From Desulfonatronovibrio hydrogenovorans DSM 9292 (GTDB lineage: Bacteria > Desulfobacterota > Desulfovibrionia > Desulfovibrionales > Desulfonatronovibrionaceae), in the NCBI RefSeq assembly GCF_000686525.1, contig NZ_JMKT01000008.1, positions 434,001 to 498,000 of the forward strand: a stretch of 64,000 nucleotides of DNA, in the 5' to 3' direction. This document shows, piece by piece, positions 1-64,000 of this stretch (position 1 is the first letter of the stretch; the number at the start of each line of letters is the position of its first letter). The notes under the pieces are model-generated. The model saw nothing but the letters and a program-made list of their open reading frames with translations, searched no databases and was not told the origin of the DNA. A program made the translations under genes and the position numbers.

Positions 1-14
1 TCAGAACAACAAGG

Positions 15-365
15 CTAGGAACTGCTGTCCATATCAGCTTTTTTAGCCAGGACCCGGGCAAATTTCTGGTCGCTTTCTTCATCAACCTGTATCTCCGTCA
101 AGAGGTTTATCCGGGAGTCGGTGACCCCCAGTACCAGGTCTTTATTCAAAAAGCGGACCACTACGATGCTCTTTTTGGGACCAATACCCAGGGTGGCCAC
201 GATCTTGAGCATGTTTCCCGAGCCCATTCCCAGGCCAGCCTTATGGCCGAAGCGCTTGAGCAGATAAAAGCCTAAGAAGATAAGGCCCAGGATAATGAGC
301 AGGGCAGAGGCCATCTTGACCCCGGCCAGGCCCATATCCAGGGAACTGTTGACTGCGTTATCCAA
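15..365 (-). CDS. fliO: Flagellar biosynthesis protein FliO
   Basis: Small inner-membrane protein that assists FliP assembly in the flagellar type III export gate. One membrane segment (about residues 17-37, MASALLIILGLIFLGFYLLK) is followed by a cytoplasmic domain with the family pattern LKIVATLGIGPKKSIVVVRF and LVLGV. No ATG lies before the membrane segment except a late one; I chose the TTG that overlaps the fliN stop (TTGGATAA) because an AGAGGA stretch sits 9 bases upstream. An earlier TTG at 383 is possible. Last gene of the motA-to-fliO run; fliP probably follows beyond the window edge. Confidence 0.85.
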   Translation of the reverse strand: MDNAVNSSLDMGLAGVKMASALLIILGLIFLGFYLLKRFGHKAGLGMGSGNMLKIVATLGIGPKKSIVVVRFLNKDLVLGVTDSRINLLTEIQVDEESDQKFARVLAKKADMDSSS

Positions 366-912
366 GCTGCTTGATCCTCTCAATGGGGCTGATGATGTCT
401 GTTAATCTGACCCCGAATTTTTCATTTATGACAACAGCTTCTCCCCTGGCCACCAGTTTTCCGTTGACATGAATCTCCAGGGGCTCTCCAGCCAGCTTGT
501 TGAGTTCAATGACCGAACCCTGGCCCAGTTGCAAAAGCTCATTGATCAAAAGCTGAGTGCTTCCCAACTGGGCAGTGACAGTCAGCGGGATATCCAGAAT
601 GAACTCCAGGTCTCTTTTGGTTCCTTCTGGTTTTTTCTTAGCCTCAGCTGTCATGTCTTTGAACTGGGGCTCTTTGCTTTGGGCGGAAATGGACTGCTGG
701 GTCTTTTCATCCTTGATCTTTTCTTCTTCCTCAGCTGCCAAGGCTTTGGCCCATTCATCGGCAAGATTGTCGTCCTCGGCCTCTTCTTCTGACTGCTGGT
801 CAACCTCGGCCAAGTCCTCCTGGGGGTCTTCCTGATCGCCGAGGGCAGCAGCCCATTCTTCAGCCAGCTTATCCTGATCTTCAGTTTCTTTTTTTTCGCG
901 TTCTTGGTTCAT
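358..912 (-). CDS. fliN: Flagellar motor switch protein FliN, acidic N-terminal extension
   Basis: C-ring switch component that works with FliM and FliG in torque generation and rotation switching. The C-terminal 80 residues are the SpoA domain (ILDIPLTVTAQLGSTQLLIN, then VIELNKLAGEPLEIHVNGKLVARGEAVVI), ending in IERIKQLG. The first ~100 residues are highly charged and hold two copies of an LA(E/D)EWAxAL motif at residues 16-24 and 50-58; other FliN proteins usually have one. At 184 aa it is longer than the ~100-140 aa typical of the family. It lies between fliM and fliO and its stop overlaps the fliO start. Confidence 0.93.
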   Translation of the reverse strand: MNQEREKKETEDQDKLAEEWAAALGDQEDPQEDLAEVDQQSEEEAEDDNLADEWAKALAAEEEEKIKDEKTQQSISAQSKEPQFKDMTAEAKKKPEGTKRDLEFILDIPLTVTAQLGSTQLLINELLQLGQGSVIELNKLAGEPLEIHVNGKLVARGEAVVINEKFGVRLTDIISPIERIKQLG

Positions 913-925
913 GTCAGCATCCTTG

Positions 926-1903
926 CTAAAAATTTGTTTCTTCTTCCTTGATCACCTGAAAGGCCTTATTTCCTTTTACAAATCCTGGAATTCCATGAAA
1001 TTTGACCACACCCTGGACCTGGGCCTTGAGTAGATCTTCTTCGTCTGTGTCCAGAACCAGGATATCCCCTACCTCGAGGTTTAAAAGCTGGCGTCCGGTT
1101 ATCTGGCTGTGTCCAAGGGTTATATTGACGTCAACAGGTATCTCCATGAGTCGCTCCTTGAACCTGGTCAGCCAGGCGTGGTCTACTTCCAGCCTTTCTG
1201 ACTGGTAGGCTGCGTAAAGTTTAGAGCGGATGGGTTCAATGGTGGCGTATGGGAGGCAGATGACCAGGGAGCCAATGGCATTTTCCAGTTCCACCTCAAA
1301 ACTGACCACAACTACAACATCGCTGGGCGGGACTATGGTGGCGAACTGGGGATTAACCTCGGAACGACTGAGTTCTATTCCCACCTCATGAACCGGCCGC
1401 CACGCATCTTCCAGGTTGTCCAGAAGCATCTTGGCCACCTTGGTAACAATGCTTTGCTCTATGGGGGTGAAATCCCGGCCCTCGATTTTGGGCTGGGAGC
1501 CGGCACCACCGAAAAAATTTTCCACCAGTGCAAAAACCAGTCTGGTGTCGATGATCATCAGGGCGTTCCCCCTGAGAGGGTCAATTTTAAAAATATTGAT
1601 GCTGGTGGGTACTGGAAGTGACCGCATGAAATCGCCAAACTTGGACATGTCAATGGAAATGGGATTGACATCCACTCTTTTGCGCATGGAATTGGCCATG
1701 GCATTGGTGGAAAGCCTGGCAAAACGGTCATTGATGATTTCCAGGACCGGCATTCGACCCCGGATGATCCGGTCCTGGTTGGAGATGTCGAAGTCAACCA
1801 CACCGGAGTCATCCTCCATGATGTCGGTTTCAGTTTCGATCTCCCCACCGGTGAGTCCCCGAAGCAGGGCATCAACTTCGTTCTGGTCGAGTATTTTGTT
1901 CAT
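926..1903 (-). CDS. fliM: Flagellar motor switch protein FliM
   Basis: C-ring protein that receives phospho-CheY and passes the signal to FliG. The N-terminus carries the CheY-binding peptide (ILDQNEVDALLRG, residues 4-16). The middle CheC-like domain has the GGxG motif (FFGGAGSQ), and a SpoA domain closes the protein (SQITGRQLLNLEVGDILVLD). Its 325 aa are usual for the family. It is 13 bases upstream of fliN in the same operon, downstream of fliL. Confidence 0.96.
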   Translation of the reverse strand: MNKILDQNEVDALLRGLTGGEIETETDIMEDDSGVVDFDISNQDRIIRGRMPVLEIINDRFARLSTNAMANSMRKRVDVNPISIDMSKFGDFMRSLPVPTSINIFKIDPLRGNALMIIDTRLVFALVENFFGGAGSQPKIEGRDFTPIEQSIVTKVAKMLLDNLEDAWRPVHEVGIELSRSEVNPQFATIVPPSDVVVVVSFEVELENAIGSLVICLPYATIEPIRSKLYAAYQSERLEVDHAWLTRFKERLMEIPVDVNITLGHSQITGRQLLNLEVGDILVLDTDEEDLLKAQVQGVVKFHGIPGFVKGNKAFQVIKEEETNF

Positions 1904-1940
1904 ATCTGCCTGGTGATGGTTTTTGTGGTCTTAAATATGC

Positions 1941-2444
1941 TTACTGGACCACGAATTCGGAAAAATAAACCTTAACCACCCTGCCGGGTCCGATAATCTG
2001 ATTCAAGCGTTCCACTATCTCGTTGCGCAACTGGATCTTTTTCTCCATTGTATCCAGGTCGGAGTAGGCCTTGCTGGACAGCAAAAGCAGGATAGCGTCC
2101 CGGACCCTGGCCATGTGGTTTTCCACATCCCTGGCTGCCCGGCGGTCAATAACATCCACCTGCAGGGTGGTCCTGAGATATCTGCGGCCCAGGGGGTCGG
2201 CCAGGTTAACCACAAAGGGATCAAGGGGGACTACAACGGTGGAACCCAGATCTACTTGCTGTTCTCTGGGTGCTGTAGGATCTTCTGCTTCTCCGTTATC
2301 CGGCCCCAAAAAATAATTATAGCCAAAATACCCTGCTCCAGATAATAGGGCCAGGATTAACAGCAAGATGATCCACTTCAGAATCCCTGATTTTTTTTTG
2401 ACTTCTTCAGTGTTTTTTTCCTGGTCTTTTTTCTTGGGGGGCAT
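1941..2444 (-). CDS. fliL: Flagellar basal body-associated protein FliL
   Basis: Single-pass membrane protein at the basal body that associates with the stator and supports torque. A lysine/glutamate-rich cytoplasmic tail of about 20 residues (PPKKKDQEKNTEEVKKKSG) precedes one membrane helix (ILKWIILLLILALLSGAGYF). The periplasmic domain shows the family pattern VDLGSTVVVPLDPFVVNLADP, then RYLRTTLQVDV and, at the end, VKVYFSEFVVQ. Length of 167 aa is normal. Gene order motB-fliL-fliM-fliN supports the call. Confidence 0.93.
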   Translation of the reverse strand: MPPKKKDQEKNTEEVKKKSGILKWIILLLILALLSGAGYFGYNYFLGPDNGEAEDPTAPREQQVDLGSTVVVPLDPFVVNLADPLGRRYLRTTLQVDVIDRRAARDVENHMARVRDAILLLLSSKAYSDLDTMEKKIQLRNEIVERLNQIIGPGRVVKVYFSEFVVQ

Positions 2445-2522
2445 TTGTAATCTCCGATGATAGTAATGTATTGTTGGAGCCGGATTATATCATATCGGCT
2501 GCTTTATCAATGTTTCATATCT

Positions 2523-3245
2523 TCAGATATAAGCTCCGGCCTTGGTTTTCAATAATATTTCCACCCTTCGGTTCTGAGATCTGCCCTGTTCGGTCTCATT
2601 GGACGCCACAGGGAAGTGAGGTCCGTACGCGGAAATGGAGAGCCGTTCATCAGGAACTCCGTTTATGATCAGGTATTCCATGACAGCCGTGGCCCTTTCT
2701 GCTGCAAACTCATAGTTATCTTTGTGTATCCCTGGAATGTCGTCGGTATAACCTGCAATATTCACGGCTGACGGCCAGGCCATGACCAGGGGGACTATCT
2801 GGGCCAGGACCTGCCTGGCTGCAGGATTCAGAGTGGTCTGACCAAAGGGAAAGAGCAGCTCATCGGTCAGCATGAGGGCTATGCCTTCAGGTCTGGCCAG
2901 CACCCTTAAATTTTCCTGCAGGGTACTTTTACTGATTTCCGGGGGCAGAACGTCATCTGGAAAGAGAAGATCCTTGATGCGATTTTCTTTTTCCAGTATT
3001 TCCCAGGGTTTTTCCAACAGGTCCTCGAATATCAGGAACCGGTCTGGAACTCTGCCGGCCGATCTTGGCGAAATAAAGGCAATGTCTTCCTGAAAAACCG
3101 TTATGACCTCCCGGATGATTTCCCTGTCAAGGGAAGCCATGCTTAAAAGCAGGATGAAAAAAGTCAACAGGATGGTGACCATGTCGGCAAAGGTGACCAT
3201 CCACAGGGCTTCAATGGGTTTTCGCTGTTTTTTTTTCCTGGCCAA
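2523..3245 (-). CDS. Flagellar stator protein MotB paralogue 2 (OmpA-like, MotS/PomB type)
   Basis: Stator B subunit that couples ion flow to torque and anchors to peptidoglycan. Basic N-terminus, then a membrane helix with the ion-binding Asp21 in WMVTFADMVTILLTFF, resembling the sodium-type MotS/PomB helices more than E. coli MotB. The C-terminal OmpA-like domain has NIAGYTDDIPGI, NYEFAAERATAVMEYLI and SQNRRVEILL. Length is 240 aa, like MotS. It lies directly downstream of another motB and upstream of fliL. Whether it forms homodimers or mixes with the neighbour cannot be read from sequence. Confidence 0.88.
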   Translation of the reverse strand: MARKKKQRKPIEALWMVTFADMVTILLTFFILLLSMASLDREIIREVITVFQEDIAFISPRSAGRVPDRFLIFEDLLEKPWEILEKENRIKDLLFPDDVLPPEISKSTLQENLRVLARPEGIALMLTDELLFPFGQTTLNPAARQVLAQIVPLVMAWPSAVNIAGYTDDIPGIHKDNYEFAAERATAVMEYLIINGVPDERLSISAYGPHFPVASNETEQGRSQNRRVEILLKTKAGAYI

Positions 3246-3329
3246 GACGTTCTCCTGCTGTCTTCAGGCAGTCATCCCTTTATCCGGACCTGCTTACCGG
3301 GACTCCTGAAAAAATGACAGTGAAAAGGC

Positions 3330-4160
3330 TCACCGCTCAGGACGGGGCCCGATATCAAAAATGAAATCCCGGTATATAAAGCCTTCTTCATCCCTGGGTG
3401 CCGGCATAACAGCCTCATCCACCCTGGCGTGGGTCCATTCAGGATTTCGTCTGTCCAGAACGATTTCCACTCTGCGATTGTTTCTCCTTCCGTCATCTGT
3501 CCTGTTGCTGTATCTGGGCCAGAATTTGCCAAAGGCTTCAAGCCTGATCATGTCTGGATCAACTCCGGATTCTAAAATATATCTGTAAACATTGAGCACC
3601 CGGTGTAAAGACAGCTGCCAGGACGGGTTTATGATTTCCCTGTCCCTGAGGGCTTCGTGTTCAAGGCCGAATTCATCCCGGAGCGGAGAGGTATGCCCGG
3701 TAATAAGAACAGGGTATTCAAGCTGCTGCAGAACAGGAATTACCTGGTCCAGCAGATTTTCACCGGCCGGAGTCAGATTTACCTGTCCGGGATGATACAG
3801 GATGTCGGTGTTGATGGAAAAAATCTGGACAAACCTGTTTTCCACAAAGTTGAGATCATCGGTCTTGTCGTCCCATAGTAGAGGCTTGAGCTGCTGCAGA
3901 TCTCCTTCGTCCGGCATTGGGCCAGGTTCAAGGACCCAATCCCGCTCTGTCCGGCTAAGGACATCCTGTTTGGCCGTACCTACGCCAAATGTGCCGGTTA
4001 TGGAGCCCAGAACCAGCTTGACCCGTCTTGGATCAATGAATGAAGCAAAGGTGATGATCAAGACGAAAAAGGTCAGCAGCAGGGTCATGATGTCAGTAAA
4101 GGTCACCAGCCAGGGTGCAAGGCCGCTTCTGAACTTTTTTTCTTTTTTCTGCCGGGGCAT
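3330..4160 (-). CDS. motB: Flagellar stator protein MotB paralogue 1 (OmpA-like)
   Basis: Stator B subunit adjacent to motA, one base after it, so probably the principal partner. Basic N-terminus, then a membrane helix carrying Asp23 (WLVTFTDIMTLLLTFFVLII). A plug/linker of about 100 residues follows, then the OmpA-like peptidoglycan-binding domain (LITGHTSPLRDE, LSLHRVLNVYRYIL, RRNNRRVEIVLDRR). At 276 aa it is 36 residues longer than its downstream paralogue. The two share architecture but only modest identity, so a recent duplication is unlikely. Confidence 0.9.
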   Translation of the reverse strand: MPRQKKEKKFRSGLAPWLVTFTDIMTLLLTFFVLIITFASFIDPRRVKLVLGSITGTFGVGTAKQDVLSRTERDWVLEPGPMPDEGDLQQLKPLLWDDKTDDLNFVENRFVQIFSINTDILYHPGQVNLTPAGENLLDQVIPVLQQLEYPVLITGHTSPLRDEFGLEHEALRDREIINPSWQLSLHRVLNVYRYILESGVDPDMIRLEAFGKFWPRYSNRTDDGRRNNRRVEIVLDRRNPEWTHARVDEAVMPAPRDEEGFIYRDFIFDIGPRPER

Positions 4161-4161
4161 G

Positions 4162-4923
4162 TCAGTCTGTGATCCGCCTTATTTTTGGAGGCAGATAACT
4201 GTTGAGTTTTTCTTCGATTATCCTTGGGTTCTCTCCTTTGGAGATGCAGAGAATTCCTTCCAGCATCATTTCTTTGGCCAGAATTTCTTCCTTGCTCCTG
4301 GCCCGTAATTTGCCGGACATGGGATTGAAGACCAGGTTTGCCAGAAGGGCGCCGTAAAAAGTGGTGATCAGCGCCACGGCCATGGCAGGCCCGATGGCGC
4401 TGGGATCGTCTAAGGCCTGGAGCATCTGGACCAGCCCGATGACCGTCCCGATCATGCCCATGGCCGGGGCAAATGACCCCATGATTCCCAGAATCTCAGC
4501 ACCTGTCTCGTGCCGTTCCTCAAGATAAGATATCTCTGTTTCCATTATTTCCTGGATGGTCTGGGGTTCCAGCCCGTCCACTGTCAGCTGCAGCCCTTTT
4601 TTCAGGTACTGGTCGTCTATGTTTTTGAGCATGGGCTCCAGAGACAGGATCCCCTCCCTTCTGGCCTTGTTGGCATAATCCATGAATTGCTCAATGATCC
4701 TGGAGGGGTTGTCCACTTTGGTCATGAAGGTATTTTTTACAATTCCGATCACCCCGAGGACATGGCCCATGGGATAGTTGACCAGAGTGGCTCCGATGGT
4801 TCCGCCCAGAACAATAAGGGCTGAAGGGGCGTTCAAGAAGATCAGCGGACTGCCCCCGAATAGGATGGCCGCACTAACCAGTCCAAAAGCGATGACCAGG
4901 CCGAGTATGGTTGCCAGATCCAT
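4162..4923 (-). CDS. motA: Flagellar stator protein MotA (PomA-like)
   Basis: Four-helix stator A subunit that conducts ions with MotB and pushes on FliG. The start MDLATILGLVIAFGLV matches the PomA/MotP branch, which begins MDLAT; the E. coli-type long N-terminus is absent. The cytoplasmic loop holds the charged residues that face the rotor, and helices 3-4 show ILGIMGSFAPAMGMIGTVIG and GPAMAVALITTFYGALLANL. Length is 253 aa. First gene of the motA-motB-motB-fliLMNO run, behind a sigma-28-like promoter at 4966-4993. Confidence 0.94.
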   Translation of the reverse strand: MDLATILGLVIAFGLVSAAILFGGSPLIFLNAPSALIVLGGTIGATLVNYPMGHVLGVIGIVKNTFMTKVDNPSRIIEQFMDYANKARREGILSLEPMLKNIDDQYLKKGLQLTVDGLEPQTIQEIMETEISYLEERHETGAEILGIMGSFAPAMGMIGTVIGLVQMLQALDDPSAIGPAMAVALITTFYGALLANLVFNPMSGKLRARSKEEILAKEMMLEGILCISKGENPRIIEEKLNSYLPPKIRRITD

Positions 4924-4965
4924 TTACATATCCTGAATGTTTTATTGGTGCAGATGTATTGAATG

Positions 4966-4993
4966 TTATCGGCAACAAAGGCCGGGATGTTTA
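4966..4993 (-). promoter_or_regulatory. Candidate sigma-28 (FliA) promoter for motA
   Basis: On the minus strand TAAA at 4990-4993 is followed after 16 bases by GCCGATAA at 4966-4973, a perfect match to the -10 element of flagellar sigma-28 promoters (consensus TAAAGTTT-N11-GCCGATAA). The spacer is one base longer than consensus and the rest of the -35 box is weak. It lies about 43 bases upstream of the motA start, the right place for late flagellar expression. Confidence 0.6.
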
Positions 4994-5099
4994 ATCTTTC
5001 CGGCCAGGACAAACCAGGCAGCCCTTAGCAGGTCTTAACACCAAAAATTCCGGGCTGCAGTGAAAAGACAGCATGTTGGCCTGAATCAGGAAAGACGGT

Positions 5100-5864
5100 T
5101 TATCCCTGGACTTTGCACTCCGGCCTTGGTCCGAACAGGGCTGTGCCCAGCCTGATCAGTGTCGCCCCTTCTTTAATGGCAGCTTCAAAGTCTCCGGACA
5201 TGCCCATGGAGAGATGAGGCAGTTTAACCCCTAAACGTTTTTTCAGCAGATCTCGTTCACTTCTCAGTGCGGCAAAATAAGGCCTTGATCTTTCCGGGTC
5301 ATCAAAAAAAGGGGGCATGGTCATCAGTCCTTCCAGCCGAAGATGGTTCATGGCCAGGATCTTTTCAGCCAGATCCGGAAGCTGCCCTGGTGAGGTTCCG
5401 GATTTCTGGCTTTCACCGGCCAAGTTGACCTGAATGAGCACAGGCTGGATTATATCCAGACTCTTGGCTTTATTATGCAAGCCCTGAGCCAGTTTTTCAG
5501 AGTCAACAGAATGGATCAGGCTGAACCTGCCGCTGACGTATTTGGCCTTGTTGGACTGAAGTCCTCCAATAAAGTGCCACTTTAGGTCCTGGTGGGCCAG
5601 CTTTTCCATTTTGGGAAGTGCTTCCTGGACATAATTTTCTCCAAAATTCAGGTGGCCGGCCCGGGCCAGGGCATCAATTTTTTCCAGAGGCTGCTTTTTG
5701 GATACGGCAATCAGGGTGACCAGCCGGTCCGGGCTGCCAGCAGCGGCCAGGGCCTTGCGGATTTTTTGGTTTAGTTCATCCAGGTTCTTCAGCAGCCTGG
5801 ATTCCAGGCTGCCAGCAGCAGATTGTCCTTCAGCAGGGGTCACATTCGTCTCCCAGACAGTCAT
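5100..5864 (-). CDS. YggS-family pyridoxal phosphate homeostasis protein
   Basis: PLP-binding protein of the YggS/PLPBP family that buffers free pyridoxal phosphate; no catalytic reaction is established. Family motifs: VTLIAVSKKQPLEKI (Lys that binds PLP), LNFGENYVQEALPKM, WHFIGGLQSNKAK, IHSVDSEKLA, LGVKLPHLSMGMSGDFEAAI and IRLGTALFG. The reading frame is open 58 codons farther upstream but that part lies inside the tRNA methyltransferase gene and resembles nothing; the ATG at 5864 (MTVWETNV) gives 254 aa and a 35-base overlap. Confidence 0.92.
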   Translation of the reverse strand: MTVWETNVTPAEGQSAAGSLESRLLKNLDELNQKIRKALAAAGSPDRLVTLIAVSKKQPLEKIDALARAGHLNFGENYVQEALPKMEKLAHQDLKWHFIGGLQSNKAKYVSGRFSLIHSVDSEKLAQGLHNKAKSLDIIQPVLIQVNLAGESQKSGTSPGQLPDLAEKILAMNHLRLEGLMTMPPFFDDPERSRPYFAALRSERDLLKKRLGVKLPHLSMGMSGDFEAAIKEGATLIRLGTALFGPRPECKVQG

Positions 5865-6654
5865 CTTCTTCAGGATAAGAAGCCATGGGTCCATCAACAG
5901 CCAGTCTGGCAAAAACCAGATATCCGGTGTGAGCCACCATTCTGTCGTCAGGTCTGAGTCTTTCGGGTACGGGCTTGTATCTTCGGACCAGTATCTCCAG
6001 GACCTCGACAGAGGTGAAAGGTCCACGTTCCAGAGCATCCAGCAGGGTGCTGACCTGATTGGCGGTGGGCAGCAAAAAGCCTATGGGCCCTCCGGCTAAT
6101 AGGGTACCGGGGATATGTTCAAGATAATCCCACGGAGTCCGTACATCTAGAAATAGCGCATCAACATTATTCTGGTCAAATCCCAGGGAGATATCCCTGG
6201 CAATATTTTCAACCCTGGCTGCCAGGCCGTTTTTCTCCAGGTTGGATCGGCAAAGGGTGGCAAATTCTTCTCTTCTTTCGTATGAATAGACCCTTCCTTC
6301 ATTACCAACAAACCAGGCCAGGGCTGTAGTCATGGCACCTGATCCTGACCCGGATTCAATCACTCTGGAACCGGGTCCGATACCCAGTTTGACAATGATG
6401 TAGCCTATATCCTTGGGGTAGATGATCTGAGTCCTGCGTTTTACTGACTTGATGAGGTCGTAAAGAGTGGGCTTGAGAACAGTGTAGGTCCTGCCCAGAT
6501 GAGTGTCGATACGACTGCCGAAACCCCTTTCCATGACTTTTTGCATTTGAAGCTGTCCGTCATTGGTGTTAATGGTCTCCTCAGGGTTGGAAATCCTAAA
6601 GTAACGCTTGCCCTTTGGACTGACCAGCATTACCAATTGTCCAGGGTTTATCAT
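5830..6654 (-). CDS. trmI: tRNA (adenine-N1)-methyltransferase, TrmI family
   Basis: S-adenosylmethionine-dependent enzyme expected to make m1A58 in the T-loop of tRNAs. N-terminal small beta domain (GQLVMLVSPKGKRYFRI), then a Rossmann methyltransferase core: PKDIGYIIVKLGIGPGSRVI, ESGSGSGAMTTALA (SAM loop), VYSYERREEFATLCRSNL and DALFLDVRTPWDYLEH. Length is 274 aa, as in TrmI tetramers. The C-terminus ends in an acidic, cysteine-containing tail (CLGDECDPC). It probably shares a transcript with the overlapping yggS-type gene. Confidence 0.9.
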   Translation of the reverse strand: MINPGQLVMLVSPKGKRYFRISNPEETINTNDGQLQMQKVMERGFGSRIDTHLGRTYTVLKPTLYDLIKSVKRRTQIIYPKDIGYIIVKLGIGPGSRVIESGSGSGAMTTALAWFVGNEGRVYSYERREEFATLCRSNLEKNGLAARVENIARDISLGFDQNNVDALFLDVRTPWDYLEHIPGTLLAGGPIGFLLPTANQVSTLLDALERGPFTSVEVLEILVRRYKPVPERLRPDDRMVAHTGYLVFARLAVDGPMASYPEEDDCLGDECDPC

Positions 6655-6840
6655 AATTATGCTTTCTCCTTGACCGGTTGGAGCTGAAGCTTTCCGGCTT
6701 TAGGGGATTAACAGATGGTTGCAGGGAAATCGATTCCAATTGTCTGGTCCCGGGGCAAATAAGCCGGGGTTTTCTTGCCAATCAATTTTCTTAAGGGTTT
6801 TTATACAAGCAGTAAAGAGGCAGATAAACGGTACTGGTTA

Positions 6841-7782
6841 ATGTTTGAATTCATATTCGGACCTGTCTGGTCCTCAAGGCTCGGATCTTCCCTGGGCATT
6901 GATCTGCTGGGAAGCAAAACATGCAGTTTTGACTGTCTATACTGTGAGTCCGGGAAGACCGAAGCAAAGACAGTGGCTAGAAAGCCTTACGTTCCCCTGG
7001 AAAAAGTTGAACAGGAGCTGACACGGTGGTTCAGCTGTGATCTCCAGATTCCTGACCACATCACTCTGGGCGGGGAGGGAGAACCCTGTCTGAACAGTGA
7101 GCTGGGCACCATACTGGATATCGTTAAGAAGCTCAGACCAGACATACCTGCAGCTGTCTTGACAAACTCATCATTGTTGAACGATCCCGGAGTCAGAAAG
7201 GAGCTTTTAAAGGCGGATGTGGTCCTTCCATCCCTGGACTCCATGGTAGAGGAGGAGTTTCTCAGGATTAACCGCCCCCATCCCGGTATTAAGCTGAAAC
7301 AGATCATTCAGGGCCTGATGGACTTCAGGCAGGAATTCAGTGGGAAATTGTTTCTGGAGGTCCTGATTCTGCCGGGAATCAATGATTCCCTCAGGAACCG
7401 GGAACTGTTGCTGGATTTTTGTACTGTACTTAAGCCGGACCGGGTGGATCTGACGACCATGACCAGGCCTGGAGCCCACATCGGCCCGGATATGCCTGAC
7501 AAATTGTTTCTTGAAGCCTGGAACAGGGATTTCAGGGCTTCTTCCAAACAAGAAGTTACAAGGGCAAGTCAGGCATGCATAACCGGACCAGCTGTGGAGC
7601 AGAGAATAAGGGCTTCTGTCCAGAGAAGACCACAGACCATGGAACAGCTGGTCCAGGCTCTGGGGATTCACAAGGAAGAAGCACTGGCTGCCCTGGCAAG
7701 TCTGGAGTCCTCAGGGAAAATCAGGGCTCTGACCGATCAGGCTCAAAGCCAAATATTTTATGCTGAGGCGGACCGATCATGA
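6841..7782 (+). CDS. Radical SAM protein with CX3CX2C cluster motif
   Basis: Radical SAM enzyme of unknown substrate, of the COG0731-like group related to wybutosine-type Fe-S oxidoreductases. The CSFDCLYCE motif lies about 30 residues in and binds a [4Fe-4S] cluster; GGEGEPCLN is the SAM-contact strand. A winged-helix-like tail (RPQTMEQLVQALGIHKEEAL) follows the barrel. I chose ATG 6841 (MFEFIFGPVWSSRLG), where family similarity begins, rather than the frame-open ATG at 6775. Its stop is just upstream of the RNase E/G gene, so the two may be co-transcribed. Confidence 0.8.
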   Translation: MFEFIFGPVWSSRLGSSLGIDLLGSKTCSFDCLYCESGKTEAKTVARKPYVPLEKVEQELTRWFSCDLQIPDHITLGGEGEPCLNSELGTILDIVKKLRPDIPAAVLTNSSLLNDPGVRKELLKADVVLPSLDSMVEEEFLRINRPHPGIKLKQIIQGLMDFRQEFSGKLFLEVLILPGINDSLRNRELLLDFCTVLKPDRVDLTTMTRPGAHIGPDMPDKLFLEAWNRDFRASSKQEVTRASQACITGPAVEQRIRASVQRRPQTMEQLVQALGIHKEEALAALASLESSGKIRALTDQAQSQIFYAEADRS

Positions 7783-7866
7783 GTGGAAAGGGAAGATACC
7801 TTTTCAGAGACAGTTTTTGAGCGGTCCACTTCAAAAGAAACTTTTTTAAAATATCAAGAGGAAAGA

Positions 7867-9327
7867 ATGGCGGTTAAGAAAAGAAGAAGAAAGATGTTCA
7901 TCAGTGTTCTGCCTGGAGAACAGATCGAGCTGATTCTGGCCCTGGACGGGGTAATCCAGGAGTACTATGTTGAAATGTTAAATCAGTCCAAGACCAAAGG
8001 AAATATCTACAAGGCCAAGATCCACAACATTGATCAGGCCCTGCAGGCTGCTTTCATCAATTACGGGGCTTCCAAGAACGGCTTTCTCCAGGTGGATGAA
8101 ATCCATCCGGAATACTATCAGAGCGACATCAAGCCGCTTAGAGGAAACAAGTATCCTCCCCTGCAGAGGGTGCTCAAGCCCGGACAGGAACTTCTGGTTC
8201 AGGTGGTCAAAGAGCCCACGGGCAATAAGGGGGCTTTTTTGACCACTTACCTGTCTTTTCCGGGTCGGTACTTCGTGCTTACCCCGGGCCGGGAACAACT
8301 GGGCATATCCAGGAAGATCGAGGATGAAAAAGAGCGGGAGCGGTTGAAGTCCATAGTTCAGGAACTGAAGCTTGATGAGGGGCTGGGAGTGATTGTCAGG
8401 ACTGTGAGTGAGGCCCGCAACAAGACCTGTCTGTCCAGGGATCTCCAGTTTCTTAAGAGGTTATGGAAGGAGGTCCGGAAAAAGGGCATGGCTGAAAAGG
8501 CCCCCTCCCTGGTTTACGAGGAAAAGGACCTGGCTTTCAGGGCGATCAGGGATTACCTGACCGAGGATGTCTCTGAGGTCTGGGTGGACCATGAACAGAC
8601 CGCTGCCCAGGTCCAGGAGTTTGCAGCCCTGGTTTTCCCGAGACGCAAGAAAATGGTACGCATTCACTCTGATCCTGAGCGGACTCTTTTGGAAAGGTTT
8701 AATCTGGAAAAGCAGTTGAGCCAGATATTCTCCAGAGAGGTTGATCTGCCCAGCGGAGGGCAGCTGGTCTTTGACCAGGCCGAGGCCCTTATGGCCGTGG
8801 ACATCAATTCTGGTAAAATCGGCGGAGAAAAAGACTTCAAAGAAATGGCCTTCAGAACCAACCTGGAAGCGGCCAGGAGCATTCCGCATCAGTTGATGCT
8901 CAGGGATGTTGGCGGCCAGGTGGTCATTGATTTTATTGAGATGAAGGATAAAAAACATGTCAATGAAGTGGAAAAGGCCCTGAAGACTGCAGTCAAGGCG
9001 GACAAGGCCAGGACCGACGTTAACAAGATGTCCAGGTTCGGCCTTGTGGAGATGGTCAGACAGAGGCTGGGCACCTCAGCCCTTTCAGTGACCATGCGCA
9101 GCTGTCCGGTTTGTGAAGGAACCGGAATGGTCCGGAACATGGAGTGGCAGGCCCTCCAGTCCCTGAAGGAAATCTACCGGCTGCTGAGGAGGAAGAATTG
9201 TCCTTCACCCCTGGAATATACGGTGGACAAGGAATTGGCTGTTTATCTTCTGAATAGGAAGCGGGACAAGCTTTTCAAGTTGGAAGAAAAGTTTGACCGT
9301 CAGATATTCATTGTTCCCCATGAATAA
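7867..9327 (+). CDS. rng: Ribonuclease E/G family endoribonuclease
   Basis: Single-strand endoribonuclease for rRNA processing and mRNA decay. An S1 RNA-binding domain sits near residues 30-120 (GNIYKAKIHNIDQALQAAFI, NYGASKNGFLQVDEI). The catalytic DNase I-like region has LMAVDINSGKIGGEKDF (metal-binding Asp) and GGQVVIDFIEMKD, and the Zn-link Cys pair is CPVCEGTG. The 486 aa length suits RNase G or a catalytic half of RNase E; no long scaffold tail is present. ATG 7867 has an AGAGGA box 5 bases upstream and is preferred to the in-frame GTG at 7783 just after the previous stop. Confidence 0.92.
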   Translation: MAVKKRRRKMFISVLPGEQIELILALDGVIQEYYVEMLNQSKTKGNIYKAKIHNIDQALQAAFINYGASKNGFLQVDEIHPEYYQSDIKPLRGNKYPPLQRVLKPGQELLVQVVKEPTGNKGAFLTTYLSFPGRYFVLTPGREQLGISRKIEDEKERERLKSIVQELKLDEGLGVIVRTVSEARNKTCLSRDLQFLKRLWKEVRKKGMAEKAPSLVYEEKDLAFRAIRDYLTEDVSEVWVDHEQTAAQVQEFAALVFPRRKKMVRIHSDPERTLLERFNLEKQLSQIFSREVDLPSGGQLVFDQAEALMAVDINSGKIGGEKDFKEMAFRTNLEAARSIPHQLMLRDVGGQVVIDFIEMKDKKHVNEVEKALKTAVKADKARTDVNKMSRFGLVEMVRQRLGTSALSVTMRSCPVCEGTGMVRNMEWQALQSLKEIYRLLRRKNCPSPLEYTVDKELAVYLLNRKRDKLFKLEEKFDRQIFIVPHE

Positions 9328-9898
9328 AACCGGTCCGGCCAGAGTGCTGGTTCATATCTGCTGTGCTCCTTGCGCCCTGTATCCTCTGGAACTCCTGAAA
9401 AAAAGAGGATATGAAATAATGGGACTTTTTTTTAATCCTAACATCCATCCCTTGAGGGAATATCTGAAAAGACGACAAGCAGTTGCCGAGGCAGCCAGGG
9501 CTCTGGAGATTGAAGTTGTTTATCTGGACAGGGAGTACGATTTGACCACCCATATGCGGAGGATGGTGTTCCGGGAAGACCAGAGATGTTTTCTCTGTTA
9601 CCATCTAAGGCTGGAAAGGACCCGGAATATAGCCCTGAATGGAAGGTTTAACTATTTCACATCCACTCTTTTGTACAGCAAAAGACAGAAGCACCAGCTT
9701 ATCAGTAAGGCTGGCGAGTCATTGAGTCTGGAAAAGTGCTCGTTCATGTATGAGGATTTCCGTCAGGGATGGAATCAGGGGCAGGAAAAAGCTGAGGCAA
9801 TGGGCGTTTACAGGCAGGACTATTGCGGGTGCATCTACAGCGAGTTTGAGAGGAACAGAGCTGATCTGGAAAGGCTGATAAAACAGGCTGATAAGTAG
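9320..9898 (+). CDS. queH: Epoxyqueuosine reductase QueH
   Basis: Cobalamin-independent enzyme that reduces epoxyqueuosine to queuosine in tRNA (DUF208 family). Conserved cysteine motifs are all present: VHICCAPCALYP near the N-terminus, RCFLCYHLRLERT in the middle and DYCGCIYSEFER near the end; these bind a [4Fe-4S] cluster and an adjacent metal. Also typical is FNYFTSTLLYSKRQKHQLI. ATG 9320 overlaps the stop of the RNase gene (ATGAATAA), implying translational coupling. 192 aa. Confidence 0.93.
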   Translation: MNKTGPARVLVHICCAPCALYPLELLKKRGYEIMGLFFNPNIHPLREYLKRRQAVAEAARALEIEVVYLDREYDLTTHMRRMVFREDQRCFLCYHLRLERTRNIALNGRFNYFTSTLLYSKRQKHQLISKAGESLSLEKCSFMYEDFRQGWNQGQEKAEAMGVYRQDYCGCIYSEFERNRADLERLIKQADK

Positions 9899-9926
9899 TT
9901 GCTGGTGGTAACAGATCTTTTGGAAC

Positions 9927-11054
9927 ATGCTGCTCTACATTCATATTCCATTTTGCATCCGCAAATGCCATTATTGTGCTTTTTCTTCCCAGGAGCATAT
10001 TCCAGACCTTGAATATCTGTATCTCGAGGTGCTCAAAGAAGAAGCGCAGCGCAGAAAGGCCCTGGCTGAGGACAGGGTTATTACCAGTGTTTTTCTAGGC
10101 GGTGGCACGCCAACGCTTTTTTCCACATCATCTATAGCCAGAATCACGAGCATCATTGCTCGGAACTTTTCCCTGGCCTCTGGGGCCGAGTTCACCATTG
10201 AGGCCAATCCGGAAACCATAATTGAAAAGACATATCCCAGTGCTTTAAAATCCCTTGGAGTTAACCGGATAAGCCTTGGCGTTCAAAGTCTTGACGATGA
10301 AGTCCTGGCCAGTATCGGAAGGGAGCATGATTCAGGACAGGCTCTGAAAGCAATGAGACTGATCCGGGAAGCTGGCTTTGAAAACTTTGGTCTGGACATG
10401 ATCTGGGGCCTGCCCGGCCAGACCCTTAAGGGGTGGCTTGATGGTCTGAAGGTTCTGACCAGGTACAGACCCAAGCATGTTTCATGCTACGGTCTGACTC
10501 TGGAGCCGGGAACCAAAATGCAGGGCTGGGTGAGTAGCGGAGAGATGTTCCTCCCGGAGGAAGAGGTGCAGGCCAAGATGTATATCTATGGTGCCGAGTA
10601 TCTGGAATCCGAGGGAATTCTTCAATACGAGGTTTCCAATTTTGCCAGGATGGGCTACGCATGTCTGCATAATACTGGTTATTGGGAAGGAATGGATTTT
10701 CTCGGCCTTGGGCCGTCGGCTGTAAGCTCCATGGATGGCCAGAGGTGGCGTAATCCTGTTTCGGTCCGGGACTATGCACAGATGGTCAAGGGATCTTTCA
10801 GAGATCTTGAATTTGAGAACCTGAATTCCAGAGACACCATTAATGAAAGGGTCATGCTTGCCCTCAGGACCTCAAGAGGGCTTAATCTCAAAGACTACAG
10901 AGAGCTTACAGGTCAGGACTTCTGCTCCAGGTACAGATCTGTTATTGGAGTTCTGCACAAGAACAACCTGATCAGACTTGCCAACGGCTATTTGCGTCTG
11001 ACTAAAAACGGGATGCTGGTGAGTAATTCCATTATTGAACAGTTTATTTTCTGA
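9927..11054 (+). CDS. hemW: HemW-like radical SAM protein
   Basis: HemW/HemN-like radical SAM protein, thought to bind heme and act as a heme chaperone rather than coproporphyrinogen oxidase. MLLYIHIPFCIRKCHYCAF contains the CX3CX2C cluster motif; GGGTPTLF, EANPETI, GVNRISLGVQSLDDEVLASI, HVSCYGLTLEPGT and LQYEVSNFARMGYACLHNTG are family landmarks. The extra N-terminal cysteine of true HemN is absent. 375 aa, normal for HemW. It starts 28 bases after queH. Confidence 0.9.
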   Translation: MLLYIHIPFCIRKCHYCAFSSQEHIPDLEYLYLEVLKEEAQRRKALAEDRVITSVFLGGGTPTLFSTSSIARITSIIARNFSLASGAEFTIEANPETIIEKTYPSALKSLGVNRISLGVQSLDDEVLASIGREHDSGQALKAMRLIREAGFENFGLDMIWGLPGQTLKGWLDGLKVLTRYRPKHVSCYGLTLEPGTKMQGWVSSGEMFLPEEEVQAKMYIYGAEYLESEGILQYEVSNFARMGYACLHNTGYWEGMDFLGLGPSAVSSMDGQRWRNPVSVRDYAQMVKGSFRDLEFENLNSRDTINERVMLALRTSRGLNLKDYRELTGQDFCSRYRSVIGVLHKNNLIRLANGYLRLTKNGMLVSNSIIEQFIF

Positions 11055-11156
11055 CCCAGGGCAGCCGGGTGAAGACCGGGCCGTCTTAATGAATGGATGG
11101 GTGAGCTTAAAAGAGAGTTGCACAAAAATAGTCAGGTCATCACCAGGAACAGTTAT

Positions 11157-11630
11157 ATGGACACACGGGACAAAATTTTGAATGTTGAGGATTTTGTCCA
11201 GATCCGAAGTAACCGGGATCTGGGCAGGATAGTCTTTACCAATGGCTGCTTTGACATCCTCCACCCTGGACACGTGGACTATCTGGAAAGGGCTTCATCC
11301 CTGGGGGATACGCTGGTGGTGGGCCTGAACAGTGATAAGTCAGTCTCCAGACTCAAAGGACCCAAGCGTCCTGTTAATCCAGCCAGGGACCGGACCAGGG
11401 TCCTTGCCGGCCTGGCGTGTGTGGGATTTGTACTGGTCTTTGAAGAAGACACTCCCTATGAGCTTATTTGCAAGGTCCGGCCTCATGTCCTGGTCAAGGG
11501 AGGAGACTGGCCAGTGGAAAAGATAGTGGGACGGGACATCGTGGAAGAGACGGGTGGAATGGTTTTGAGCCTCGAACTTACTCCGGGACATTCAACATCC
11601 AGGATCATTGACAGGATCAGCAATGGCTGA
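11157..11630 (+). CDS. rfaE2: D-glycero-beta-D-manno-heptose 1-phosphate adenylyltransferase
   Basis: Makes ADP-heptose precursor for the lipopolysaccharide inner core. Stand-alone C-terminal half of HldE: IVFTNGCFDILHPGHVDYLE carries the HxGH nucleotidyltransferase motif, followed by LVVGLNSDKSVSRLKGPKRP, RPHVLVKGGDW and the closing ELTPGHSTSRIIDRI. ATG 11157 (MDTRDKIL) places the HPGH motif at the usual distance; an upstream ATG at 11097 would add 20 unconvincing residues. Its stop overlaps the start of the next gene. The kinase half (RfaE1) is not in this window. Confidence 0.92.
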   Translation: MDTRDKILNVEDFVQIRSNRDLGRIVFTNGCFDILHPGHVDYLERASSLGDTLVVGLNSDKSVSRLKGPKRPVNPARDRTRVLAGLACVGFVLVFEEDTPYELICKVRPHVLVKGGDWPVEKIVGRDIVEETGGMVLSLELTPGHSTSRIIDRISNG

Positions 11631-13398
11631 GCAGAAAGTGTATCAGCACAAAAGACTAGACTATACCCTGGATGAACTGCTGGAAATCCTGGGAAGGGAA
11701 GGGGTGCTGTCCCTGGATCAAATCGGATGGATCAGATCCAGATACAGGCTGTCCCGGCCTGAACAGGGAAAAGATCTTGATTTCATCATCTCTCTGGGGC
11801 TTAAGATCCAGGGGGACAGCCATGAGTTCAAGCTTGATGAAGAGAGGATCCTCAGAACCCTGGCTGACCACTTCAAAATGGAGTTCAAGCGGGTCGATCC
11901 GGTGGAGTCGGATATTGAGGTCACCACCAGGACCATTTCCGAAGGATTCGCCAGACAGAACATGCTGGTTCCATTGCGGGTCCTGAACGGCTGTCTTGAG
12001 GTCCTGGCCTTCAACCCTTTTCAGCCGGAAATTTGGGAGGATATGGAAAAGGTATCCAGCCTTCCGTGCAAGGTTTTTTTAGGGACCAGACATGATATTC
12101 TCAGGCTGATCGATGATTTTTATCAATTCAGATTGTCGATTCTTGAAGCAGAAAAGGAGTTTGCATCAGGACGGGGACCTGGCAACCTGGAGGGTCGGGT
12201 CAGAATATCCGACAAGATTGATCCTACATCCCAAAGACATATAATAAAGGCCGTGGATTACCTTATGCGTTCCGGCCTCAGGGAACGGGCCAGTGATATC
12301 CACATGGAACCCAGGCGAAACCATTGCCAGGTCAGGTTTCGTATTGACGGAGTTCTGCACAGCCTGTACCGGCTGCCACCCATGGTTCACCAGGCCATGC
12401 TCAGTCGGATTAAGGGTTTGTCCGGCATGGACATAGCTGAAAAGAGGAGGCCCCAGGACGGCAGGATCCAGCTGGTTCTGGACCAAATTCCTACTGATGT
12501 TCGAGTGTCCACGGTTCCAGTGGCTTTTGGCGAGAAAATGGTTTTAAGGCTCCTGTCCGGGGAAACCACCCTGAAAAAGCTTGATCAACTGGGCATGGAC
12601 AATGATCAGCTGAATATATTTCGATCCTTCATAAGCAGGCAGAACGGTCTAATCCTGGTAACAGGGCCGACTGGCAGCGGTAAATCCACTACCCTTTACT
12701 CCACTTTGAAGGAGCTGGTTCATCCGGGCATAAACTTGGTTACCCTTGAAGACCCCATAGAGATGGTTACTGAAGACTTTAATCAGATCGGAATCCGGCC
12801 CAGGATAGGCGTGGATTTTGCGGGTATGCTCAAATATGTTCTCCGCCAGGACCCGGATATCATCATGGTGGGCGAGATGCGGGACTCAGAAACCGCCCAT
12901 CACGCTGTTCAGGCCGCACTGACCGGACACCTTGTTTTGTCCACCCTGCACACCACAGATGCCTCTTCCTCCCTGACCAGGCTTCTGGATATGGGCCTGG
13001 AGTCTTACCTCATCAATGCCGCAGTGGTGGGCACAGTTGCCCAGCGTCTTGTAAGAACCATATGCCCCCATTGCCGGGAAAAAAGAGAATTGCCCCTGGA
13101 TGAGAAAAGGGGACTGGGGCTTGAACACGAGCTTGCAGGACTTGGGGAACTGCATGAGGGTAGTGGTTGTGAATACTGCCGCAAAACAGGATACTTGGGG
13201 CGGATGGGAATTTATGAAATAGTTGGTTTTGACCAGGAACTGAAGGAAATGATCAGAACCGGACAGGACCTGGGGGCCATAAGGGAAAAGGTCCGGCAGC
13301 AGGGCGTGCCCAGTCTGTTCCAGGCCGGAATCAATGCGGTCAGGCGTGGTCAGACAACGATCGAAGAAGTGTTGAGAGTGGTGGGTGTTGAGCAGTAA
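11623..13398 (+). CDS. GspE/PilB-family secretion or pilus ATPase
   Basis: Hexameric ATPase that powers type II secretion or type IV pilus extension. N-terminal GspE-N domains (residues ~1-190), then the motor: Walker A GPTGSGKSTTLYS, Walker B DPDIIMVGEMRDSETA, His box TGHLVLSTLHTTDA, and a four-cysteine zinc site (CPHC ... CEYC). 591 aa. ATG 11623 overlaps the heptose gene stop (ATGGCTGA). No gspF/pilC, pseudopilin or secretin gene is adjacent, so whether it serves secretion or pili is not decidable here. Confidence 0.85.
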   Translation: MAEQKVYQHKRLDYTLDELLEILGREGVLSLDQIGWIRSRYRLSRPEQGKDLDFIISLGLKIQGDSHEFKLDEERILRTLADHFKMEFKRVDPVESDIEVTTRTISEGFARQNMLVPLRVLNGCLEVLAFNPFQPEIWEDMEKVSSLPCKVFLGTRHDILRLIDDFYQFRLSILEAEKEFASGRGPGNLEGRVRISDKIDPTSQRHIIKAVDYLMRSGLRERASDIHMEPRRNHCQVRFRIDGVLHSLYRLPPMVHQAMLSRIKGLSGMDIAEKRRPQDGRIQLVLDQIPTDVRVSTVPVAFGEKMVLRLLSGETTLKKLDQLGMDNDQLNIFRSFISRQNGLILVTGPTGSGKSTTLYSTLKELVHPGINLVTLEDPIEMVTEDFNQIGIRPRIGVDFAGMLKYVLRQDPDIIMVGEMRDSETAHHAVQAALTGHLVLSTLHTTDASSSLTRLLDMGLESYLINAAVVGTVAQRLVRTICPHCREKRELPLDEKRGLGLEHELAGLGELHEGSGCEYCRKTGYLGRMGIYEIVGFDQELKEMIRTGQDLGAIREKVRQQGVPSLFQAGINAVRRGQTTIEEVLRVVGVEQ

Positions 13399-13469
13399 TC
13401 TGAAGCAGGGAATATAAAGCGGAAGATGGTGGCGGTTTCGAAGTTCAGGTTTGCGCTGAATGTTTTGGT

Positions 13470-14243
13470 TCAGGCCGGATCATGATTCTTGCTTCTGAAG
13501 CCATGGCTGAAATTTGGATGATAAAGTCTTGATCTTCTGGCCTGCTCCGTTGCTGGCAGGATCAGAAACACTGCCTGGCCGGTAATGTTGCGCTCAGATA
13601 CTGTCTGTTCAAGTTTCTCCAGGTCGGTCCAGATGATCTGTTCGTCACTCCAGCCTACTTTCCAGCCTATTGCTATCAGGGTGTTGGGGGGCAGTCCTGC
13701 CTCAAGCAGATCAGCTCTGATCTTTCCGGACAGCCCGGCTGAAAGATAGATTGCCATGGAGCTTTTGGAAGCAGCAAGCTTCTTGATTTCCTGACTGGAG
13801 GGAACTTTTGTCCGGCCTGAGACCCGGGTGATGATGAGGGTCTGGTTTGTTTCGGGCTGGGTAAAGGATATCCCGGCCTTGGCTGCCCCAGCAAAGGCTG
13901 CAGTTACGCCTGGAATGATTTCATAAGGGATTCCCTGTTGCTCTAAAAGAAAGGTCTGCTCCTGGATGGTCCCGAAAATGGAGGGATCACCGGTATGGAC
14001 TCTGGCCACTGTGTTCCCGGCCTGAAACCCTTCAGTCATAATGGTGTGAGTCTGCTCCAGGGTCAGTCCTGCACTGTCGATTATTGATGAAGCTGATGAA
14101 TTTTTAAAGAGCGCTGCTGGAACCAGAGAGCCGGCATAGATGATCAGATCAGCTTTATTGATGATGTTCAGACCCTTGACAGTAATCAGTTCCGGATCTC
14201 CTGGACCAGCCCCGACAAAATAAATCTTTCCCGTTGAACTCAT
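13470..14243 (-). CDS. cobM: Precorrin-4 / cobalt-precorrin-4 C11-methyltransferase
   Basis: SAM-dependent tetrapyrrole methylase that methylates C11 of the corrin ring in cobalamin synthesis (CobM/CbiF). Motifs: KIYFVGAGPGDPELITVKGL at the N-terminus, ADLIIYAGSLVP, VARVHTGDPSIFGTIQEQ, YEIIPGVTAAFAGAAKAG and TLIITRVSGRT. 257 aa, usual length. It follows fliI by only 4 bases on the same strand, so it appears to be transcribed at the end of the flgB-fliI operon even though no other cobalamin gene is nearby. Confidence 0.92.
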   Translation of the reverse strand: MSSTGKIYFVGAGPGDPELITVKGLNIINKADLIIYAGSLVPAALFKNSSASSIIDSAGLTLEQTHTIMTEGFQAGNTVARVHTGDPSIFGTIQEQTFLLEQQGIPYEIIPGVTAAFAGAAKAGISFTQPETNQTLIITRVSGRTKVPSSQEIKKLAASKSSMAIYLSAGLSGKIRADLLEAGLPPNTLIAIGWKVGWSDEQIIWTDLEKLEQTVSERNITGQAVFLILPATEQARRSRLYHPNFSHGFRSKNHDPA

Positions 14244-14247
14244 TGGG

Positions 14248-15573
14248 CTATTTTTCCTTTTTAAGGATGGAACTCATCAGGGAAAAACTCTGGTTCAAAG
14301 TGAATTTTTCAGAAATGTCCTGACGCAGAAAATCGTTGATGGGCTTGATGAGTTTAATGGCCTGGTCTATTTCGGGATTGCTGCCCTTGACGTAGGCTCC
14401 GATATTGATCATGTCTGCAACCCGGTTGTAGGCAGCCAGCAGTCTGATGATTTTCTGGCCGTGCTTGATGCTGTCTTGTGGAGCCACATCGCTTTTAAGT
14501 CTGCTGACGCTTTTGAGGACATCAATGGAAGGGTAGTGTCCCTGGTCAGCCAGTTCCCTGGTCAGGACAATATGCCCATCCAGAATTGATCTGACCGCAT
14601 CGGCAATGGGTTCATTGAAGTCGTCTCCTTCGACGAGAACCGTGTAGATGCCGGTGATGCTGCCGGTGCTGTTCTTGCCGGTTCTTTCCAGTAATCTGGG
14701 CAGCTGGGTGAACACGGTGGGGGTATATCCCCTGGTGGTAGGCGGCTCACCCGCGGCCAGTCCAACCTCTCTGGCTGCCATGGCAAAGCGGGTGACTGAA
14801 TCCATCATGAGCAAAACATCTTTGCCCTGATCCCGGAAATATTCTGCCACTGCAGTGGCAGCAAAGGCAGCCCGCATCCTGATCAGGGGCCCCTGGTCAG
14901 AAGTGGCTACCACCAGAACTGATTTGGCCAACCCGTCAGGGCCAAGGTCCTTTTCAATAAATTCAACAACTTCCCTGCCGCGCTCACCAACCAGAGCAAT
15001 GACATTGACATCGGCTTCGGTATATCTGGCCATCATGCCCATAAGGGTGCTTTTGCCCACACCTGACCCGGCCATGATGCCCACCCTCTGTCCTTTACCC
15101 AGGGTAAGAAGGGAGTTGATGGCCTTGACCCCTACATCCAGAGGTTCATTTATCCTTGGTCTGTCCAGAGGGTTGATGGGCTCGGCATATAAGGGATAAT
15201 ATTTTTGAGGAACCAGGGGGGCTTCTTTTTGCAGCGGCTGACCAAAGGCGTTGATGGCCTGGCCGAGGTATTTTTTCCCCACCGGGATCAAGGGGGGCAT
15301 GGAGGTGTTTTTGATGAGAGTGCCTGGCTTGATGCCGCGCATGTCTTCATAGGGCATGAACAGGACTGATCCGTTTCTGAATCCCACCACCTCCGCATTG
15401 ATGGAATTGTTGTGATTATTTTCATCTGGCAGGAGTCTGCAGATGGAGCCTAAAGGTGCCTTGATGCCCTGTCCTTCCACAACCAGCCCGATGACCTTGG
15501 ATACTTTGCCGTAAGTAAGGACCGGGTCCATATCGGAGAGAAGCTCCAGGCAGGTCTTGGCGTCCAGGGTCAT
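14248..15573 (-). CDS. fliI: Flagellum-specific ATPase FliI
   Basis: ATPase of the flagellar type III export apparatus, related to F1 beta. Walker A GSGVGKSTLMG at about residue 165, ALVGERGREVVEFIEKDLG, Walker B DVLLMMDSVTRFAMAAREVG and the export-ATPase signature PPTTRGYTPTVFTQLPRLLE. 441 aa. Its ATG overlaps the fliH stop (ATGA). A fliJ gene would normally follow, but cobM does instead. Confidence 0.96.
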   Translation of the reverse strand: MTLDAKTCLELLSDMDPVLTYGKVSKVIGLVVEGQGIKAPLGSICRLLPDENNHNNSINAEVVGFRNGSVLFMPYEDMRGIKPGTLIKNTSMPPLIPVGKKYLGQAINAFGQPLQKEAPLVPQKYYPLYAEPINPLDRPRINEPLDVGVKAINSLLTLGKGQRVGIMAGSGVGKSTLMGMMARYTEADVNVIALVGERGREVVEFIEKDLGPDGLAKSVLVVATSDQGPLIRMRAAFAATAVAEYFRDQGKDVLLMMDSVTRFAMAAREVGLAAGEPPTTRGYTPTVFTQLPRLLERTGKNSTGSITGIYTVLVEGDDFNEPIADAVRSILDGHIVLTRELADQGHYPSIDVLKSVSRLKSDVAPQDSIKHGQKIIRLLAAYNRVADMINIGAYVKGSNPEIDQAIKLIKPINDFLRQDISEKFTLNQSFSLMSSILKKEK

Positions 15574-16298
15574 GATTCGTCCTCATCCAAAGATATCCGA
15601 TCCACTATCTCCTTGACCTGTTTATATCGACTGTCCAGGGTATTATCAGCTACTCCGCTGCCGTTTTCCAGGATCAGGCCGCCTTTTTTAATTTTTTCCG
15701 AAACCTTGACCCGGCAATTTCCAATGTCTGGATGCTTTTCCCTGGCTCTTTCCATCAATTCTTCAATAAGTTCCTGATCCTTTGGACTTACAGTGAGGCT
15801 GAGTTCCTTTCCCCTTTCAACCAGTTCCAAAGCTTGGTCCATGAGAATGCCAAGGATTTCAGCCCTGTTTTTCTCTATCTCTATCCCCAGGATCCTTTCC
15901 AGAGAGGTCCTGAGCACCAGAACCATATCCTGGCGGTACCTGGTCCATATTTTATGTTTTTCCTGTTTTAAATTGGCAAATATCCGGGCCACGTCCTTGC
16001 TCAGGCTTTCCTTGACAGTGTCAATTTCCCGGCGGGATTTGGAAAGGCCCTGCTCAAAGCCTTGTTCAGAGGCTTTTTGTTTGATCTCTTTGGCCTCAGC
16101 CATGGCTTTACTGATTATTTCCGAGGCTTTCTGTCCGGCTCGTTCCCTGACCCGTTCCAGGAATTTCTCCTCTGTTTCGGGAGTAGCCAGGCGAATCGAG
16201 TTCCTGGCTTCTAGATCCATTTCATCCAGGGCTCTGGACTGGAGGCCTATGATCACTCTGCCTCCCTTGAATTTAGGGGAAGCATCAGACAAGGACAT
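15570..16298 (-). CDS. fliH: Flagellar assembly protein FliH
   Basis: Regulates the FliI ATPase and docks it to the C-ring. The central region is a long charged coiled coil (KFLERVRERAGQKASEIISK, MAEAKEIKQKASEQGFEQGL), followed by the FliH/HrpE-like C-terminal domain (IEKNRAEILGILMDQALELV, LTVSPKDQELIEELM, CRVKVSEKIKKGGLILENGS). I chose ATG 16298 because a GGGAGG box lies 5 bases upstream; a GTG two codons earlier is also in frame. It overlaps the fliG end by 14 bases. Confidence 0.92.
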   Translation of the reverse strand: MSLSDASPKFKGGRVIIGLQSRALDEMDLEARNSIRLATPETEEKFLERVRERAGQKASEIISKAMAEAKEIKQKASEQGFEQGLSKSRREIDTVKESLSKDVARIFANLKQEKHKIWTRYRQDMVLVLRTSLERILGIEIEKNRAEILGILMDQALELVERGKELSLTVSPKDQELIEELMERAREKHPDIGNCRVKVSEKIKKGGLILENGSGVADNTLDSRYKQVKEIVDRISLDEDES

Positions 16299-17295
16299 CG
16301 CCACCTCCCTTGCCAGTGATAATAATCCGGCCTTCGGCTTCCAGCCGGCGGATTATCTTGACTACATTCTGCTGGGCACCTTCAACGTCACTTAATCTTA
16401 CCGGCCCCATTATTTCCAGGTCTTCCCTGATCATGTTGGCAGCACGTTCAGACAGGTTTTTGAAGAATTTCTCCTGAAGGTCTTCAGTGGCCGTCTTCAG
16501 GGCAAGGGTGAGGTCCTCATTGCTGATTTCTTTCAGAACCTCGCGCACAGCCCGATCGTCAAGTTCCTGAATGTCCTCGAATACAAACATGAGCTGTCTG
16601 ATTTCATCAGCCAGCTGGGTGGATTCCTCTTCAATATCGGATAGTACCTCTTCCTCAATGCTTCTTTCTACAGCATTCAGAATCTCAGCAACCGACTGGA
16701 CTCCACCGACTTTACGTCCTTCCTTGGCACCCATGGCTATGAGCTGATTCTGCAGGACCTTGTCCACTTCCATCAGCATGTCTTCGGGAACAGCTTCCAG
16801 CTTGGCCAGACGCATGAGCACTTCAGCCCGGATTCCCGGAGGCAGGTTCTGAAGAAGTTCTCCAGCGCTTTCCGGAGGCAGGTGGCCGGCTATGAGAGAA
16901 AGGGTCTGGGGATGTTCGTTGCGCAGGATCTGGGCCAGGATCTTGGGACTGACATTGATCAGTTCTTTGAATGGCGTTGGCCCGGTTTCCATGTCCAGGG
17001 CCTCCATTACGTACTTGGCAGTGTCAGGATCCAGGAGCTTGGTCAGGAGCCGCTTGACCTGATCAGGTCCACCCATGAGCATTTCTTTGCCCAGGAGCAG
17101 GGTCTGGTTGAACTCTTTAAGAACCTCTTCAGCGGTCTCCTTGGGTACGCTCTCCATCTCCAGCATGGCTTTGGAGATCTTGGTGATCTCATTTTTATCC
17201 AGTTTCTTGAAGACATCTGATGTAAAGTTGTCTCCAAGGGCCAGCAAAAGAATGGCTGTTTTCTGGACGCCGCTCAGTCTACCGGGTGCAGCCAC
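16285..17295 (-). CDS. fliG: Flagellar motor switch protein FliG
   Basis: Rotor protein that contacts the MS ring and stators. N-terminal domain (GVQKTAILLLALGDNFTSDV), middle domain with the EHPQ motif (ILRNEHPQTLSLIAGHLPPE) and C-terminal torque domain with conserved charged residues (DDRAVREVLKEISNEDLTLA, FFKNLSERAANMIREDLEIM). 336 aa. The start is a GTG lying directly after the fliF stop (TAAGTG), so translation is probably coupled. Confidence 0.96.
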   Translation of the reverse strand: MAAPGRLSGVQKTAILLLALGDNFTSDVFKKLDKNEITKISKAMLEMESVPKETAEEVLKEFNQTLLLGKEMLMGGPDQVKRLLTKLLDPDTAKYVMEALDMETGPTPFKELINVSPKILAQILRNEHPQTLSLIAGHLPPESAGELLQNLPPGIRAEVLMRLAKLEAVPEDMLMEVDKVLQNQLIAMGAKEGRKVGGVQSVAEILNAVERSIEEEVLSDIEEESTQLADEIRQLMFVFEDIQELDDRAVREVLKEISNEDLTLALKTATEDLQEKFFKNLSERAANMIREDLEIMGPVRLSDVEGAQQNVVKIIRRLEAEGRIIITGKGGGDVLV

Positions 17296-18894
17296 TTACG
17301 CCTTCTCCTCTTTAAGCCATTTTTTGACCACTGCAAAGGCCTGGTCAAAGTTTTCCTCAACCAGCTGGGCGGCAAAAGCCTTGATGTCCTCAATCCGTTT
17401 CTGGGCCTGCATACCTTCCAGTTCTTCTTCACTCATGGATGCGCCGATGGCCTCTCGTTCCTCACCCTGGGGCAGGCCGGCCATTTCCTCGTCTTCCTCG
17501 GCAACCTTGGGCTTAAGGATGGCCATGACTATAGGTCTTACCACCAGGAGAAGGAAAAGTAAAACCAGCAGGGCGTTAAGCAGGGGTTTGCCTATGGTCT
17601 GGAAGTAGTCACCCATAGTGTCCATGAAAGTTGGGGTGGGTTCAGGATCCGGGATTCCAAAGGAGATGTTGCTGACTTCGATATTGTCGCCTCTGGCGTT
17701 GTCAAAGCCCACGGCCCGTTCAACCAGCTGTCTGATTCTTTCCATTTCTTCCTGGCTGAGGGCTTCGTATACCATCTCGCCGGCCTCGTTGGGGACATAT
17801 TTACCGTCCACAAGAACAGCCACGTTCAGTCGACTGACGTCACCCACGGAGCCGATTATATTCTGTTCTTCCCGGCTGATTTCAAAATTGGTGGTCCTGG
17901 TTTCCCTGGATGTTTCCTGAGATGTGGCCGGACCTGTGTATCCATCTCCGTGAAACGGGGCTTCTGGAACACCGGCTTCCATATGGGTTTCGCCTCGACT
18001 TTGCTCCTCTGAACGCTGCTCACTGCGAACCACGGAGCTGTCGGGATCGAACAGTTCCTTTCGGATGGTTCGGCGATTAAAGTCCAGATCTGCGTTGACT
18101 TTGGCTATAACCCGTCCCGGACCGGTAATGGGTGTAAGCATGTGTTCGATTCGGCGTTCAAGATTCTGTTGAAAAGCAAGCTGATACTCCAGCTGAGTGC
18201 TGCTCAACCCCTCCAGAGTGTCTGCCCTGGGCTGATAGAGCACTCTTCCCCGGGTGTCTGAGATGGTAACCCGGTCTGGGTCCATTCCTTCAACCCCGGT
18301 AGTGATCAGGTTGACAATGCTCTGGACCTGTCTGGAATCAAGGGTGCGTCCTGATCTGAGCTGCAGGACAATAGAAGCTGAGGGAGGGGTCTGTTCTTCT
18401 ATGAACAGACTGCGGCTGGGAAGAACAAGATGGACCCTGGCCTGCTCCACTTCTTCGAACTCAGCAATGGTTCGAGACAACTCCCCCTGGAGAGCGCGTT
18501 GATAATTAATCCTCTGGACAAAATCGGTCTGGCCGATTCTGCTTTCATCAAACAGTTCAAATCCTATTCCGGAGCCGTGGAGAACACCCTCTCCGGCCAC
18601 CACCAGCCTGAGTCGATGGACATCGTCTTTGGGAACCATCACGGTAGTCCCTCCATCAGTCAGACGATACCTGGAACCTTCCCTGTCCAGGATATTCATT
18701 ACCCTTGAGGCGTCTTCGGTGTGTAGGTTGGCATACAATACCTGGTAATCAGGCCTGGCCAGGAAAAACATGAGCAGAATAAAAGTCAGGATGACTGATG
18801 CTCCCAGTCCGGCCATAAGAATTTTCTGAGGCAGAGAGCTTCCCGTCCAGACGCTGGTGACCTTGGCCGTAATATTATCTAAGAATGGAGGCAT
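17296..18894 (-). CDS. fliF: Flagellar MS-ring protein FliF
   Basis: Forms the MS ring in the inner membrane. First membrane helix at about residues 25-47 (ILMAGLGASVILTFILLMFF), ring-building motifs in the periplasmic domain (YQVLYANLHTEDASRVMNIL, INYQRALQGELSRTIAEFEE, ARVHLVLPSRSLFIEEQTPP), second helix near residue 440-465 (LLNALLVLLFLLLVVRPIVM), and a C-terminal FliG-binding tail. 532 aa, normal length. Confidence 0.96.
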   Translation of the reverse strand: MPPFLDNITAKVTSVWTGSSLPQKILMAGLGASVILTFILLMFFLARPDYQVLYANLHTEDASRVMNILDREGSRYRLTDGGTTVMVPKDDVHRLRLVVAGEGVLHGSGIGFELFDESRIGQTDFVQRINYQRALQGELSRTIAEFEEVEQARVHLVLPSRSLFIEEQTPPSASIVLQLRSGRTLDSRQVQSIVNLITTGVEGMDPDRVTISDTRGRVLYQPRADTLEGLSSTQLEYQLAFQQNLERRIEHMLTPITGPGRVIAKVNADLDFNRRTIRKELFDPDSSVVRSEQRSEEQSRGETHMEAGVPEAPFHGDGYTGPATSQETSRETRTTNFEISREEQNIIGSVGDVSRLNVAVLVDGKYVPNEAGEMVYEALSQEEMERIRQLVERAVGFDNARGDNIEVSNISFGIPDPEPTPTFMDTMGDYFQTIGKPLLNALLVLLFLLLVVRPIVMAILKPKVAEEDEEMAGLPQGEEREAIGASMSEEELEGMQAQKRIEDIKAFAAQLVEENFDQAFAVVKKWLKEEKA

Positions 18895-18955
18895 GTTCGA
18901 CCCCGTTTAAAAAGTTTTATTTTTTCAAGGAATTACCAAAATATCCCATATTTGA

Positions 18956-19267
18956 CTAAAACGGCATGTGCATGAGTTCCTTATATGCCTCCATGACTTT
19001 TCCCCGGACTGCTGTGGTCATCTGCATGGCCACTCCAGCTTTCTGCATGGCAATCATCAGTTCATGGACGTTCTGATTTTCGCCTGAAGCAAAGGCCTTG
19101 ATCATCTGGTTTTTTTCCGTCTGCATGGAGTTGACCTTGTTCAGGGATTTTTTCAGGGTGTCCGTAAAGTCATCATAGACCATGTTCTTTTTCTGGGACT
19201 CCTTGAGTTCGTTGCCTGATTCAAGGGCGCTGGTATAAGCTTTGATGGCCATGGGGGATATGCTCAT
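18956..19267 (-). CDS. fliE: Flagellar hook-basal body complex protein FliE
   Basis: Small rod/export-gate adaptor between the MS ring and the proximal rod. Family features: FTDTLKKSLNKVNSMQTEKN in the middle and the C-terminal VHELMIAMQKAGVAMQMTTA followed by VRGKVMEAYKELMHMPF. 103 aa. It sits between flgC and fliF in the expected order, separated from each by 60-100 noncoding bases without an obvious promoter. Confidence 0.94.
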   Translation of the reverse strand: MSISPMAIKAYTSALESGNELKESQKKNMVYDDFTDTLKKSLNKVNSMQTEKNQMIKAFASGENQNVHELMIAMQKAGVAMQMTTAVRGKVMEAYKELMHMPF

Positions 19268-19364
19268 TGGTAATGCTCCTTAAAAGAAAGATTCCGGTAG
19301 CTGACTTTGCTCAGGTAAAAAAAGAGCCGGCTATTAAACAGGTTATATGGCTGATGGTTTTAGA

Positions 19365-19802
19365 TCAGCGGCCAATTTCAAGGGCCTTGTTATACATGCT
19401 CTTGGTAGTTGTTATGGCTGAAACATTGGCTTCATAGGTCCGCATGGCTGTAAGCATATTGGCCATTTCCTCGACCACGTTGATGTCAGGCAGGCTGACA
19501 TAGCCCTCCTGGTTTGCATCAGGGTGGCCCGGGTCATAGACCTGTTTAAATGGCCTGTTATCGTTGAGGACAGCCTTGGCCTTGACGCCGCGAAGCTCTC
19601 TTTCAAGTTCGGTCTGCATGGCTTTGGCAAAAGGAGTTTCCACTGGCACGGCCTTGAATAATACGGTCTTGCGTTTATACGGTCCCCCCTCTGGTGTGCG
19701 GGTGGTGTTGACGTTGGCCAGATTCATGGAAATGGTATTCAGGTGGGTTCTTTCAGCACTTAAGGCTGAAGCTCCGATATCAAGGGATTTCATAAAGCTC
19801 AT
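19365..19802 (-). CDS. flgC: Flagellar basal-body rod protein FlgC
   Basis: Proximal rod subunit. N-terminal rod signature LNTISMNLANVNTTRTPEGG with PYKRKTVLFKAV, and C-terminal VSLPDINVVEEMANMLTAMR with TYEANVSAITTTKSMYNKAL. 145 aa, usual size. Its ATG overlaps the flgB stop (TAATG), so the two rod genes are translationally coupled. Confidence 0.96.
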   Translation of the reverse strand: MSFMKSLDIGASALSAERTHLNTISMNLANVNTTRTPEGGPYKRKTVLFKAVPVETPFAKAMQTELERELRGVKAKAVLNDNRPFKQVYDPGHPDANQEGYVSLPDINVVEEMANMLTAMRTYEANVSAITTTKSMYNKALEIGR

Positions 19803-20212
19803 TATCTTCCTCCTTCAGTGATGGCCGTTTTCAGGCCTTCGAAGTTTTTCTGCATCACCTGGGTAAGGGCATTATACATCAGGGTATTCTTGGCCATGAT
19901 GGCCATTTCCTTATCCAGATCCACAGCATCTTCCCCCTGGTAGACCCTGGGTTCAATGCTTTTGAAAAAGTCCGGGCCAAAAGTGTTGGGATCAAACTTG
20001 GCTGGGAGATGCATTTTGTCGGTCCTGGTGACCCTTCCTTTGGAATCCAGGTCCAGAGCGGCCTGGAGACGCTCCTCGAATTCCACCCGCCTGGCCTTGT
20101 AGCCCGGTGTTTTGACATTGGCCAGGTTGGACGAGACAACATTTTGACGTTTGAGACGCATATCCAGAACCCTGCCGGTCAGGTGGATATGGGTTCCAAA
20201 TAATGATTTCAT
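19802..20212 (-). CDS. flgB: Flagellar basal-body rod protein FlgB
   Basis: Proximal rod subunit that starts the flgB-flgC-fliE-fliF-fliG-fliH-fliI operon. Motifs: RLKRQNVVSSNLANVKTPGY near the N-terminus, and AVDLDKEMAIMAKNTLMYNA with LTQVMQKNFEGLKTAI at the end. 136 aa. A sigma-54-like promoter lies 54-69 bases upstream on the same strand. Confidence 0.95.
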   Translation of the reverse strand: MKSLFGTHIHLTGRVLDMRLKRQNVVSSNLANVKTPGYKARRVEFEERLQAALDLDSKGRVTRTDKMHLPAKFDPNTFGPDFFKSIEPRVYQGEDAVDLDKEMAIMAKNTLMYNALTQVMQKNFEGLKTAITEGGR

Positions 20213-20265
20213 GCTTTACTCCTGATATGTTTTGATCTGGTCGCTATTTTTGTTTTTAATACCCT

Positions 20266-20281
20266 AGCAACTCCTGTTCCA
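20266..20281 (-). promoter_or_regulatory. Candidate sigma-54 promoter for the flgB operon
   Basis: Minus strand reads TGGAACAGGAGTTGCT: GG at -24 and GC at -12 separated by exactly 10 bases, matching TGGCACG-N4-TTGCW at both invariant dinucleotides and all of TTGCT. Predicted transcription start is near 20255, about 43 bases before the flgB ATG. Control of rod/MS-ring genes by sigma-54 is common in polar flagellates, and rpoN lies in this window. Confidence 0.72.
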
Positions 20282-20341
20282 TGTCCGGAGGATAAAGGGA
20301 TAAGGCGACGAATTTCAGGATAAAAAATGTACATAGGGATG

Positions 20342-20357
20342 TGGCATGTTTGTTGCT
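20342..20357 (+). promoter_or_regulatory. Candidate sigma-54 promoter for the TPR gene
   Basis: Plus strand reads TGGCATGTTTGTTGCT, matching the TGGCACG-N4-TTGCW consensus at 11 of 12 specified positions with the correct GG-N10-GC spacing. Predicted start is near 20368, 33 bases before the TPR gene ATG. It is divergent from, and 60 bases away from, the flgB promoter, so one activator bound between or nearby could drive both. Confidence 0.78.
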
Positions 20358-20400
20358 TCTGCCTATGCAGAATGTAATTGATAACTTGCGGAGGAGAATT

Positions 20401-20961
20401 ATGAGCAACAGTCTTGATTATGAAATCAACAAGGAACTTGGAGAATGCTATCTGTTCATGGGTGAGCTGGACAAGGCCGAACAGTATTATCAGAAGGCTG
20501 CCGGATCCAACGGGGTTCATGCCGATCCATTTATCGGACTGGCCACTATAGCGGTTCAAAAGGGTGAGTTAAAAAAGGCAGGAACCTTATATGAGAAGGC
20601 CTCAAAGGTCGAACCCAATGACAAGGCTTTTGCCGGGCTTGGGCTTATCGAGTCTGAGATCGGTTCCAAAGAGCGGGCCTATGGGCTGTTTGAGGAATCT
20701 CTGAAGCTTAATCCCGGTAATCTCATTGCTCTGTACGGCCTTGTTCAGGTCGGGCACTCCCTGGGGAGGATTGAGTCAGTCATTGAATATCTGGAAAGAG
20801 CTCTGGAAATGGACCCTGGAAAGATAGATGTTCGCTTTTCTCTGGCTGGTTGTCTTAAAAGCCTTGGAAGGATCCAGAATGCCAGAGAGCATATTGAAAT
20901 AATTCTGGAAGCTGATCCGGAAAATCAGGCAGCCAAAGAGCTCCTGGCTGAAATTTCCTGA
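20401..20961 (+). CDS. Tetratricopeptide repeat protein
   Basis: Protein of 186 aa made almost wholly of TPR units, a protein-binding superhelix: e.g. NKELGECYLFMGELDKAEQY, FIGLATIAVQKGELKKAGTL, AGLGLIESEIGSKERAYGLF, LYGLVQVGHSLGRIESVIEY and CLKSLGRIQNAREHIEIILE. No signal peptide, so cytoplasmic. ATG 20401 has a GGAGGAG box 5 bases upstream; an earlier in-frame start is weaker and would lie before the predicted transcript start. Being divergent from flgB under a matching sigma-54 promoter suggests a flagellar or chemotaxis-linked role, which is inference. Confidence 0.85.
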   Translation: MSNSLDYEINKELGECYLFMGELDKAEQYYQKAAGSNGVHADPFIGLATIAVQKGELKKAGTLYEKASKVEPNDKAFAGLGLIESEIGSKERAYGLFEESLKLNPGNLIALYGLVQVGHSLGRIESVIEYLERALEMDPGKIDVRFSLAGCLKSLGRIQNAREHIEIILEADPENQAAKELLAEIS

Positions 20962-20982
20962 CAGAACTCTCCTCCCGGTAAA

Positions 20983-21020
20983 CAGCCGGTCCGGGCATCA
21001 GCCTGAAACCGGACCGGCTG
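20983..21020 (+). terminator. Perfect 12-bp inverted repeat after the TPR gene
   Basis: CAGCCGGTCCGG at 20983-20994 pairs perfectly with CCGGACCGGCTG at 21009-21020 around a 14-base loop. No T-run follows directly. It could terminate or protect the 3' end of the TPR transcript, or act together with the next hairpin. Confidence 0.5.
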
Positions 21021-21030
21021 AAATTGCCTG

Positions 21031-21058
21031 AAATATCTTGCCAGGCAAGATATTTTTT
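21031..21058 (+). terminator. Intrinsic terminator or attenuator before the IMP cyclohydrolase gene
   Basis: A 25-base near-palindrome (AAATATCTTGCC, one central A, then GGCAAGATATTT) runs straight into TTTTTT at 21053-21058. It lies 31 bases before the purH-type start codon. It may end the TPR transcript or, with the preceding hairpin, control read-through into the purine gene. Confidence 0.65.
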
Positions 21059-21088
21059 GGCATTTTTTTGTCTTCAGGGAGGAAGACG

Positions 21089-21679
21089 ATGCAAATTTTG
21101 CCTGTTAAAAGAGCTTTGATCAGCGTGACCCATAAGGACGGTCTTGCAAAACTGGCCCGGTTTCTGGATGAGAAGGGTGTTGAGATTGTCTCTACCGGGG
21201 GCACTGCCAGACTTTTGCAGGAGCAAGGCATAGCTGTGACCAGAGTAAGCGATGTTACCGGATTCCCGGAAATTCTGGGCGGCAGGGTCAAGACTCTGCA
21301 CCCTCATATTCACGCCGGCATCCTTGCTGACAAGGATGATCCGGATCATTCCGGAACCATGAAGGAACTGGGGATTAATTTTTTTGATCTGGTTTGCGTC
21401 AACCTGTACGATTTTGCCCGAGCAGTTGCTGATGATGCTGATGCCAGAGAAGCAGTGGAAAAGATCGACATAGGCGGCCCTGCCTTGCTGCGGGCCTCGG
21501 CCAAGAATTTTCACAGTGTATGCGTTCTTCCAGATCCAGGTTTTTATGATCCGTTCATGGAGATGGTTCAGAAGAAAGACGGTGTTGATCTTGCCTTCAG
21601 GCAGGAAACTGCTGCATATACCTTTGAAATGACCTCCAGCTATGATCAGATGATATCAAGGTATCTGCGAAAAAAATAG
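21089..21679 (+). CDS. purH: Stand-alone IMP cyclohydrolase (PurH N-terminal domain)
   Basis: Catalyses closure of FAICAR to IMP, the last step of purine synthesis. Only the MGS-like cyclohydrolase domain is present: RALISVTHKDGLAKLARFLD, EIVSTGGTARLLQEQGI, GFPEILGGRVKTLHPHIHAG, VCVNLYDFARAV and IDIGGPALLRASAKNF. It ends at 196 aa without the AICAR transformylase domain of bifunctional PurH. ATG 21089 follows a GGGAGGAAG box. The formyltransferase must be encoded elsewhere. hflX starts 20-70 bases downstream. Confidence 0.92.
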   Translation: MQILPVKRALISVTHKDGLAKLARFLDEKGVEIVSTGGTARLLQEQGIAVTRVSDVTGFPEILGGRVKTLHPHIHAGILADKDDPDHSGTMKELGINFFDLVCVNLYDFARAVADDADAREAVEKIDIGGPALLRASAKNFHSVCVLPDPGFYDPFMEMVQKKDGVDLAFRQETAAYTFEMTSSYDQMISRYLRKK

Positions 21680-21698
21680 CTGGCAGGGAGGATTATCC

Positions 21699-23363
21699 AT
21701 AGCTAAAAAACCTCATGGGAACCTGACCGGCCTGAAACCGAGCCAGGTGAAAGCGTTATCCAGGCTTTACTTCAGGGTCTATCCCTCCTGTCCCGGATTT
21801 ACCCCTGAGCAGTTGTACGAGCTGGCAGGGATATCCCACCAGCTTAAGAGACAGGTCGGTCTGCTTATAGATCGTCGGGGTCATGTACTCATGGTCCTGG
21901 TGGGTGACCATGAAGGGATTCTCATCCCCAGGCTGGAAAGATTTCGTCAAAGTTCCGGCAGGCTCCGAGGGATAAGGCTCATTCATACCCACATCAATTC
22001 GTCTCCCCTGACCAGGGAAGATCTCATGGACATGGTCTTTCTGCGTCTGGATTCAGTTTCTCTTCTGACCCTGGACCGGAACGGAGAGCCAGACCTGTTT
22101 CAATGGGCTCACTTATTGCCCCCTAACCCCAAAAATGATCCCTATCTGGTGCATGATCCGGTTCATTGGACCATGGTGGACTTTGATTTCCGGGAAAACG
22201 CCGACTCTCTGGAAAAAGAGCTGGACCGGACTGGTGCAGTCCTTGCTCCTGGGTCCGGAGGCGAGGGCCGGGCCATTCTGGTTAGCGTGGACACTGCTCC
22301 CAGGAAGGAGCAGGAAAAGTCACTGGCTGAGCTGGCGGCTTTGGCTCAAACCGCAGGGCTTGAGGTTGGAGAAACCATGATTCAGAGGGTCCCCAGGATT
22401 AACCCCAGGTTTATAATGGGCAAGGGCAAACTTTCGGAACTGGAGGTCATGGCCCTCCAGCACGGTGCCTCCATAATCGTGTTTGACCAGGAACTTACTC
22501 CTTCCCAGCTCCGGAACATTGTTCAGGTTACTGATCGTAAGGTTCTGGACCGGACTCAGCTTATCCTTGACATATTTGCCCAGCATGCCACCACTAAGGC
22601 CGGCAAGCTGCAGGTGGAAATGGCCCAGCTCAAATACACGCTGCCAAGACTCATCAAACAGGACAGGGCGTTGAGCAGACTGGCCGGAGGGATTGGTGGC
22701 CGGGGTCCGGGCGAAACCAAGCTGGAGTTGGACAGACGGAAGATCAGAGACAGGATTAAAAAAATCAAGGATGATCTCAGAGCCCTGAGAAAGCACAGGC
22801 AGAACACTAGATCAAAAAGACAGCAGGCTGATGTTCCGGTGGTGTCCCTGGTTGGCTACACCAATGCAGGCAAGTCCACCCTGCTCAACACCCTCACCCA
22901 CAGCCATATCCCGGCTGAGGACAAACTTTTTGCCACCCTTGACCCCACCAGCCGGAGGATTCGTTTTCCAGAAGACATGGAGGTGATTCTGACCGACACT
23001 GTTGGGTTTATCAGGGATCTGCCCCAGGATCTGCAGGAGGCGTTCATGGCCACTTTAGAAGAGCTTTCTCAGGCCAGGGTGCTTATCCATGTGGCAGATG
23101 CCTCCCATGCTGATGTCCAGGAACAGACTCTAGCCGTAGAAAAGATCCTTGAAAGCCTGGATCTGGATTCCAAAGATCTGATTCTGGCCTTGAACAAATG
23201 GGACCAGGTCAGTCCTGAACAGCGTATTGCTCTGTTAAGGAACCATCCTCAGGGGATACCGGTTTCAGCCCTGGACAGAGCCAGCCTGACTCCTCTGGTG
23301 GAGGCTGTGTCCAGGCTGATAAAGACCGGACCGGATATTTCTGGTAAACAAGAGGTGAATTAA
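21699..23363 (+). CDS. hflX: Ribosome-associated GTPase HflX, probable ATA start
   Basis: GTPase that splits or rescues stalled ribosomes. N-terminal HflX domain (GLEVGETMIQRVPRINPRFI, MGKGKLSELEVMAL, DRTQLILDIFAQHATTKAGK), glycine-rich linker IGGRGPGETKLELDRR, then the G domain: GYTNAGKSTLLNTL (G1), LDPTSRRI, DTVGFIRDLP (G3) and NKWD (G4). An additional N-terminal domain begins at an HflX-like NLTGLKPSQVKALSRLY, which is only included if translation starts upstream of GTG 21747; the one plausible codon with a GGGAGG box 7 bases before it is ATA at 21699. Confidence 0.92.
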   Translation: MAKKPHGNLTGLKPSQVKALSRLYFRVYPSCPGFTPEQLYELAGISHQLKRQVGLLIDRRGHVLMVLVGDHEGILIPRLERFRQSSGRLRGIRLIHTHINSSPLTREDLMDMVFLRLDSVSLLTLDRNGEPDLFQWAHLLPPNPKNDPYLVHDPVHWTMVDFDFRENADSLEKELDRTGAVLAPGSGGEGRAILVSVDTAPRKEQEKSLAELAALAQTAGLEVGETMIQRVPRINPRFIMGKGKLSELEVMALQHGASIIVFDQELTPSQLRNIVQVTDRKVLDRTQLILDIFAQHATTKAGKLQVEMAQLKYTLPRLIKQDRALSRLAGGIGGRGPGETKLELDRRKIRDRIKKIKDDLRALRKHRQNTRSKRQQADVPVVSLVGYTNAGKSTLLNTLTHSHIPAEDKLFATLDPTSRRIRFPEDMEVILTDTVGFIRDLPQDLQEAFMATLEELSQARVLIHVADASHADVQEQTLAVEKILESLDLDSKDLILALNKWDQVSPEQRIALLRNHPQGIPVSALDRASLTPLVEAVSRLIKTGPDISGKQEVN

Positions 23364-23417
23364 TAGTTATTTTATGGTTAAATAAACTGATCAGAAAGTT
23401 GAATGGTTATCAGCCAC

Positions 23418-23452
23418 AAAAAAAGGACCCCTCTTAAGAGGAGTCCTTTTTT
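23418..23452. terminator. Bidirectional intrinsic terminator between hflX and plsY
   Basis: A seven-A run, GGAC, a palindromic CCTCTTAAGAGG core, GTCC and a six-T run form a hairpin flanked by A and T tracts, so it can work for the convergent hflX (plus) and plsY (minus) transcripts. There is one C/A mismatch in the stem. Confidence 0.85.
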
Positions 23453-23474
23453 ATTTATTTGGGTGGAAAAGGCG

Positions 23475-24071
23475 CTATTCTTCAGTTTGAGTGCGACGCC
23501 AATTGCTTTCTTCACCGCTCAGAAGACGATGGATATTCTCTTCATGTCTCCAGAATACCAGGCCAAGAATTATCAGGGAAACCAGAATATAGGCAAAGTT
23601 GCCTGTAATAAGAAACAGGACCGGAGCCGAGCTGACCAGTGCCAGGGAACCGAGAGATACAAAGCCGGTCAGGTAGATTACAGCCAGACAGATTCCAATG
23701 GCCCAGACTGCGGCACCCGGAGCAAGGGCCAGGAATACTCCAACGGTCGTGGCCACGCCCTTCCCGCCTTTGCCATACAGGAATACGGAGTACATATGTC
23801 CAATGATAACAGCTAAGGCTGTCAGGGAGATGAAAATGGCCGAGGAACTGAACTTATAGGCTATCATGATGGGCATGTAACCTTTGAAGATGTCCAGCAG
23901 CAGTACGGCGAATCCGTATTTGAACCCGCACAGCCTGGCCACATTGGTAGCACCGATGTTTTTGCTGCCTTGCTGGCGGGGATCGATTTTGCAGAAGGAC
24001 TGGGCTATCAGGATGCCGAAGGGCAGGGAACCAAGGATGTAGCATAAGCCAAGCCAGATTATGGTTACCAT
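23475..24071 (-). CDS. plsY: Glycerol-3-phosphate acyltransferase PlsY
   Basis: Integral membrane enzyme that transfers acyl from acyl-phosphate to glycerol-3-phosphate, the first step of phospholipid synthesis. Conserved loops: GLCYILGSLPFGILIAQSFC, DPRQQGSKNIGATNVARLCG, KGYMPIMIAY, VIIGHMYSVFLYGKGGKGVA, then further membrane helices. 198 aa, usual length. AAGGAG lies 6 bases before ATG. Convergent with hflX. Confidence 0.95.
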   Translation of the reverse strand: MVTIIWLGLCYILGSLPFGILIAQSFCKIDPRQQGSKNIGATNVARLCGFKYGFAVLLLDIFKGYMPIMIAYKFSSSAIFISLTALAVIIGHMYSVFLYGKGGKGVATTVGVFLALAPGAAVWAIGICLAVIYLTGFVSLGSLALVSSAPVLFLITGNFAYILVSLIILGLVFWRHEENIHRLLSGEESNWRRTQTEE

Positions 24072-24281
24072 TATTTACTCCTTGTTATTTTAGCTGTGAT
24101 CAGCGATTTATGTTTACTGATGGTCATGCTGCCAGGAAAAGAAACTTGCCATTGTCTCAGAATCAATGTGTAATAATGATTACTGTCAGTTCAGTCCCGG
24201 CAGTTGGATGATTTGCAAAATCCCATAAAATATAACCGGAGCAGTCGAAAAAGTAAAATTTATTTTTTCGGGAAAAACTTC

Positions 24282-24310
24282 TTGCCAATTTCATGACCCT
24301 CATATATAAG
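24282..24310 (+). promoter_or_regulatory. Sigma-70 promoter of tRNA-Phe
   Basis: TTGCCA at 24282-24287, a 17-base spacer and TATAAG at 24305-24310. The predicted start near 24317 lies 14 bases before the tRNA 5' end. Confidence 0.6.
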
Positions 24311-24330
24311 CCTTTACTCGTGCTTAGTCA

Positions 24331-24406
24331 GCCGAGGTAGCTCAGTCGGTAGAGCAGGGGACTGAAAATCCCCGTGTCGGCGGTTCAATTCCGTCCCTCG
24401 GCACCA
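24331..24406 (+). tRNA. tRNA-Phe (GAA)
   Basis: 76-base cloverleaf with encoded CCA: acceptor stem GCCGAGG pairs with CCTCGGC, D-loop AGCTCAGTCGGTAGAGC, anticodon loop CTGAAAA in a GGGGA/TCCCC stem giving anticodon GAA, and T-loop GGTTCAATTCC. Followed 10 bases later by a strong terminator. Confidence 0.97.
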
Positions 24407-24415
24407 TGAATTTTT

Positions 24416-24451
24416 AAAAAGCCTGTACCTTTGTGGTGCAGGCTTTTTTTT
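24416..24451 (+). terminator. Intrinsic terminator of tRNA-Phe
   Basis: AAAAAGCCTGTACC, short loop TTTGT, GGTGCAGGC and a run of eight T. The nine-base stem has one G-U pair. Confidence 0.9.
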
Positions 24452-24550
24452 GGGCTGCTTTAGGGGTTCTGGATTTATGGCCATTCGATGCATTACCGGC
24501 TAGATTAGTTGAGGTGGTTTTAAAAGTAGGATACTGATAACCTGGCAAAG

Positions 24551-24582
24551 GCAGCCACTTTTAAGGCTGCAGGCATTTTTTT
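24551..24582 (+). terminator. Weak hairpin with T-run upstream of cheD
   Basis: GCAGCC at 24551-24556 pairs with GGCTGC at 24565-24570, and seven T follow at 24576-24582 after a six-base gap. It ends 20 bases before the cheD start, so it could be a back-up terminator for tRNA-Phe or a leader element for cheD. Confidence 0.35.
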
Positions 24583-24602
24583 GCTGAGGCGGTCAGGGAC
24601 TC

Positions 24603-25160
24603 ATGAGAAAACATATTCACATCCATATCGGTGAATGCAGAGCCAGCAGAGAGCCGGCTGTTCTTCACACCATCCTTGGATCCTGCGTGGCTGTCTGCCT
24701 GTTTGACTCTGTCCGTCGGATCGGAGGGATGAATCACATCCTTTTGCCGGGCAAGGCCGATCTGAAAAAATTTGACGTATCCGCCAGGTACGGGGTCAAT
24801 GCCATGGAGATACTCATCAACGAGATGATGAAGCTGGGGGCGGCGCGAAAGGACTTTATTGCCAAGGCTTTTGGAGGGGCGCACATGATTCCTTCCATAT
24901 CCAGGGACAATGGCGTGGGCAGGAAGATCGCATCCTTTGTCCTGGAGTTTTTGCGAAATGAGCATATCAGAATAGTGAGCAGTGATTTGGGAGGTGTTGA
25001 GTCCAGGAAGATACTCTTCTATACTGACACTGGAGAGGTTTTTCTCAAAAGGGTTCCTTCCGGCTATGTCAGCAGACTGGCTCAAAGGGAACAGGCCGAG
25101 TCAGCCCGGATCAGGCAGGAGTCTCAGCAGGCAGGGGATATTACCCTGTTTGATAAGTAA
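24603..25160 (+). CDS. cheD: Chemoreceptor glutamine deamidase CheD
   Basis: Deamidates glutamines on chemoreceptors and can bind CheC-type phosphatases. Catalytic Cys in HTILGSCVAVCLFD and catalytic His in GGMNHILLPG; also YGVNAMEILINEMMKLGA, AFGGAHMI and SSDLGGVESRKILFYTDTGE. 185 aa. No other chemotaxis gene is in the window. An AGGGA box lies just before the ATG. Convergent with the hybrid kinase gene (10 bases between stops). Confidence 0.93.
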   Translation: MRKHIHIHIGECRASREPAVLHTILGSCVAVCLFDSVRRIGGMNHILLPGKADLKKFDVSARYGVNAMEILINEMMKLGAARKDFIAKAFGGAHMIPSISRDNGVGRKIASFVLEFLRNEHIRIVSSDLGGVESRKILFYTDTGEVFLKRVPSGYVSRLAQREQAESARIRQESQQAGDITLFDK

Positions 25161-25170
25161 CTGAGTCAAC

Positions 25171-27477
25171 TTAATTGTCAAAGCTGGTTTCGAGCACTTT
25201 TTGCAGTTTGCTGAGCAGATCCTGGAAAGAATATGGTTTCTGGAGGTATCCTTTGATTCTGGTTGAGTCGAGGCGCATTTCCTTATCCGGGTTATAGCCG
25301 CTGGAGATGATCACCTTGACTGCAGGGTCAAGTTTTGACAGGCGGCTGTAGGTTTCAATTCCATCCATCCTGGGCATGGTCAGGTCAAGAAGCACGCAGG
25401 CAATATTCTGGCCGTACTTCTGGTAGGCGGAAATGGCTTCTATGCCGTCAACAGCAGTGATGACCTGGTAGCCGGCATCCCTTAGCAGTTCAGCAGTAAC
25501 CTGTCTGATGCCCTCTTCATCATCCACCACCAGGATGGTCTCTCCTCCATCCTGCCTGGCTGCTGGATACTCTACTTTCTGGGCCGGAGTCTTGGGGTCG
25601 GGTATCTGGTCCGGCAGGGGAATGAGGAGCCGGACTGTTGAGCCCCTTTCCGGGCTGCTGCTGATGGTCAGGGTACCATTATGCTTGCGGGCAATGGTTT
25701 TGACTGCAGCCATGTCCAGCCCTCTACCCTCGGCTTTGGTGGAGAAAAAAGGGTCAAAAATTTTTTCCCGGCACTCTCCATCCATGCCTGCACCATTATC
25801 CTCAACCTGAATAAAGGCATAATGGCCCGGACCAGCTGGACTGGCAGAAAAGCTGGCTGATTCTCCCCCGGAAGAATGCAGGTAAAGTCCTGTACTGATC
25901 CGGATAAAACCATCAGGATGCTTTATAGCTTCACAAGCGTTGGAAAAGATGCTCTTTATTGCCTGTCGAAGCAAATCCCTGTCCGCCCGGATCCAGGGGA
26001 TGGACTGGTCCAAATCAAGATCCAGCCGGCAGTTTGAACCGCACATTTGGAGCAAAACATCCTTGAGTTCAATAATTGTCCGGTTCAGATTAATAAGTTT
26101 TGGAAAGAATTTGCCTCTTCCTGAAAAACTAAGCATTTTTCCGGTCAGCTTTGAAGCCCGTTCAACAGCTTTTTCAGCCTGTCTGACTATGGTAGCCAGG
26201 TCTTGGGGGATGTGGCCAGCCTGAAGACAGGCATCCAGGTTGTTCCTGATAACCTGAAGCAGATTGCTGAACTCGTGGGCTATTCCTCCAGTCAGGACTT
26301 CAAGGCTTTGCCGGGAGGTGGAGTGCTGAATGTCCTGCTGTGCCTCGTCTCTTTTTTCGTTGTCTGAGTGTCTGCGGTGTGTAATATCTCTGACTATGAC
26401 AAAAAAGCTTTCATGCGTTCCGATAAAGCCAAGTCTTATGCTGACCTCCACCCAGAATAGAGAGCCGTCTTTTTTTCTGGCCTGCCACTCCAGGGTGGTG
26501 AACTTTTCCTGCCTGACCCTGTCCATGAGTTTTTGGAGCATGGCTGGATTGTATGGGGGGATGCCTGAACTGAGGTTGGTCACAGAAAGGCTCAGCATTT
26601 CTTCCTTTGAATAACCATACATTTCACATGCCCGTTCATTGGCGTCCAGAATCCTGAAGGTCGGGCCATCATGGAGGATGACTCCGTCGTGAACCATGTC
26701 AAATATGGTTTTCAGGTACTCCTTGCTCTGCTGCAGCTTTTCCTGGGTATCTTTCCGGCGCAGGCACTCTACTTCCAGCTGTCTGACGGTTTTTGACAAT
26801 TCCTGGGTTCGCTGAAGGACATATTCTTCCAGCTGATGCTGATTTGTGATCAATGATCCTTCCAGGGCCCGACTTTCGGTTATGTCCAGGATGATTCCAC
26901 AGACCTGAGTTATTTCCCCTGACGAATCCCTGAAAATATCCAGGTGCTGTATTGCGGTCCTGAGACGGCGATCCCTGGTGGTAAACATGAATTCCACATC
27001 AGCGACTATTTTTCCGGCGCAGGCCCTGGAGATCTGTTTTTTCAGGGATTGAACTGAGGTTGAAGAGACATGGCTCAGGAAGAAGTCAAAGTCGGGTTCA
27101 ATGGAAAAAGAGGGGTATCCCAGGAGATTGTACAGGTTGCAGGACCAAAGGTATGAGCCGGTGGCCAGATCTTTTTCCCAGAGGCCTTTCCAGGTGACGT
27201 GTCTGGTCCAGTCCAGGGATGTTTTGATGCTGGCTGAAAATTCCGGGTCCTGGGGGATGGGAGCTTTTGCAGAGGTAAAAAGGAAGAGTGAGGCTGGCTC
27301 GGTGTTTAACGCCCGACAAATTTTATGGATTACCTTAAATGACGGTGAGGAGATGCCTCGTTCAATTCTACCCAGGTACTGAAGGGAAATGCCGGCCTTT
27401 TCAGCCAAAACCGCCTGGGTCATGTTTTTGATGGAGCGCAAGAATTTCAGGCGGTTGCCGAATTCCATGGTCAGCAT
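25171..27477 (-). CDS. Hybrid histidine kinase with N-terminal Cro/C1-type HTH, two PAS domains and receiver
   Basis: Signal protein combining a DNA-binding fold with a phosphorelay kinase. In order: XRE-type HTH (residues ~5-65, NMTQAVLAEKAGISLQYLGR, IERGISSPSF); PAS (~95-205); short coiled coil; PAS with PAC (~245-370, LDANERACEMYGYSKEEMLS); phospho-acceptor helix GGIAHEFSNLLQ; ATPase domain with SIFSNACEAI, VEDNGAGMD and FDPFFSTK; receiver with ILVVDDEEGIR, phospho-Asp in VLLDLTMPRMDG and the Lys in LQKPYS. No membrane segment, so a cytoplasmic sensor. ATG 27477 is 6 bases after AGGAG; the ATG at 27483 abuts that box. Confidence 0.9.
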   Translation of the reverse strand: MLTMEFGNRLKFLRSIKNMTQAVLAEKAGISLQYLGRIERGISSPSFKVIHKICRALNTEPASLFLFTSAKAPIPQDPEFSASIKTSLDWTRHVTWKGLWEKDLATGSYLWSCNLYNLLGYPSFSIEPDFDFFLSHVSSTSVQSLKKQISRACAGKIVADVEFMFTTRDRRLRTAIQHLDIFRDSSGEITQVCGIILDITESRALEGSLITNQHQLEEYVLQRTQELSKTVRQLEVECLRRKDTQEKLQQSKEYLKTIFDMVHDGVILHDGPTFRILDANERACEMYGYSKEEMLSLSVTNLSSGIPPYNPAMLQKLMDRVRQEKFTTLEWQARKKDGSLFWVEVSIRLGFIGTHESFFVIVRDITHRRHSDNEKRDEAQQDIQHSTSRQSLEVLTGGIAHEFSNLLQVIRNNLDACLQAGHIPQDLATIVRQAEKAVERASKLTGKMLSFSGRGKFFPKLINLNRTIIELKDVLLQMCGSNCRLDLDLDQSIPWIRADRDLLRQAIKSIFSNACEAIKHPDGFIRISTGLYLHSSGGESASFSASPAGPGHYAFIQVEDNGAGMDGECREKIFDPFFSTKAEGRGLDMAAVKTIARKHNGTLTISSSPERGSTVRLLIPLPDQIPDPKTPAQKVEYPAARQDGGETILVVDDEEGIRQVTAELLRDAGYQVITAVDGIEAISAYQKYGQNIACVLLDLTMPRMDGIETYSRLSKLDPAVKVIISSGYNPDKEMRLDSTRIKGYLQKPYSFQDLLSKLQKVLETSFDN

Positions 27478-27539
27478 GCACATCTCCTGGTATGGTATCC
27501 TTTAGTCCTTAAAAAGCATAACCAGGAAATGTTTAAAAC

Positions 27540-27552
27540 AACCTTTAAGGTT
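27540..27552. promoter_or_regulatory. Palindrome upstream of the HTH-histidine kinase gene
   Basis: AACCTTTAAGGTT, a 13-base symmetric sequence in an AT-rich stretch 60-75 bases before the kinase start. It could be an operator for the kinase's own HTH domain or part of a promoter; no second copy was noticed. Confidence 0.25.
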
Positions 27553-27611
27553 TCATTTTGCCTCCCAAAGGCATGCAGTAAATGGGACAGGAAGAAGGTG
27601 GTGAAGAATCG

Positions 27612-27989
27612 TCAGGATGATTGACCGGCCTGTTGGGCTTGGTCCGGGGTAGAGGCTTTAACGGTTTTTTCCAGGACGTAACCCTTTTCAAGAAGTCTTG
27701 TCTGTCTCCAGGAGTTGCCCTTGAATGCCGGAATGAGCATTATGAGCAGGTAGCCCATGAGGATCATTATGTCATAGGTGGCCTTCATGCCGGAATCAAC
27801 GCCACCTGATTTGACTGCATTCTCAACAAAGGCCAGGGTGATGTAAATGGCGAACCATATCCCTGCGTACTTCCATAATTTTTTGTAGACCATCCAGATG
27901 ATGCCAAAGAAAAAAGCCGGCCAGGAAAAGCCTTCCTTGACCGCTTCTAGGCCCAGTTCAGGATGTCTGTACAGATTGAAAGTCTTCAT
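27612..27989 (-). CDS. DUF2628 family membrane protein
   Basis: Protein of 125 aa, function unknown. It opens with [20 protein letters not shown] and [19 protein letters not shown], the hallmark of DUF2628, in which a soluble start is followed by a helix reading FFFG-x-x-W. Two more hydrophobic stretches follow ([16 protein letters not shown] and [20 protein letters not shown]), and the C-terminus is a polar tail. It sits alone between the kinase gene and tRNA-Arg. Confidence 0.75.
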
Positions 27990-28030
27990 GCTGGTGTCAT
28001 CTTGGCAGGTGGATTAAATATTCATAAAGA

Positions 28031-28107
28031 TGGCGCGCCCGGAGGGATTCGAACCCCCGGCCTGCGGATTCGAAGTCCGACGCTCTATCCGGCTGAGCTA
28101 CGGGCGC
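28031..28107 (-). tRNA. tRNA-Arg (TCG)
   Basis: 77-base cloverleaf with encoded CCA on the minus strand: acceptor GCGCCCG with CGGGCGC, D arm AGCTCAGCCGGATAGAGC, anticodon loop CTTCGAA (anticodon TCG, codon CGA), T arm GGGGGTTCGAATCCC, discriminator G. No clear T-run terminator follows. Confidence 0.96.
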
Positions 28108-28167
28108 CCGGTGGGCCAGACGGCTTGGCAAACCTTTCAACTATCCCGGCCCAACAGTGTGAAAGAC

Positions 28168-28272
28168 TTAATGATTGTTGTTTTCCTTGTGCGGGCCGTG
28201 TTCGCTGTGGAAACCTTTAAGAATCAGGCCCAGTACAATTAAAGCCAGAGCCAGGATAAAACCTTCAAACAT
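28168..28272 (-). CDS. 34-residue single-span membrane microprotein with His-rich tail
   Basis: Not similar to anything I recognise. ATG is preceded by GGGGAGGCATT, a near-perfect ribosome-binding site 5 bases away. The product starts [20 protein letters not shown], one membrane helix with a short N-terminus, then [14 protein letters not shown] with four histidines in 13 residues. Size and layout resemble small accessory subunits of membrane enzymes (such as CydX-type proteins) or metal-responsive microproteins, but no partner gene is adjacent; it lies upstream of tRNA-Arg and divergent from the TolC gene. The strong ribosome site and clean helix are the evidence. Confidence 0.6.
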
Positions 28273-28536
28273 AATGCCTCCCCTGGTAAATTTTTATGCT
28301 GCATGGTTAAGACGTATCAGGCAAGTTAATTATTTTTGCATTGTTATGCAACAGTTTTTTATTTGGGCCGATTTGGTTTTTTAATGGTACGTAAATTGAA
28401 AAATCTTGAGCTTGAGTACATTGTGGGTTAAGAATTTCAGAACAGGTCTGGTTGGGGAGCATATATCTTTTGTTTTATAGTGCAGCTTTTGGCAGGGCTC
28501 CCGACCTGTCCAACAGTTTATTCACGGGGGATTTTT

Positions 28537-29868
28537 GTGCGATTTATCAATGTATTTCATATAATTTTATTGACTGGGCTGCTATGGATGCCTTTTAGCA
28601 AAGTTTCGGCCCAGGAGATCATTGATCTTGAGGATGCGGTCATAATGGGACTTGAACGAAATCAGTCCATTCAGGCGGTGCGCGAAGCCCTTAAAGGGTC
28701 AGAGTATGGAGTAAAGTCTGCCCGGGGGGCTTTCGGTCCAAGGTTCAGTACCAGTTATGCCTATACAAGACTGGATGAACACCCGTCAGGAAGAGATCCG
28801 GTTACCCAGAGAACCATCCGGGACTCCAGGGATGTCTGGACGTTGAATTTTAACATCCATCAGCCCCTCTTCACTGGATTCAACATTCTCAGCAGCTACC
28901 AGAAGGCCAGGCTGGGCAATGAACAGGCTGAATCCCAGCTGGATCGGGCTGAGCTGGCGCTGGTCCTGGAAGTGCAGAGTACCTTTCTGGATCTGCTGGC
29001 AGCCAGGGAATCGGTCCGGGTGGCCAAGGATTCCCTGACCCGGCTGAAATCTCATCTCCAGGTCAGTCAGTCCTATTATGAAGTCGGGCTAGTACCTAGA
29101 CTTGACGTGCTTCAGGCCCAGGTGGACGTGGCCCAGGCAGAGCAGGATCTTATTTCTGCAGAAAACAGTGTGGACAATCTCACTGCCAGGTTGAACATGC
29201 TTCTTCATCTTCCTCTGGAACAAGAAGTCTTTTATCAGGGTGAACTGGAGTATATTCCTTTTGTCCTGGACCTGGAACAATGCAGGCAAAGAGCCCTTGC
29301 AGCCAGGCCGGATATCTTTATTGCTGATAAAAGCGTCCAGATGGCTTTAAGGGACGAGAAAATCACGGCCAGTTCGTTTTATCCCCAGGTGGGAGCCAAT
29401 TTTGACTATTACCGGCGAGGAGATGATCCATCAGTCAGCGGAAGCACTCTTCAGGACCGCAGCGAGTGGAGGGCTGGAGTTCAGATGCAGTGGACTCTCT
29501 TTGAATGGGGCAAGACCTATTATGCCCACAAGCAGGCCGGACAATACACAAAGCAGCTCATGGCTGAATATGAACACCTGCTGAAAAGTGTGGTTTTTGA
29601 GGTGAAATCTGCTTATCTCCAGATTGGCGAGAGCCGTAAAAGGATTGCTGTTGCCAGGCAGGCCCTGGAGGAAGCCAGAGAAAGCTATCGGATGGCTGTG
29701 GCCAGGTATGAAGCCCAGGTGGGTACTAACACCGACGTCCTGGATGGCCAGGCCAGACTTTCCAGTGCTGAGGGCAATCTGATCAGAGCCAATGCCGACT
29801 ATCTCAAGGCCCTGGCTTCCATCTACAATGCCATGGGAGAGAAGAATATCTCATTGGCAGGCCATTAA
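28537..29868 (+). CDS. TolC-family outer membrane efflux protein
   Basis: Outer-membrane channel of a tripartite efflux pump. Signal peptide in the first ~25 residues (INVFHIILLTGLLWMPFSKV, then SAQE cleavage region). Two OEP repeats with long coiled-coil helices, e.g. VQSTFLDLLAARESVRVAKD, YEVGLVPRLDVLQAQVDVAQ and RYEAQVGTNTDVLDGQARLS. 443 aa from GTG 28537, which has a GGGGGA box 5 bases upstream; the frame is open 19 codons farther but those residues are not signal-like. First gene of a tolC-adaptor-RND operon. Confidence 0.9.
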   Translation: MRFINVFHIILLTGLLWMPFSKVSAQEIIDLEDAVIMGLERNQSIQAVREALKGSEYGVKSARGAFGPRFSTSYAYTRLDEHPSGRDPVTQRTIRDSRDVWTLNFNIHQPLFTGFNILSSYQKARLGNEQAESQLDRAELALVLEVQSTFLDLLAARESVRVAKDSLTRLKSHLQVSQSYYEVGLVPRLDVLQAQVDVAQAEQDLISAENSVDNLTARLNMLLHLPLEQEVFYQGELEYIPFVLDLEQCRQRALAARPDIFIADKSVQMALRDEKITASSFYPQVGANFDYYRRGDDPSVSGSTLQDRSEWRAGVQMQWTLFEWGKTYYAHKQAGQYTKQLMAEYEHLLKSVVFEVKSAYLQIGESRKRIAVARQALEEARESYRMAVARYEAQVGTNTDVLDGQARLSSAEGNLIRANADYLKALASIYNAMGEKNISLAGH

Positions 29869-29911
29869 TTCTTCCTGCTGTGCTTTGTTAAAATCAGAAA
29901 AAGGCGGGCTT

Positions 29912-31174
29912 ATGTTTGAGTACGTGTTGAAAATGGTAGCAATAGCTATTTTGCTGGTTGTTTCAGGCTGCCAGCAGCCCGGAGAGGTTGAAGAAGTGCT
30001 GAGGCCGGTCAGGATAATGGAGGTTTCAACAGCCCAACAGGCTTACTCCAGGGTTTTTCCAGGTAAGATGAGCCCAGTTCAGGAGGTTGATCTTTCCTTC
30101 AGGGTTTCCAACCAGCTGCGTGGCTTCCCGGTGAAAGAGGGGCAGTATTTGCGTAAAGGCGAGGTTATTGCCACCCTGGATTCCAGGGACTTTGAAATAG
30201 CTGTCAGAAATATTTCAGGCAGGCTGGACGAAGCCAGAGCCAATCTGAGGGCCATGCTTGCCGGGGCCAGGGAGGAAGACGTGAAAGCCCTTGAGTCTCA
30301 GGTTCAGGCGGCCAGGGTGGCTTATGAAGAGGCTGTCCTTCAGTATGAACGACATGTCAGGCTTTACGAAATGGGGGCAGTGGCCAGAGCCATGCTGGAC
30401 AATGTCCGCAGCAGCAAGGAAAGCGCACGCAGCAAGGTCCGTTCTCTGGAGATGGAGTTGGAAAAAGCCCTTGTAGGGGCCAGGCCGGAAGATATTGAGG
30501 CAGCAAGGGCCAGGATTGCTTCCCTTGAAGCCGGTCTGGACGAGGCCAGATCTGCTCTTGAAGATTCGATCCTGAGAGCCCCCTTTGATGGACATATAGC
30601 TGAAAGATATGTTGAGGATCATGAAAATATTGCAGCTGGACAGCCAGTGGTCAGGTTCCAGGACAGCACCAGAATGGAGGTGACCATAGGGCTGCCTGAG
30701 CAGCTCCTGGTTCAGAAAAATCTGATCAAGAGCATCCATGTCCGGCTGGAAACTTTTCCCAGACATTATCTTCCGGCCAGGATCAAGGAGATCAGCACTG
30801 CTGCATCGCCCATGACCCTGAGTTACAGGTTGACTGCTGTTCTGGACAGGCCCGCTGATATTCCTGTGTATCCCTCTATGGCTGCGGATGTTTACATAGC
30901 CTTTGGATTACCCCGGGAATATTCAGGATTTGTCTTTATTCCCGAAACAGCTCTTGTTCCCGGAGAAGGTTTTGAAAATAAGGTCTGGATCTTTGATTCT
31001 TCTACAAAAGAGGTCAGGTCCAGAAGGGTGACCCCGGGTCAGATAAGTGGACAGGGCATTCAGATTCTTGATGGTCTCGTGCCTGGGGAGATGATTATTG
31101 TTGCAGGAGCCGAATTTCTTGAAGAAGGACAGCAGGTCAGGCCAGTAAATAATTATGTTCAAAAAGGAATCTGA
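29912..31174 (+). CDS. RND periplasmic adaptor (membrane fusion) lipoprotein
   Basis: Links the inner-membrane RND pump with TolC. Lipoprotein signal with lipobox VVSGC at about residue 18. Barrel/lipoyl half motif VDLSFRVSNQLRGFPVKEGQ, YLRKGEVIATLDSRDFEIAV, a long alpha-hairpin (residues ~90-190), then DSILRAPFDGHIAERYVEDH. 420 aa. The start is ATG 29912 rather than one inside the tolC gene. It lies 43 bases after tolC and 49 before the pump gene. Confidence 0.9.
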   Translation: MFEYVLKMVAIAILLVVSGCQQPGEVEEVLRPVRIMEVSTAQQAYSRVFPGKMSPVQEVDLSFRVSNQLRGFPVKEGQYLRKGEVIATLDSRDFEIAVRNISGRLDEARANLRAMLAGAREEDVKALESQVQAARVAYEEAVLQYERHVRLYEMGAVARAMLDNVRSSKESARSKVRSLEMELEKALVGARPEDIEAARARIASLEAGLDEARSALEDSILRAPFDGHIAERYVEDHENIAAGQPVVRFQDSTRMEVTIGLPEQLLVQKNLIKSIHVRLETFPRHYLPARIKEISTAASPMTLSYRLTAVLDRPADIPVYPSMAADVYIAFGLPREYSGFVFIPETALVPGEGFENKVWIFDSSTKEVRSRRVTPGQISGQGIQILDGLVPGEMIIVAGAEFLEEGQQVRPVNNYVQKGI

Positions 31175-31223
31175 AACCAGGGGAGATTTTGCCCAAACCC
31201 GGAAGCCAAGTTGATTTTAGCCT

Positions 31224-34200
31224 ATGAATATTGCTGAATTCTGTATCAGAAAAAAAACCTTTTTCATTTTTATCTCCGTGGTTCTGGCGGTGTCCGGAGT
31301 GGTTTCCTATTTCAAAATGGGCAAGCTGGAGGACCCCGAGTTCACCATTAAGACCGCCATTGTGGTAACCCCTTATGCCGGAGCTTCTCCCCTGCAGGTG
31401 GAAGAAGAGGTTAGTGAGAAGATTGAAAAGGCTGTTCAGAAGTTGGATCGCCTTAAATACGTTCAGACTGAATCCCGGGCTGGTCTTTCAGTTGCCCATG
31501 TCCATCTCCAGGAAAATGTGCCTTCCAGGGATGTGCCCCAGGAGTGGGACCACCTTCGCCGCAGGATTAGTGATGTTCAGGCAGACCTGCCCCCAGGGGC
31601 AGGTCCATCTGTGGTCAAGGATGATTTCGGAGATGTGTTCGGAGTTATAGTCGCCCTTACCGGTCCGGGCTATTCTTATGAGGAACTGCGCAACCAGGCT
31701 GATCTGATCCAGAAAGAACTTCTTCTGGTGGACCAGGTGTCCAGGGTTGAACTCTGGGGTGAGCAGACTGAGTGCGTGTATGTGGATATCTCCAGATCCA
31801 GGCTGGCAAAGATGGGGATTCCACTGGGAAGGGTGCTTGCCCTGCTGGAACAGCAGAATATGGTGACTGATGCAGGCAGTGCAGATCTGGGCAGAGAAAG
31901 GGTCAGGTTCGCCTTGAGGGGTGAATTTTCACAGGTTGAAGATATCGGGAGTGTGGTCCTGGGGGGGATTGATCCTGTCAGCGGCCAGGAGCAGACTATT
32001 TTACTGAGAGATGTAGCCAGCATCAGTCAGGGCATTTTGGAGCCGCCCACAAACATGATGCGGTTCAACGGCCAGCAGGCCTTGGGAATAGCCATTTCCA
32101 CCGTTAAAGGAGGAAATGTCATTGAGATGGGTCGCGGAGTTACAAAGAAGCTTGAAGATATCAAAGAAATGCTTCCTCCAGGCATTGAGACCCATTACCT
32201 GGCCTTTGAGCCGGACCAGGTTGACCAGGCCATTAATTCCTTCATGCTCAACCTGATGCAGGCAGTCAGTATAGTGGTCGTCCTTCTCCTTTTATTCATG
32301 GGGTTCAGGAGTGGGTTGATCATCGGCAAAGGCCTGGTGCTGACCATCCTGATCACCTTTGCTCTGATGCGTTACCTGGGCATGGATCTGGACCGGGTAT
32401 CCCTGGGAGCGCTGATCATTGCCCTGGGCATGCTGGTGGACAATGCCATAGTCATTACCGAGGGCATGCTGGTCAAAATGCAGACCGGAATAAAGAAAAT
32501 GGAAGCAGCCAGGCAGACCGTGAAGGAAACCGCCTGGCCCCTGCTGGGGGCGACTCTGGTGGCCATATTTGCTTTCATGCCTATTGTCCTGGCCGGGGAC
32601 GACACCGGGGAATACACCAGGGGATTGTTTCTGGTCATTGCTGTTTCTTTGCTGACCAGCTGGTTTCTGGCAATGACCGTCACCCCTCTCTGGGGATACA
32701 TGTTTCTGGGCAAGGACCTGGATGAAAAGGGGGGCAATAAAGATCCCCATTCTGCAAAGGTATTTGGCATGTACCGCAGTCTACTGGACTGGAGCATGAA
32801 TAAAAAAATCCTTGTCTTGTCTGTGATGGGCGGTCTGTTTGTTATTTCCTTGGCAGGATTTACCCAGGTCAACAAATCTTTTTTCCCGCCATCAACCAGG
32901 CCCCAGCTCAAGCTGGATTACTGGCTGCCTGAGGGTTCCAGGATAGAGTCATTATCCAAGGATATGGCCCGGATTGAGGAGAAACTCCTGGAACACCCCA
33001 ATGTGGTGTCAGTAGGTTCATTCATCGGTGAGGGAGCGCCCAGGTTTTATCTGCCCATGGAGCCCCGTTTTCCAAACAGGAGTTTCGGCCAGATGATCAT
33101 TAATATTGACGATGCCTCTAACCTGGACAGGGTTAGGGAATTTTCCCAAGGATACCTGGCACAGGACTTTGCTTATGCTGAACCAAGGGTTCGGAAGTTT
33201 CCCATGGGGCCTCCGGTGGAATTTTCCGTGGAGGTCCGGTTCAGCGGCCATGACCGGGAAGTGCTTCGATCACTGGCTGACCGGGCCAAGCAAATCCTGA
33301 AGGCTGATCCCGACTCCAGAGAAGTGCGGGATGACTGGCGGCAGATGGTCAAGATTCAGACCCTGGAGTATTCCCAGGCCAGGGGTATCCGGGCCGGAGT
33401 GGATCGTCAGGACGTGGCCAGGGCTCTGAAATTGAATTTTGACGGTATAAGTATTGGAATGTACCGGGAAGGGGACAAACTCATGCCCATTATTCTCAGG
33501 CCGCCCCTGGAGCAGAGACAGCGGCTTGAAGATATTTACTCCGTTGACGTGCGTCCCCTGGGAGCTGAAAGAGGGGTGCCCCTGGGGCAGGCAGTTGTCG
33601 GAGGCTCTCTTGAGTGGGAGGATTCCATCATCATCAGAAGGGATCGGCTCCGGACCATCACAGTCCAGGCGGAAACCGCAAGCGGGACTGCCCAGGACAT
33701 GATGTCCAGGATTCGAAATGAAATGGAGATGATGGAGCTTCCTCCGGGATACAGGATGGAGTGGGGAGGGGAATATGAAAAATCCAGGGATTCTCAGGCA
33801 GAAGTCTTTGCTGGAGTACCCATCAGCTTTATGCTTATGGCCATTGTTGTTGCAGGCCTGTTCAGTACCTTAAAACAGCCGTTGATCATTACCATGGTCC
33901 TGCCCCTGGCCATGATCGGGATTACAGCCGGCCTTCTGCTTACAGGTCAGCCCTTTGGCTTCCTGGCTCTGCTGGGCGCCTTGAGCCTGTCTGGCATGCT
34001 CATAAAAAACGTAGTGGTTCTCATCGATCAGATAGATATGTACATTGAGTCGGGCAAGGAGAGATATCAGGCTCTTATGGATGCATCGGTCAGCAGGCTG
34101 AGACCGGTAATGATGGCCACCCTGTCCACGGTCATGGGCATGACCCCGCTTCTTTTTGACGATTTCTGGGTTTCCATGGCCATAACCATTGTGTTTGGCC

Positions 34201-34283
34201 TGACCTTTGCCACAGTCCTGACTCTGGTGGTGGCACCTATTCTCTACAGTATTTTATTCAGAATCAAGGCCCCTGGTCAGTAA
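31224..34283 (+). CDS. RND-family efflux permease (AcrB/HAE1-like)
   Basis: Proton-driven inner-membrane exporter with 12 helices and two large periplasmic loops, 1019 aa. Helix 1 IRKKTFFIFISVVLAVSGVV, helix-4 region LIIALGMLVDNAIVITEGML, helix-10 region LSGMLIKNVVVLIDQID with the conserved Lys. The helix-4 pair is Asp-Asn instead of the Asp-Asp of AcrB, as in several other RND subgroups. Substrate cannot be told from sequence. Last gene of the tolC-adaptor-pump operon. Confidence 0.93.
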   Translation: MNIAEFCIRKKTFFIFISVVLAVSGVVSYFKMGKLEDPEFTIKTAIVVTPYAGASPLQVEEEVSEKIEKAVQKLDRLKYVQTESRAGLSVAHVHLQENVPSRDVPQEWDHLRRRISDVQADLPPGAGPSVVKDDFGDVFGVIVALTGPGYSYEELRNQADLIQKELLLVDQVSRVELWGEQTECVYVDISRSRLAKMGIPLGRVLALLEQQNMVTDAGSADLGRERVRFALRGEFSQVEDIGSVVLGGIDPVSGQEQTILLRDVASISQGILEPPTNMMRFNGQQALGIAISTVKGGNVIEMGRGVTKKLEDIKEMLPPGIETHYLAFEPDQVDQAINSFMLNLMQAVSIVVVLLLLFMGFRSGLIIGKGLVLTILITFALMRYLGMDLDRVSLGALIIALGMLVDNAIVITEGMLVKMQTGIKKMEAARQTVKETAWPLLGATLVAIFAFMPIVLAGDDTGEYTRGLFLVIAVSLLTSWFLAMTVTPLWGYMFLGKDLDEKGGNKDPHSAKVFGMYRSLLDWSMNKKILVLSVMGGLFVISLAGFTQVNKSFFPPSTRPQLKLDYWLPEGSRIESLSKDMARIEEKLLEHPNVVSVGSFIGEGAPRFYLPMEPRFPNRSFGQMIINIDDASNLDRVREFSQGYLAQDFAYAEPRVRKFPMGPPVEFSVEVRFSGHDREVLRSLADRAKQILKADPDSREVRDDWRQMVKIQTLEYSQARGIRAGVDRQDVARALKLNFDGISIGMYREGDKLMPIILRPPLEQRQRLEDIYSVDVRPLGAERGVPLGQAVVGGSLEWEDSIIIRRDRLRTITVQAETASGTAQDMMSRIRNEMEMMELPPGYRMEWGGEYEKSRDSQAEVFAGVPISFMLMAIVVAGLFSTLKQPLIITMVLPLAMIGITAGLLLTGQPFGFLALLGALSLSGMLIKNVVVLIDQIDMYIESGKERYQALMDASVSRLRPVMMATLSTVMGMTPLLFDDFWVSMAITIVFGLTFATVLTLVVAPILYSILFRIKAPGQ

Positions 34284-34361
34284 AGTCTATTCCGGCCAGT
34301 TTCCTTGGCCCCGGTCCTGTCTTAAAAGATAATGGCCCCGGGGAAATGCAGCAGGAAAACC

Positions 34362-36785
34362 TTACTTTTTTTTCCTGACGCAGGACCGCCTGACTTTCTG
34401 ATCGGCCAGGTGGGCCAGCTGGCGCAACCTTTCGTTGGCTTTGTGATAAATGGAGCCTGGAGAAAAGCCTCCATTGGCAAGCTTTTTCCCGGCCCGGATA
34501 CCGGTAAGGATTTCCAAAGCCTGTTCAATGTTTTCTACTGCAAAAATATGAAAGCTGCCCTGTCTGGCAGCCTGGACTACTGCATCACTGAGCATGAGGT
34601 GAGTCACATTGTCTACAGGGATGATCACCCCCTGGTTACCGGTCAATCCTTTTCTCCTGCACACCTCAAAGTATCCTTCAACTTTTCTGGTTACCTCGCC
34701 CACGGCCATGATCGCCCCGGACTGGCTTACTGCACCGGTGAAGGCGTAGGAGAGGTTGATGGGGACTGAGGAAAGGGCTGAGAGAAGAGCGGCCAGTTCA
34801 GCGCCTGAAGCTGAGTCACCATCAATGTGGGCGTAACTCTGTTCAAAGCAGAGGCTTCCTGAAAGGACAAGGGGTTTGTCCTGGGCAAAAAGGTTCTGCA
34901 GGTAGCCTTTGATGATCATCATGCCCTTGGTGTGGATGGGGCCCCCAAGTTCGGCCTCCCGTTCCAGATCCATGATCCCGCCGTGGCCCACCCCGGTGGT
35001 GCAGGAAATCTGGTGCGGCAGAGCCAGGATATAGTCGCCATAGGCAGAGACCGACAGACCGTTGGCTCTGCCTATGGCATGTCCCTGGGTCTGAACTTTG
35101 ATGGCTTCCCGTTCGTATTCGGCCAGGAATTCATCTTCATAAAGGTTAAGGCGATACTTCCTGGCTTCCAGGGCCTGGTGAACGGATTGAGCAGCGACCA
35201 TTTCACTTTTGGCCATGGAGGCAAAGGCGTCAGCCTCTACCATAAGCTCGGCTAGCAGAGAAAATTTCAGGGACAGCTTCTGCTGGTCCCCGGCCAGCCT
35301 GGATGAGTGATCAATAAGAGCAGCAACTGCTTCCCGGTGAAAGCTTCGCAAATCGTTGTCCCTGGCCATGGCAGCCAGGATCAGGCTCTGTTCCCGGACT
35401 GAATCATTGTTCCTGGGCATGGACTCCTGCATATGGGCTTTGATCTTAAAGAGCTTTGCAAATCTTTCATCAGCATCCAGGAGGATCTCATAAACCTCAT
35501 CTGAACCGATAATTATGATCTTGATATCCAGGACAATGGGCTCAGGACGGATGGTCCTGGTCCGGACAGTGTCATAGTGATCAGAGGGATCATCAATCTC
35601 AGCCCGGCCTGACCGCAGACACCTCAGGAGTCCTTCCCAGGACTGAGGCTGAGACAGGATGTCTTCGGCCCTTAGAACCAGAAAGCCTCCGTTGGCCTTG
35701 TGCAGGCTGCCGGCTTTGAGCAGAGTAAAGTCAGTGTAATAAGTGCCCATTTCAGATTCGCGTTCTATACAGCCCAGCAGGTTGAAATAGACTGGATTAT
35801 CTTCAATGAGTACCGGAGCTCCTTTTCTGGAGGAATTGTCTACAAATATATTGACCTCATACCTGGAAAAAAAACCCTCATGACCAGCGCCGAAAAGGTC
35901 GGCCGGATTGTCCTGGGGCTGCTCTCTGGGCTTGAAGTGTTCCAGGTTGTCCAGGACGTCGTTTTTTAAATCCTCCACAAACTGGCTGATCCTGGGTATA
36001 CCGGAATATTTAGCAATGATTTCCTTGAGGCAGGAGTCGACTTTTTCTGCGGCAACTTCGCGATCCAGCTGTTTTTCGTTTTCCCGAAGGTCCTGTTCCT
36101 TCTTGCTTATCTGTCTGGACAGGCCAAGGAGGGCCTCCATAATCCTTGAGCTTTCATCCTTAAGACTCCTGCGGAGATCAGGATTTAACTTTTCAAACTC
36201 TTCCGGGGTCAGGACCTTGCCCTCCACCAGAGGAAAAAGAGTCAGAGAGCCGCTCTCATCCACGTTGAGGCTGAAGCCGTTTTTGTGGGCCTGATTCTCC
36301 ATCCTGCTGAGAAGGCTTTCTCTGGCGTCATTATAATCCTTGATAAGATCGCCGTGTTTTCTGACATAGAAGTCCTGCTCAAATCCTGAAGGAATTGATT
36401 CCCGGATTCTTTTCACAGCAGCAGCCAAATCCCGCTTGAAGCCCTTGGCCTGGCCAGGGGGCAGAGAAATGGCCAGGGGCTGGTCAGGGTCCTGGAAGTT
36501 GTTGACATAAACCCAGTCGCTGGGGGGCTTCTTGGAAGCAGCCCTGGGATCAAGGAAATCCCTGACAAACCTGGTCCTGCCCAGGCCTTTTTCGCCTGAA
36601 AGATAGACATTATAGCCGGGACGCTCTATGGTCAGAGCCAGTTCCAGGGCCTCGTAAGCCCTTTCCTGACACTTTTTGAAGTCAACTGATCCAAAACGAA
36701 CAGATCCGGAATGGGAAAAGCCGAGCCTTGACGGAGCAAGGGATACGCTGAGTCTCGAAGCAGGCAGCGCTTTCACTTTTTTCAT
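34362..36785 (-). CDS. Lon-type ATP-dependent protease (LonB/YcbZ-like)
   Basis: Single-chain AAA+ protease of 807 aa. N-terminal AAA domain with a Walker A variant (YLSGEKGLGRTRF, residue ~60), a long helical insertion, then FVDNSSRKGAPVLIEDNPVY, YTDFTLLKAGSLHKANGGFL and VLRAEDIL. The C-terminal Lon domain keeps the Ser-Lys dyad: HIDGDSASGAELAALLSALS (Ser) and GAIMAVGEVTRKVEGYFEVC (Lys). It differs from classical LonA, lacking the LAN N-terminal domain. The gene is monocistronic and convergent with the RND operon. Confidence 0.9.
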   Translation of the reverse strand: MKKVKALPASRLSVSLAPSRLGFSHSGSVRFGSVDFKKCQERAYEALELALTIERPGYNVYLSGEKGLGRTRFVRDFLDPRAASKKPPSDWVYVNNFQDPDQPLAISLPPGQAKGFKRDLAAAVKRIRESIPSGFEQDFYVRKHGDLIKDYNDARESLLSRMENQAHKNGFSLNVDESGSLTLFPLVEGKVLTPEEFEKLNPDLRRSLKDESSRIMEALLGLSRQISKKEQDLRENEKQLDREVAAEKVDSCLKEIIAKYSGIPRISQFVEDLKNDVLDNLEHFKPREQPQDNPADLFGAGHEGFFSRYEVNIFVDNSSRKGAPVLIEDNPVYFNLLGCIERESEMGTYYTDFTLLKAGSLHKANGGFLVLRAEDILSQPQSWEGLLRCLRSGRAEIDDPSDHYDTVRTRTIRPEPIVLDIKIIIIGSDEVYEILLDADERFAKLFKIKAHMQESMPRNNDSVREQSLILAAMARDNDLRSFHREAVAALIDHSSRLAGDQQKLSLKFSLLAELMVEADAFASMAKSEMVAAQSVHQALEARKYRLNLYEDEFLAEYEREAIKVQTQGHAIGRANGLSVSAYGDYILALPHQISCTTGVGHGGIMDLEREAELGGPIHTKGMMIIKGYLQNLFAQDKPLVLSGSLCFEQSYAHIDGDSASGAELAALLSALSSVPINLSYAFTGAVSQSGAIMAVGEVTRKVEGYFEVCRRKGLTGNQGVIIPVDNVTHLMLSDAVVQAARQGSFHIFAVENIEQALEILTGIRAGKKLANGGFSPGSIYHKANERLRQLAHLADQKVRRSCVRKKK

Positions 36786-36975
36786 TGTTTCCTCTGATAA
36801 GAATCTTTGATGACAGAATTTATTATTCTATCTTCAAGCAAATCCAATGGCAAGGATGTACTTTGCAGGGCAGTTCATGGGACAAGTCATTACTCAGGGA
36901 AAAAACTTTTTCATTATCAATAAATTCAGACAGGGATATGGATTGACTTGGAACAAGAGTGTGTGATAGTCAACT

Positions 36976-37004
36976 TTGACATTGTGAATGATTGCACGAA
37001 CTCA
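36976..37004 (+). promoter_or_regulatory. Possible promoter of the atpZ-atpI-atpB-atpE run
   Basis: A perfect TTGACA at 36976-36981 is followed after 17 bases by AACTCA, a weak -10 element. The spacer contains the candidate Rex operator at 36982-36999. The first likely start codon (37027) lies about 15 bases after the predicted transcription start. Confidence 0.4.
36982..36999 (+). promoter_or_regulatory. Candidate Rex operator upstream of the F0 ATP synthase genes
   Basis: TTGTGAA-TGAT-TGCACGA compared with the Rex consensus TTGTGAA-N4-TTCACAA: left half perfect, right half two mismatches. It sits between the -35 and -10 regions of the predicted atp promoter, the position expected for NADH-relieved repression. 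rex is 1.8 kb downstream. Confidence 0.5.
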
Positions 37005-37026
37005 AGCGGGAACAGATTTAAAGCCG

Positions 37027-37293
37027 ATGTTTTTCAGATCCAAAAAAAAACAGGCCCTATGGGGCGACCTGGGGAAAGCCAGCCTTTTAGGGATCCATCT
37101 GGTATCCTGCACTTTTGTGGGCTTTGCCATTGGTTACTTTTTGGACAAATGGCTTGGAACCCAACCTTGGTTTCTAATCAGTTTTCTGTTTTTTGGGATT
37201 GCAGCCGGATTCAAAAACATGTATCTGGAAGCCAAGAAAATTCACGAGGAAGAAAAAAGGAAAGATAAAGGGGTTGATGAACAAAAGGGTTGA
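37027..37293 (+). CDS. atpZ: AtpZ/AtpI-like small membrane protein
   Basis: Two-helix protein of 88 aa that commonly precedes F0 genes; AtpZ/AtpI are linked to c-ring assembly and ion uptake. Helices: LLGIHLVSCTFVGFAIGYFL and PWFLISFLFFGIAAGFKNMY, with the typical DKWLGT between them and a charged tail EAKKIHEEEKRKDKG. ATG 37027 is favoured since the upstream ATG at 36988 lies inside the presumed operator. It overlaps atpI by 17 bases. Confidence 0.8.
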   Translation: MFFRSKKKQALWGDLGKASLLGIHLVSCTFVGFAIGYFLDKWLGTQPWFLISFLFFGIAAGFKNMYLEAKKIHEEEKRKDKGVDEQKG

Positions 37294-37687
37294 AGCTTTC
37301 CTCTATCGCAGAGGACTGGTCCTGCCGCAGGTGCGTCTGCTGGTTCGCAATCAGATCTACCTGAGTGTTCTGGGCTCCATCTTTTTTTTAGTAATTTTTT
37401 CCGGGCCGGTTCTGACGGGGTTTTTGACAGGTGCGATTCTAGGGACCTTAAATTTTTATTTTCTGGCCAAGCTCATTCAAGAACTGGTGCATATTAAAAA
37501 GGGTGCAGTTACACCTTTGCTTTTCAGCTTTTATATCAGGCTGGGCCTGATCGGCCTGGTTTTATATTTTGCCATAGTCCATTGGGGAGCAAGCATTTAT
37601 TCTTTATTAATCGGTTTAAGTATTGTTTTGCTGAATGTTTTTATATTTGGCGTCACTCTGGTTGGTCAAAAACTCAAGGAGGCTTAA
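37277..37687 (+). CDS. atpI: ATP synthase subunit I
   Basis: Four-helix membrane protein of 136 aa (NQIYLSVLGSIFFLVIFSGP, GFLTGAILGTLNFYFLAKLI, LLFSFYIRLGLIGLVLYFAI, LLIGLSIVLLNVFIFGVTLV). AtpI chaperones c-ring assembly. ATG 37277 lies within the end of atpZ, implying coupling, and the gene ends 3 bases before atpB. Confidence 0.8.
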   Translation: MNKRVEAFLYRRGLVLPQVRLLVRNQIYLSVLGSIFFLVIFSGPVLTGFLTGAILGTLNFYFLAKLIQELVHIKKGAVTPLLFSFYIRLGLIGLVLYFAIVHWGASIYSLLIGLSIVLLNVFIFGVTLVGQKLKEA

Positions 37688-37690
37688 TTA

Positions 37691-38371
37691 ATGGAAGATC
37701 TATATCAATGGATGTTTTTAAAGGAGTTTTTCTACTATATTGGGTTGCCCATGCCCCAACATGTTCTCTACTCCTGGTTTTTCATTATCCTGCTGTTGTT
37801 GCTGGCGTGGACGGCTACCCGGAGGATGACCCTGGTGCCCAGAGGAGTTCAGAATTTTTTTGAGTTTTTGATCAAGGCGGTTGAGGATTTTGTTGTAGCC
37901 AACATGGGTGAGCCCGGGCGGAAGGTGTTCCCGGTTCTGTTCACCCTGCTCATATATATTTGGGTACTCAACGTGTCTGGATTGATCCCCAGTATTGACG
38001 CTCCAACAGCAAACATAAACACCACTGCCAGTATGGCTATTTTTGTGTTTTTGTACTATAATTACTGGGGATTCAAGTTGCATGGCCTGAAATACATAAA
38101 ACACTTCATGGGACCCTACTGGTGGCTGGCTCCGATCATGTTTCCCATTGAAATCGTCAGCCATCTGGCCAGGCCGCTGTCATTGACCCTCAGGCTTTTT
38201 GGAAACATCAGGGGAGAGGAAATCGTTATCGCACTCATGTTCCTCCTTGCTCCTCTGCTCGGGTCTTTGCCCATCTTTATTTTGTTCCTGCTCATGAAGA
38301 CAATGCAGGCTTTTGTCTTCTTCATGCTGTCCATGATGTATCTCAAGGGCGCTTTTGAAGAAGCTCATTAA
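37691..38371 (+). CDS. atpB: ATP synthase F0 subunit a
   Basis: Membrane stator of F0 that provides the ion half-channels. Conserved Arg in LSLTLRLFGNIRGEEIVIAL, and the last helix carries FILFLLMKTMQAFVFFMLSM with the conserved Gln. 226 aa. AAGGAGG stands before the ATG. Only subunits a and c are here; the b, delta and F1 genes are not in the window, consistent with a split F0/F1 arrangement. Confidence 0.95.
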   Translation: MEDLYQWMFLKEFFYYIGLPMPQHVLYSWFFIILLLLLAWTATRRMTLVPRGVQNFFEFLIKAVEDFVVANMGEPGRKVFPVLFTLLIYIWVLNVSGLIPSIDAPTANINTTASMAIFVFLYYNYWGFKLHGLKYIKHFMGPYWWLAPIMFPIEIVSHLARPLSLTLRLFGNIRGEEIVIALMFLLAPLLGSLPIFILFLLMKTMQAFVFFMLSMMYLKGAFEEAH

Positions 38372-38426
38372 TTTAGGGGGAAATGGTCTTTTGACCAAAT
38401 AAATAACACTTTAGGAGGTTTTTGTA

Positions 38427-38747
38427 ATGCGTAAGACTTTTTTGGTGCTCCTGAACACAGTTCTGTTGGTTGGCCTGGCCAGTGTCGCTTTTGCCGCTGA
38501 AGTTGCTCCAGAGGTAATTTCCAATATCGCCCTGGCAACCGCCATTGGTATGGGTATTGCCGCCTTTGGCACAGGTATCGGACAGGGCCTGGGTCTTAAG
38601 GGTGCTTGTGAAGGTACAGCCCGTAATCCTGAAGCAAGCGGCAAGATCACCGTAACCATGCTTATCGGTCTGGCCATGATCGAATCCCTGGCCATTTACG
38701 CCCTGGTTATCAACCTGATCCTTCTGTTCGCCAACCCGTTCATCTAG
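38427..38747 (+). CDS. atpE: ATP synthase F0 subunit c with signal-like N-terminus
   Basis: Two-helix rotor subunit, 106 aa. The first 24 residues ([20 protein letters not shown], then AFAAE) look like a cleavable signal peptide, making the mature hairpin about 80 aa. The ion-binding residues are Gln53 in GIGQG, Glu86-Ser87 in [12 protein letters not shown] and Tyr91, with the Gln-to-Glu spacing of 33 seen in the sodium-binding Ilyobacter c subunit. That protein has Thr after the Ser where this has Leu, so sodium coupling is suggestive only. AGGAGG lies before ATG. Confidence 0.95.
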
Positions 38748-38759
38748 TTTTACTCAACC

Positions 38760-38790
38760 AAAAAGGGGGGGAGAAATCCCTCCCTTTTTT
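38760..38790 (+). terminator. Intrinsic terminator after atpE
   Basis: AAAAAGGG, G, GGGA, short loop, TCCC, T, CCCTTTTTT: a 12-13 bp stem with one G-T pair and a six-T tail. It separates atpE from rex, so rex has its own promoter or depends on read-through. Confidence 0.8.
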
Positions 38791-38801
38791 AAAGACGGAT
38801 A

Positions 38802-38819
38802 TTGTTAATAATTTCACTA
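38802..38819 (+). promoter_or_regulatory. Candidate Rex operator overlapping the rex start
   Basis: TTGTTAA-TAAT-TTCACTA matches TTGTGAA-N4-TTCACAA at 12 of 14 half-site positions. It ends at the A of the rex ATG, so binding would directly block its own expression. Confidence 0.6.
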
Positions 38820-39472
38820 TGAGCCACCATAAATACGACCGTATTCCCAGAGCCACCATCTCCAGGCTGGCAATATATGTCCAGGAGCTGGAAGGCATGG
38901 AACAACAGGGCGTAAAGGTGGTTTCCTCAGAAAAGCTTGCCGTGTCCTGCGGCGTGAATCCTTCTCAAATTCGTAAAGATCTTGCTTACTTCGGCGAATT
39001 CGGTGTTCGTGGTGTCGGTTATTATGTCTTTGAGCTGAAAGAAGCCATCAAGCAGAGCCTTGGTCTGGACCGGACCTGGAATGTGGTTCTGGTCGGGGTT
39101 GGAAACCTGGGACGGGCTTTGTTGAGGCACGGTGTCTTGAGAAAGCGGGGCTTCATCATTGTCGGAGCCTTTGACTGCGACCCTTTCAAAATCGGGGAAG
39201 AAATCGCCGGTCTGGAAGTAATCTGCTCAAGCAAACTGCCGGACAAGACCAAAGAACTCTCAGTTGAAATCGGTATTATAACTACACCGCCTGAAAGGGC
39301 TCAAAGGGCTGCCAATTACCTGCTGGAAGCAGGCATCAAGGGCATTGTCAACTTTGCTCCAGCTCGCATTAACACCCCTCCCAACGTGTCAGTAGAATAC
39401 GTTGATTTCATCCACCATCTCTTTTCTGTTGCCTTTAACATCAGCCAGAATCAAGCCAAGGGCCTCATATAG
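38819..39472 (+). CDS. rex: Redox-sensing transcriptional repressor Rex
   Basis: NAD(H)-sensing repressor of fermentative/respiratory genes. N-terminal winged helix (TISRLAIYVQELEGMEQQGV, GVNPSQIRKDLAYFGEFGVR), then a Rossmann domain with VVLVGVGNLGRALLRHG (GxGxxG) and the closing region PPNVSVEYVDFIHHLFSVAF. 217 aa. It lies just downstream of atpE; a Rex-like site overlaps its start and another lies before the atp genes, pointing to feedback between the NADH/NAD ratio and ATP synthase. Confidence 0.95.
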   Translation: MSHHKYDRIPRATISRLAIYVQELEGMEQQGVKVVSSEKLAVSCGVNPSQIRKDLAYFGEFGVRGVGYYVFELKEAIKQSLGLDRTWNVVLVGVGNLGRALLRHGVLRKRGFIIVGAFDCDPFKIGEEIAGLEVICSSKLPDKTKELSVEIGIITTPPERAQRAANYLLEAGIKGIVNFAPARINTPPNVSVEYVDFIHHLFSVAFNISQNQAKGLI

Positions 39473-39583
39473 CACCCTGTCTGGATCCGGCTTTTTGAGA
39501 ACAAGCAGGTTCAGGCAAAGAAGGATCTGGTGGCGGATGACCTGTCCTTGTATTTCATGACTGGTTCTAATAAAGAGACTCTG

Positions 39584-39976
39584 ATGTACTTCAAAAGCAT
39601 CGTGAGCATTATGTCGGTAATTTTGCTCCTTATCTCCTGTACTGCTGGGGATGACGGGCCCTTTATTGATCAGGACGGGCTGGAAAAACTGCTACTCAGC
39701 CATGATGATCTGATAATAATTGATGTACGCGAAGTCTTTGAAAGGACTGGTCCTTTGGGAAAGATCAGAGGTTCGATGAACATCCCCCTGGCAGAGATCA
39801 GGCAGACTTTGCCGGATGCAGGATTCAGCAAAAACAAGCCCATTGTCCTCCTGTGCAGGACTCAGAACAGGAGCATGGCTGCCTATAACATGCTGCAGGA
39901 AATGGGGTATACCAGGGTCTATGTGCTCATGGGCGGGATGGCCGATTATGAGCATCAAAGAACTTCTGGTTATTGA
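39584..39976 (+). CDS. Rhodanese-domain lipoprotein
   Basis: Putative sulfurtransferase exported as a lipoprotein. Signal and lipobox ILLLISC at about residue 18, then a rhodanese fold: LIIIDVREVFERTGPLGKIR, GSMNIPLAEIR, and active-site Cys in VLLCRTQNRSM, followed by GYTRVYVLMGGMADYEHQ. 130 aa. ATG 39584 (MYFKSIVSIMSV) puts the signal at the N-terminus; the open frame extends 18 codons more. Confidence 0.78.
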   Translation: MYFKSIVSIMSVILLLISCTAGDDGPFIDQDGLEKLLLSHDDLIIIDVREVFERTGPLGKIRGSMNIPLAEIRQTLPDAGFSKNKPIVLLCRTQNRSMAAYNMLQEMGYTRVYVLMGGMADYEHQRTSGY

Positions 39977-40047
39977 AAGGGCCAGGCCCGGGTCATTCCT
40001 TGAACCAGGGTCAAGTTCCAGTGCAACTCAAGATGATAAAAGCATGA

Positions 40048-41451
40048 ATGGGTGCCATGGGTAAGAAAGATAAATCAAAACCCTTTACTATTTCCGGCGG
40101 AACAGAAGCCATTCTGGAAAGCATTTCCGACGGAGTGTTTACCGTTGACCTTGAGTGGAAAGTTACCTCATTCAACAGGGCTGCTGAAGTCATTACAGGC
40201 ATTAGCAGGGATGAAGCCCTGGGCAGGCCATGTTCAGACGTGTTTCGTTCCAGTATGTGTGAAACTGGATGCGCTCTGCAGGAGACCCTCAGATCTGGCA
40301 AGCCGGTTATCAACAGATCCGGCTATATCATTAATGCCCAAGGAACAAGCATACCCATAAGCGTGTCCACTGCTGTTCTCAGGGACGAGCATGGCAGAAT
40401 CACTGGAGGAGCTGAAACATTCAGGGATCTGACCGAGGTTGAGGGGCTGAGGAAAGAGCTGGAGAGCAGATTCAGTATCGGGGATCTAGCCAGTCGCAGT
40501 CCGTTGATGGAGAACATTTTTCAGGTCATGTCAGCAGTGGCGGACAGCCCAAGCACTGCCCTGGTGCTGGGTGAGACTGGTACTGGCAAAGAACTGGTGG
40601 CCAGGACTATTCATGCTTTGAGCCCGTGGGCAGAAGGTCCTTTTGTTGCCATTAATTGTGGCGCTCTGCCTGACAATCTGCTTGAGTCTGAACTTTTTGG
40701 CTACAAGACAGGAGCTTTCACTGGAGCGCTCAAAGACAAACCTGGTCGTTTGTCCGCGGCAAGAAACGGTACGATATTCCTGGATGAAATCGGTGAAGTA
40801 AGCCAGGCAATGCAGGTACGCTTGTTGCGTGTGATCCAGGAGAGGACTTTTGAGCCCCTGGGGGCGACTGGGTCTGAAAAGCTTGAGGCCAGGATCATTG
40901 CCGCTACCAATAGAAACCTTGAAGAACTTGTGGAGCAGAATATCTTTCGCCGTGATCTCTATTATAGAATAAATGTGGTCAGGCTGGAGATTCCTCCCCT
41001 TAGGAAGCGTAAAGAAGATATACCCCTGTTGGTAGACAGTTTCATCAAAAGGTTCAACAGGATCCAGAAGAGGAATATCACCGGTATGGACACTCAGGCC
41101 CTTTCACTTCTTATGGCCCACGACTGGCCGGGAAATATCAGAGAGCTGGAGAACGTTATTGAACGGTCTTTTATTATGTGCAGATCCGGATTGATAGGCT
41201 TGGAACATCTTCCTCCTGAACTAACCATGAGTGGCCAAAAAACAGGCCAGGCCCAGGACATGCGAAGCGTCAGAAAACAAATGGAAGCCCAGGCCATCCT
41301 GGGGGCCATCCAGCGTCATAAGGGCAACAGGCAGTCTGCAGCCAGGGAGCTGGGAATACATAAGAGCACCTTGTTCAGAAAGGTCAAAGATCTGGGCATC
41401 CTGCTGCCAGAAGAGGACGGCAGATCCAAGCAAAAAGGCGAGTTGCATTGA
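40048..41451 (+). CDS. Sigma-54-dependent activator with PAS domain (ORP cluster regulator)
   Basis: Bacterial enhancer-binding protein of 467 aa. N-terminal PAS domain (residues ~20-130, VFTVDLEWKVTSFNRAAEVI); AAA+ domain with Walker A LGETGTGKELVAR, the sigma-54 contact loop GAFTGA and GTIFLDEIGEVSQAMQVRLL; C-terminal Fis HTH (NRQSAARELGIHKSTLFRKV). It has no receiver, so input is probably redox or ligand via the PAS, which contains a CETGCALQE stretch. Directly upstream of the ORP genes; a similar regulator controls the ORP operons in Desulfovibrio vulgaris. Confidence 0.9.
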   Translation: MGAMGKKDKSKPFTISGGTEAILESISDGVFTVDLEWKVTSFNRAAEVITGISRDEALGRPCSDVFRSSMCETGCALQETLRSGKPVINRSGYIINAQGTSIPISVSTAVLRDEHGRITGGAETFRDLTEVEGLRKELESRFSIGDLASRSPLMENIFQVMSAVADSPSTALVLGETGTGKELVARTIHALSPWAEGPFVAINCGALPDNLLESELFGYKTGAFTGALKDKPGRLSAARNGTIFLDEIGEVSQAMQVRLLRVIQERTFEPLGATGSEKLEARIIAATNRNLEELVEQNIFRRDLYYRINVVRLEIPPLRKRKEDIPLLVDSFIKRFNRIQKRNITGMDTQALSLLMAHDWPGNIRELENVIERSFIMCRSGLIGLEHLPPELTMSGQKTGQAQDMRSVRKQMEAQAILGAIQRHKGNRQSAARELGIHKSTLFRKVKDLGILLPEEDGRSKQKGELH

Positions 41452-41530
41452 TCCGTCAATATTGTCCTGGCTGATAGGTTAAAGATCCTGGCTATTAGCG
41501 TCTCATATTCGACACCCCGCATTTCGACAC

Positions 41531-41548
41531 CGTCTTATATCTAAGACG
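41531..41548. promoter_or_regulatory. Inverted repeat, possible enhancer site
   Basis: CGTCTTA-TATC-TAAGACG, perfect 7-bp arms, about 115 bases upstream of the predicted sigma-54 start. It could be an activator binding site or the 3' hairpin of the regulator gene; it lacks a T-run. Confidence 0.4.
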
Positions 41549-41553
41549 GAACT

Positions 41554-41569
41554 GCTGGTGTTCACCAGC
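41554..41569. promoter_or_regulatory. Second inverted repeat, possible enhancer site
   Basis: GCTGGTG-TT-CACCAGC, perfect 7-bp arms, about 93-108 bases upstream of the predicted start. Its sequence is unrelated to the neighbouring repeat, so at most one of the two is likely to be the activator site. Confidence 0.35.
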
Positions 41570-41635
41570 TCTCATTTTCAGTTAAATCCATTTATTCAAG
41601 GCAGTTGTTTTGGCAAAACGGCCTAGGCTGAAAGG

Positions 41636-41651
41636 TGGCCCAAAGGTTGCT
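41636..41651 (+). promoter_or_regulatory. Candidate sigma-54 promoter of the ORP cluster
   Basis: TGGCCCAAAGGTTGCT matches TGGCACG-N4-TTGCW in TGGC, TTGCT and the exact GG-N10-GC spacing. Predicted start near 41662. It lies between the sigma-54 activator gene and the ORP genes it is expected to control. Confidence 0.72.
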
Positions 41652-41937
41652 AATGGAGGACTGCAGGCTGCCTGGGTCTGAGCCGGCACCAGCCTGTAGA
41701 TCAAGAGCTTTGAAAGATAACATCCGGAACAGTCCGTAGCTTCAGTCTGCTGTTTTACTCACTGGGTTAAGCTGGGGCAGGAGACCTGTCCTATATTGCA
41801 GGCTGAAATAATGTGCTGCTTGGTTGAGCACAGGCAGTTGGGCAGTTGCAGGATGATGCATTGCAGAAGGCTGATTAGTGGGGGCGATGTTTTAAAGGTT
41901 ATGGCCTCTAAATTTGGAATGGCTTTTGGTTCTTGTT

Positions 41938-42564
41938 ATGATTGCAGCATTTTCAACCTGGAGAAAACGGATTGCTCCGGTATTTGACGTGTCCAGGGAG
42001 GTACGCCTGGTTGAGGTTTGCCCGGACAGAAAAACCCTGGACCAGAGTTTGAAAAAAATTCCTGGGCCAACTAGGGACAGATGCTTGTGGCTTGCAGGAG
42101 AAAAAGTACAAGTCCTGGTCTGCGGGGCTATTTCCAAAGTCCTGCAAAAAAAACTCGAATTGATGAAGATTCAAGTTGTGCCTTTTGTGGCCGGACAGGA
42201 AGCTGCTGTTATCCAGGCCTGGCTGGAAAACAGACTGATTAATGAGAATTTTATTATGCCGGGCTGTTGCTGCCGGATACAGGGAGCACTCAGGCTGGAT
42301 AAGGAGGTGACTCAAGTGAGAAACAAAAATTTGAAACAGTCCTGCTGCAAAGGAGCAGGCAGGAGTCAGCAGGGACAAGGTCAGGGTTCAGATGAAAAAT
42401 TTAATGGTATAAATCGACCTGTAAAAAAAGGTAGCTCAACCAAAGACAATTCTTCCTGGTGTACCTGCCCCAGTTGCGGATGCCAGGTAAATCATGAAAA
42501 GGGAACTCCCTGCAGGGACAAAGAGTGTCCTGAGTGCGGTCAAACCATGCGGGGCAGGACCTGA
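41938..42564 (+). CDS. NifX/NifB-type protein with C-terminal zinc-ribbon (ORP cluster)
   Basis: Member of the dinitrogenase iron-molybdenum cofactor family, 208 aa. N-terminal NifX-like domain (STWRKRIAPVFDVSREVRLV, LVCGAISKVLQKKLELMKIQ), a Gln/Gly/Ser-rich linker, then a cysteine-rich end: CTCPSCGCQVNHEKGTPC followed by CPECGQTM, a probable zinc ribbon. A CCC cluster (MPGCCCRIQG) lies near residue 115. Start ATG 41938 (MIAAFSTW) is inferred from where family similarity begins; the ribosome site is weak. First gene after the sigma-54 promoter. Confidence 0.78.
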   Translation: MIAAFSTWRKRIAPVFDVSREVRLVEVCPDRKTLDQSLKKIPGPTRDRCLWLAGEKVQVLVCGAISKVLQKKLELMKIQVVPFVAGQEAAVIQAWLENRLINENFIMPGCCCRIQGALRLDKEVTQVRNKNLKQSCCKGAGRSQQGQGQGSDEKFNGINRPVKKGSSTKDNSSWCTCPSCGCQVNHEKGTPCRDKECPECGQTMRGRT

Positions 42565-42660
42565 TTCATTAAGATAACTATGAAGGCCGGGGAGCAGCTG
42601 TGATGTTTTTTCTGGAATTATCCTGCTGCCTAAGAAGAACCAACTTAAAAAGGATTAAAG

Positions 42661-43014
42661 ATGAACAAGATTGCAATAACCAGTGAGGGCCCAACCCTAA
42701 AAGACAGAGTTGATCCAAGATTTGGCCGGGCAGCAGGTTTTATCATTATTGATCCTGAAACAGAGAAACATGAATACGTTGACAATGGAAGTTCCCAGAC
42801 CATGGCGCACGGGGCTGGGATTCAGGCTGCCCAGCAGATAGCCGATAAAGGTGCAGCTGTCCTTTTGACCGGGTACGTCGGCCCCAAGGCCTTCCAGGCA
42901 TTACAATCAGCTGGGGTCAAGATAGTCCAGCATTTGGACAACATGAGTGTGCAGGAAGCTCTGGACAGGTATCTGGCGGGCGGTCTGGACTACGCTGATG
43001 AGGCCAACAAATAA
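42661..43014 (+). CDS. Orange protein (ORP), Mo/Cu cluster-binding NifX-like protein
   Basis: 117 aa protein resembling the Desulfovibrio ORP, which carries a mixed Mo-Cu sulfide cluster held non-covalently. Visible features: MNKIAITSEGPTLKDRVDPR, FGRAAGFIIID, HGAGIQAAQQIADKGAAVLL and TGYVGPKAFQALQSAGVKIV, with no conserved cysteine, as in ORP. It lies between the zinc-ribbon NifX-type gene and two Fe-S ATPases, the ORP arrangement. Physiological role of ORP remains unclear; a link to cell division has been proposed in D. vulgaris. Confidence 0.85.
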   Translation: MNKIAITSEGPTLKDRVDPRFGRAAGFIIIDPETEKHEYVDNGSSQTMAHGAGIQAAQQIADKGAAVLLTGYVGPKAFQALQSAGVKIVQHLDNMSVQEALDRYLAGGLDYADEANK

Positions 43015-43094
43015 ATATTCAGGCAATCTAGTCCGGCAGAGGTGTCGCAGTGATGAGCTGGCTTCTGTAATCTGAAAAACAACAGGCGGATAAA

Positions 43095-43961
43095 GTGATA
43101 ATCTCTGTTGCCAGCGGCAAAGGTGGAACAGGAAAAACAACAGTAGCCTCATCATTGGCGTCTGTGTGGAAAAAGCCGGTCATGGCTGCAGACCTCGATG
43201 TTGAAGAGCCAAATCTTCACCTTTTTATAAAGCCGGTCATCAGTCACAGAAAAAAGGCTTTTCTTGGTGTTCCTCTGGCTGATGAAGCCAAATGCACCCT
43301 GTGTCGGATGTGCTCGGATCTCTGCCAGTTCAAGGCCATTAATGTGCTTGGTTCAAATTTAATTACCTTTCCAGAGATGTGCCACAGCTGCGGTGGTTGC
43401 GTGGCTGTCTGCCCGGAAGGAGCCCTTTCCTGGGGAAAGCGGGAACTCGGAGAGATAGTAACTGGCACGTCGGGCAATATCAGCTTTATCATGGGCAGGC
43501 TCAGAGTTGGGGAGGCCATGAGTCCACCTTTGATGAACATGGTCAAGCAAGAAATATGTCAGGTGATGAAACAAGGAAGTATTGACGTGATCGTAGATTC
43601 CCCTCCGGGGGTGAGTTGCCCGGCTGTTTGCGCGGTTATGGACAGCGATCTGATAGTTCTGGTTACTGAGCCCACACCTTTTGGGTTTCACGATTTCAAA
43701 CTGGCTTGGGAGGCTTTTTCCCCGCTGAAGAAACCGGTTGTTGTGGTCATAAACAGGTCCGGCCTTGGAGACGGAAGGGTTTATGAATTCTGTCGGGATA
43801 AGAGGCTGCCAGTTATTTCTTCTATACCGTTTAATGATGACATAGCCAAAGCATACTCCAAAGGCCAGCTAGTGTCCGGCTTGAATCCCGGTTTGAGGAG
43901 AATCTTTTCCGACTTGGCCAGGGCAGTTCAGGAATATAGACCAGAGGGCATCCATGCGTGA
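43095..43961 (+). CDS. MinD/Mrp-type P-loop ATPase with 2x[4Fe-4S] insert, ORP complex (first copy)
   Basis: ATPase of 288 aa with a deviant Walker A near the N-terminus (VASGKGGTGKTTVASSL), a ferredoxin-like insert (CTLCRMCSDLCQF and CHSCGGCVAVCPEG, residues ~75-115), then DVIVDSPPGVSCPAVCAVMD and VLVTEPTPFGFHDFKLAWEA. Start is GTG 43095. Its end overlaps the start of the second copy by 8 bases. Homologous pairs form the ORP complex in D. vulgaris, probably energising cluster assembly or interaction with the cell-division machinery. Confidence 0.9.
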   Translation: MIISVASGKGGTGKTTVASSLASVWKKPVMAADLDVEEPNLHLFIKPVISHRKKAFLGVPLADEAKCTLCRMCSDLCQFKAINVLGSNLITFPEMCHSCGGCVAVCPEGALSWGKRELGEIVTGTSGNISFIMGRLRVGEAMSPPLMNMVKQEICQVMKQGSIDVIVDSPPGVSCPAVCAVMDSDLIVLVTEPTPFGFHDFKLAWEAFSPLKKPVVVVINRSGLGDGRVYEFCRDKRLPVISSIPFNDDIAKAYSKGQLVSGLNPGLRRIFSDLARAVQEYRPEGIHA

Positions 43962-44832
43962 GGTAGTGATAATCAGCGGGAAGGGAGGTACTGGCAAGAC
44001 TTCATTGACCGGAGCCTTTGCCCATGTCTCAGAAAACAAAATAATCTGTGATCTTGATGTAGATGCTCCAGACCTTCACATTCTTCTTGATCCGATTAAT
44101 GGACAGACCCATGATTTTTACTCAGGTCACCTGGCGGTCATTGATAATTCAAGGTGCCGGGATTGCGGGATCTGTCTTGATATGTGCAGGTACAAGGCAA
44201 TCCTTTACCAGGAAGACAGGTATGTGGTTGATGGCTTGCGCTGTGAAGGATGCAAGGTCTGCGTGAGTTTCTGTCCTGATCAGGCCATTGATTTTCCAGC
44301 CAGACATTGCGGACACTGGTTTGTGAGCTCAACCAGGTTCGGAACCATGGTTCATGCCCAGCTAACCCCTGGAGCTGAGAATTCTGGACGCCTGGTCAGC
44401 CTGCTCAGGCAAAAGGCCAGAGAAAAAGCTGAGCTGGAGAGAAGCAAGCTGATACTGTGCGATGGAGCGCCAGGCATTGGATGTCCGGTGATCAGCTCCC
44501 TGTCAGGAACCGACCTGGCAGTAATTGTTGCCGAACCAACTCTGTCTGGAGTTCATGACCTGAAAAGGGTGGCCAGTCTGTGCACTCATTTTAAGATAAA
44601 GACAGCGGTTTTGGTTAACAAATTCGATCTGAACCTTGAGCAATTTCAAAACATCAGGGAATATTGCCTGAAAAACAGCTATGTATTCCTGGGCGGTCTA
44701 GTCCATGATCCAGCTGTAACCAGGTCCATGGTGGAGAGAAAAGTAATAACCGAGTGTAATGAATCACCAATGGCAGGGGCTGTCAGGCAGGTCTGGAAAA
44801 GGATTGAAGATCTTTTGCAGGAGAGCAGATAA
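43954..44832 (+). CDS. MinD/Mrp-type P-loop ATPase with 2x[4Fe-4S] insert, ORP complex (second copy)
   Basis: 292 aa, the same design as its neighbour: Walker A VVIISGKGGTGKTSLTGAFA, FeS insert CRDCGICLDMCRY and CEGCKVCVSFCPD, then LCDGAPGIGCPVISSLSGTD and VIVAEPTLSGVHDLKRVASL. The two copies differ in the loops outside these motifs, so they probably form a heterodimer rather than act redundantly. ATG overlaps the upstream stop. Confidence 0.9.
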   Translation: MREVVIISGKGGTGKTSLTGAFAHVSENKIICDLDVDAPDLHILLDPINGQTHDFYSGHLAVIDNSRCRDCGICLDMCRYKAILYQEDRYVVDGLRCEGCKVCVSFCPDQAIDFPARHCGHWFVSSTRFGTMVHAQLTPGAENSGRLVSLLRQKAREKAELERSKLILCDGAPGIGCPVISSLSGTDLAVIVAEPTLSGVHDLKRVASLCTHFKIKTAVLVNKFDLNLEQFQNIREYCLKNSYVFLGGLVHDPAVTRSMVERKVITECNESPMAGAVRQVWKRIEDLLQESR

Positions 44833-44923
44833 GAAATCCTGAAAGGTAGTTCAGAAAGGACCGTCCTGAGACTGACAATACAGAAATGGTATCTTTGCTA
44901 TGACGAAAAAGGAGAAATAGTTT

Positions 44924-45304
44924 ATGGAAAAGACAAGGATTGCTGTGCCGTCCACTCATCCAGGCGGTATGGATTCAGAACTTGGACAGCACTTTGGACA
45001 TTGTGATCTGTATACCATCGTTGACGTGGAAAATGGTCATATCACCCAGGTTGGGACCCTGCCTAATGTTCCACATGTCCAGGGTGGGTGTATGGCTCCT
45101 GTCAACCACTTAGCTGGTAATCAGGTCCAGGTGCTTATTGCCGGCGGCATGGGCATGAGACCTTTAATGGGATTCAGCCAGGTTGGGATTGACGTGTTTT
45201 TTGGAGGTAACTCCGGGAAAGTATCAGACGCAGTCAGTGCTTTTCTGCAGGGAAGGCTGACCAGGTTTAGTGCAGAGAATACTTGTGGTGGCGGACAGAT
45301 ATAG
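44924..45304 (+). CDS. NifX/NifB-type cluster-binding protein (ORP cluster)
   Basis: 126 aa protein of the dinitrogenase iron-molybdenum cofactor family: RIAVPSTHPGGMDSELGQHF, GHCDLYTIVDVENG, VHVQGGCMAPVNHLAGNQVQ, VLIAGGMGMRPLMGFSQVGI, ending in a cysteine/glycine tail (ENTCGGGQI). Unlike ORP, it has conserved His and Cys residues that could hold a metal cluster. Third NifX-like protein of the cluster; AAGGAGAAATAG precedes the ATG. Confidence 0.85.
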   Translation: MEKTRIAVPSTHPGGMDSELGQHFGHCDLYTIVDVENGHITQVGTLPNVPHVQGGCMAPVNHLAGNQVQVLIAGGMGMRPLMGFSQVGIDVFFGGNSGKVSDAVSAFLQGRLTRFSAENTCGGGQI

Positions 45305-45334
45305 TTGTCATTTAGAAACGGTCTGGAGGTGAAC

Positions 45335-45706
45335 GTGAGGATATTGATTGCCAGCCCTGAACCTGCCTGGCAGGAAATTCTTGCTTCAAGTCCGGGACAG
45401 TCCGGATGGGTGGTTAGATCGGCTGAGTCTGGAAGTCAGGTTATGGAAATGCTGAAGGACACCAGGCCGGATTTGCTTATTGTTGATGAAAGACTTCCAG
45501 ATTGCAGCTCCCTGGAACTGATCAGAAAGGTCGTCCTGGCCAACCCCATGATCAACACCGCTGTTGTCACCGATATGAACAGGAAAGAGCTTCATGAAAA
45601 GTTTGAAGGTCTAGGAGTGCTGGCAGCACTGTCTCATGATCCGGGGCCTGATGAAGCAGCTGAACTGTTAATGGCCCTGAACAGGGTCCTGGCCTCATCT
45701 GACTGA
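45335..45706 (+). CDS. Degenerate receiver-domain protein
   Basis: 123 aa with the shape of a response-regulator receiver: ILIASPEPAWQEILA start, phospho-acceptor-like Asp51 in LIVDERLPDCSSLELI, and beta-5 region AALSHDPGPDEAAELL. The acidic pair at the start is replaced by Ser-Pro and the invariant Lys near the end by His, so it probably is not phosphorylated in the standard way. GTG 45335 lies 6 bases after GGAGG. Last gene of the ORP cluster, possibly a protein-protein interaction module for it. Confidence 0.72.
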   Translation: MRILIASPEPAWQEILASSPGQSGWVVRSAESGSQVMEMLKDTRPDLLIVDERLPDCSSLELIRKVVLANPMINTAVVTDMNRKELHEKFEGLGVLAALSHDPGPDEAAELLMALNRVLASSD

Positions 45707-45729
45707 TTTTTGCAGGGTCAATAATACCC

Positions 45730-45786
45730 CCATAAGGACCCGGCTAGCAGCGACAGACCAGATCGCCTGCTGCCGGGTCCTTATGG
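45730..45786. terminator. Long hairpin at the end of the ORP cluster
   Basis: CCATAAGGACCCGGC, a bulged T and AGCAG pair with CTGCTGCCGGGTCCTTATGG across a ~17-base loop: a 20-bp stem with one bulge. No T-run follows, so it may be a 3' stabiliser or a rho-linked terminator rather than a simple intrinsic one. Confidence 0.55.
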
Positions 45787-45879
45787 TTTGGGGTCTAGAC
45801 AGGCCCGGAAGCAAGGGCAGCTTGTTTGATTTTACCTTGGAAGGAAGGTATGTTTTTAAAAAAATGAAAGGAGCAATGC

Positions 45880-47097
45880 ATGTTTGAGAGTCTGGAAAGG
45901 CTGCCGGCCCTGGAGATGGAAAAAAGACTGGTCTCATTCAGGTCCAGGGTTGTGGAAGCCGGTATTGATTGTGATGCGGTTCTGATCTTTTCCCGGTTGA
46001 ATATATATTACTTTACTGGATCTCTTGGTAACGGAGTCCTATGGATACCCATGGATGATGACCCTGTCTTCATGTGCAGAAAGGGAATGGAAAGGTTTAA
46101 GCTGGAATCTCCTGTCAGGCGGATTGCTCCATTCAGATCATATGGAGATATTCCAGGAATACTGAGTGAATTCGGCCAGAGCTTTCCACAGGTTATTGGA
46201 GTGGAGAAGACAGGCATCAACTGGGCCCTGGCCGACAACCTCAAGAAGAGATTGTCCGGAATCGAGTTTGTCCCGGTTGACCAGGCAATCTCCAGAACAA
46301 GGATGGTCAAGACCGGGTGGGAGGCAGATAAGATCCTGATCTGCGGAAAAAGGCATCATGAGGCCCTGTACGGAGTTTTGCCCGAGCTTATTTATCCCGG
46401 CATGACCGAAAGGGAGATAAGCATCAAAATCTGGGACTGTTTTTTTTCCCTTGGTCATCAGGGAATGATGCGCATGCAGAATTATGGGGAAGAGGTTTTT
46501 CTAGGTCATGTATCCGCAGGTGACAGCGCCAACTATCCCAGTGTGTTCAACGGGCCAGTGGGATTGAGAGGAGAGCATCCAGCCATCACCCAGATGGGAT
46601 ATTCCGGCAGGGTCTGGCAGGACAAGGACCCCTTGACTGTGGACTGCGGATTTGCCCTGGAGGGATATGTCACTGATAAGACTCAGGTTTATTTTCCTGC
46701 TGCTGCAAGAGTTCCAGATAGTGTCCAGAAGGCTCATGACCTGTGTATTGAAATTCAGGCCCGGGCTGCTGAACAACTTAGGCCAGGCGTTCTGGCAGAG
46801 GAAATCTATGAAAAGGCACTGGCTAAGGCAAAGAAGGCTGGTTTTGCCGACGGCTTTATGGGGCTTGATGGGAATCAGGTCCCTTTTCTGGGTCACGGCA
46901 TTGGCCTGGCAGTGGATGAGTACCCCCCATTGGCCAGAGGTTTTAAGGAGCCACTGCAGAATAATATGTTCCTTGCTTTGGAACCCAAGATCGGGATCAG
47001 GGGGGTTGGCATGGTTGGCGTTGAAAACACTTTCCAGGTTAGTGATGGCGGGGGAGTATGCGTTACTGGAGACGCATTTGATATGGTCAGGGTTTAG
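45880..47097 (+). CDS. M24 family Xaa-Pro peptidase-like protein
   Basis: Creatinase/aminopeptidase P-fold metallopeptidase of 405 aa. N-terminal creatinase-like domain (LIFSRLNIYYFTGSLGNGVL), then a pita-bread domain with the metal ligands: VDCGFALEGYVTDKTQ (two Asp), GHGIGLAVDEYPP (His), LALEPKIG (Glu) and VGVENTF (Glu). AAAGGAG precedes the ATG. Its last 11 bases overlap the convergent dsbD gene. Substrate unknown. Confidence 0.85.
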   Translation: MFESLERLPALEMEKRLVSFRSRVVEAGIDCDAVLIFSRLNIYYFTGSLGNGVLWIPMDDDPVFMCRKGMERFKLESPVRRIAPFRSYGDIPGILSEFGQSFPQVIGVEKTGINWALADNLKKRLSGIEFVPVDQAISRTRMVKTGWEADKILICGKRHHEALYGVLPELIYPGMTEREISIKIWDCFFSLGHQGMMRMQNYGEEVFLGHVSAGDSANYPSVFNGPVGLRGEHPAITQMGYSGRVWQDKDPLTVDCGFALEGYVTDKTQVYFPAAARVPDSVQKAHDLCIEIQARAAEQLRPGVLAEEIYEKALAKAKKAGFADGFMGLDGNQVPFLGHGIGLAVDEYPPLARGFKEPLQNNMFLALEPKIGIRGVGMVGVENTFQVSDGGGVCVTGDAFDMVRV

Positions 47098-48949
47098 AGG
47101 ACCGGAATTCGTTGTCCAGGGCGTTCAGCAACTGGTTTCTGGTGAAAAGGTCCCTGAGGATAAGGGGACTGTGGGGCTCATCCTTCCTGAATATGGCCAC
47201 CAGAGGAATACTCATGCTGTCCAGGGCTCTTAGCATTTCTTCTCCTGCCGGATTCTTATAGGTGAGATCCACCTTGAGAAAAACCAAGTCGTAGTCCTGA
47301 CCGATTCTGTCCAGAAACGGGGGAGTGAGTACTGTTTTTTCCAGGAATTTGCAATTGGGACACCAGTCTGCAGTGAATTCAATTAAAAAATTTTCTTCCC
47401 CCCAGACCTGGTGAAACTTCTGTTCATCAAAGGCCATCCAGATCGCCGGGTAATAGGTTCTGGGCTTGAACAGAAAAAAGGCGGCCAGAATCATCATGGA
47501 TATGGCAATGCCCCGGATCAAGCCTCTTTTGAGTCTGGTCTGGCTTAAGCTGGTCCATTTGCCCCACATCCAGGCGCCTAAGCCAATAATCCAGAACATT
47601 ATCAGGGTTTGCATGATCAAGGTTTCCGGAAGCAGGGCAATCAGATAGATGCAGGTGGCCATGAGCAGGAAACCCAGTCCTTTTTCCAGGTAAAGGGTCC
47701 AATTACCGGGTTTGGGCAGAAATTTGACCATGAAGGGGAAAAAAAACATTAGAATGTAAGGTGAAGCCATGCCAAGGCCTACACACAAAAGGACAAAAGC
47801 GATGGTGGCCGGAGGCTGGGTCAGAGCCCAGGCAAGTACGCCGCCTAGAAAAGGTCCGCTGCACGGAGTAGCCAGCAGAGTAGCCAGCATGCCTGTGGAC
47901 AGGGCTTCCAGATTAGGGTTTTTCTTTGGGGAACTGCTTCCGGCTTTCAGGTCGATGATCGGGAGGTCGTAAAGTCCAAAAAGGCTGAGACCCAGACCAA
48001 AGACGACAGCGGCCAGAATAACGATGGCAATGGGATTCTGAAAGACCTGTCCCCAGGCCATACCTGTCAGGGAGATGATTACGGACAGGATTGAAAAGAA
48101 TAAAAGCATGCCCAGAGCGAAAAAAAGGTTATGAATCCGAAAAGCTTTTCTTTTAGCTGCTGCATCCTGGTCATGGGCGCTGTCCGGGATCATACCCCGC
48201 AGCTTGAGGCTGATGACAGGCAGGACGCAGGGCATGAAGTTCAGGATAAGCCCAGCCAGAATGGCCAGCAAAGCCGCTTTGGCTGCACTGCTCACCTCAA
48301 GGCCTGGAGTAAAAGACCTTGTTTCAAAAAGAAATCCTTCTTCCAGCAGGGGGGCTGCTGGTTCACTGTTCCCGGTCCAGGGTGCCGGAGATTCTTTTTC
48401 ACCGGGAACTGATGCAACCCACCTCGGCCACCATGATTCTTCTTCAGGATTGGGCAGGGATTCCAGGGCAAGCCTGTCAAGATCGTACTGGACTTCTTTA
48501 CTGACCGGCCAGCAATTGCGGTCTGAGCAGAGTAGGAAGGAAGCCCTGGCCTCAAGGGTCTGGCCGGAAGTCAGGTCTTCCGGGACAGGAATGAAAACAG
48601 GGGTCGGACCAAGGTACAGGGATGAAAGTTCCTGGGGTTCAAAGGGGTCAGGCAGCATTTTCCCGGGAGGATAATAAACCGTAAGTTCCTCGGAAAGAAC
48701 CCCGAGTATCTCCAGCGCAGTGGGATAACCGCCTGGACCTGGATCATGTGAATAGGTGTAAATATCCTGGTCCGGGATAATCCAGAAAATCAGGAGGCCC
48801 TGGTATCCAGGTCTGTGATCAGATGGGAGTTCAAAGGCCTGCCAATGGGTCCGGGCTGGCGGGCCTGATGCTGATGAATGTCCCGGCAGCACACAGCAGC
48901 ACCCGGCTACAACCAGGAAAATCAGGATCTTCAGAAGATGTTTTTTCAT
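47087..48949 (-). CDS. dsbD: Thiol:disulfide interchange protein DsbD
   Basis: Transfers electrons from cytoplasmic thioredoxin to periplasmic proteins. Signal peptide (MKKHLLKILIFLVVAGCCCV), N-terminal periplasmic domain with Cys pair (LLCSDRNCWPVSKEV), eight-helix core with ILNFMPCVLPVISLKLRGMI and LATPCSGPFLGGVLAWALTQ, and a C-terminal thioredoxin domain with TADWCPNCKFLEKT. 620 aa. ATG 48949 starts the signal peptide; upstream frame-open residues are not credible. Probably serves cytochrome c maturation or protein repair. Confidence 0.93.
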   Translation of the reverse strand: MKKHLLKILIFLVVAGCCCVLPGHSSASGPPARTHWQAFELPSDHRPGYQGLLIFWIIPDQDIYTYSHDPGPGGYPTALEILGVLSEELTVYYPPGKMLPDPFEPQELSSLYLGPTPVFIPVPEDLTSGQTLEARASFLLCSDRNCWPVSKEVQYDLDRLALESLPNPEEESWWPRWVASVPGEKESPAPWTGNSEPAAPLLEEGFLFETRSFTPGLEVSSAAKAALLAILAGLILNFMPCVLPVISLKLRGMIPDSAHDQDAAAKRKAFRIHNLFFALGMLLFFSILSVIISLTGMAWGQVFQNPIAIVILAAVVFGLGLSLFGLYDLPIIDLKAGSSSPKKNPNLEALSTGMLATLLATPCSGPFLGGVLAWALTQPPATIAFVLLCVGLGMASPYILMFFFPFMVKFLPKPGNWTLYLEKGLGFLLMATCIYLIALLPETLIMQTLIMFWIIGLGAWMWGKWTSLSQTRLKRGLIRGIAISMMILAAFFLFKPRTYYPAIWMAFDEQKFHQVWGEENFLIEFTADWCPNCKFLEKTVLTPPFLDRIGQDYDLVFLKVDLTYKNPAGEEMLRALDSMSIPLVAIFRKDEPHSPLILRDLFTRNQLLNALDNEFRSSKP

Positions 48950-48972
48950 GTCCAGGGCGGTATTCTTTTGAC

Positions 48973-49001
48973 TTGACAATTGCGTCTTGTAAGCATTAAA
49001 A
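48973..49001 (+). promoter_or_regulatory. Sigma-70 promoter of tRNA-Lys
   Basis: Perfect TTGACA at 48973-48978, 17-base spacer, TTAAAA at 48996-49001. Predicted start near 49008, 19 bases before the tRNA. Confidence 0.65.
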
Positions 49002-49026
49002 AGGCAATCTTCTTGTTGTTGAACAT

Positions 49027-49102
49027 GGGCCACTAGCTCAATTGGCAGAGCAGCGGACTCTTAATCCGGAGGTTCAAGGTTCGATTCCTTGGTGGCCCAC
49101 CA
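49027..49102 (+). tRNA. tRNA-Lys (CTT)
   Basis: 76 bases with encoded CCA: acceptor GGGCCAC with GTGGCCC, D arm AGCTCAATTGGCAGAGC, anticodon loop CTCTTAA (anticodon CTT, codon AAG), T arm AAGGTTCGATTCCTT, discriminator A. Confidence 0.97.
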
Positions 49103-49110
49103 AATATTTC

Positions 49111-49141
49111 AGGGTCGCGTTATGCGCGACCCTATTTTTTT
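49111..49141 (+). terminator. Intrinsic terminator of tRNA-Lys
   Basis: GGGTCGCG, loop TTATG, CGCGACCC, then TATTTTTTT. The stem is 8 bp and GC-rich. Confidence 0.92.
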
Positions 49142-49434
49142 GTCTTTGGTCAGCCCTCCGGCAATACAGACATACCCTGTCTATTTATACCTACTATTGC
49201 AGCCCAGAGCAAGGATAATATCTTAATGTCTGCTATAATGTTGAGCAGGTATAGGGCAGTGGTGGAGAACAGCTTTACTTTCACTTAAGGTTGGCTTTAA
49301 GATAAACGGGAACCATTGGTCTATTGCTGAGAGCAGAGTTTTGGGAAAGGCTTTCAGGTCAATGGGCCTCTTGTCAATGACAGAGCATCACTTTAAAGTA
49401 ATTATAAACAAACATGAATGAAGAGGAGGGAGAT

Positions 49435-49980
49435 ATGAAGCCTGAGAATTTTATTTTGTACAGTGGCGGAGCCAGAGGTGCTGAAGCATGTTTTGGAAGT
49501 CTGGCTGAAAAGAACGGTCTGGACGAAGTCAATTACAGCTTTGAGGGGCATTCCATTGAAAGGTCCAGGGGAGTGCGCTACCTGACCAACGAGGAGCTGG
49601 CCAGAAAAGACGTGAGCATCACCTATGTCTCCAATCTTATGCATAGGAGTTATTCCAGGGCTCCAATCTTCCGCAAGGTTCTGCAGACCATTTGCTGGCA
49701 GGTTTCCAGCGGCATGGAGATATTCGTAGTTGGCGAGATTCTTGAAGACATGACTGTCAAGGGAGGAACCGGCTGGGGGGCTGAGTACGCTAAGATCTGC
49801 AACAAGCCTCTTTTTGTCTTTGACCAGGTCCGGGACGGCTGGTTCAGGTGGACCGAAGGCAGCTGGCAGGAGGTGAAAGCTCCGATGATCACCAAGCAGC
49901 ATTTCACAGGAACTGGAACAAGGTTTTTGGCTGATAACGGCCAGAAAGCCCTTGAAGATCTCTTTAAAAGATCATTTTAA
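49435..49980 (+). CDS. Possible SLOG/Rossmann-like protein of unknown function
   Basis: 181 aa, no family name recognised with confidence. It opens FILYSGGARGAEACFGSLAE, a glycine-rich nucleotide-binding-like loop, and later has FVVGEILEDMTVKGGTGWGA, then EYAKICNKPLFVFDQVRDGW, a pattern similar to SLOG-type proteins (YspA/LOG/DprA-like). ATG 49435 has a GGAGGGAG box 4 bases upstream. It stands alone between tRNA-Lys and the second RND pump. The 293 bases before it hold no gene. Confidence 0.6.
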   Translation: MKPENFILYSGGARGAEACFGSLAEKNGLDEVNYSFEGHSIERSRGVRYLTNEELARKDVSITYVSNLMHRSYSRAPIFRKVLQTICWQVSSGMEIFVVGEILEDMTVKGGTGWGAEYAKICNKPLFVFDQVRDGWFRWTEGSWQEVKAPMITKQHFTGTGTRFLADNGQKALEDLFKRSF

Positions 49981-50099
49981 GGCCGGGTCCACAAGATGCT
50001 GTTCAGCCTGGCCTATGAGCCATCAGTACGTTTGGATCTGAATGCATTGACAGGGCCGGCCTGATATTTTTCAGTCTTGGCCCCTGCATGGGAGAAGAA

Positions 50100-51365
50100 A
50101 TGCACCGGGAAGACAATAATCAGCCTCTTATTTCAGAAAAAAATAAGGGTCTTTTTCAGAAAATTATCAACCCCTGGTCGATTTTTATCGCACTGGTGGC
50201 GGCAGGGCTGCTTTATTTTGTTAACACATCCAGGCAGGTTCAGGATGGGGAACAAGAGGTCCAGCGTCCGGCAACAGCTGTAGAGGTGGCCCCGGTTGTT
50301 TCCATGACCCTGATGGATACGGTCAGAGGACTGGGTACTTTGAGACCTGTTCAGGAAGTGGACCTTAAGCCTGAAGTAGACGGAAGGATAAAGGCGGTTC
50401 ATTTCCAGGAGGGAGGTTTTGTAAGCAAGAATCAACTGCTCTTTGAAATTGAGGAACAAAAGCACCTGCGCCGTCTTTCTTCAAGCAGGGCTGCTCTGGA
50501 AGAAGCCAGGGCAAGACAGGCAAATATCCAGCGTAACCATGACCGGTTTGCACTTCTGTTTGAACAGAGTGTTGTTTCTGAAAATGAGTTTGACCGGGTC
50601 AAAACAGATCTTGAGGCTGCTCAGGCAGAAGTCAGAAGGCTTGTTGCCCAGGTGGAGCTGGTCAAGGAAGAACTGGCTGATACTGTGATCCGGGCTCCTT
50701 TTTCAGGCTATGTGTCAAGACGGTTGATGGATCCCGGAGCCTTTGTAACCACAGGGCAGATCCTGGCCAGTATTTACCAGACAGAGTTCCTGGAAATATT
50801 GTTCATGGTTCCTGAAAAGTATTCGGCCCGGGTCAAAATGGGACAAACGGTTATAGTTGAAACCGCTGCTCATGAAGATGGAGTATTCAGGGGCAAGGTC
50901 AGTTTTGTGAGTCCGTCGGTGGAAGAGTCCACCAGGAAACTTGAAGTCAAGGCGTCCATTGATAACAGTGACAACGGACTGAAGCCCGGATCCTTTGCTC
51001 CAGCTGTTCTTGTCCTTGGCCTGCTGGAAGACACCATGGTCATCCCGGAAAGGGCTTTGGTGGCTACCAGAGATGGATATCTGGTTTTTGTTGTGGACGG
51101 ACAACAAGAGCAGGTCGAAAGCAGGAAGATCAGTTCCGGGCAGCGTAGACCCGGACTTGTCGAAGTCCTTGAAGGGCTTGAGCCAGGCGAGAAGGTAGTT
51201 GTTTCCGGGCATATGAACCTGAATCACGGCTCCAGGATCAGGGTGGTGGAGGATCTGGGTCCTGACTGGACAGGATCAGATCTTGGTAATGACGCAGCCT
51301 TTCTTCATTATTCTGAGCACAATGATCACAGTAGATCCGGAGCTTTGAGGAGTGGCCAGCAGTGA
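50100..51365 (+). CDS. RND periplasmic adaptor protein (second pump)
   Basis: Membrane fusion protein of 421 aa, anchored by an N-terminal helix (WSIFIALVAAGLLYFVNTSR) rather than a lipid. Lipoyl/barrel motifs RPVQEVDLKPEVDGRIKAVH, FQEGGFVSKNQLLFEIEEQK; short alpha hairpin; VIRAPFSGYVSRRLMDPGAF; C-terminal VSGHMNLNHGSRI. ATG 50100 follows GGGAGAAG. Its stop overlaps the start of the permease gene (GTGA). Confidence 0.9.
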   Translation: MHREDNNQPLISEKNKGLFQKIINPWSIFIALVAAGLLYFVNTSRQVQDGEQEVQRPATAVEVAPVVSMTLMDTVRGLGTLRPVQEVDLKPEVDGRIKAVHFQEGGFVSKNQLLFEIEEQKHLRRLSSSRAALEEARARQANIQRNHDRFALLFEQSVVSENEFDRVKTDLEAAQAEVRRLVAQVELVKEELADTVIRAPFSGYVSRRLMDPGAFVTTGQILASIYQTEFLEILFMVPEKYSARVKMGQTVIVETAAHEDGVFRGKVSFVSPSVEESTRKLEVKASIDNSDNGLKPGSFAPAVLVLGLLEDTMVIPERALVATRDGYLVFVVDGQQEQVESRKISSGQRRPGLVEVLEGLEPGEKVVVSGHMNLNHGSRIRVVEDLGPDWTGSDLGNDAAFLHYSEHNDHSRSGALRSGQQ

Positions 51366-54300
51366 TCTGGAATCTTTGCATTCGACGACCTGTACTGACC
51401 ATTGTCATTTTTCTGGTCTTCGCCATCTTTGGCGGATACGGTTATCTGCAGATGCCTGTACAGGAGAACCCGGATGTGGAGTTCCCGGTCATCAGTGTTT
51501 CAGTTGTCCTTGCCGGGGCTGCGCCAGAGATTATTGAACAGGAGATAATCGACCCGCTGGAAGCAGAGATCAATGCTATAGAAGGGCTTAAGGAACTGGT
51601 GTCAACAGCAGGTGATGGTCTTGGTCAGGTAGTGGCTGAATTTGAACTCTGGCGGGATCAGGATCTGGCGGCTCAGGATGTGCGGGATGCAGTAGAGCGG
51701 GCCAGAAGAATGCTTCCCCAGGATGCGGAATCCCCAATAGTCAGAAAGCTTTCCATTGATTCCCAGGCCATAATGTGGATAGCCTTGGTTGGTGATGAGC
51801 GCTGGGATGAAGTCCGTTTAACCGAGTATGCGGACAATATCCTGAAACCCCAGCTGGAAACTCTGCGCGGGGTCGGGCAGGTTATGGTTGGAGGGGCCAG
51901 AAACTATGCCGTCCGGATCAGGATAGATCCGGAAAAGCTGGCTGCCCGTGATTTGGTGGTTCAAGATGTTGTGGATGCGGTTCAAAGGGAGAATGTTGAT
52001 ATACCCTCAGGCAGGATTGAGGGTGTTTCCAGGGAATTCCTGATCAGAACCAGAGGTCAGTTTTCCGAGGCTGCCCCGTTCAACGACCTGATCATTGCCT
52101 ATCAGGACGGCTCTCCGGTCAGGCTTTCGGATGTAGGTCAGGCTGTGGACGATGTTGAGAGTGACCGGCAGATAGCAAGATTCTCAGGAGAGCCGTCAGT
52201 TGGTCTGGGCATTGTCAAACAGACCGGAGCCAATACGGTAGCCCTGGCTGACCTGGTTCGGGACAGGGTCCAAGAGCTGTCCGCCAACTTTCCGCCCGGC
52301 CTGGAATACCGCCAGGCCATGGATGCTTCCGTCTACATCAAGGAAAACATCAGGGACCTGCAGGTCACGATCCTGATAGCAGCTTTTCTGGTGATTTTTG
52401 TTGTTCTGGCCTTTCTGCGCAGCGGACGGGGCACCATTGTGGTGGCCCTGGCCATCCCGACTTCCCTGCTGATCGGACTGGCCTTTATCAATGTCATGGG
52501 ATTCAGTATAAACGTGCTGACCATGCTGGGCCTTATTCTGGTCATCGGCATCGTGGTTGATGACGCCATTGTGGTCCTTGAACGCAGTTTTTATCACATG
52601 GAGAACGGGGCTGACGCAATGCCTGCAGCCAGAGTCGGGACTACCGAGGTTGCTTTTCCGGCCCTGGCCAATTCCCTTTCCCTGGCCGCGGTCTTCATTC
52701 CAGTGGCCTTTACCGGTGGGATTGTGGGTCGGTTCTTTTTTGAATTCGGACTGACCGTAGCGGTTACAGTCTTTGCTTCAACCTTTGTGGCCCTGACCCT
52801 TACCCCCATGCTCTGCTCCAGGCTGCTCAGATACAAGAAACGCCGTAGTTTTCTTTTTGATCTGTCCGAGCGTCATCTCAAACGTTTTGAGTCAATTTAT
52901 GTATGGATACTGAAAGGGGCCTTTAAGAGAAGAGGCTTGGTGGTGGTCATTGCTCTGATGGCCTTTGGTCTGGGAGTGGCCGCCTTGATGAGCATACCTC
53001 AGGAATTTCAGGCAGACGAGGACAGATCCAGATTCATGCTGGTTTTTGAAACCCCTGAAGGTTCCACCATCAGAGAAACCGATAGATTTGCCAGAAAAAT
53101 CGAGGCTGAACTGGCCAGGGATCCTGATGTAAGCCATCAGTTCCTGGCCGTGGGTATGGGACCGGCAGGGCCGGGCCAGCCCAGCAGGGGTATTTCCTTT
53201 GTCACCCTTACTCCCAGGCAGGACAGGGAGCTGCATCAAAGCGAAGTCATGCAGAAATTCAGGGGGATATTGAGTTCAATACCTGATGGTCGAGCTTTTG
53301 TACTGGAACTCACCCCGGGCGGGGTTGGAGGTTCTCCCATCGAAATAGTATTGAAGAATCCGGATCTGGTGGAACTGGATCAGCTGCAGGATCAGGTTAT
53401 GGGATGGATGCGTCAGAAACCGGAGTGGTTCGTAGGGGTGAGGACTAACCTTGAACTCAATAAGCCTCAGATCGACGTCAGGATTGACCGGGAACGAGCT
53501 GCTGAAATGGGAGTTTCTGTAACTCAGATTTCCAATACCCTCCGGTATCTCCTGGGTGAAGTTGACATTTCCAAAATTGAGAGGATGGCTGAGCGGTATG
53601 ATGTCATCACCGATGTCCTTGGACGGGGAAGCATGAGTCCAGATTTTCTGCGAAGCATTTATGTCCGCAACAGCAGCCACCAGCTGGTCTCTTTGGATAG
53701 CTTGATCAGCTATGAAGAGACCGTTGGCCCCAGCGAGATTCACAGATTCAACAGAATCAGGTCGGCCACGATTTCCGCATCCACGCCTCCTGGCGTTGCC
53801 ATGGGCGATGCAGTCAACCTTTTGTCCGGCTATCTTGATCAGGAACTCCCTCCCCAGGCTGACTATGAACTGGCAGGCATGTCTCAGGTGTTTGAGGAAT
53901 CATTTTACTATTTGACCATTACCATTATTTTTTCCATTATCTTCATATACCTGGTCCTGGCGGCCCAGTTTGAATCCTTTATCTACCCCCTGACCATCAT
54001 GACCTCTCTGCCCCTGGCCACGGTCGGAGCATTTGGTTCTCTATGGCTTATGGGCATGAATTTCAATGTTTATGCCTTTATCGGACTGATAATGCTCATG
54101 GGGCTGGTGACCAAGAACTCCATCCTGCTGATTGACTATACCAACATTCTGGTGGCCAGAGGAAGGAAACCCTTTGACGCTGCTCAGGAGGCTGCCAGGG
54201 AGAGGTTCAGGCCGGTGCTGATGACTGCCTGTTCTACCATTCTTGGAATGATGCCCATTGCCATGGGTTTTGGAACCGGTGGAGAAGCCAGAGCACCTCT

Positions 54301-54427
54301 GGGGATTTCAATCGTGGCCGGTTTGTTTACTTCCACGGCCCTGACCCTGATAGTCATCCCGGTAGTCTATACCCTCTATGATCAGCTCCAGAATTTCCTG
54401 CTGGGGAAAATGGGCAGAAAGGCATGA
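51362..54427 (+). CDS. RND-family efflux permease (second pump)
   Basis: 1021-aa inner-membrane exporter. Helix 1 IRRPVLTIVIFLVFAIFGGY, helix-4 motif LVIGIVVDDAIVVLERSFYH with the Asp-Asp proton relay, helix-10 region MGLVTKNSILLIDYTNIL with the conserved Lys, and twelve helices in all. It is a different branch from the pump at 31224, sharing little beyond RND motifs. The start is GTG overlapping the adaptor stop. No TolC gene accompanies it; the one at 28537 may serve both. A PII/CutA-like gene follows. Confidence 0.93.
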   Translation: MIWNLCIRRPVLTIVIFLVFAIFGGYGYLQMPVQENPDVEFPVISVSVVLAGAAPEIIEQEIIDPLEAEINAIEGLKELVSTAGDGLGQVVAEFELWRDQDLAAQDVRDAVERARRMLPQDAESPIVRKLSIDSQAIMWIALVGDERWDEVRLTEYADNILKPQLETLRGVGQVMVGGARNYAVRIRIDPEKLAARDLVVQDVVDAVQRENVDIPSGRIEGVSREFLIRTRGQFSEAAPFNDLIIAYQDGSPVRLSDVGQAVDDVESDRQIARFSGEPSVGLGIVKQTGANTVALADLVRDRVQELSANFPPGLEYRQAMDASVYIKENIRDLQVTILIAAFLVIFVVLAFLRSGRGTIVVALAIPTSLLIGLAFINVMGFSINVLTMLGLILVIGIVVDDAIVVLERSFYHMENGADAMPAARVGTTEVAFPALANSLSLAAVFIPVAFTGGIVGRFFFEFGLTVAVTVFASTFVALTLTPMLCSRLLRYKKRRSFLFDLSERHLKRFESIYVWILKGAFKRRGLVVVIALMAFGLGVAALMSIPQEFQADEDRSRFMLVFETPEGSTIRETDRFARKIEAELARDPDVSHQFLAVGMGPAGPGQPSRGISFVTLTPRQDRELHQSEVMQKFRGILSSIPDGRAFVLELTPGGVGGSPIEIVLKNPDLVELDQLQDQVMGWMRQKPEWFVGVRTNLELNKPQIDVRIDRERAAEMGVSVTQISNTLRYLLGEVDISKIERMAERYDVITDVLGRGSMSPDFLRSIYVRNSSHQLVSLDSLISYEETVGPSEIHRFNRIRSATISASTPPGVAMGDAVNLLSGYLDQELPPQADYELAGMSQVFEESFYYLTITIIFSIIFIYLVLAAQFESFIYPLTIMTSLPLATVGAFGSLWLMGMNFNVYAFIGLIMLMGLVTKNSILLIDYTNILVARGRKPFDAAQEAARERFRPVLMTACSTILGMMPIAMGFGTGGEARAPLGISIVAGLFTSTALTLIVIPVVYTLYDQLQNFLLGKMGRKA

Positions 54428-54509
54428 GCTTGTGCTGGTCAGATATCCTTGGCCGAAAATTATGGCTTGAGTCCGAGCCTGATGGCCGCAACCCGGCAGT
54501 AAAGGAAGG

Positions 54510-54812
54510 ATGGTTGTGAAGCTGGTTCAGATAAGCTTTCGCTTTGAATATACCGACGTTATTGAAGCCATTCTGGATGAATGTGATGTCCAGGATTACA
54601 TCCGCTATCCCATGGTGGAGGGCAAAGGGTCAGATGGAAAGCACTTTGGGACTCAGGTTTTTCCAGGCAGTTTTACAGTGGTCCAGGCCAGAGTTGACAA
54701 CGAAGAGATTGAAGGCCTGCTAAAAACACTTCAGGCATTCAGGCTGGAAAAAAAAGCTCATCACCATGTTCGAGCCATGGTAATTGCTGTTGAAGATGGT
54801 CTGGGCTTCTGA
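54510..54812 (+). CDS. Small PII/CutA-like protein beside the RND pump
   Basis: 100 aa, probable ferredoxin-like alpha-beta fold: KLVQISFRFEYTDVIEAILD, ECDVQDYIRYPMVEGKGSDG, a loop KHFGTQVFPGSFTVVQARVD, then EGLLKTLQAFRLEKKAHHHV and RAMVIAVED. The trimer-like pattern of a short strand, helix, exposed loop and strand resembles PII-like proteins found next to metal or RND exporters. Histidines at the end of helix 2 (KKAHHHV) could bind metal. AAGGAAGG precedes ATG. Convergent with the PTS IIC gene, one base between the stops. Confidence 0.6.
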   Translation: MVVKLVQISFRFEYTDVIEAILDECDVQDYIRYPMVEGKGSDGKHFGTQVFPGSFTVVQARVDNEEIEGLLKTLQAFRLEKKAHHHVRAMVIAVEDGLGF

Positions 54813-54813
54813 A

Positions 54814-55517
54814 TCAGGCCAGGAATATCTGCCAGGCAAGATAGCCTGATACCAAGGTCAGCCCCAGCACCAGCGAGAAGTAGGCCTTTCTGATGCGCAG
54901 GGCGGCCAGGGCGCTGATGGAGGCCATGAGCAGCAGAAGGGGCCAGGAGAGGTAGTCCCTGTGGACCAGGTATGGGCTCAAATGCTCATAAATAAAGACC
55001 AGGCCGTATATCGCAGCAGTTCCCACGGTCAGATAAATCAGCAACAGCTGGATCAAGGATGAATTGATCATTGACTGGGGATTATAGCGCGCAGCAGTCT
55101 TTCTACTCTGCTGGAGAATGATATTGTAGTTCTTGTTCTGGGCTTTACGCTGTTTGCCTTCAAGAATTGAGAACAGGATGGCCACGGGTATGGTCATGAC
55201 CATGATCGGGAATATCTGAGAAGTGTCTGACAGGCTGTATATTTCCACCACCACCATGGTGGCTGCCACGCAGAAAATGGCATTGGGAGGAATAAAAGTT
55301 CCGGCCGGGATCAGGTCAATCCAGAGCAGTTCAAAAAAGGCTGCCACATACATGGTCGGAAAGATTTGACCTGTTAGCAGGATTATGAAAAAACCCACCA
55401 CCAGAGGCCGGTCCAGGAAGCCTAAGTTTAATGAAAATCTGGTCAGGGAAAACAGAGCAAAAAAAAACCGCTCAGAAATATCGTCCAGTGGGGGCCTAAT
55501 ACTTCATAATCTACCAT
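54814..55517 (-). CDS. Mannose-type PTS enzyme IIC, frameshifted in a T9 tract
   Basis: Membrane IIC component of the mannose/sorbose-type PTS. The clean downstream frame (54814-55401) reads VGFFIILLTGQIFPTMYVAA, FFELLWIDLIPAGTFIPPNA and further helices. The natural start is ATG 55517, overlapping the IIB stop (ATGGTAG): MVDYEVLGPHWTIFLSGFFF. The two parts are in different frames, joined at a run of nine T on the minus strand (55459-55467); as written the first frame ends at residue 23. One extra base would restore a ~234-aa protein. Possible sequencing error, slippage site or pseudogene. Confidence 0.75.
55459..55467 (-). repeat. Homopolymer T9 tract inside the PTS IIC gene
   Basis: Nine identical bases where a length of ten (or seven) would keep the IIC frame open. 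Such tracts are prone to polymerase slippage and to sequencing or assembly error. Confidence 0.9.
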
Positions 55518-55975
55518 TCATCCACCTGGATCTGTTTATGGGGTACACATCTGAAATCAAGTTTAACCCCCTTTTTGCTGAAGAATTTCAGGCAGGAGGA
55601 GTCGTCCCGGCTCAAAGCGATATGGGAACATATTTGTTTTTTGCCTGGTCCGTAATGAAGATTGCCGATGTTGATGGAAGAGAACATGAGCCCCTTTTCA
55701 AAGGCTTGTCTGGCATCGGAACACTTGGAAAAAAGAATGAACAGCGAGGACATCCTGTCATTGAATTCTTTTCTGATCAAGTCAATGGACTCATTAACCT
55801 GGGCAAAGATAATCTCAACCCCCTGAGGAACTGCCAAACCCATTATTTCCTGTCTGATCGGGTCTGAAGCTAATTCGTCATTAACTACCAACAGGCTTTT
55901 GGTCCTGGTGAAAGGGATCCAGGTTTCAATAACCTGTCCATGAATGAGACGATTGTCTATGCGGACCCAGAACAT
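55511..55975 (-). CDS. Mannose-type PTS enzyme IIB
   Basis: Phosphocarrier IIB of the mannose/sorbose family, 154 aa. The phosphorylated His12 lies in RIDNRLIHGQV; FTRTKSLLVVNDELASDPIR and LRIGNLHYGPGK-like NIGNLHYGPGKKQICSHIAL are typical. The protein ends KLDFRCVPHKQIQVDEW. It sits 3 bases downstream of IIA and overlaps the start of the IIC gene. Confidence 0.9.
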   Translation of the reverse strand: MFWVRIDNRLIHGQVIETWIPFTRTKSLLVVNDELASDPIRQEIMGLAVPQGVEIIFAQVNESIDLIRKEFNDRMSSLFILFSKCSDARQAFEKGLMFSSINIGNLHYGPGKKQICSHIALSRDDSSCLKFFSKKGVKLDFRCVPHKQIQVDEW

Positions 55976-55978
55976 GAC

Positions 55979-56404
55979 TCATCCGGCCTTTTTGGCTGTC
56001 CCTGGGATCTGACGTTTCAAGACGTCACCTGCCACCAGGATGCCCTGTTTGCCGGCTCCTTTTATTTCCTGAGCCAGGTCCTGCAGTTTTCTGGTCCTTC
56101 CGCCCAGAGCCTTCAGGAGCATGGGCAAGTTGACCCCGGTAATGACCTCTGTTTGTCCGTGGCTTAAAAGAGACAGGCTGATATTGGTAGGGGTTCCGCC
56201 AAACATATCGGTTAGAATGAGGACTCCATCACCCCTGTCCAGTTCCCTGACTTTTTTCTTTAATTCTTCAATGATTTCGTCCATGGGTCTGGAAACGTCC
56301 ACACCAAGGGCATGGCAGCTTTCTTTGTCCCCCATGATCATTGAAGCGGCACTGAGCAGACTTTCACCGAAATTGCCGTGTGTAACCAGAATTATCCCGA
56401 TCAT
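55979..56404 (-). CDS. Mannose-type PTS enzyme IIA
   Basis: IIA of the mannose/fructose family, 141 aa, with phospho-His9 in ILVTHGNFGESLL and the later DGVLILTDMFGGTPTNIS. It takes phosphate from HPr. Located between rapZ and IIB. In this group of organisms such proteins are often regulatory rather than transporting sugar; the missing IID here fits that. Confidence 0.92.
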   Translation of the reverse strand: MIGIILVTHGNFGESLLSAASMIMGDKESCHALGVDVSRPMDEIIEELKKKVRELDRGDGVLILTDMFGGTPTNISLSLLSHGQTEVITGVNLPMLLKALGGRTRKLQDLAQEIKGAGKQGILVAGDVLKRQIPGTAKKAG

Positions 56405-56433
56405 ATCCTTTCCAGAAAAGATTATCCGGCACG

Positions 56434-57363
56434 TCAGCCCAGGTTGAGATGCCGGTGTTCGATGGAAACCAGATATCCAAGATTCTTGAGAAAAGGGGAA
56501 AGAGCTTCGACCACAGCCACTGAGCGATGTCTTCCTCCTGTACAGCCCATGGATATGGTAAGCCTGTATCTTCCTTCATCAGCGAACATGGGCACAAGGA
56601 AATTCAGATACTCCTTGGTCCTGGTCAGATATTCCGCTCCAGGGTTCCGGGCCAAAACATATTCTGCGATGTTTATGTCCTTACCTGACATGGGCCGCAG
56701 GTCTTTGTCAAAAAAAGGGTTTGGAAGAAATCGGAGATCAAAAACCATATCTGCCTCTGAAGGGACTCCGTATTTGAAGCCAAATGAGATGAGATGGACC
56801 CTCATTCCTGCAAAGCTCTGATCAAGACACTCCCATTTTTCCTGGATAACCCGGCGCAGATCATGGATGGAGAATCCGGAAGTGTCAATGACTAGATGGG
56901 CATCGTTACGCATCAGCTCCAAGACATCTCTTTCCTGATCCAGGGCCTGCTCAAGGCCAATATTTCTGGACTCTAAAGGATGTGGGCGCCTGGTGGTGGC
57001 GTATCTCCTGACCAGGACGCTGGCCGAGGCTTCAAGAAAGATGATCTGAAGGCAGGTCCCGGCGTGGTCCAATTCCTGTCTGACCTTTATCCAATCTGTG
57101 GCAAAGTCAGGTTGACGCAGATCCATTCCAAGGGCAAGTCCCCGGTAATTTTTGGGATTCTCCCGGGCAAAAAGAGCAAGGATGGACGGAACAAGACTGA
57201 CTGGCAGACCGTCCACAGTGAAAAATCCCAGGTCTTCAAAGACATTGAGGGCAGTGCTTTTGCCGGCCCCGGACAGCCCGGTGACAATGAGCAAAGGATA
57301 TTGGCCAACAACAGACGTTTGCTGCAGGCCGGGCTGAGTCATGCCTTGGTTATCAGATTCCAT
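56434..57363 (-). CDS. rapZ: RNase adapter RapZ
   Basis: RNA-binding adapter and nucleotide-binding protein that in E. coli controls glmZ small RNA and thus amino-sugar synthesis. Walker A LLIVTGLSGAGKSTALNVFE, DLGFFTVDGLPVSL, YATTRRPHPLE, DMVFDLRFLPNPFFDKDLRP and the C-terminal GCTGGRHRSVAVVEALSPFL, EHRHLNLG. 309 aa. It overlaps the end of ptsN; this coupling is common in the rpoN operon. Confidence 0.95.
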   Translation of the reverse strand: MESDNQGMTQPGLQQTSVVGQYPLLIVTGLSGAGKSTALNVFEDLGFFTVDGLPVSLVPSILALFARENPKNYRGLALGMDLRQPDFATDWIKVRQELDHAGTCLQIIFLEASASVLVRRYATTRRPHPLESRNIGLEQALDQERDVLELMRNDAHLVIDTSGFSIHDLRRVIQEKWECLDQSFAGMRVHLISFGFKYGVPSEADMVFDLRFLPNPFFDKDLRPMSGKDINIAEYVLARNPGAEYLTRTKEYLNFLVPMFADEGRYRLTISMGCTGGRHRSVAVVEALSPFLKNLGYLVSIEHRHLNLG

Positions 57364-57788
57364 AGCTCTTCCCTGTCTTGAGCCCGCATAAAGGACTCTT
57401 TGAAAGTCGGATCCTGCAAAAGTCTTGATATGTAGGCCAGGATTTTCAGATGCTTGCCAGCGCTTTTTTCAGGAGCCAGGACCATGAAAAAAATGTGGAC
57501 CGGTTTATGGTCAAGGGCTGAAAAATTCACTCCCCTGAGGCTTCTTCCAGCCACCAGCAGGACCTCTTCCAGGTCGTCAAGCTTGCCGTGCGGTATTGCT
57601 ACGCCTTCTCCAATACCGGTAGTACCAAGATTTTCCCTGGTCAGCAGGACATCATACACCTTGTCCAGGCTTAAAAAGTCATATTTCTGGACAAGCGGGG
57701 CTATCAGCTCGGCCAGGATCTCGTTTTTGGAGCCAGACGATAGTTCCGGGATGATCTGGTCTATATGGATGTATTTATCTAAGTTCAT
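57339..57788 (-). CDS. ptsN: Nitrogen-type PTS protein EIIA-Ntr (PtsN)
   Basis: Phospho-accepting regulator of the nitrogen PTS. Phospho-His67 in GIGEGVAIPHGKLDDLEEVL; also TRENLGTTG and PVHIFFMVLAPEKSAGKHLK. 149 aa. Downstream of rpoN and hpf, upstream of rapZ, the classic arrangement. Confidence 0.95.
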   Translation of the reverse strand: MNLDKYIHIDQIIPELSSGSKNEILAELIAPLVQKYDFLSLDKVYDVLLTRENLGTTGIGEGVAIPHGKLDDLEEVLLVAGRSLRGVNFSALDHKPVHIFFMVLAPEKSAGKHLKILAYISRLLQDPTFKESFMRAQDREELWNLITKA

Positions 57789-57808
57789 TTATATCTCAAT
57801 AAGCTATG

Positions 57809-57841
57809 CGCCTGTCGCAGACCATTTGTCTGCGACAGGCG
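57809..57841. repeat. 14-bp inverted repeat between hpf and ptsN
   Basis: CGCCTGTCGCAGAC, five-base loop, GTCTGCGACAGGCG, perfect. It has no T-run, so it may be a processing or stabilising hairpin inside the operon transcript. Confidence 0.8.
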
Positions 57842-57898
57842 AACTGTTGGGATGATGGTTGACTGGTCTGGTCAAGACAGAAGGCGTCCTTGATTCTT

Positions 57899-58444
57899 TT
57901 ATGCCCCGGGATCAATAAAGCCGAAATCACCGTTTTTGCGCCTGTACACCACATTGATCCTGTCTGTATCAGAATTGAGGAATACCAGGAATTCGTAGTT
58001 AAGGGATTCCAGCTGCATGGCCGCTTCATCCAGAGACATGGGTTTGGGCTCGTAGTGATCAGTTGCCACTATGCTGGGTTCTCTTTTGCCGCTGTCAACC
58101 GGGCCGAAACTGACAATGTCCATTCGGACCTGCTTTTCCCTGGCCTTTTTCTTTTTGTCTTTGACTTTGCCCCGCTGTTTTCTAAGCTGGGCCTCAAGCT
58201 TGTCCAGGCTCAGGTCAACGGTTGAATACATGTCTTCAGTATCTTCAGTGGCTGAAATATGGATGTCCTTGGCTGTGAGGATTACCTCAGCGATGTGTCT
58301 GAATTTTTCTACCTCAAGGTTGACCTGAAGCTCCGCAGTATTGATCTCGCTCAGGTACTTGGACAACTTGTCATATCTTTCACGAGCGTATTTTTTCAGA
58401 TGTTCAGAAGGCTCAAAATTCTTGAAGTTGAATTTGATCTGCAT
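57899..58444 (-). CDS. hpf: Ribosome hibernation promoting factor, long form
   Basis: Binds the decoding centre and dimerises ribosomes in stationary phase. N-terminal HPF domain (FKNFEPSEHLKKYARERYDK, FRHIAEVILTAKDIHISATE) and the C-terminal dimerisation domain (MSLDEAAMQLESLNYEFLVF, DTDRINVVYRRKNGDFGFID). A basic linker separates them. 181 aa, so it is the long form. Downstream of rpoN. Confidence 0.95.
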   Translation of the reverse strand: MQIKFNFKNFEPSEHLKKYARERYDKLSKYLSEINTAELQVNLEVEKFRHIAEVILTAKDIHISATEDTEDMYSTVDLSLDKLEAQLRKQRGKVKDKKKKAREKQVRMDIVSFGPVDSGKREPSIVATDHYEPKPMSLDEAAMQLESLNYEFLVFLNSDTDRINVVYRRKNGDFGFIDPGA

Positions 58445-58477
58445 GCTGATCCTCCTTTCTGTATGGATTGATAAAAA

Positions 58478-59920
58478 TCAGAAAAATTTTTTTCGTCTGG
58501 AAGATGAAGGGATTTTCAGGGCAGCCCGGTACTTGGCCACGGTCCTTCTGGCAATATTCACATCCAGTTCTTTTTTAAGATTGGTGGCAATGGCATCATC
58601 GCTCAGGGGCTTTTTGGGATCCTCCGAAGCCACCATTTTCTTGATGGCAGCCTTGACGCTCTCTGAACCTACTGTTCCGCCACTATCCATGCTCAGGGCA
58701 CTGTTGAAGAAAAACTTGAGCTCAAACAGGCCAAAAGGGGTGGACACATACTTGCTGGTGGTGATCCTGCTTACAGTGGATTCGTGCATACTGATATCTT
58801 CGGCCACTTCCTTAAGGATCAACGGTTTGAGCCTGGTGACTCCGTGAACAAAGAATTCTTTCTGAAATTTGAGGATGCTTTCCATAACCTTGTAAAGAGT
58901 TCTTTGACGCTGGTGCAGGCTTTTCATCAACCATATGGCTGAGCGGGTTTTTTCCTGGAAGTAGTCGATTTCCTTTTTGTTCTTCCGGTCTTTTGGGGCC
59001 TGGTTCAATGACTCGTAAAAAGGGCTGAGCTGGATTGATGGAAGGCCGTCCTCATTAAGGACAATTACAAAGTCGTCCTCGTATTTGTATACATAGATAT
59101 CAGGGCTGATATATATTACATCTTCGCTTCCGTAACTTGAGCCAGGGAAGGGATCCAAACTCTGCAGGACTTCAATGTACTCCTTCATGAGTTCCTTGCT
59201 GATCCGGAATTTCTTCAGCAGGGGAGCCAGACGGTTCCTTTCAATGTCTTCCAGGTGTTCGGTAACAAGCTCGATAAGAATCGGGTCAGTTTCATTTAAG
59301 GCTTTGAGCTGAATAATCAGACATTCCCTGAGATCCCTTGCCGCAACCCCAACCGGGTCAAAATTCTGGACCTTGGCCAGGACTTGATCCACCAGAGATT
59401 CCTGAACACTGCAGGACCGGCCGATTTCCTCGACAGTGGCCTTCAGATAGCCCCTGGAGTCAATGTTGCCGATAATTTCCTCTCCGATCCTGGTTTCATC
59501 AGGAGTCAGGTTCTGGAGATGAAGCTGCCACATGAGATGACCCTCAAGGGATGGTTTGGCAGAGTACCTTGCTTCATAGCTCTGCATTTCCTCTGGTACT
59601 TCCCATTCCCTTGAACCGGACTGCTTGGAGGTACTGGAAAATTCTCCCAGATAATCTTCCCAGTCAGCGTTATTAATGATCTCTTTTTCTTCGCTGGTCA
59701 GCTTGGCTCCCTGGTCCTTGTCGTTGAGGGCCTGTCTTTCCTGCTCTTCCTCGGAAACTGGCTGTAATTCTTCCAGCATGGGATTTTCCAGCAGTTCCTG
59801 CTGGACAACCTCCAGCAGTTCCAGCCTGGAAAGCTGTAAAAGTTTGATGGCCTGCTGGAGCTGGGGAGTCATGACCAGCTGCTGAGTGAGCTTGAGGTTT
59901 TGTCTTAGTTCCAGGGCCAT
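58478..59920 (-). CDS. rpoN: RNA polymerase sigma-54 factor
   Basis: Directs polymerase to -24/-12 promoters under control of enhancer-binding ATPases. Glutamine-rich N-terminal region I (LRQNLKLTQQLVMTPQLQQA, IKLLQLSRLELLEVVQQELL, ENPMLEE), acidic region II, core-binding domain, HTH, and the C-terminal RpoN box ARRTVAKYRAAL. 480 aa. In an operon with lptA, lptB, hpf, ptsN and rapZ. It is expected to serve the three candidate promoters and the activator found in this window. Confidence 0.96.
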   Translation of the reverse strand: MALELRQNLKLTQQLVMTPQLQQAIKLLQLSRLELLEVVQQELLENPMLEELQPVSEEEQERQALNDKDQGAKLTSEEKEIINNADWEDYLGEFSSTSKQSGSREWEVPEEMQSYEARYSAKPSLEGHLMWQLHLQNLTPDETRIGEEIIGNIDSRGYLKATVEEIGRSCSVQESLVDQVLAKVQNFDPVGVAARDLRECLIIQLKALNETDPILIELVTEHLEDIERNRLAPLLKKFRISKELMKEYIEVLQSLDPFPGSSYGSEDVIYISPDIYVYKYEDDFVIVLNEDGLPSIQLSPFYESLNQAPKDRKNKKEIDYFQEKTRSAIWLMKSLHQRQRTLYKVMESILKFQKEFFVHGVTRLKPLILKEVAEDISMHESTVSRITTSKYVSTPFGLFELKFFFNSALSMDSGGTVGSESVKAAIKKMVASEDPKKPLSDDAIATNLKKELDVNIARRTVAKYRAALKIPSSSRRKKFF

Positions 59921-60035
59921 AGATTCATCCGGAAAATAAAAGGTTGATTAGTGATCCGCTTCTGGTTCTTTAGGATATGTTCAGGCATCAAGAGGCCGGC
60001 GGAATAATTATATATTATGATGATCCATCTTGGAA

Positions 60036-60776
60036 TTACAAGCAAAAAGATTCCCCCAGGTAAATGCTTCTGGCCCTGGTATCGGCAATGATTTCTTCAG
60101 GCACTCCATCCAGAATGACCTGCCCGTCATGTACGATGGAGGCTCTGTCGCAGATGCGCAGGGTTTCCCTGACGTTGTGATCGGAAATGAGGATGCCGAT
60201 ATTCTTTTCTTTCAGCCGGAGGATTATTTTCTGAATGTCGTCCACTGCAATGGGGTCGATACCGGCAAAAGGTTCGTCAAGCAGAATAAATTTCGGGTCC
60301 TTGATCAGGGCCCTGGCGATTTCCAGACGCCTGCGCTCCCCGCCGGATAAAAAGGAGGCTTTTTGATGGGCAAGTTTAGAGATTCCCAATTCATTCATCA
60401 GTTCTTCAGCTTTTTCTGTCCGTTTTTTTTTATCCTTGTGAGTGTATTCAAGAATCAGCATCAGGTTCTCCTGCACAGTCAATTTCTTGAAAATGGAGCT
60501 TTCCTGGGGCAGATAACTGATGCCAAGGCCGGATCTCCTGGACAGCGAAAGATTGGTTATGTTTTCTTTGTCAAAAACAACCGAACCCTTGCTGGGGGAA
60601 ATAATGCCCACCAGCATGTAAAACGTCGTTGTCTTGCCAGCTCCGTTCGGGCCCAAAAGGCCGACTATCTGACCCCGTTTAATGTCAAGGGAAATTCCTT
60701 TGACCACCAGTCTCTTGCCGTATTGCTTGTGAACGTCAACAGCTCTGTAACTATGAGCCTGATTCTTATTCATCAT
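60036..60776 (-). CDS. lptB: LPS export ABC transporter ATP-binding protein LptB
   Basis: ATPase that drives lipopolysaccharide extraction from the inner membrane. Walker A GLLGPNGAGKTTTFYMLVGI, Q-loop YLPQESSIF, signature LSGGERRRLEIARALI, Walker B KFILLDEPFAGIDPIAV and switch His DHNVRETL. 246 aa. ATG 60776 overlaps the lptA stop; the frame is open upstream inside lptA but that part is not LptB-like. Confidence 0.95.
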   Translation of the reverse strand: MMNKNQAHSYRAVDVHKQYGKRLVVKGISLDIKRGQIVGLLGPNGAGKTTTFYMLVGIISPSKGSVVFDKENITNLSLSRRSGLGISYLPQESSIFKKLTVQENLMLILEYTHKDKKKRTEKAEELMNELGISKLAHQKASFLSGGERRRLEIARALIKDPKFILLDEPFAGIDPIAVDDIQKIILRLKEKNIGILISDHNVRETLRICDRASIVHDGQVILDGVPEEIIADTRARSIYLGESFCL

Positions 60777-61278
60777 TATCTGAACCCGAGTGAAAAATAA
60801 CCCTGACCCTTCTGGACGGCCCACTGAGTACTTCTGATGTATTGTCTTGCATGTTGAGGATGATGACTTCACCTTCAACACTGTTCTGGTTCTCCAGCAG
60901 AACCGGATTTCCTTCCAGTCTGGCTGTTTCGTGGTCTGGGTGATAAGTCAGGGTCTGGCTTCGGCCCTCCCTGTTTTCGCTTTTAATGAGCACATCTCCC
61001 TTGGCAATTATCTTTTCAATATTGTCCTGCTGGTCATCTCCAGCCTGGCCCGAATCCTGGTCAGGCTTTAGAAAAACGTGCAGCTCGTTGGACCAGAGTT
61101 CGAAGTCGGGTCTGACAACATGAACATTGCCACTGAAGATCACAATGTTTTCCTGACCGGCGTAGGTCATCTTGTCCGATGTTATGTCGGTGGCAGATCT
61201 TTGCTCAGCCATGGCCGGAAGTGCAAATAAAAAACTGGTTAGACCTGTGATGAGCAGAAATAAAAAATTTTTTTTCAT
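60766..61278 (-). CDS. lptA: Lipopolysaccharide transport periplasmic protein LptA
   Basis: Periplasmic bridge protein for LPS. Signal peptide (FLFLLITGLTSFLFALPAMA), then an OstA-like beta-jellyroll: ITSDKMTYAGQENIVIFSGN, VHVVRPDFELWSNELHVFLK, IEKIIAKGDVLIKSENREGR, LTYHPDHETARLEGNPVLLE. 170 aa. The tail is acidic (HSGSDNDE). It follows lptC by 111 bases. Confidence 0.88.
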   Translation of the reverse strand: MKKNFLFLLITGLTSFLFALPAMAEQRSATDITSDKMTYAGQENIVIFSGNVHVVRPDFELWSNELHVFLKPDQDSGQAGDDQQDNIEKIIAKGDVLIKSENREGRSQTLTYHPDHETARLEGNPVLLENQNSVEGEVIILNMQDNTSEVLSGPSRRVRVIFHSGSDNDE

Positions 61279-61389
61279 TGGATTTCCTGAACAAGCCGGA
61301 CAAGATCCGGTTTTCAGCCGCTGCAGGGAAGCTGCATCAGTCTGATGCCTTAATGTTTAGGATATTGGAGAAGTTTTTGCAACAGGTCA

Positions 61390-61926
61390 TCAGTGCAGGC
61401 GGGTGCTGACCCCACCCAGAGCAATTACCCGGTCCTCATCCAAAAAGACGTGCGCCACAGGACTTTCCATCATGATTCCTCTTCCTCTGAACTTTACGTT
61501 GTTTTCCAGAAGGATAAAACTGTCATCAGCCCGGTAGGTGGCCTTGTCTGAATCCACAACCATACCATGATGCTCGGCCCGGACACTTTCCCTCAGATGG
61601 ATCACCTCTTCTGTCTGGTCGTACCGCCCATGAACAGCCCTGATAACTAGAGGCCCATCATCATTTCCGGCAAAATAAGTTATCTCCGGGCTGGTAAGGA
61701 TCAAAACATCTTCATCCCTGAGATAGCCGGCTTCAGCAGAAACCAGTTCCCAAAGGGACTTTCCCTGTTCACCCCGGACCAGATGAAGATCAAGGATATT
61801 CAGGTCAACCTCCATCTGTCTGCTGATGTCAGTGATTCTTGGTCCTGGTCCCTGCTGCCAGAAGAGCACAAAAAGAAAGAACAGGACCCCAATGCTGAAA
61901 ATGGCAGGCGCAATTTTTTTAATCAT
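61390..61926 (-). CDS. lptC: LPS export protein LptC
   Basis: Inner-membrane anchor that passes LPS from LptBFG to LptA. N-terminal membrane helix (KIAPAIFSIGVLFFLFVLFW) then a jellyroll domain (LWELVSAEAGYLRDEDVLIL, TSPEITYFAGNDDGPLVIRA, GRGIMMESPVAHVFLDEDRV). 178 aa. ATG 61926 overlaps the kdsC stop (ATGATTAA). Confidence 0.85.
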   Translation of the reverse strand: MIKKIAPAIFSIGVLFFLFVLFWQQGPGPRITDISRQMEVDLNILDLHLVRGEQGKSLWELVSAEAGYLRDEDVLILTSPEITYFAGNDDGPLVIRAVHGRYDQTEEVIHLRESVRAEHHGMVVDSDKATYRADDSFILLENNVKFRGRGIMMESPVAHVFLDEDRVIALGGVSTRLH

Positions 61927-62458
61927 GAAATGATATCCAGTTCTGCCATTGGTTTTCAAGGTCGCCCCGAGATTCAAGGATGAACATGATTGCCTCCCTG
62001 ACTGCTCCGTTTCCTCCTGGAGCCGAACTGATCCATGCTGCCAGGTTTTTTATTTCCGGCTGGGCATTGGCCACAGCCATGGGCAAACCAACTTCCAGCA
62101 TGGGGGAAGCATCTACCCAGTCATCGCCGAGATAGGCCATTTCATTGCAGGAAATGCCTGTATCCCTGGCCAGGTTTTGAATCAAAGGGAGTTTTCTAGT
62201 GAATCCGTGAAAGTAGTGTTCAATGCCCAGTTCCCTGACCCTGGTTTCCACGGCTGAGGAACTGAGGCCGGTCATTACAGCCAAGCCCAATCCGGCCGAC
62301 TGCGCAAGCTTTATTCCCAGTCCGTCCTGGACGTTGAAACGTTTGGTAATCTTGCCCTGGTGGTCATAATAAAGACCTCCATCGGTCATGACCCCGTCCA
62401 CATCCAGGATCAGGATCTTTATTCTGGCTGCAACAGCCCTGATGCCCTGTTTGGTCAT
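61919..62458 (-). CDS. kdsC: 3-deoxy-D-manno-octulosonate-8-phosphatase KdsC
   Basis: HAD phosphatase that removes phosphate from KDO-8-phosphate. Motif I ILILDVDGVMTDGGLYYD (nucleophile Asp), KRFNVQDGLGIKLAQSAGLG, motif II region LAVMTGLSS and motif III/IV AYLGDDWVDASPMLEVGLPM. 179 aa, C0-type HAD without cap. Between kdsA and lptC. Confidence 0.95.
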   Translation of the reverse strand: MTKQGIRAVAARIKILILDVDGVMTDGGLYYDHQGKITKRFNVQDGLGIKLAQSAGLGLAVMTGLSSSAVETRVRELGIEHYFHGFTRKLPLIQNLARDTGISCNEMAYLGDDWVDASPMLEVGLPMAVANAQPEIKNLAAWISSAPGGNGAVREAIMFILESRGDLENQWQNWISFHD

Positions 62459-62524
62459 AGGTTTCCTGTTCCGGCACTGTTTTGATCAACCGGACTCCGT
62501 AAAAGTCTGTTTTTGGTGACAACC

Positions 62525-63340
62525 TCAGGATTGAGCAGCATGCCTTATGTTGAGCAAAGTTTTGACCAAAGGTTTCAGACGGTCCAGGGGCCATGAATTT
62601 GGTCCATCGCACAAAGCCTGATCTGGATCGGGATGGACTTCCATGAAGATCCCCCTGGCCCCGGCAGCAGCAGCTGCCTTGGCCAGAACCGGAACAAATT
62701 CCCTCTGACCGCCAGAGGAACTGCCTTTGCCCCCTGGAATCTGGACTGAATGGGTGGCATCGAAAATCACAGGAAATCCCAGGTCCTCCATAATCTTCAG
62801 GGACCTGAAGTCCACCACCAGGTTGTTGTATCCAAAGCAGGTTCCCCTTTCTGTGAGCCAGATCCGCTGGTTCCCGGCAGAACTGATCTTGTCCACAGCC
62901 TGACTCATATCCCATGGCGCCAGGAATTGTCCTTTTTTAATGTTGATGATTTTTCCGGTCCTGGCAGCAGCCAGCAGGATATCGGTCTGCCTGCATAAAA
63001 AGGCCGGGATCTGGATTATATCTGCAACCTGGGCTACAGGCTCAGCCTGGTCCGGTGAATGGATGTCAGTTATTACTGGCAGCCCGGTTTTGGATCTGAT
63101 CTTTGAAAGCCACTCCAGTCCCTGGTTTATTCCGGGACCGCGAAAGCTCTGTCCTGAGGTCCGGTTGGCCTTGTCAAAGGAACTCTTAAATACAACCGGT
63201 ACCTGCAGGCTCCGGCTGACTTCAGCAATGGTCTGGGCTATGTCCAGGGCTTTTTCCAGGCCTTCCAGGACACACGGTCCCAGGATCAGGAAAAAGTTTC
63301 TCCGGCTGGCAGTGAAAATATCAAGCATATCGTGGTTCAC
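62525..63340 (-). CDS. kdsA: 2-dehydro-3-deoxyphosphooctonate aldolase (KDO-8-P synthase)
   Basis: Condenses arabinose-5-phosphate with phosphoenolpyruvate. Motifs: [118 protein letters not shown] and [20 protein letters not shown]. The Asn/Cys residue near the start of the barrel indicates the metal class cannot be told safely. 271 aa. Followed by kdsC. Confidence 0.95.
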
Positions 63341-63440
63341 CTCAATTTATCCGGGCTATGAACGGGATACTTCCCAGCTTTGTTGTCGATATTGTCAGAT
63401 GCAGGGCTTGAGGCTTGGTTCATTGGTCCTGCAAGGGGTC

Positions 63441-64000
63441 TTAGCCAGCCTTGCCAGTCAGACTTGAGGCCCGGACAAATTCCCTGAATAAAGGATGAGC
63501 ATGCATGGGATTGGACTTGAATTCCGGATGAAACTGGCAGCCCAGAAACCATGGATGATCCTTAAGTTCAATTATCTCCACTAGGCACTCATCTGGAGAC
63601 TGGCCGCTGAAAACCATCCCATGTTCCTCAAGCCTTGAAGCATACTCTTTATTGAATTCGTATCGATGCCTGTGTCTTTCCATAATATGATCGGTCTGAT
63701 ACGCTTCAAAGGCCCTGGTATCCGGTTTGATTACACAGGGGTATGCTCCCAGACGCATGGTACCGCCTTTTTCGCTCTTTTCACATCTTTTCTGGAGGAC
63801 ATTGTTCCTGAAATCGAACCATTCTTTAATCAGATAAATGACCGGATGAGGGGTGACAGGATCAAACTCCTGGGAATTGGCCAAGTCCAGCCCGAGCACG
63901 TTGCGGGCATATTCAATAACTGCGCACTGCATGCCCAGGCAGATTCCGAAAAATGGGATCTTGTTTTCCCTGGCGTAACGGATGGTCAGGATCTTTCCTT
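63441..64000 (-). CDS. pyrG: CTP synthase, C-terminal part (cut by window end)
   Basis: Class I glutamine amidotransferase domain of CTP synthase. Translation into the window edge gives [20 protein letters not shown], whose Cys is the glutaminase nucleophile, then [15 protein letters not shown] and [31 protein letters not shown] and the catalytic His/Glu in [20 protein letters not shown]. The N-terminal synthase half lies beyond position 64000. It starts the pyrG-kdsA-kdsC-lptC run. Confidence 0.93.

Follow-up and report, generated by a model that had tools for sequence, protein, structure and literature searches.

We consider it likely that the gene at positions 25171 to 27477 (minus strand) of the window, the stretch of 64,000 nucleotides analysed here, encodes a cytoplasmic hybrid histidine kinase whose XRE-type helix-turn-helix (HTH) binds an operator in its own promoter, most likely repressing its own gene, and which also signals by phosphotransfer. 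Histidine kinases normally reach DNA only via a separate response regulator. Judged from sequence, it is very probable that the HTH functions in DNA binding and has an operator of its own in the gene's promoter; DNA binding by the HTH is a strong prediction and autoregulation of the kinase gene a moderate one.

Domain make-up and surroundings of the kinase gene

The initial annotation had described one soluble chain carrying an HTH, two PAS domains, a kinase and a receiver. Pfam searches bore this out, with the order HTH_3, PAS, PAS, HisKA/HATPase, receiver in a single frame, the HTH being N-terminal and the receiver forming the C-terminus; no membrane helix was found in the kinase by hydropathy (19-residue maximum of 1.08). 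The open frame (25171-27483, minus strand) gives 770 aa, or 768 aa counted from its third codon, the ATG at 27475-27477 that the initial annotation had used. This ATG is the likelier start, because the AGGAG at 27484-27488 is 6 nt away from it but abuts the first ATG, and because the equivalent codon opens the orthologue. The latter, in G002 of the same genus (48% protein identity), was the only full-length match besides the window in a first search of 41 genomes, 15 of which had matches at E<=1e-60. The features of the gene are as follows.

25171..27477, minus strand: hybrid histidine kinase gene, 768 aa from the preferred ATG, 770 aa from the ATG at 27483
27274..27468, minus strand: Cro/C1-type HTH, residues 6-70 (numbered from the ATG at 27483), with an HTH_3 match of 50.1 bits (cut-off 23) over residues 19-64 and the presumed recognition helix SLQYLGRIERG at residues 33-43
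26866..27210, minus strand: first PAS, residues ~92-206, one of two PAS_3 stretches
26734..26874, minus strand: long helix following the first PAS, family consensus LExxVxxRTxxL, last helix of the single-sequence model
26368..26736, minus strand: second PAS, residues 250-372, with PAS_9 above cut-off (65.5 bits, residues 266-368)
26122..26295, minus strand: HisKA-like region, sub-threshold, with H403 in HEFSNLLQ
25612..25983, minus strand: HATPase_c, residues 501-624, above cut-off (69.7 bits), with N515, D562 and the F-box present
25204..25536, minus strand: receiver, with Response_reg above cut-off (residues 650-760, 72.9 bits) and D654/D655, D700 and K749 present

The HTH resembles known DNA-binding domains: its nearest solved chains include C.BclI, C.AhdI, SinR and 434 Cro. 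Three of its residues, R16, Q23 and E41, are invariant across 44 family members and, by likeness to the 434 repressor, R16 and E41 would form a salt bridge and Q23 would contact DNA. The first PAS, assigned by count from two PAS_3 stretches above the Pfam cut-off, is conserved together with the HTH across the family. A single-sequence structure model of 251 residues from the preferred start had a mean pLDDT of 40, only its last helix being confident.

In the kinase core, HisKA matched residues 397-454 with 19.3 bits, below the cut-off of 26.9; since H403 in HEFSNLLQ lies within this stretch, it is likely a divergent phosphoacceptor helix. The N, G1 and F boxes are present, and the G2 box reads GRGLDM, in which D590 (window 25714-25716) replaces the Gly of the other 21 of the 22 listed G2 boxes. 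This substitution may be a warning that the kinase is weak in this species.

It had also been claimed that no regulator gene is adjacent, and none of the 13 window frames besides the kinase that were scanned with Pfam, a subset of the frames in the 64 kb, encodes a response regulator. These neighbours comprise CheD, a glycerol-3-phosphate acyltransferase, DUF2628, OEP/HlyD/ACR efflux genes, a GTPase, a LonB-like protease, an AICAR-type enzyme, ATP synthase chain I and flagellar genes. The cheD gene (window 24603-25160) is convergent to the kinase gene with a gap of 10 bp and lies ~5 kb from the flagellar genes; the upstream DUF2628 gene is co-directional, not divergent. An RND efflux pump stands near both orthologues, but the pumps are only 24% identical, so the proximity is likely due to chance and a link was rejected. 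As dsrA scored above cut-off in the window's genome, the organism is probably a sulfate reducer.

A candidate operator upstream of the kinase gene

The palindrome on which our reading turns lies outside 25171-27477, the span covered by the initial annotation. Its features, and those of the promoter that it may overlap, are given here.

27537..27552, minus strand: candidate operator AACCTTAAAGGTTGTT, centred ~69-70 bp before the preferred start
27540-27552, minus strand: palindrome AACCTTAAAGGTT, within the candidate operator
27530..27540, minus strand: second dyad TGTTTTAAACA, adjoining the operator; TGTTTTCAACA in the orthologue
27515..27520, minus strand: possible -10 element TATGCT, conserved in the orthologue
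27536-27541, minus strand: putative -35 element TTGTTT, inside the operator, with a short 15-nt spacer to TATGCT

A sigma-70 consensus scan listed no promoter at the candidate operator. Upstream of the gene and its orthologue, little of the DNA could be aligned well apart from AACC-TTWAM-GGTTGTTTTMAACA and what follows it. The orthologue's gene neighbourhood differs from that of the window, yet the palindrome is conserved, and it also recurs in the promoters of several paralogues. A pattern drawn from the gene and its orthologue was run over 44 family promoters, and the next ranks went to L060, then to L080 and L062. With the pattern AACCTNNNAGGTTGTTT, 9 of the 44 promoters beat all 200 shuffles, including those of the window's gene, of its orthologue and of family members from other taxonomic families; AACCTNNNAGGTTGTTT was refined after the first ranking, and two of the nine promoters had defined the first pattern while two more shaped the refinement. 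Taken alone, the palindrome in the window's promoter is not unusual (p=0.139). A conserved palindromic candidate operator is predicted at 27537-27552.

The idea that this sensor-regulator controls a regulon found no support in the window's genome. The exact site occurs there once, at the kinase gene's own promoter, and the pattern is not enriched genome-wide (5 strand matches against 10 for the reversed control, and 4 against 5). Six one-mismatch places were inspected: three (L024, L027, L153) lie inside frames, one (L151) is the ribosome-binding site of a phage-like gene and one (L152) a terminator-like hairpin after a stop codon. The sixth (L026, 1501-1514) is separated by 13 nt from the start codon (ATG) of a gene for a phosphonate-type binding protein, before which it lies, and adjoins or overlaps the ribosome-binding site. 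With its exact site only at its own promoter, the protein looks like an autoregulated hybrid kinase and not like the regulator of a large regulon.

Two further full palindromes were found in the orthologue's genome outside the orthologue gene. One (L150, 2908-2923; L156) is a full AACAACC-N5-GGTTGTT before a multi-PAS histidine kinase gene, in whose translation an HTH was not seen; the other, of the same kind, is intergenic (L149, 2959-2974).

The HTH-PAS family and its promoters

The initial annotation had called such one-piece sensor-regulators uncommon, which does not hold within the class. Among 348 genomes of the class, at least 37 hold relatives sharing the HTH and first PAS, at 58 places in all (two-row alignment search, E<=1e-20), each place with a frame that has an HTH match; 37 is a lower bound, as ten further genomes of one genus, outside those 37, have such an HTH gene. 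Among 395 genomes spread over the phylum (G000 included), only G000 and one other matched at E<=1e-18; in that other genome the match spans alignment positions 96-254 and leaves out the HTH. A scan of genome contigs for named relatives returned two HTH-only matches, in Clostridium-like records, and a plasmid scan one, in Geobacillus. XRE-PAS-kinase proteins with operators were not found described in the accessible literature, which lay largely outside subscription papers and included PMC4558063, PMC3532121 and PMC5701242.

Pfam scanning of 44 of the 58 members, the other 14 being outside that scan, gave HTH_3 in 44, HATPase_c in 25, HisKA in 23, a receiver in 15, Hpt in 4 and GGDEF in 2. When ten members were scanned singly, four were kinases (one with a receiver), one ended in GGDEF and five had only HTH and PAS. 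Four members consist of HTH plus PAS alone, in 197-223 residues. The HTH-PAS head was thus seen alone or joined to a kinase, a receiver, GGDEF or additional PAS domains: the head is the constant part and the output the variable one, and the relatives without a kinase show that the HTH module as such needs none. The window's genome has a second HTH-PAS gene (L078, 2111-3616; 501 aa), in which a kinase domain was not found and whose promoter carries a weaker site of the window-operator kind. In two genomes of one genus, divergent HTH-PAS kinase genes ~2.6 kb apart (L067 and L068) were observed, one with a receiver match and the other without.

Dyads were also counted in the family promoters with no sequence model. 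Those with 8-bp arms separated by 1, 3, 5 or 7 bases were present in 13, 16, 21 and 16 of 44 promoters, compared with ~4 of 44 in shuffles and 5-7 in DNA further upstream, a three- to five-fold enrichment; separations of 0, 2, 4, 6, 8, 9 and 10 gave 4, 7, 6, 5, 8, 8 and 11 of 44 against ~3-4 in shuffled DNA. Over all 58 members, dyads at p<=0.01 had odd centres in 7 of 58 promoters, even centres in 1 of 58, and were seen in 1 of 53 stretches 400 bases further up; most of the 58 family promoters lack a significant dyad. The subgroups differ in their palindrome, which stands at similar distances before the HTH gene.

In a sister subgroup with the helix SLEH..K, members share the palindrome CACGTAAY-N3-RTTACGTG, i.e. 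CACGTAAT-N3-ATTACGTG. At up to 2 mismatches it occurs once in each of eight subgroup genomes, plus one extra site in G066. Its form CACGTAAYNNNRTTACGTG, at up to 1 mismatch, was present as a single copy in each of 20 genomes out of the 348; matches to the reversed control were scattered over other genomes. An HTH gene follows 17 of the 20 sites, 7 of them in set members and 10 at loci unused in deriving the motif. All ten of these further loci (10/10) have the HTH gene and all belong to one genus; the 14 loci of that genus are closely related to one another and do not count as independent events. For the remaining sites, in G180, G209 and G289, an HTH gene was not seen in the fetched stretch. 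The window-class site gave a much less clean pattern than the SLEH operator: 10 of 348 genomes contain exact MAACCTNNNAGGTTGTTY, but a family gene follows just 3 of these 10 sites, the other 7 lying elsewhere.

In 17 of 18 loci the HTH gene and a gene for a solute-binding protein diverge from each other, with the SLEH operator in between. The divergent genes are of the PBP_like_2 type in 13 of 14 loci (one genus) and of the LivK type in 4 of 4 (two other genera); the divergent arrangement was noted at L160-L169, L096-L098 and L113, and at L071, L072, L076 and L079. In the stretch examined, both the site and the solute-binding-protein gene are missing from L073, which completes the nine SLEH members of the first set.

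A code relating helix to operator was tried and rejected, as it was only weakly separable from relatedness. Operator similarity correlated with helix 3 (r 0.18) no better than with the remainder of that domain (r 0.20); the partial r was 0.11 (permutation p 0.02), so specificity is not told apart from common descent here. Some members with a matching or similar helix have no matching site (L075 and L069; L073), and the site is likewise missing in L088, L108 and L110 when set against L091 and L092.

Proposed mechanism, alternatives and known systems

That the HTH can bind DNA directly is a well-supported prediction from sequence, resting on the conserved palindrome and the SLEH operator-to-gene test. 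In our model, the N-terminal XRE-type HTH, probably as a dimer, would bind a palindromic operator of ~16-23 bp that overlaps its own promoter, and the bound protein would most likely repress its own transcription. Repression is preferred over activation, since a protein on this site would sit over the -35 side of the possible TATGCT -10 element. Such autorepression would limit the amount of the sensor. The state of the adjoining PAS and coiled coil would probably tune DNA binding, allowing the signal to gate it, while the other output would be phosphotransfer from H403 to the protein's own receiver and on to a presumed unlinked partner.

One possible extension, to which we give appreciably less weight, is that the HTH controls a neighbour or small regulon in addition to its own gene, as a one-piece sensor-regulator with species-specific targets. 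The position of the SLEH operator, flanked by the HTH gene and the divergent gene for a solute-binding protein, speaks for this, as do the two extra full palindromes in the orthologue's genome, one of them before a PAS histidine-kinase gene, and the one-mismatch copy just before the phosphonate-type gene in the window's genome. That single copy, however, overlaps a ribosome-binding site, the pattern is no commoner there than its reversed control, and the upstream DUF2628 gene is not divergent. Site placements across genomes suggest that autoregulation is the common element and that neighbour control is likely in some species. It is unlikely that the kinase is decaying, with D590 weakening ATP binding and the protein now acting mainly as an HTH-PAS one-component autoregulator: GRGLDM departs from the other 21 listed G2 boxes, which have Gly, HisKA is below cut-off and kinase-free HTH-PAS relatives exist, but the frame is unbroken and retains H403, N515, D562, the F-box and the key residues of the receiver. 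We find it improbable that the palindrome is the site of another regulator and that the HTH serves in protein binding or dimerisation. Co-inheritance of some other factor is conceivable, and HTH-operator binding is itself predicted; yet the palindrome changes from one subgroup to the next while its distance before the HTH gene stays similar, the neighbours of the window's gene differ from those of its orthologue, the sister operator occurs once per genome and precedes the HTH gene in 17 of 20 genomes, and the HTH resembles solved DNA-binding XRE proteins.

For the autorepressing hybrid kinase that we prefer, both binding of the kinase to its own gene and the effect of signal or phosphorylation on that binding are directly testable with the predicted operators. 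More tentatively, the relatives may form a PAS sensor family confined to the class (as searched), in which one HTH with a private operator, nearly single-copy in each genome, is combined with interchangeable outputs (kinase, kinase-receiver, diguanylate cyclase or none). Each sensor would then occupy its own promoter and set its own copy number according to the signal, the kinase being tethered to DNA. In this family, HTH helices and candidate operators vary together as a natural series for study, and the sister subgroup with one site per genome would provide clean models of a self-limiting sensor.

Among solved chains, the window HTH is nearest to XRE autoregulators (C.AhdI, C.BclI, SinR). 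Restriction-modification C proteins bind palindromes in their own promoter; these proteins and SinR are small and stand-alone, without PAS or kinase domains. In the hybrid two-component systems (HTCS) of Bacteroides the DNA-binding domain is C-terminal and of the AraC type, whereas the window protein has an N-terminal XRE-type HTH and a receiver at its C-terminus. According to PMC11253607, HTCS unite kinase, receiver and DNA-binding regulator in one chain with a membrane sensor; the window protein is like them in joining kinase, receiver and DNA-binding domain in a single chain, but is soluble by hydropathy, without a membrane-spanning sensor. The best NCBIfam match, PRK13557.1 (histidine kinase family protein; PAS, kinase and receiver), scored 230.5 bits, far under its 631-bit cut-off, and begins after the HTH and first PAS. 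The best solved match was the histidine kinase chain 5idj (E 1.2e-29), followed by CckA and FixL chimera chains; unlike the window protein, these CckA/FixL-like chains have no HTH match, and the similarity covers the PAS-kinase part only.
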